DNA of 7,774 nucleotides, taken from Candidatus Sumerlaeota bacterium (GTDB taxonomy: Bacteria > CG03 > SLGR01). The stretch lies in NCBI GenBank assembly GCA_007136585.1, contig SLGR01000051.1:1-7774 (forward strand), in the 5' to 3' direction. Below are positions 1 through 7,774 of the stretch, piece by piece (position 1 is the stretch's first letter; each line of letters starts with the position of its first letter). The position numbers were made by a program, and so were the translations under genes. The notes beneath the pieces are model-generated. The model ran no database searches and had not been told where the DNA came from. It worked only from the letters and a program-made list of their open reading frames with translations.

Positions 1-1724
1 AACTCTTCCATATTATCGGGCTTTATATACTTCATCCTGGCGATCTTTTCTCTTACCGGAACCTTTAACAGTTTCTCGAAATCTCTCCCTTCCTCAAGGG
101 CCTCTATCGCAACCCGGTAAAATGTCATTATGCACCTGAGCATACCGGCCTGCTGTGCAAAGGGTGTATAGGTCTCCTCGGGGTCAAAGGCCTGCTGCTG
201 AAGAAGGTCCTCCCGGAGCATCTTGGCCGTATCAAGAACCTGCCGGTCCTGATCGGATAATGACTCCTCCCCCACCAACCGGACGATCTCCTGGAGGGAC
301 TCCTCTTTCTGGAGGACCGACATCGCCTGGTCCCTCATGGGGGCGAACTCCCGCCCCGCGTTCTCCGAAAGCCATTCGTCAATATTCTCAAGGTAGAGTG
401 AGTACGACCTCAGCCAGTGTATTGCCGGGAAATGCCTCTGCGCGGCCAGCTCTCCGTCAAGACCCCAGAAAACCTTCACCACACGGAGGGTATTCTTTAC
501 GACAGGGTCGGTAAGGTCTCCTCCGGGGGGCGAGACCGCCCCTATTATGGAGAGCGAACCTTCCTCTTCTCCCCGCAGGCACTCAACACGCCCGCCCCGC
601 TCGTAGAACTCCGCTATCCTGGAGGCAAGGTACGCCGGGTACCCCTCCTCGCCGGGCATCTCCTCCAGGCGCCCGGACATCTCCCTGAGAGCTTCGGCCC
701 ACCTTGAGGTGGAATCAGCCATCAGGGCCACCTTGTACCCCATATCCCGGTAGTACTCGGCTATGGTGATCCCGGTGTATATCGAGGCCTCCCGGGCCGC
801 GACCGGCATATTGGAAGTATTTGCTATAAGGACGGTCCTCTTTATGAGAGGCTCCCCTGTCTTGGGGTCCTCAAGCTCGGGGAACTCCTGGAGCACATCA
901 GCCATCTCGTTTCCCCTTTCGCCGCACCCTATGTATACGATTATATCCGCATCGGCCCACTTCGCCAGCTGCTGCTGAACGACTGTCTTCCCGCTCCCGA
1001 AAGGGCCCGGGATGCAGGCCAGGCCCCCCTTGGCGATCGGAAAGAAGGTGTCTATGACGCGCTGACCGGTGATAAGGGGCTCGGAAGGGGGGAACTTCCG
1101 CAGATATGGCCTCTTACTCCTTACAGGCCATTTATGGGAGAGGCCGACCCGGCGGATATTTCCTTCGGCATCCTCTATCTCCGCCACGGTATCTTCGGTC
1201 GTAAAACTTCCTCCGGATATCTCTTTCAGGGTGCCGCTTATCCCCGGGGGGACCATTACCCTGTGTTCTACCACGGCGGTCTCGTCAAGGGTCCCCAGTA
1301 TATCACCTGGTTTAACCTCTTTTCCCTTCTCCGCGGCGGGTTTGAAATCCCATTTCTTCTCCCCGTCAAGGCCGTATATCTCAACCCCGCGCCCTATATA
1401 CTCCCCCTCGGAGGCCCGGACAGCCTCCAGAGGGCGCTGGATCCCGTCAAATATCTGTCCCGCAAGACCGGGGCCGAGCTCCACCGAGAGGGCGGCCCCG
1501 GTAGCCTCAACCGGTTCTCCCGGTTTCAGCCCCCCGGTCTCCTCGTATACCTGCACAGATACGAGATCTCCGTGCAGCTCAACCACCTCTCCCACGAGTT
1601 TCTCTTTCCCGACCCGCACGACCTCGTACATCTGAACCCCGGGCATCCCTTCGGCTACCACGAGCGGCCCGGATATCTTCTTTGTCCTTCCCTTATCCCT
1701 GCTGTTTTTTTCCGGTTTTCCCAT
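1..1724 (-). CDS. atpA: V/A-type ATPase catalytic subunit A (3' end cut by window edge)
   Basis: This is the catalytic subunit of the V1/A1 head, which binds and hydrolyses (or synthesises) ATP at the interface with subunit B. I translated 574 codons back from the ATG at 1724-1722; the family is usually about 580-600 residues, so only a short C-terminal tail is missing. Visible landmarks are ISGPLVVAEGM (residues 17-27), the A-subunit-specific insert (about 110-200), Walker A GPFGSGKT (240-247), GCGERGNEM with the catalytic Glu at 269, the Walker B region VALMADSTSRWAEALRE with Asp337, and GYPAYLASR (361-369). The C-terminal helical part ends with VREKIARMKYI. No intein interrupts Walker A. 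The N-terminus has a Lys/Arg-rich extension of about 8-10 residues before the usual start of the fold; no other ATG or GTG precedes the conserved GPLVVAEG, so the ATG is kept. The start follows the atpF stop by 9 nt, with AAGGA (1735-1731) overlapping that stop. Subunits B and D probably follow beyond the window. Confidence 0.97.
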   Translation of the reverse strand, partial: MGKPEKNSRDKGRTKKISGPLVVAEGMPGVQMYEVVRVGKEKLVGEVVELHGDLVSVQVYEETGGLKPGEPVEATGAALSVELGPGLAGQIFDGIQRPLEAVRASEGEYIGRGVEIYGLDGEKKWDFKPAAEKGKEVKPGDILGTLDETAVVEHRVMVPPGISGTLKEISGGSFTTEDTVAEIEDAEGNIRRVGLSHKWPVRSKRPYLRKFPPSEPLITGQRVIDTFFPIAKGGLACIPGPFGSGKTVVQQQLAKWADADIIVYIGCGERGNEMADVLQEFPELEDPKTGEPLIKRTVLIANTSNMPVAAREASIYTGITIAEYYRDMGYKVALMADSTSRWAEALREMSGRLEEMPGEEGYPAYLASRIAEFYERGGRVECLRGEEEGSLSIIGAVSPPGGDLTDPVVKNTLRVVKVFWGLDGELAAQRHFPAIHWLRSYSLYLENIDEWLSENAGREFAPMRDQAMSVLQKEESLQEIVRLVGEESLSDQDRQVLDTAKMLREDLLQQQAFDPEETYTPFAQQAGMLRCIMTFYRVAIEALEEGRDFEKLLKVPVREKIARMKYIKPDNMEE

Positions 1725-1733
1725 TATATTTCC

Positions 1734-2039
1734 TTAAAATATCTTCGCACCTATGGCTTTTACAGAGGCGGAGGTTATCTTCCTTCCGGCCATCTGCGAC
1801 CTGCCCCATCCTTTAAGTATCATTATATTCGCCCCGGCCTCTTCCAGTTCCTCCACCACCGATACCCGGTCAACCAGCTCTTCATCAAGTATAAAAAGTT
1901 TTCCCTGGGTATCCTGCTTCCTGATAAACTCTGCGGCATCTCCGGAACCGGAAGCAGTATGCGCCTCAAACCCGGCCAGCTGCCAGGGAGCCGTAAACCC
2001 TTTGGTTCCAACCGCGCATATACCGTAATTATCAGACAT
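1734..2039 (-). CDS. atpF: V/A-type ATPase subunit F (central stalk)
   Basis: This 101-residue protein has the length and sequence character of the small F subunit, which sits on the central rotor shaft with subunit D inside the A3B3 head. The N-terminus shows the typical beta-strand and turn AVGTKGFTAPWQLAGFEAH (residues 9-27), equivalent to the family pattern in which a glycine-rich turn leads to a LAGFE segment. A second conserved strand, KLFILDEELVDRV, follows at about 47-59. The fold is Rossmann-like in known members and soluble, and no membrane segment is present. The ATG at 2039 overlaps the end of atpC by 8 nt, so it is probably translated by ribosomes finishing atpC. The atpA start follows 9 nt after its stop. 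Assignment rests on length, motif and position between C and A, the standard archaeal-type order. Confidence 0.93.
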   Translation of the reverse strand: MSDNYGICAVGTKGFTAPWQLAGFEAHTASGSGDAAEFIRKQDTQGKLFILDEELVDRVSVVEELEEAGANIMILKGWGRSQMAGRKITSASVKAIGAKIF

Positions 2040-2946
2040 ACCCCGCGCTTATCCTTTCCCTGATCCGGTCAGGGGACTCTGAGGCATCTATACCCGCCAG
2101 GACAGCCCTGAGGTTCCGGACCTCTTCCGTTATGCTCAGGAAATACCCCAGGGGAGGCTCTATCCCGAAGGTTACCTTGCGCATATCCCTGAGCCTTGAA
2201 CCAAGCCACCCCTTGAGGAGGTCTTCCCAGACACCATAATCCTTCTCGTGCTCAACCGCCTTCATAAACCCCCGGGCCCCCAGTTTGGGAGGGACGGATT
2301 TTTTAGGGTCTATCCTCCCCCACTCCTTCTCCGTTATACGTCCGCCTGCGCGGTAAAAAGGCTTCTCGTGAAGCAGGTTAAGTAGCAGGTTATCTATATC
2401 CGTCCGGTCCCTGAAATACTCCGCAACAGCCGTGCCGGAGACCGGAGGGTAAAACTCCCGGAAGGCGTAATCCAGGGATACCTTCTCAAGAAACGCATCC
2501 GGGGACTCATCCAGGGAAGGGTACTCCCTGAGCACCCTCTCAGGGACCAGCCTGAAGAACCCGGGGTACTTCTCTCTCCCCCACTCCCGGGCGGTAAAGA
2601 CACCCTCCCTCATCTTCTCCGGAGCATTCTCCCCCCTTACCCGGTTTATGAAATTCGTTATATCCGTCCTTATATAAAAAAGAAAGAGCGCTTCCGGAAC
2701 CTCTATGTTCTTCTCCAGGAATTCAAATACGCTATGCAGAAAAAGCTCAAACCCCTCCTCCAGCCCGTTCTCTTTTACATAAGGAGCGTAGGGGGTATCG
2801 GATAGATCTTCCAGGAGCTCCCTGCGGGACGGGTTTTCCGCAAGACGACCGAACCCGGCCCCGTCAATAAGATATCTCTCGAGCGCCCTTATCCTCCCCG
2901 TAGCGTAAAGGCCCCGGGGGATTCCTGATGAAACGCCGGTGCTCAT
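2032..2946 (-). CDS. atpC: V/A-type ATPase subunit C (subunit d homologue, rotor-to-ring connector)
   Basis: This 304-residue soluble protein corresponds to subunit C of A-type ATPases (d of eukaryotic V-ATPases), the funnel-shaped protein that caps the membrane c ring and couples it to the central stalk. It is mostly helical, with repeated three-domain character. The best-conserved part is the C-terminus (about 262-304), where PPLGYFLSITEEVRNLRAVL is followed by IRERISAGYV. This matches the family pattern of a Tyr-containing helix with Glu-x-x-Asn-x-Arg and a final Ile-Arg-Glu-Arg. It is somewhat shorter than many archaeal homologues (around 340-360 residues), so some helices may be trimmed. 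The ATG at 2946 overlaps the atpE stop as ATGA, and its 3' end overlaps atpF by 8 nt. Sequence divergence is high in this family, so position in the operon contributes to the call. Confidence 0.92.
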   Translation of the reverse strand: MSTGVSSGIPRGLYATGRIRALERYLIDGAGFGRLAENPSRRELLEDLSDTPYAPYVKENGLEEGFELFLHSVFEFLEKNIEVPEALFLFYIRTDITNFINRVRGENAPEKMREGVFTAREWGREKYPGFFRLVPERVLREYPSLDESPDAFLEKVSLDYAFREFYPPVSGTAVAEYFRDRTDIDNLLLNLLHEKPFYRAGGRITEKEWGRIDPKKSVPPKLGARGFMKAVEHEKDYGVWEDLLKGWLGSRLRDMRKVTFGIEPPLGYFLSITEEVRNLRAVLAGIDASESPDRIRERISAGYV

Positions 2947-3536
2947 TTTCCGGAGCCGAAAAGCCCTGAGACCACTTCCGCCTCGTACTTCTCCCGGAGA
3001 AACTCAAGCAATGTCTTGAAATCAACGACCGTCTCGGAATCGCCTGAACTCAGTATAAACCCTTCTCCGACCCTGTCGGTCTTATCCGCAAGCTCAAGTT
3101 CCCAGTCCCGGTCAGAGTTGAGACTTTTTATCAGTCCGGGGGTTATGCCCTCCTCGGAAGACCCCGGGAGCACCTTCTCACTGCCGGTAATTACGGTAAG
3201 CTCCAGGAGTTTCTCCATAAGTTTACCGCGATCATCGCCTTTCTTCTCTCTCAGGATACCTATTATCTTATTAAAAGTTTCATCTATTAGCTCCGATTTT
3301 TTCCTGAGCACGGATTTTTTTCCCTTCATACGGGCCTCGGTTATTATCTGGTTCCTCCAGAGCTCGCCTTTCTTCCTGAAAGAATCCTTCGAAGACTCCA
3401 GGAACTTCCTCTTCTTTTCCCGGAACTCCTTTTCCCTTTCGGATATATCCCTCTCGGCTTCCTTGAGAATCTTCTCCTTCTCAAGGGATGCCCGACGCGA
3501 TATCTCTTCTGTAATCCTGGAGAGTTCTTCAGCCAC
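2943..3536 (-). CDS. atpE: V/A-type ATPase subunit E (peripheral stalk)
   Basis: This 197-residue protein is the E subunit, which pairs with the H/G coiled coil to form the peripheral stalks that hold the A3B3 head against rotation. Residues 1 to about 75 are a charged Lys/Glu-rich helix with heptad character and no proline, as expected for the stalk; residues about 85-197 form the globular alpha/beta domain that binds the head. The C-terminal part contains GEGFILSSGDSETVVDFKTL (about 156-175), matching the GG-hydrophobic-V-D-N/F-(S/T) pattern near the end of E subunits. The start is GTG at 3536, three nt after the TAG of atpK. Its Shine-Dalgarno sequence is weak (an AGG in the last atpK codons), so translation probably depends on coupling to atpK. 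The 3' end overlaps atpC by 4 nt (ATGA). Confidence 0.94.
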   Translation of the reverse strand: MAEELSRITEEISRRASLEKEKILKEAERDISEREKEFREKKRKFLESSKDSFRKKGELWRNQIITEARMKGKKSVLRKKSELIDETFNKIIGILREKKGDDRGKLMEKLLELTVITGSEKVLPGSSEEGITPGLIKSLNSDRDWELELADKTDRVGEGFILSSGDSETVVDFKTLLEFLREKYEAEVVSGLFGSGK

Positions 3537-3539
3537 GCC

Positions 3540-4010
3540 CTATACCTGTATGCCGTTTAAAAGGAATATTGTAATAACCAGACCCAGTACGGCGTATGTC
3601 TCCACCAGGGCGCCGTATATGACGGCCTTCATGGCATCACCGGGTTTCTTCTCAGCCACACCTATCCCTGCTGCGCAGACCTTCCCCTGGTGTATACCGC
3701 TTATGAGCCCTGTAAGGGCTATGGGAAGGGCCGCTCCTACGAACTGCAGCCCCTGCACCGCGGTAAGCTCCACGGGAGTTCCTCCCAGAAGATCCACCTG
3801 CAGTATTATAAGGAAGGCCGATATAAAGCCGTATATACCCTGGGTCCCCGGCAGCGCCACCAGTATCAGCATTATACCGAACCTGTCGGGGTCCTCCGAG
3901 AGGACACCGTTGGCAGCCCGCCCGGCGTACCCTATCCCTATGGCCGAACCTCCCCCGGCAAGGCCCATAGCAAGGGCCGCCGCAAAGATAACGTATATTA
4001 TTCCTGTCAC
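3540..4010 (-). CDS. atpK: V/A-type ATPase subunit K (proteolipid c, four-helix, with Na+-binding signature)
   Basis: This 156-residue membrane protein forms the rotor ring of the Vo/Ao sector. It has four membrane helices arranged as two tandem hairpins, the duplicated 16-kDa form also seen in Enterococcus hirae NtpK. Both hairpins show the Gly-rich first helix (GGGSAIGIGYAGRAANG at about 19-35 and GAALPIALTGLISGIHQGKV at about 92-111). Only the second hairpin carries the ion-binding carboxylate, Glu137 in VETYAVLG; the equivalent place in hairpin 1 is Gln57 in LPGTQGIYG. Residues Leu53, Thr56, Gln57, Tyr60, Gln108 and Glu137 align with the E. hirae Na+ site (Leu61, Thr64, Gln65, Tyr68, Gln110, Glu139), suggesting sodium coupling by inference. 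The start is GTG at 4010, chosen because a near-perfect Shine-Dalgarno sequence precedes it and the first helix begins directly after. It lies 22 nt downstream of the last atpI coding base. Confidence 0.97.
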   Translation of the reverse strand: MTGIIYVIFAAALAMGLAGGGSAIGIGYAGRAANGVLSEDPDRFGIMLILVALPGTQGIYGFISAFLIILQVDLLGGTPVELTAVQGLQFVGAALPIALTGLISGIHQGKVCAAGIGVAEKKPGDAMKAVIYGALVETYAVLGLVITIFLLNGIQV

Positions 4011-4022
4011 TTCCTCCTCCTT
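4011..4022 (-). promoter_or_regulatory. Strong Shine-Dalgarno sequence of atpK
   Basis: Read on the minus strand, AAGGAGG (4022-4016) stands 5 nt before the GTG start of atpK. It is complementary to the anti-Shine-Dalgarno end of 16S rRNA over seven bases and is the strongest ribosome binding site in the operon; the next genes (atpE, atpC) have weak ones. This fits the need for many c subunits per complex and fixes the GTG at 4010 as the start. Confidence 0.85.
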
Positions 4023-4029
4023 TTCCCGG

Positions 4030-5916
4030 TTACTCCGTTACAGCCAGTTCCACTCTCCTGGATCTCCACGAGAGCGGAGTGAAAAGCCTCCCCCCTCCTT
4101 TAAAAAACTTGGTAAAGAACTCCACATACTGGAGCCTTGAAGTATGCACGTAAGCGCTTAAAGAACTCATGAAAAGGTTAAGTACAAGATGCCCCCCCAG
4201 AAGCACAAAAGGGATAAGAACATAACCGAACCCTGAAGTAAGGAACCCGGCTATCTCGTTTACCGCCATTGCCAGTATCGCCGTGGCCATACCCAGGGCA
4301 AAGAGACGGGAATACGAGAGCATGTCCTTAAGGTAATCTATCCCGCCGTAAAGGTTGTAGAGCCCTGACCCGATCCTGGCCGCGATACCGGAACTCCTGT
4401 ATCCGGAAAAAAGAACCACCGCCGCCGCAGCGGCAGATACAAGGTACCCCGAAAACCGGGCAGGGGCATCGGCCCCCATTATCCGCGCAACCCCGAAAAC
4501 CCCGCCGAATACCAGAACCCCTACCCAGGGGATATCCGAGAAGAAGGCCTCCCTGTAATCCCTCTCCAGGATATTTTTACCGGCCGATATGATAACCCCC
4601 AGGAGAACGTGGATGAACCCCAGCCCAACGGAAAAATAGAGAAACTGCTCGGGGTTTTCAAGGGCGTCGTATACCATAAACCTGTCCAGAAAACTCCCCC
4701 TGGCGGCGTTCCCGAACCAGCTCCCCATAAGGGCTCCCACAAGAACGGACATCCCCCCACCCCATACAAGCATTCTGAGGAACTTCTTCGCCCCTTCCCT
4801 CAGTTTGAGCTTTTTCAACGCCAGGAGCGATACCAGCATCATAACAACCCCGTACCCGGCATCCGAGAGGCAGAGCCCGAAAAATAAAATGAAAAAAGGA
4901 GCGGTATAGGGGGTGGGGTCAACCTGACCGTACCCCGGCGTGCCGTAGAGAGTGGTAACGGTCTCAAAGGGGCGGAAAACCCCCCTGTTCTTAAGAATCA
5001 CCGGGGGGGTCTCATCCTTTCCAGGAGCGCTGAACTCCGCGTACGCCGCCGGGAAATTTTCCTCAAGAAGCTCTACCAGTTCTTTTTCGGATTCCCGGGG
5101 GATCCACCCTTCCAGAACCTTGAAATATGCTGTTTCAGAGCCTTTAAGGGCCTCCCTCTCCCTCTCAATTCGGTTCTCATAAATATCTCCAAGCACACGG
5201 TATTCAAAGAGGTTGGGGAGAAAATCCTTACGGATCGCTTCCCGGCAGGAGCTCATCTTCTCTTTTAACCGGCTTACCCTCTTTTCGGCGCTCTTGACCG
5301 CTTCCTCAGGGGTCTTATCCTCGGGAAGCCCGGTTCTTCTGAACCCGGCCTCTTCAAGGGCCCGCCGGGTATCCCCTGCCGAATCCCTGAAATAAAATAC
5401 AGCCTTATGCGGGCCGGCGACAGGAAAAACATAAACGCCCTCTCCTAATTCTCCTGCGGACACGTTCTCAAAAACCCCGATTTCGGCATACAGGGTATCA
5501 AATTCGGTATCGGAAGAGCTTACCGGGATCTCCGCGAGTCCCTTAAAGAGCTGCGCCTCCCGCTCGGACTCGGATATGGCGGATTGGGCCTGCTTGATAT
5601 CCAGGTCAAGTTTCCTGAGTTTCCCGTAATCGGAGGCTATATCGACCTGTTCCTCGATCTCCCTTGCCCGGGAGATAGATACGCGCGGAACCCCGTCCCT
5701 GAGCTTTCTGAAAGCCGGCTCGGGCGGAGCGTAACTCTCAACCGTATCAAGTATGAAGGAGATTTTTTCCCAGTTTCCGGTATCCGGATCTGAGGGGGAG
5801 CCCTCACCAATTGAGATGAACTCCATCTTTCCCCAGGACTGAACCCCTTCAAGGAGAGCCCCGGCAAGGTTATCCGGGCATATAAGAGAGGCTTTTCGGA
5901 CTCTGCCGGTGGCCAT
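4030..5916 (-). CDS. atpI: V/A-type ATPase subunit I (subunit a, membrane stator)
   Basis: This 628-residue protein is the stator subunit that provides the ion half-channels beside the c ring. The N-terminal half (1 to about 325) is cytoplasmic and contains two charged coiled-coil stretches (about 88-120 and 210-270), then the FKVLEGWIP motif that ends the stalk-binding domain. The C-terminal half (about 335-610) holds around eight membrane helices. Conserved features are LSDAGYG (Asp352 in the family's G-D-A-G-Y-G position, with Gly replaced by Ser), GGIDYLKDMLSYSRLFALG with the essential Arg537 facing the c-ring carboxylate, and AYVHTSRLQYVEFFTKFF with the second conserved Arg594. The length is close to family norm (about 620-660). 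The ATG at 5916 overlaps the atpH stop as TGATG, implying reinitiation; no clear Shine-Dalgarno sequence is seen. The stop is followed 19 nt later by atpK. Confidence 0.97.
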   Translation of the reverse strand: MATGRVRKASLICPDNLAGALLEGVQSWGKMEFISIGEGSPSDPDTGNWEKISFILDTVESYAPPEPAFRKLRDGVPRVSISRAREIEEQVDIASDYGKLRKLDLDIKQAQSAISESEREAQLFKGLAEIPVSSSDTEFDTLYAEIGVFENVSAGELGEGVYVFPVAGPHKAVFYFRDSAGDTRRALEEAGFRRTGLPEDKTPEEAVKSAEKRVSRLKEKMSSCREAIRKDFLPNLFEYRVLGDIYENRIEREREALKGSETAYFKVLEGWIPRESEKELVELLEENFPAAYAEFSAPGKDETPPVILKNRGVFRPFETVTTLYGTPGYGQVDPTPYTAPFFILFFGLCLSDAGYGVVMMLVSLLALKKLKLREGAKKFLRMLVWGGGMSVLVGALMGSWFGNAARGSFLDRFMVYDALENPEQFLYFSVGLGFIHVLLGVIISAGKNILERDYREAFFSDIPWVGVLVFGGVFGVARIMGADAPARFSGYLVSAAAAAVVLFSGYRSSGIAARIGSGLYNLYGGIDYLKDMLSYSRLFALGMATAILAMAVNEIAGFLTSGFGYVLIPFVLLGGHLVLNLFMSSLSAYVHTSRLQYVEFFTKFFKGGGRLFTPLSWRSRRVELAVTE

Positions 5917-6230
5917 CAGCTCTTTTTCAGAAAATCTTCAGCGGTCTTTTCCGCTATTTCCGGGACTTTTTCCGAGACTTTCTCAAGCTCCTCAATCTCT
6001 TTTTCGGTCTCGGAAGTTATTTTCCCGGTTTCCTTACGGGCCTTTTCTTCGTACATACCCACTTCTTTTTCTTCGGCCTCGGGAAGGGATTCCTCGGTTT
6101 CTTTCCATTCCTTTTCGGATTTGACGATAAAATCCCGGATCCTTTTCTCGGCCTCCCTGCGGGCTTTCTCTATATCAGCGGCGGCTTCCTCCTCCGCCTT
6201 GCGGATCTTCTCTACTATATCTTTTATCAC
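5916..6230 (-). CDS. atpH: V/A-type ATPase subunit H (G-like peripheral stalk coiled coil)
   Basis: This 104-residue protein is the first gene of the operon. It is nearly all Glu, Lys, Arg and Ala, with heptad-like spacing and a single proline in the middle region and one near the end. That composition fits a long coiled coil that pairs with subunit E in the peripheral stalk (AhaH of archaea, NtpF/G of Enterococcus, subunit G of eukaryotes). The N-terminal segment IRKAEEEAAADIEKARREAE (about 9-28) is typical of the family's stalk helix. Low complexity makes sequence alone weak evidence; position immediately before atpI, as in archaeal HIKECFAB operons, settles the call. The start is GTG at 6230, preceded by AAGGAT about 6 nt upstream; the stop overlaps atpI by one nt (TGATG). 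Confidence 0.88.
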   Translation of the reverse strand: MIKDIVEKIRKAEEEAAADIEKARREAEKRIRDFIVKSEKEWKETEESLPEAEEKEVGMYEEKARKETGKITSETEKEIEELEKVSEKVPEIAEKTAEDFLKKS

Positions 6231-6302
6231 ACTTTATCCTTTCTGATCTTGAACCGGTTTTCGGATAATAAACGCTAGGTATATCTTTAAGACAGATTTT
6301 TA

Positions 6303-6331
6303 ATTATAATTCAGGAAGCGGCAGGTGTCAA
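6303..6331 (-). promoter_or_regulatory. Sigma-70 promoter of the V-type ATPase operon
   Basis: On the minus strand a perfect TTGACA (6331-6326) is followed by a 17-nt spacer and a perfect TATAAT (6308-6303). The predicted transcription start is near 6296, giving a leader of about 66 nt before the atpH GTG. The leader contains an AACCGGTT palindrome (6252-6259) of unknown meaning. Both hexamers and the spacer match consensus exactly, so strong housekeeping expression is expected unless a repressor acts here. This is inferred from sequence only. Confidence 0.85.
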
Positions 6332-6344
6332 GGAAAACTTGACA
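6326..6344. repeat. Inverted repeat joining the two divergent -35 boxes
   Basis: TGTCAAG (6326-6332) and CTTGACA (6338-6344) are perfect inverted copies separated by GAAAA. Each arm contains the whole -35 hexamer of one of the two divergent promoters. The symmetry follows partly from both promoters having consensus TTGACA, but the extra matching base outward and the 5-bp centre would make a suitable dyad for a dimeric regulator. No known operator is recognised. Confidence 0.7.
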
Positions 6345-6367
6345 TACAGTACCGCATTTAGTTTAAT
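6339..6367 (+). promoter_or_regulatory. Sigma-70 promoter of the DUF47 gene
   Basis: TTGACA (6339-6344), a 17-nt spacer and TTTAAT (6362-6367; one mismatch to TATAAT) form a near-consensus promoter. Transcription would start near 6374, leaving a leader of about 32 nt. Within it, AAGGAAG (6394-6400) is a good Shine-Dalgarno sequence 5 nt before the ATG at 6406. Its -35 box is only 7 bp from that of the divergent ATPase promoter, so polymerases binding the two may compete. Confidence 0.8.
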
Positions 6368-6405
6368 TTATCCGTGAAAAAATCTTCGGAAAAAAGGAAG
6401 ACCTG

Positions 6406-7050
6406 ATGTTTAGGCCCCAGAACGAAAAAACAGTGCAGTCCCTTTTCCTGGAACATATCCAGCAAGTGGAAGAGAGTATCTCTCACGCCGAAGATACCCT
6501 GAAACATTACCTTGCGGGCGAGAGTAAAGAGGCAAGGGAAGCCTCTTACCGGGTTCATCTCTCCGAGGGAGCCGCGGACGGGCTGCGAAGAAAGATAATC
6601 GCCTCTATATGCCGCGGGGCCTTTATGCCCGCCGTAGGCAAGGACCTTATCTCCTACCTGGCCAGACAGGACAAGATAGCGGACCGTGCCGAATCTACCT
6701 GCGACTTTATCGTAACGCAGACCCCGGAGGTTCCGGAAGGGTGCTGCCGGGATATAGTGAGGATAATAGAAAAAACCTCCTGCACACTGAAGCCCCTTGA
6801 GGAGGCCCTGGGTTATTTTTTTACGGATTTCTCCAAAATAAGAGAACCGATAAAACGGGTAAATACGATTGAGGAGGAGATAGACCATCTGTTAAGGGAT
6901 ATCTCGGTAAGGATCTTCGCGGATAAATCAGAAGATCTTGCCCGCCAGCTCCATTTCCACGAGCTTGTCTTTCACCTATCAAGCATATCCGATGTCATAG
7001 AAGAAGCCGCCGATATGCTGGACTCAATGGTAGTAAAAAAGAAGATCTAA
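6406..7050 (+). CDS. DUF47 / PhoU-like protein (TIGR00153-type putative phosphate transport regulator)
   Basis: This 214-residue, all-helical soluble protein has the length and pattern of the DUF47 family, relatives of PhoU that fold as two three-helix bundles and bind metal clusters. Four acidic pairs with E/D-xxx-D spacing are visible: Glu54/Asp58, Asp89/Asp93, Glu156/Asp160 and Glu199/Asp203. The segments SEGAADGLRRKI (53-64), LARQDKIADRAE (85-96) and ISDVIEEAADML (194-205) match the family's typical helices. Family members are often encoded next to a Pit low-affinity phosphate permease and are thought to modulate it. Here no pit gene is adjacent: upstream is the divergent ATPase operon and downstream a convergent gene. 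The function is therefore inferred from family only. The ATG at 6406 has a good Shine-Dalgarno sequence, and the stop overlaps that of the convergent gene. Confidence 0.88.
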   Translation: MFRPQNEKTVQSLFLEHIQQVEESISHAEDTLKHYLAGESKEAREASYRVHLSEGAADGLRRKIIASICRGAFMPAVGKDLISYLARQDKIADRAESTCDFIVTQTPEVPEGCCRDIVRIIEKTSCTLKPLEEALGYFFTDFSKIREPIKRVNTIEEEIDHLLRDISVRIFADKSEDLARQLHFHELVFHLSSISDVIEEAADMLDSMVVKKKI

Positions 7051-7769
7051 CCCAGTCTCTCGTAAGAAAGCTTTCCCTTATCCAGGGTAAGGAAATCCCC
7101 CGGAAAAGAAAACTCAGGCAGGATGAATACCTGCCTTTTCCTGCCGCGGTGCTGAAAACTCTCCTCGTGTCTCAGATGGGTATGTCCGGATATCAGCGCG
7201 TCAATATTCCTACTGATGATTATTTTCCTTGCTTCGGCCGCGGCCATAACATTTACGGCCTCGGCCGCGTACTTCCTGTTCTTTCCTACCTGCTTGAAAG
7301 TATCGGCTAGGCTGACAGCCGCTCCCACCGGGAGCCTGCTGAATACGAAGAGGGAGATCCGCGAACGTATAAGAGCCTTCCATATCCTGTAACGGATATC
7401 CCGCTTCGCAAGCGAGTCCCCGTGACACAGGTGTATCTTCCTTCCCCCGGAGGTTATATCAAGCTCGGGTCCTATGAAACTCACACCCGAGTACCGGCGA
7501 AAAGATTCACCGGCTGTAAAGTCGCGGTTTCCGTATATGAAGTATACCTCGTTACCACTCCCGGAAAAATCCTTCAGGGCCCGGAGCCCGGGGTTTGCGG
7601 AACAGAGGTCCACCCCAGGGTGTTCGTACCAGTAGGCGAAAAGGTCACCCAGAATGTAAAGCCGTCTGAATTTGCCGTTGATCTTTTCAAGAAAACCCCT
7701 GAAACTGCGGTAATGCTCCGGATTCCCGGAGAGTTTCAGGTGCAGGTCCGCGGTAAATACGGCGCTCAA
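7047..7769 (-). CDS. lpxH: LpxH-like UDP-2,3-diacylglucosamine pyrophosphohydrolase
   Basis: This 240-residue protein is a calcineurin-like metallophosphoesterase that matches LpxH, the enzyme cleaving UDP-2,3-diacylglucosamine to lipid X and UMP in lipid A synthesis at the inner face of the inner membrane. Metal and catalytic motifs appear in order: FTADLHL (Asp8, His10), YILGDLF (Asp42), YGNRDF (Asn81, Arg82, Asp83), CHGDSL (His116) and SGHTHLR (His196, His198), with spacing almost identical to E. coli LpxH (Asp8, His10, Asp41, Asn79, His114, His195, His197). The length matches the E. coli enzyme (240). The central region (about 125-160) is basic and hydrophobic, as in the lid that binds the acyl chains. 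The start is a TTG at 7769, chosen because it places Asp8 as in E. coli; only 5 nt of upstream sequence remain, so an upstream start outside the window cannot be excluded. A related phosphoesterase of other specificity is possible. Confidence 0.82.
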   Translation of the reverse strand: MSAVFTADLHLKLSGNPEHYRSFRGFLEKINGKFRRLYILGDLFAYWYEHPGVDLCSANPGLRALKDFSGSGNEVYFIYGNRDFTAGESFRRYSGVSFIGPELDITSGGRKIHLCHGDSLAKRDIRYRIWKALIRSRISLFVFSRLPVGAAVSLADTFKQVGKNRKYAAEAVNVMAAAEARKIIISRNIDALISGHTHLRHEESFQHRGRKRQVFILPEFSFPGDFLTLDKGKLSYERLG

Positions 7770-7774
7770 AAGCT

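Follow-up and report, generated by a model that had tools for sequence, protein, structure and literature searches.

Back-to-back divergent sigma-70 promoters are the subject of a review by Beck and Warren (1988, as cited in PMC8830795), with fepA/fes and appY as examples from Escherichia coli (PMC4469952). In this class, each promoter has a −35 and a −10 box of its own and the starts lie tens of base pairs apart in a short intergenic region. The bidirectional promoters described by Warman et al. (PMC12825309) are built around one shared −10 element, with starts separated by only 10, 18 or 23 bp; separate divergent promoters were not counted as clashing or bidirectional in that E. coli study. 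The locus described here, flanked by a V/A-type ATPase operon and a DUF47 gene, falls by its sequence into the first class, as two separate sigma-70 promoters are found on opposite strands between divergent genes, each upstream of a correctly oriented open reading frame. It differs from the known members in that both promoters are nearly perfect consensus sequences and their −35 boxes are only 7 bp apart. With the promoters of Warman et al. it would have in common divergent mRNAs and a possible competition between polymerases, but its −10 boxes are 53 bp apart, its predicted starts 78 bp, and no element is shared.

The analysed stretch of 7,774 bp (the window) is the whole contig C167 of an Elusimicrobiota metagenome-assembled genome (G000, 88% complete). 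On the minus strand, the ATPase-operon promoter (6303..6331) consists of a −35 box TTGACA (6331-6326), a 17-bp spacer and a −10 box TATAAT (6308-6303), matching the consensus at 12/12 positions. The DUF47-gene promoter on the plus strand (6339..6367) has TTGACA at 6339-6344, again a 17-bp spacer, and TTTAAT at 6362-6367 (11/12). Thus, the original prediction of two near-consensus sigma-70 promoters, TTGACA-17-TATAAT reading leftward and TTGACA-17-TTTAAT reading rightward, with −35 boxes 7 bp apart that form TGTCAAG-GAAAA-CTTGACA at 6326-6344, was confirmed, and its assignment of one promoter to each unit is supported. The promoter scanner omitted the plus-strand promoter, since it demands an A at the second position of the −10 box, which reads TTTAAT here. 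Transcription of the ATPase operon would be expected to start near 6296 (minus strand), about 66 nt before the GTG of the subunit H-like gene, and that of the DUF47 gene near 6374 (plus strand), about 32 nt before its start codon. Shine-Dalgarno-like sequences precede both start codons, namely AGAAAGGA at 6244-6237 on the ATPase side and AAGGAAG at 6394-6400 on the DUF47 side. An Rfam scan of the window gave no match.

The leftward operon, on the minus strand throughout, is ordered H-like, I, K, E-like, C, probable F and A. Its first gene encodes a subunit H-like protein (5916..6230, GTG start; TIGR02926 AhaH with an E-value of 4.6e-6, below the curated cut-off), followed by subunit I (4030..5916; PF01496, NF004428), subunit K (3540..4010; NF005124, above the cut-off), a subunit E-like protein (2943..3536; PF01991 slightly below the cut-off, NF002629) and subunit C (2032..2946; PF01992). 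The next gene (1734..2039) had no family match and is a probable subunit F by its position between C and A; subunit A itself (3..1724) is cut by the contig end and has 46% identity over 522 aa to an A-type subunit of G001, a genome of the same family. Subunit K contains LPGTQ, HQG and VETY stretches, which we take to be reminiscent of the sodium-binding residues in Enterococcus hirae NtpK, and by this analogy the pump may therefore move sodium. On the other side of the promoters, the DUF47 (PhoU_div) gene, which resembles accessory genes of phosphate transport, is found at 6406..7050 on the plus strand (PF01865, E-value 4e-24), with an LpxH-like gene convergent to it. No transcription factor gene was found in the window.

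Sequences that deviate from TTGACA-17-TATAAT in no more than one position occur 44 times in the 1.88-Mb genome, compared to 9 times for the reversed control, and those sampled lie mostly close upstream of open reading frames. Only two of the 1.88-Mb genome's sites are perfect, one being the ATPase-operon promoter, and among the 44 sites no other two face away from each other at this distance. In simulations of the 175-bp intergenic region under a first-order Markov model, a divergent pair of sites with at least 11/12 matches appeared in 0 of 100,000 regions, and the mean number of such sites per region was 0.0016. The promoter pair is not a product of chance.

In our view, the locus very probably contains two independent, strong housekeeping promoters of the sigma-70 type standing back to back, one for each unit, from which the dyad arises automatically and which need neither a dedicated regulator nor a switch. 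The minus-strand promoter would drive the V/A-ATPase operon leftward and the plus-strand promoter the DUF47 gene rightward, both probably constitutively. Judged from the sequence, the two may interfere weakly with each other when both are heavily used, some interference being conceivable because both are near consensus; they may instead aid each other via negative supercoiling. The layout is ordinary in kind, and its mirror symmetry simply results from the same signal occurring twice in opposite orientations. Neither a dedicated switch nor an operator is supported.

The inverted repeat (6326..6344, without strand) adds little to the two promoters, since any two TTGACA boxes pointing in opposite directions necessarily form an inverted repeat. 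The two hexamers account for 12 of the 14 paired bases, which leaves a single C/G pair; beyond it, neither the next outward bases (G6325/T6345) nor the inward ones (G/A) are paired. Of 16 further consensus promoters in the genome, the two of the window being left out, 5 have a C directly before TTGACA, and at this frequency the extra pair would be expected by chance in about 1 in 10 cases. On the best reading, the palindrome is therefore a by-product of the two promoters. A role of the dyad as an RNA hairpin was rejected, because it is located upstream of both predicted starts.

Similar arrangements were gathered from eight genomes of the order as head-to-head TTGACA/T boxes, whose surroundings were then retrieved. 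Of the 33 pairs outside open reading frames, 20 had on each side a −10 box matching at least 4/6 positions at a distance of 16–18 bp, versus 2 of 34 pairs inside (Fisher p 1.3e-6), from which we conclude that back-to-back promoters with close −35 boxes recur in the order. The clearest case is the dnaA/rpmH region of G000, G002 and G003 (L163, L157 and L145), where head-to-head TTGACA/T boxes with a gap of 4–5 bp are flanked by a −10 box in either direction. It resembles the ATPase/DUF47 site in its opposed −35 boxes, flanking −10 boxes and divergent genes, but concerns other genes, has another spacing and occurs in three genomes rather than one. A further pair, between tRNA-Phe and a peptidase-like gene (L119), resembles the dnaA/rpmH site but represents a different locus. 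Across the order, the gap between opposed −35 boxes ranges from 3 to 29 bp, and an operator of fixed spacing was therefore rejected. The symmetric TTGACA class, covering gaps of 0–30 bp, had no preferred spacing; short gaps are in excess in the mixed set, but this excess carries a bias, because TTGACA/TTGACT pairs were sought at gaps of no more than 20 bp and retrieved mainly up to 11 bp.

Among the other readings, the one that fares best is a competitive switch, in which the two promoters are mutually exclusive, so that a heavily used one silences its counterpart and expression of the ATPase and of DUF47 is inversely coupled. A polymerase footprint of DNase size extends from about −55 to +20, and with predicted starts only 78 bp apart two such footprints would overlap, as would larger footprints together with alpha-CTD contacts. 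Further, E. coli bidirectional promoters show polymerase competition at high activity (PMC12825309), and the promoters of the window are near consensus. However, the open complex in a model of E. coli promoters spans some 35 bp, reaching from the start to position −35 (PMC8830795), and complexes of this size would fit on both sites with 7 bp to spare. Little basal competition was seen at bidirectional promoters whose starts are as close as 10–23 bp (PMC12825309), and the spacing of the −35 boxes is not fixed in the relatives. We therefore regard a switch as unlikely.

Somewhat less probable still is an operator function, in which TGTCAAG-N5-CTTGACA would serve as the binding site of a dimeric regulator that represses the two units or controls them jointly. 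In its favor, the exact 19-bp dyad is unique to this site among 16 genomes, and the only other site of the genome within two mismatches lies before the second DUF47 gene. However, sites of this kind are no more common than in the reversed control (2 versus 3), the symmetry past the hexamers amounts to one base pair, and the window lacks a transcription factor gene as stated above.

The comparison with relatives also speaks against an operator. No same-genus relative was present among the compared genomes or in a GTDB scan, which returned five DUF47 loci, all from Elusimicrobia, with 41–47% identity; the conservation of the dyad was consequently compared at family and order distance. TTCTTGACT promoters precede the ATPase subunit H gene in G003, G004 and G006, so the C before the −35 box is part of the promoter, and in G004 and G006 this extra base is kept although an opposed −35 box is absent. 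In G003, the promoter does face an opposed −35 box, TGTCAAGATTCTTGACT, with a −10-like TATAAG, and the contig ends 36 bp beyond, short of the gene on the other side (L080:4979-4995, corresponding to G003:C10:18978-18994). On the DUF47 side, the ndk-DUF47 unit of G001 has a TTGACA-17-TTTAAT promoter whose spacer is identical to that of the window's DUF47 promoter at 10/17 positions (shuffle p ~0.005), again without an opposed −35 box. None of the other DUF47 genes examined in the relatives has the dyad. Hence, at family and order distance, the dyad beyond the hexamers is not kept in G001 (DUF47 side) or in G004 and G006 (ATPase side), and, given also spacings of 3–29 bp, the proposed binding of a dimeric regulator is not supported.

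The second DUF47 gene of the genome is separated from a divergent sodium/calcium-exchanger-like gene by TGTCAAGAAGGTATTGACT (L031:4708-4726, corresponding to G000 C212:9707-9725), a head-to-head −35 pair with a spacing of 7. It differs from the dyad of the window by two mismatches, and its −10 boxes are weak (4/6). On this pair rests a narrower proposal, to which we assign a marginally lower probability than to the operator in general: a putative regulator recognizing TGTCAA-N7-TTGAC(A/T) would control both DUF47 genes and their divergent neighbors, i.e., the V/A-ATPase operon and the sodium/calcium-exchanger-like gene. The identical spacing at the two DUF47 genes is likely a coincidence, because the total matches do not exceed those of the reversed control and the DUF47 genes of relatives lack the dyad.

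A fortuitous match at one of the two promoters, with just a single unit transcribed from the region, can practically be dismissed: the organism is known solely from a metagenome-assembled genome, but the simulated regions contained almost no sites of this quality, a Shine-Dalgarno-like sequence and a start codon follow both promoters at a suitable distance, and both have counterparts in relatives.

Returning to two independent promoters, their immediate neighborhood probably arose in the lineage of the window. In G001, G005, G006 and G007, ndk precedes DUF47, followed by a convergent LpxH-like gene, and ndk is absent ahead of the DUF47 gene of the window. NDK (PF00334) had no match anywhere in G000, while seven relatives (one or two copies each) and 12 of 14 control genomes were positive; a copy elsewhere may be missing, since the genome is 88% complete. 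In G006, an ATPase operon of the window's type is found on the same contig as ndk-DUF47, divergent from it and about 14 kb away. We infer that an intervening stretch including ndk was probably lost, which would have brought the two promoters together. In G001, a different ATPase operon is divergent from ndk-DUF47, with its promoter about 200 bp away. This V/A-ATPase operon (L074:2533-11045), divergent from ndk-DUF47 and the LpxH-like gene, differs in the order of its genes and has a subunit I of only distant similarity (approx. 27–30% identity). Comparing G001 with the window, it looks as if one ATPase type had been replaced by another at the ndk-DUF47 locus.

A palindrome formed by two opposed −35 boxes is thus no evidence of an operator. 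If the putative regulator of both DUF47 genes did exist, it would link phosphate-related and ion-pump functions. Among the papers searched, none on promoter mapping in Elusimicrobia was found. In this uncultured lineage, the housekeeping promoter resembles the classical TTGACA-17-TATAAT, and closely packed back-to-back promoters recur, dnaA/rpmH among them.
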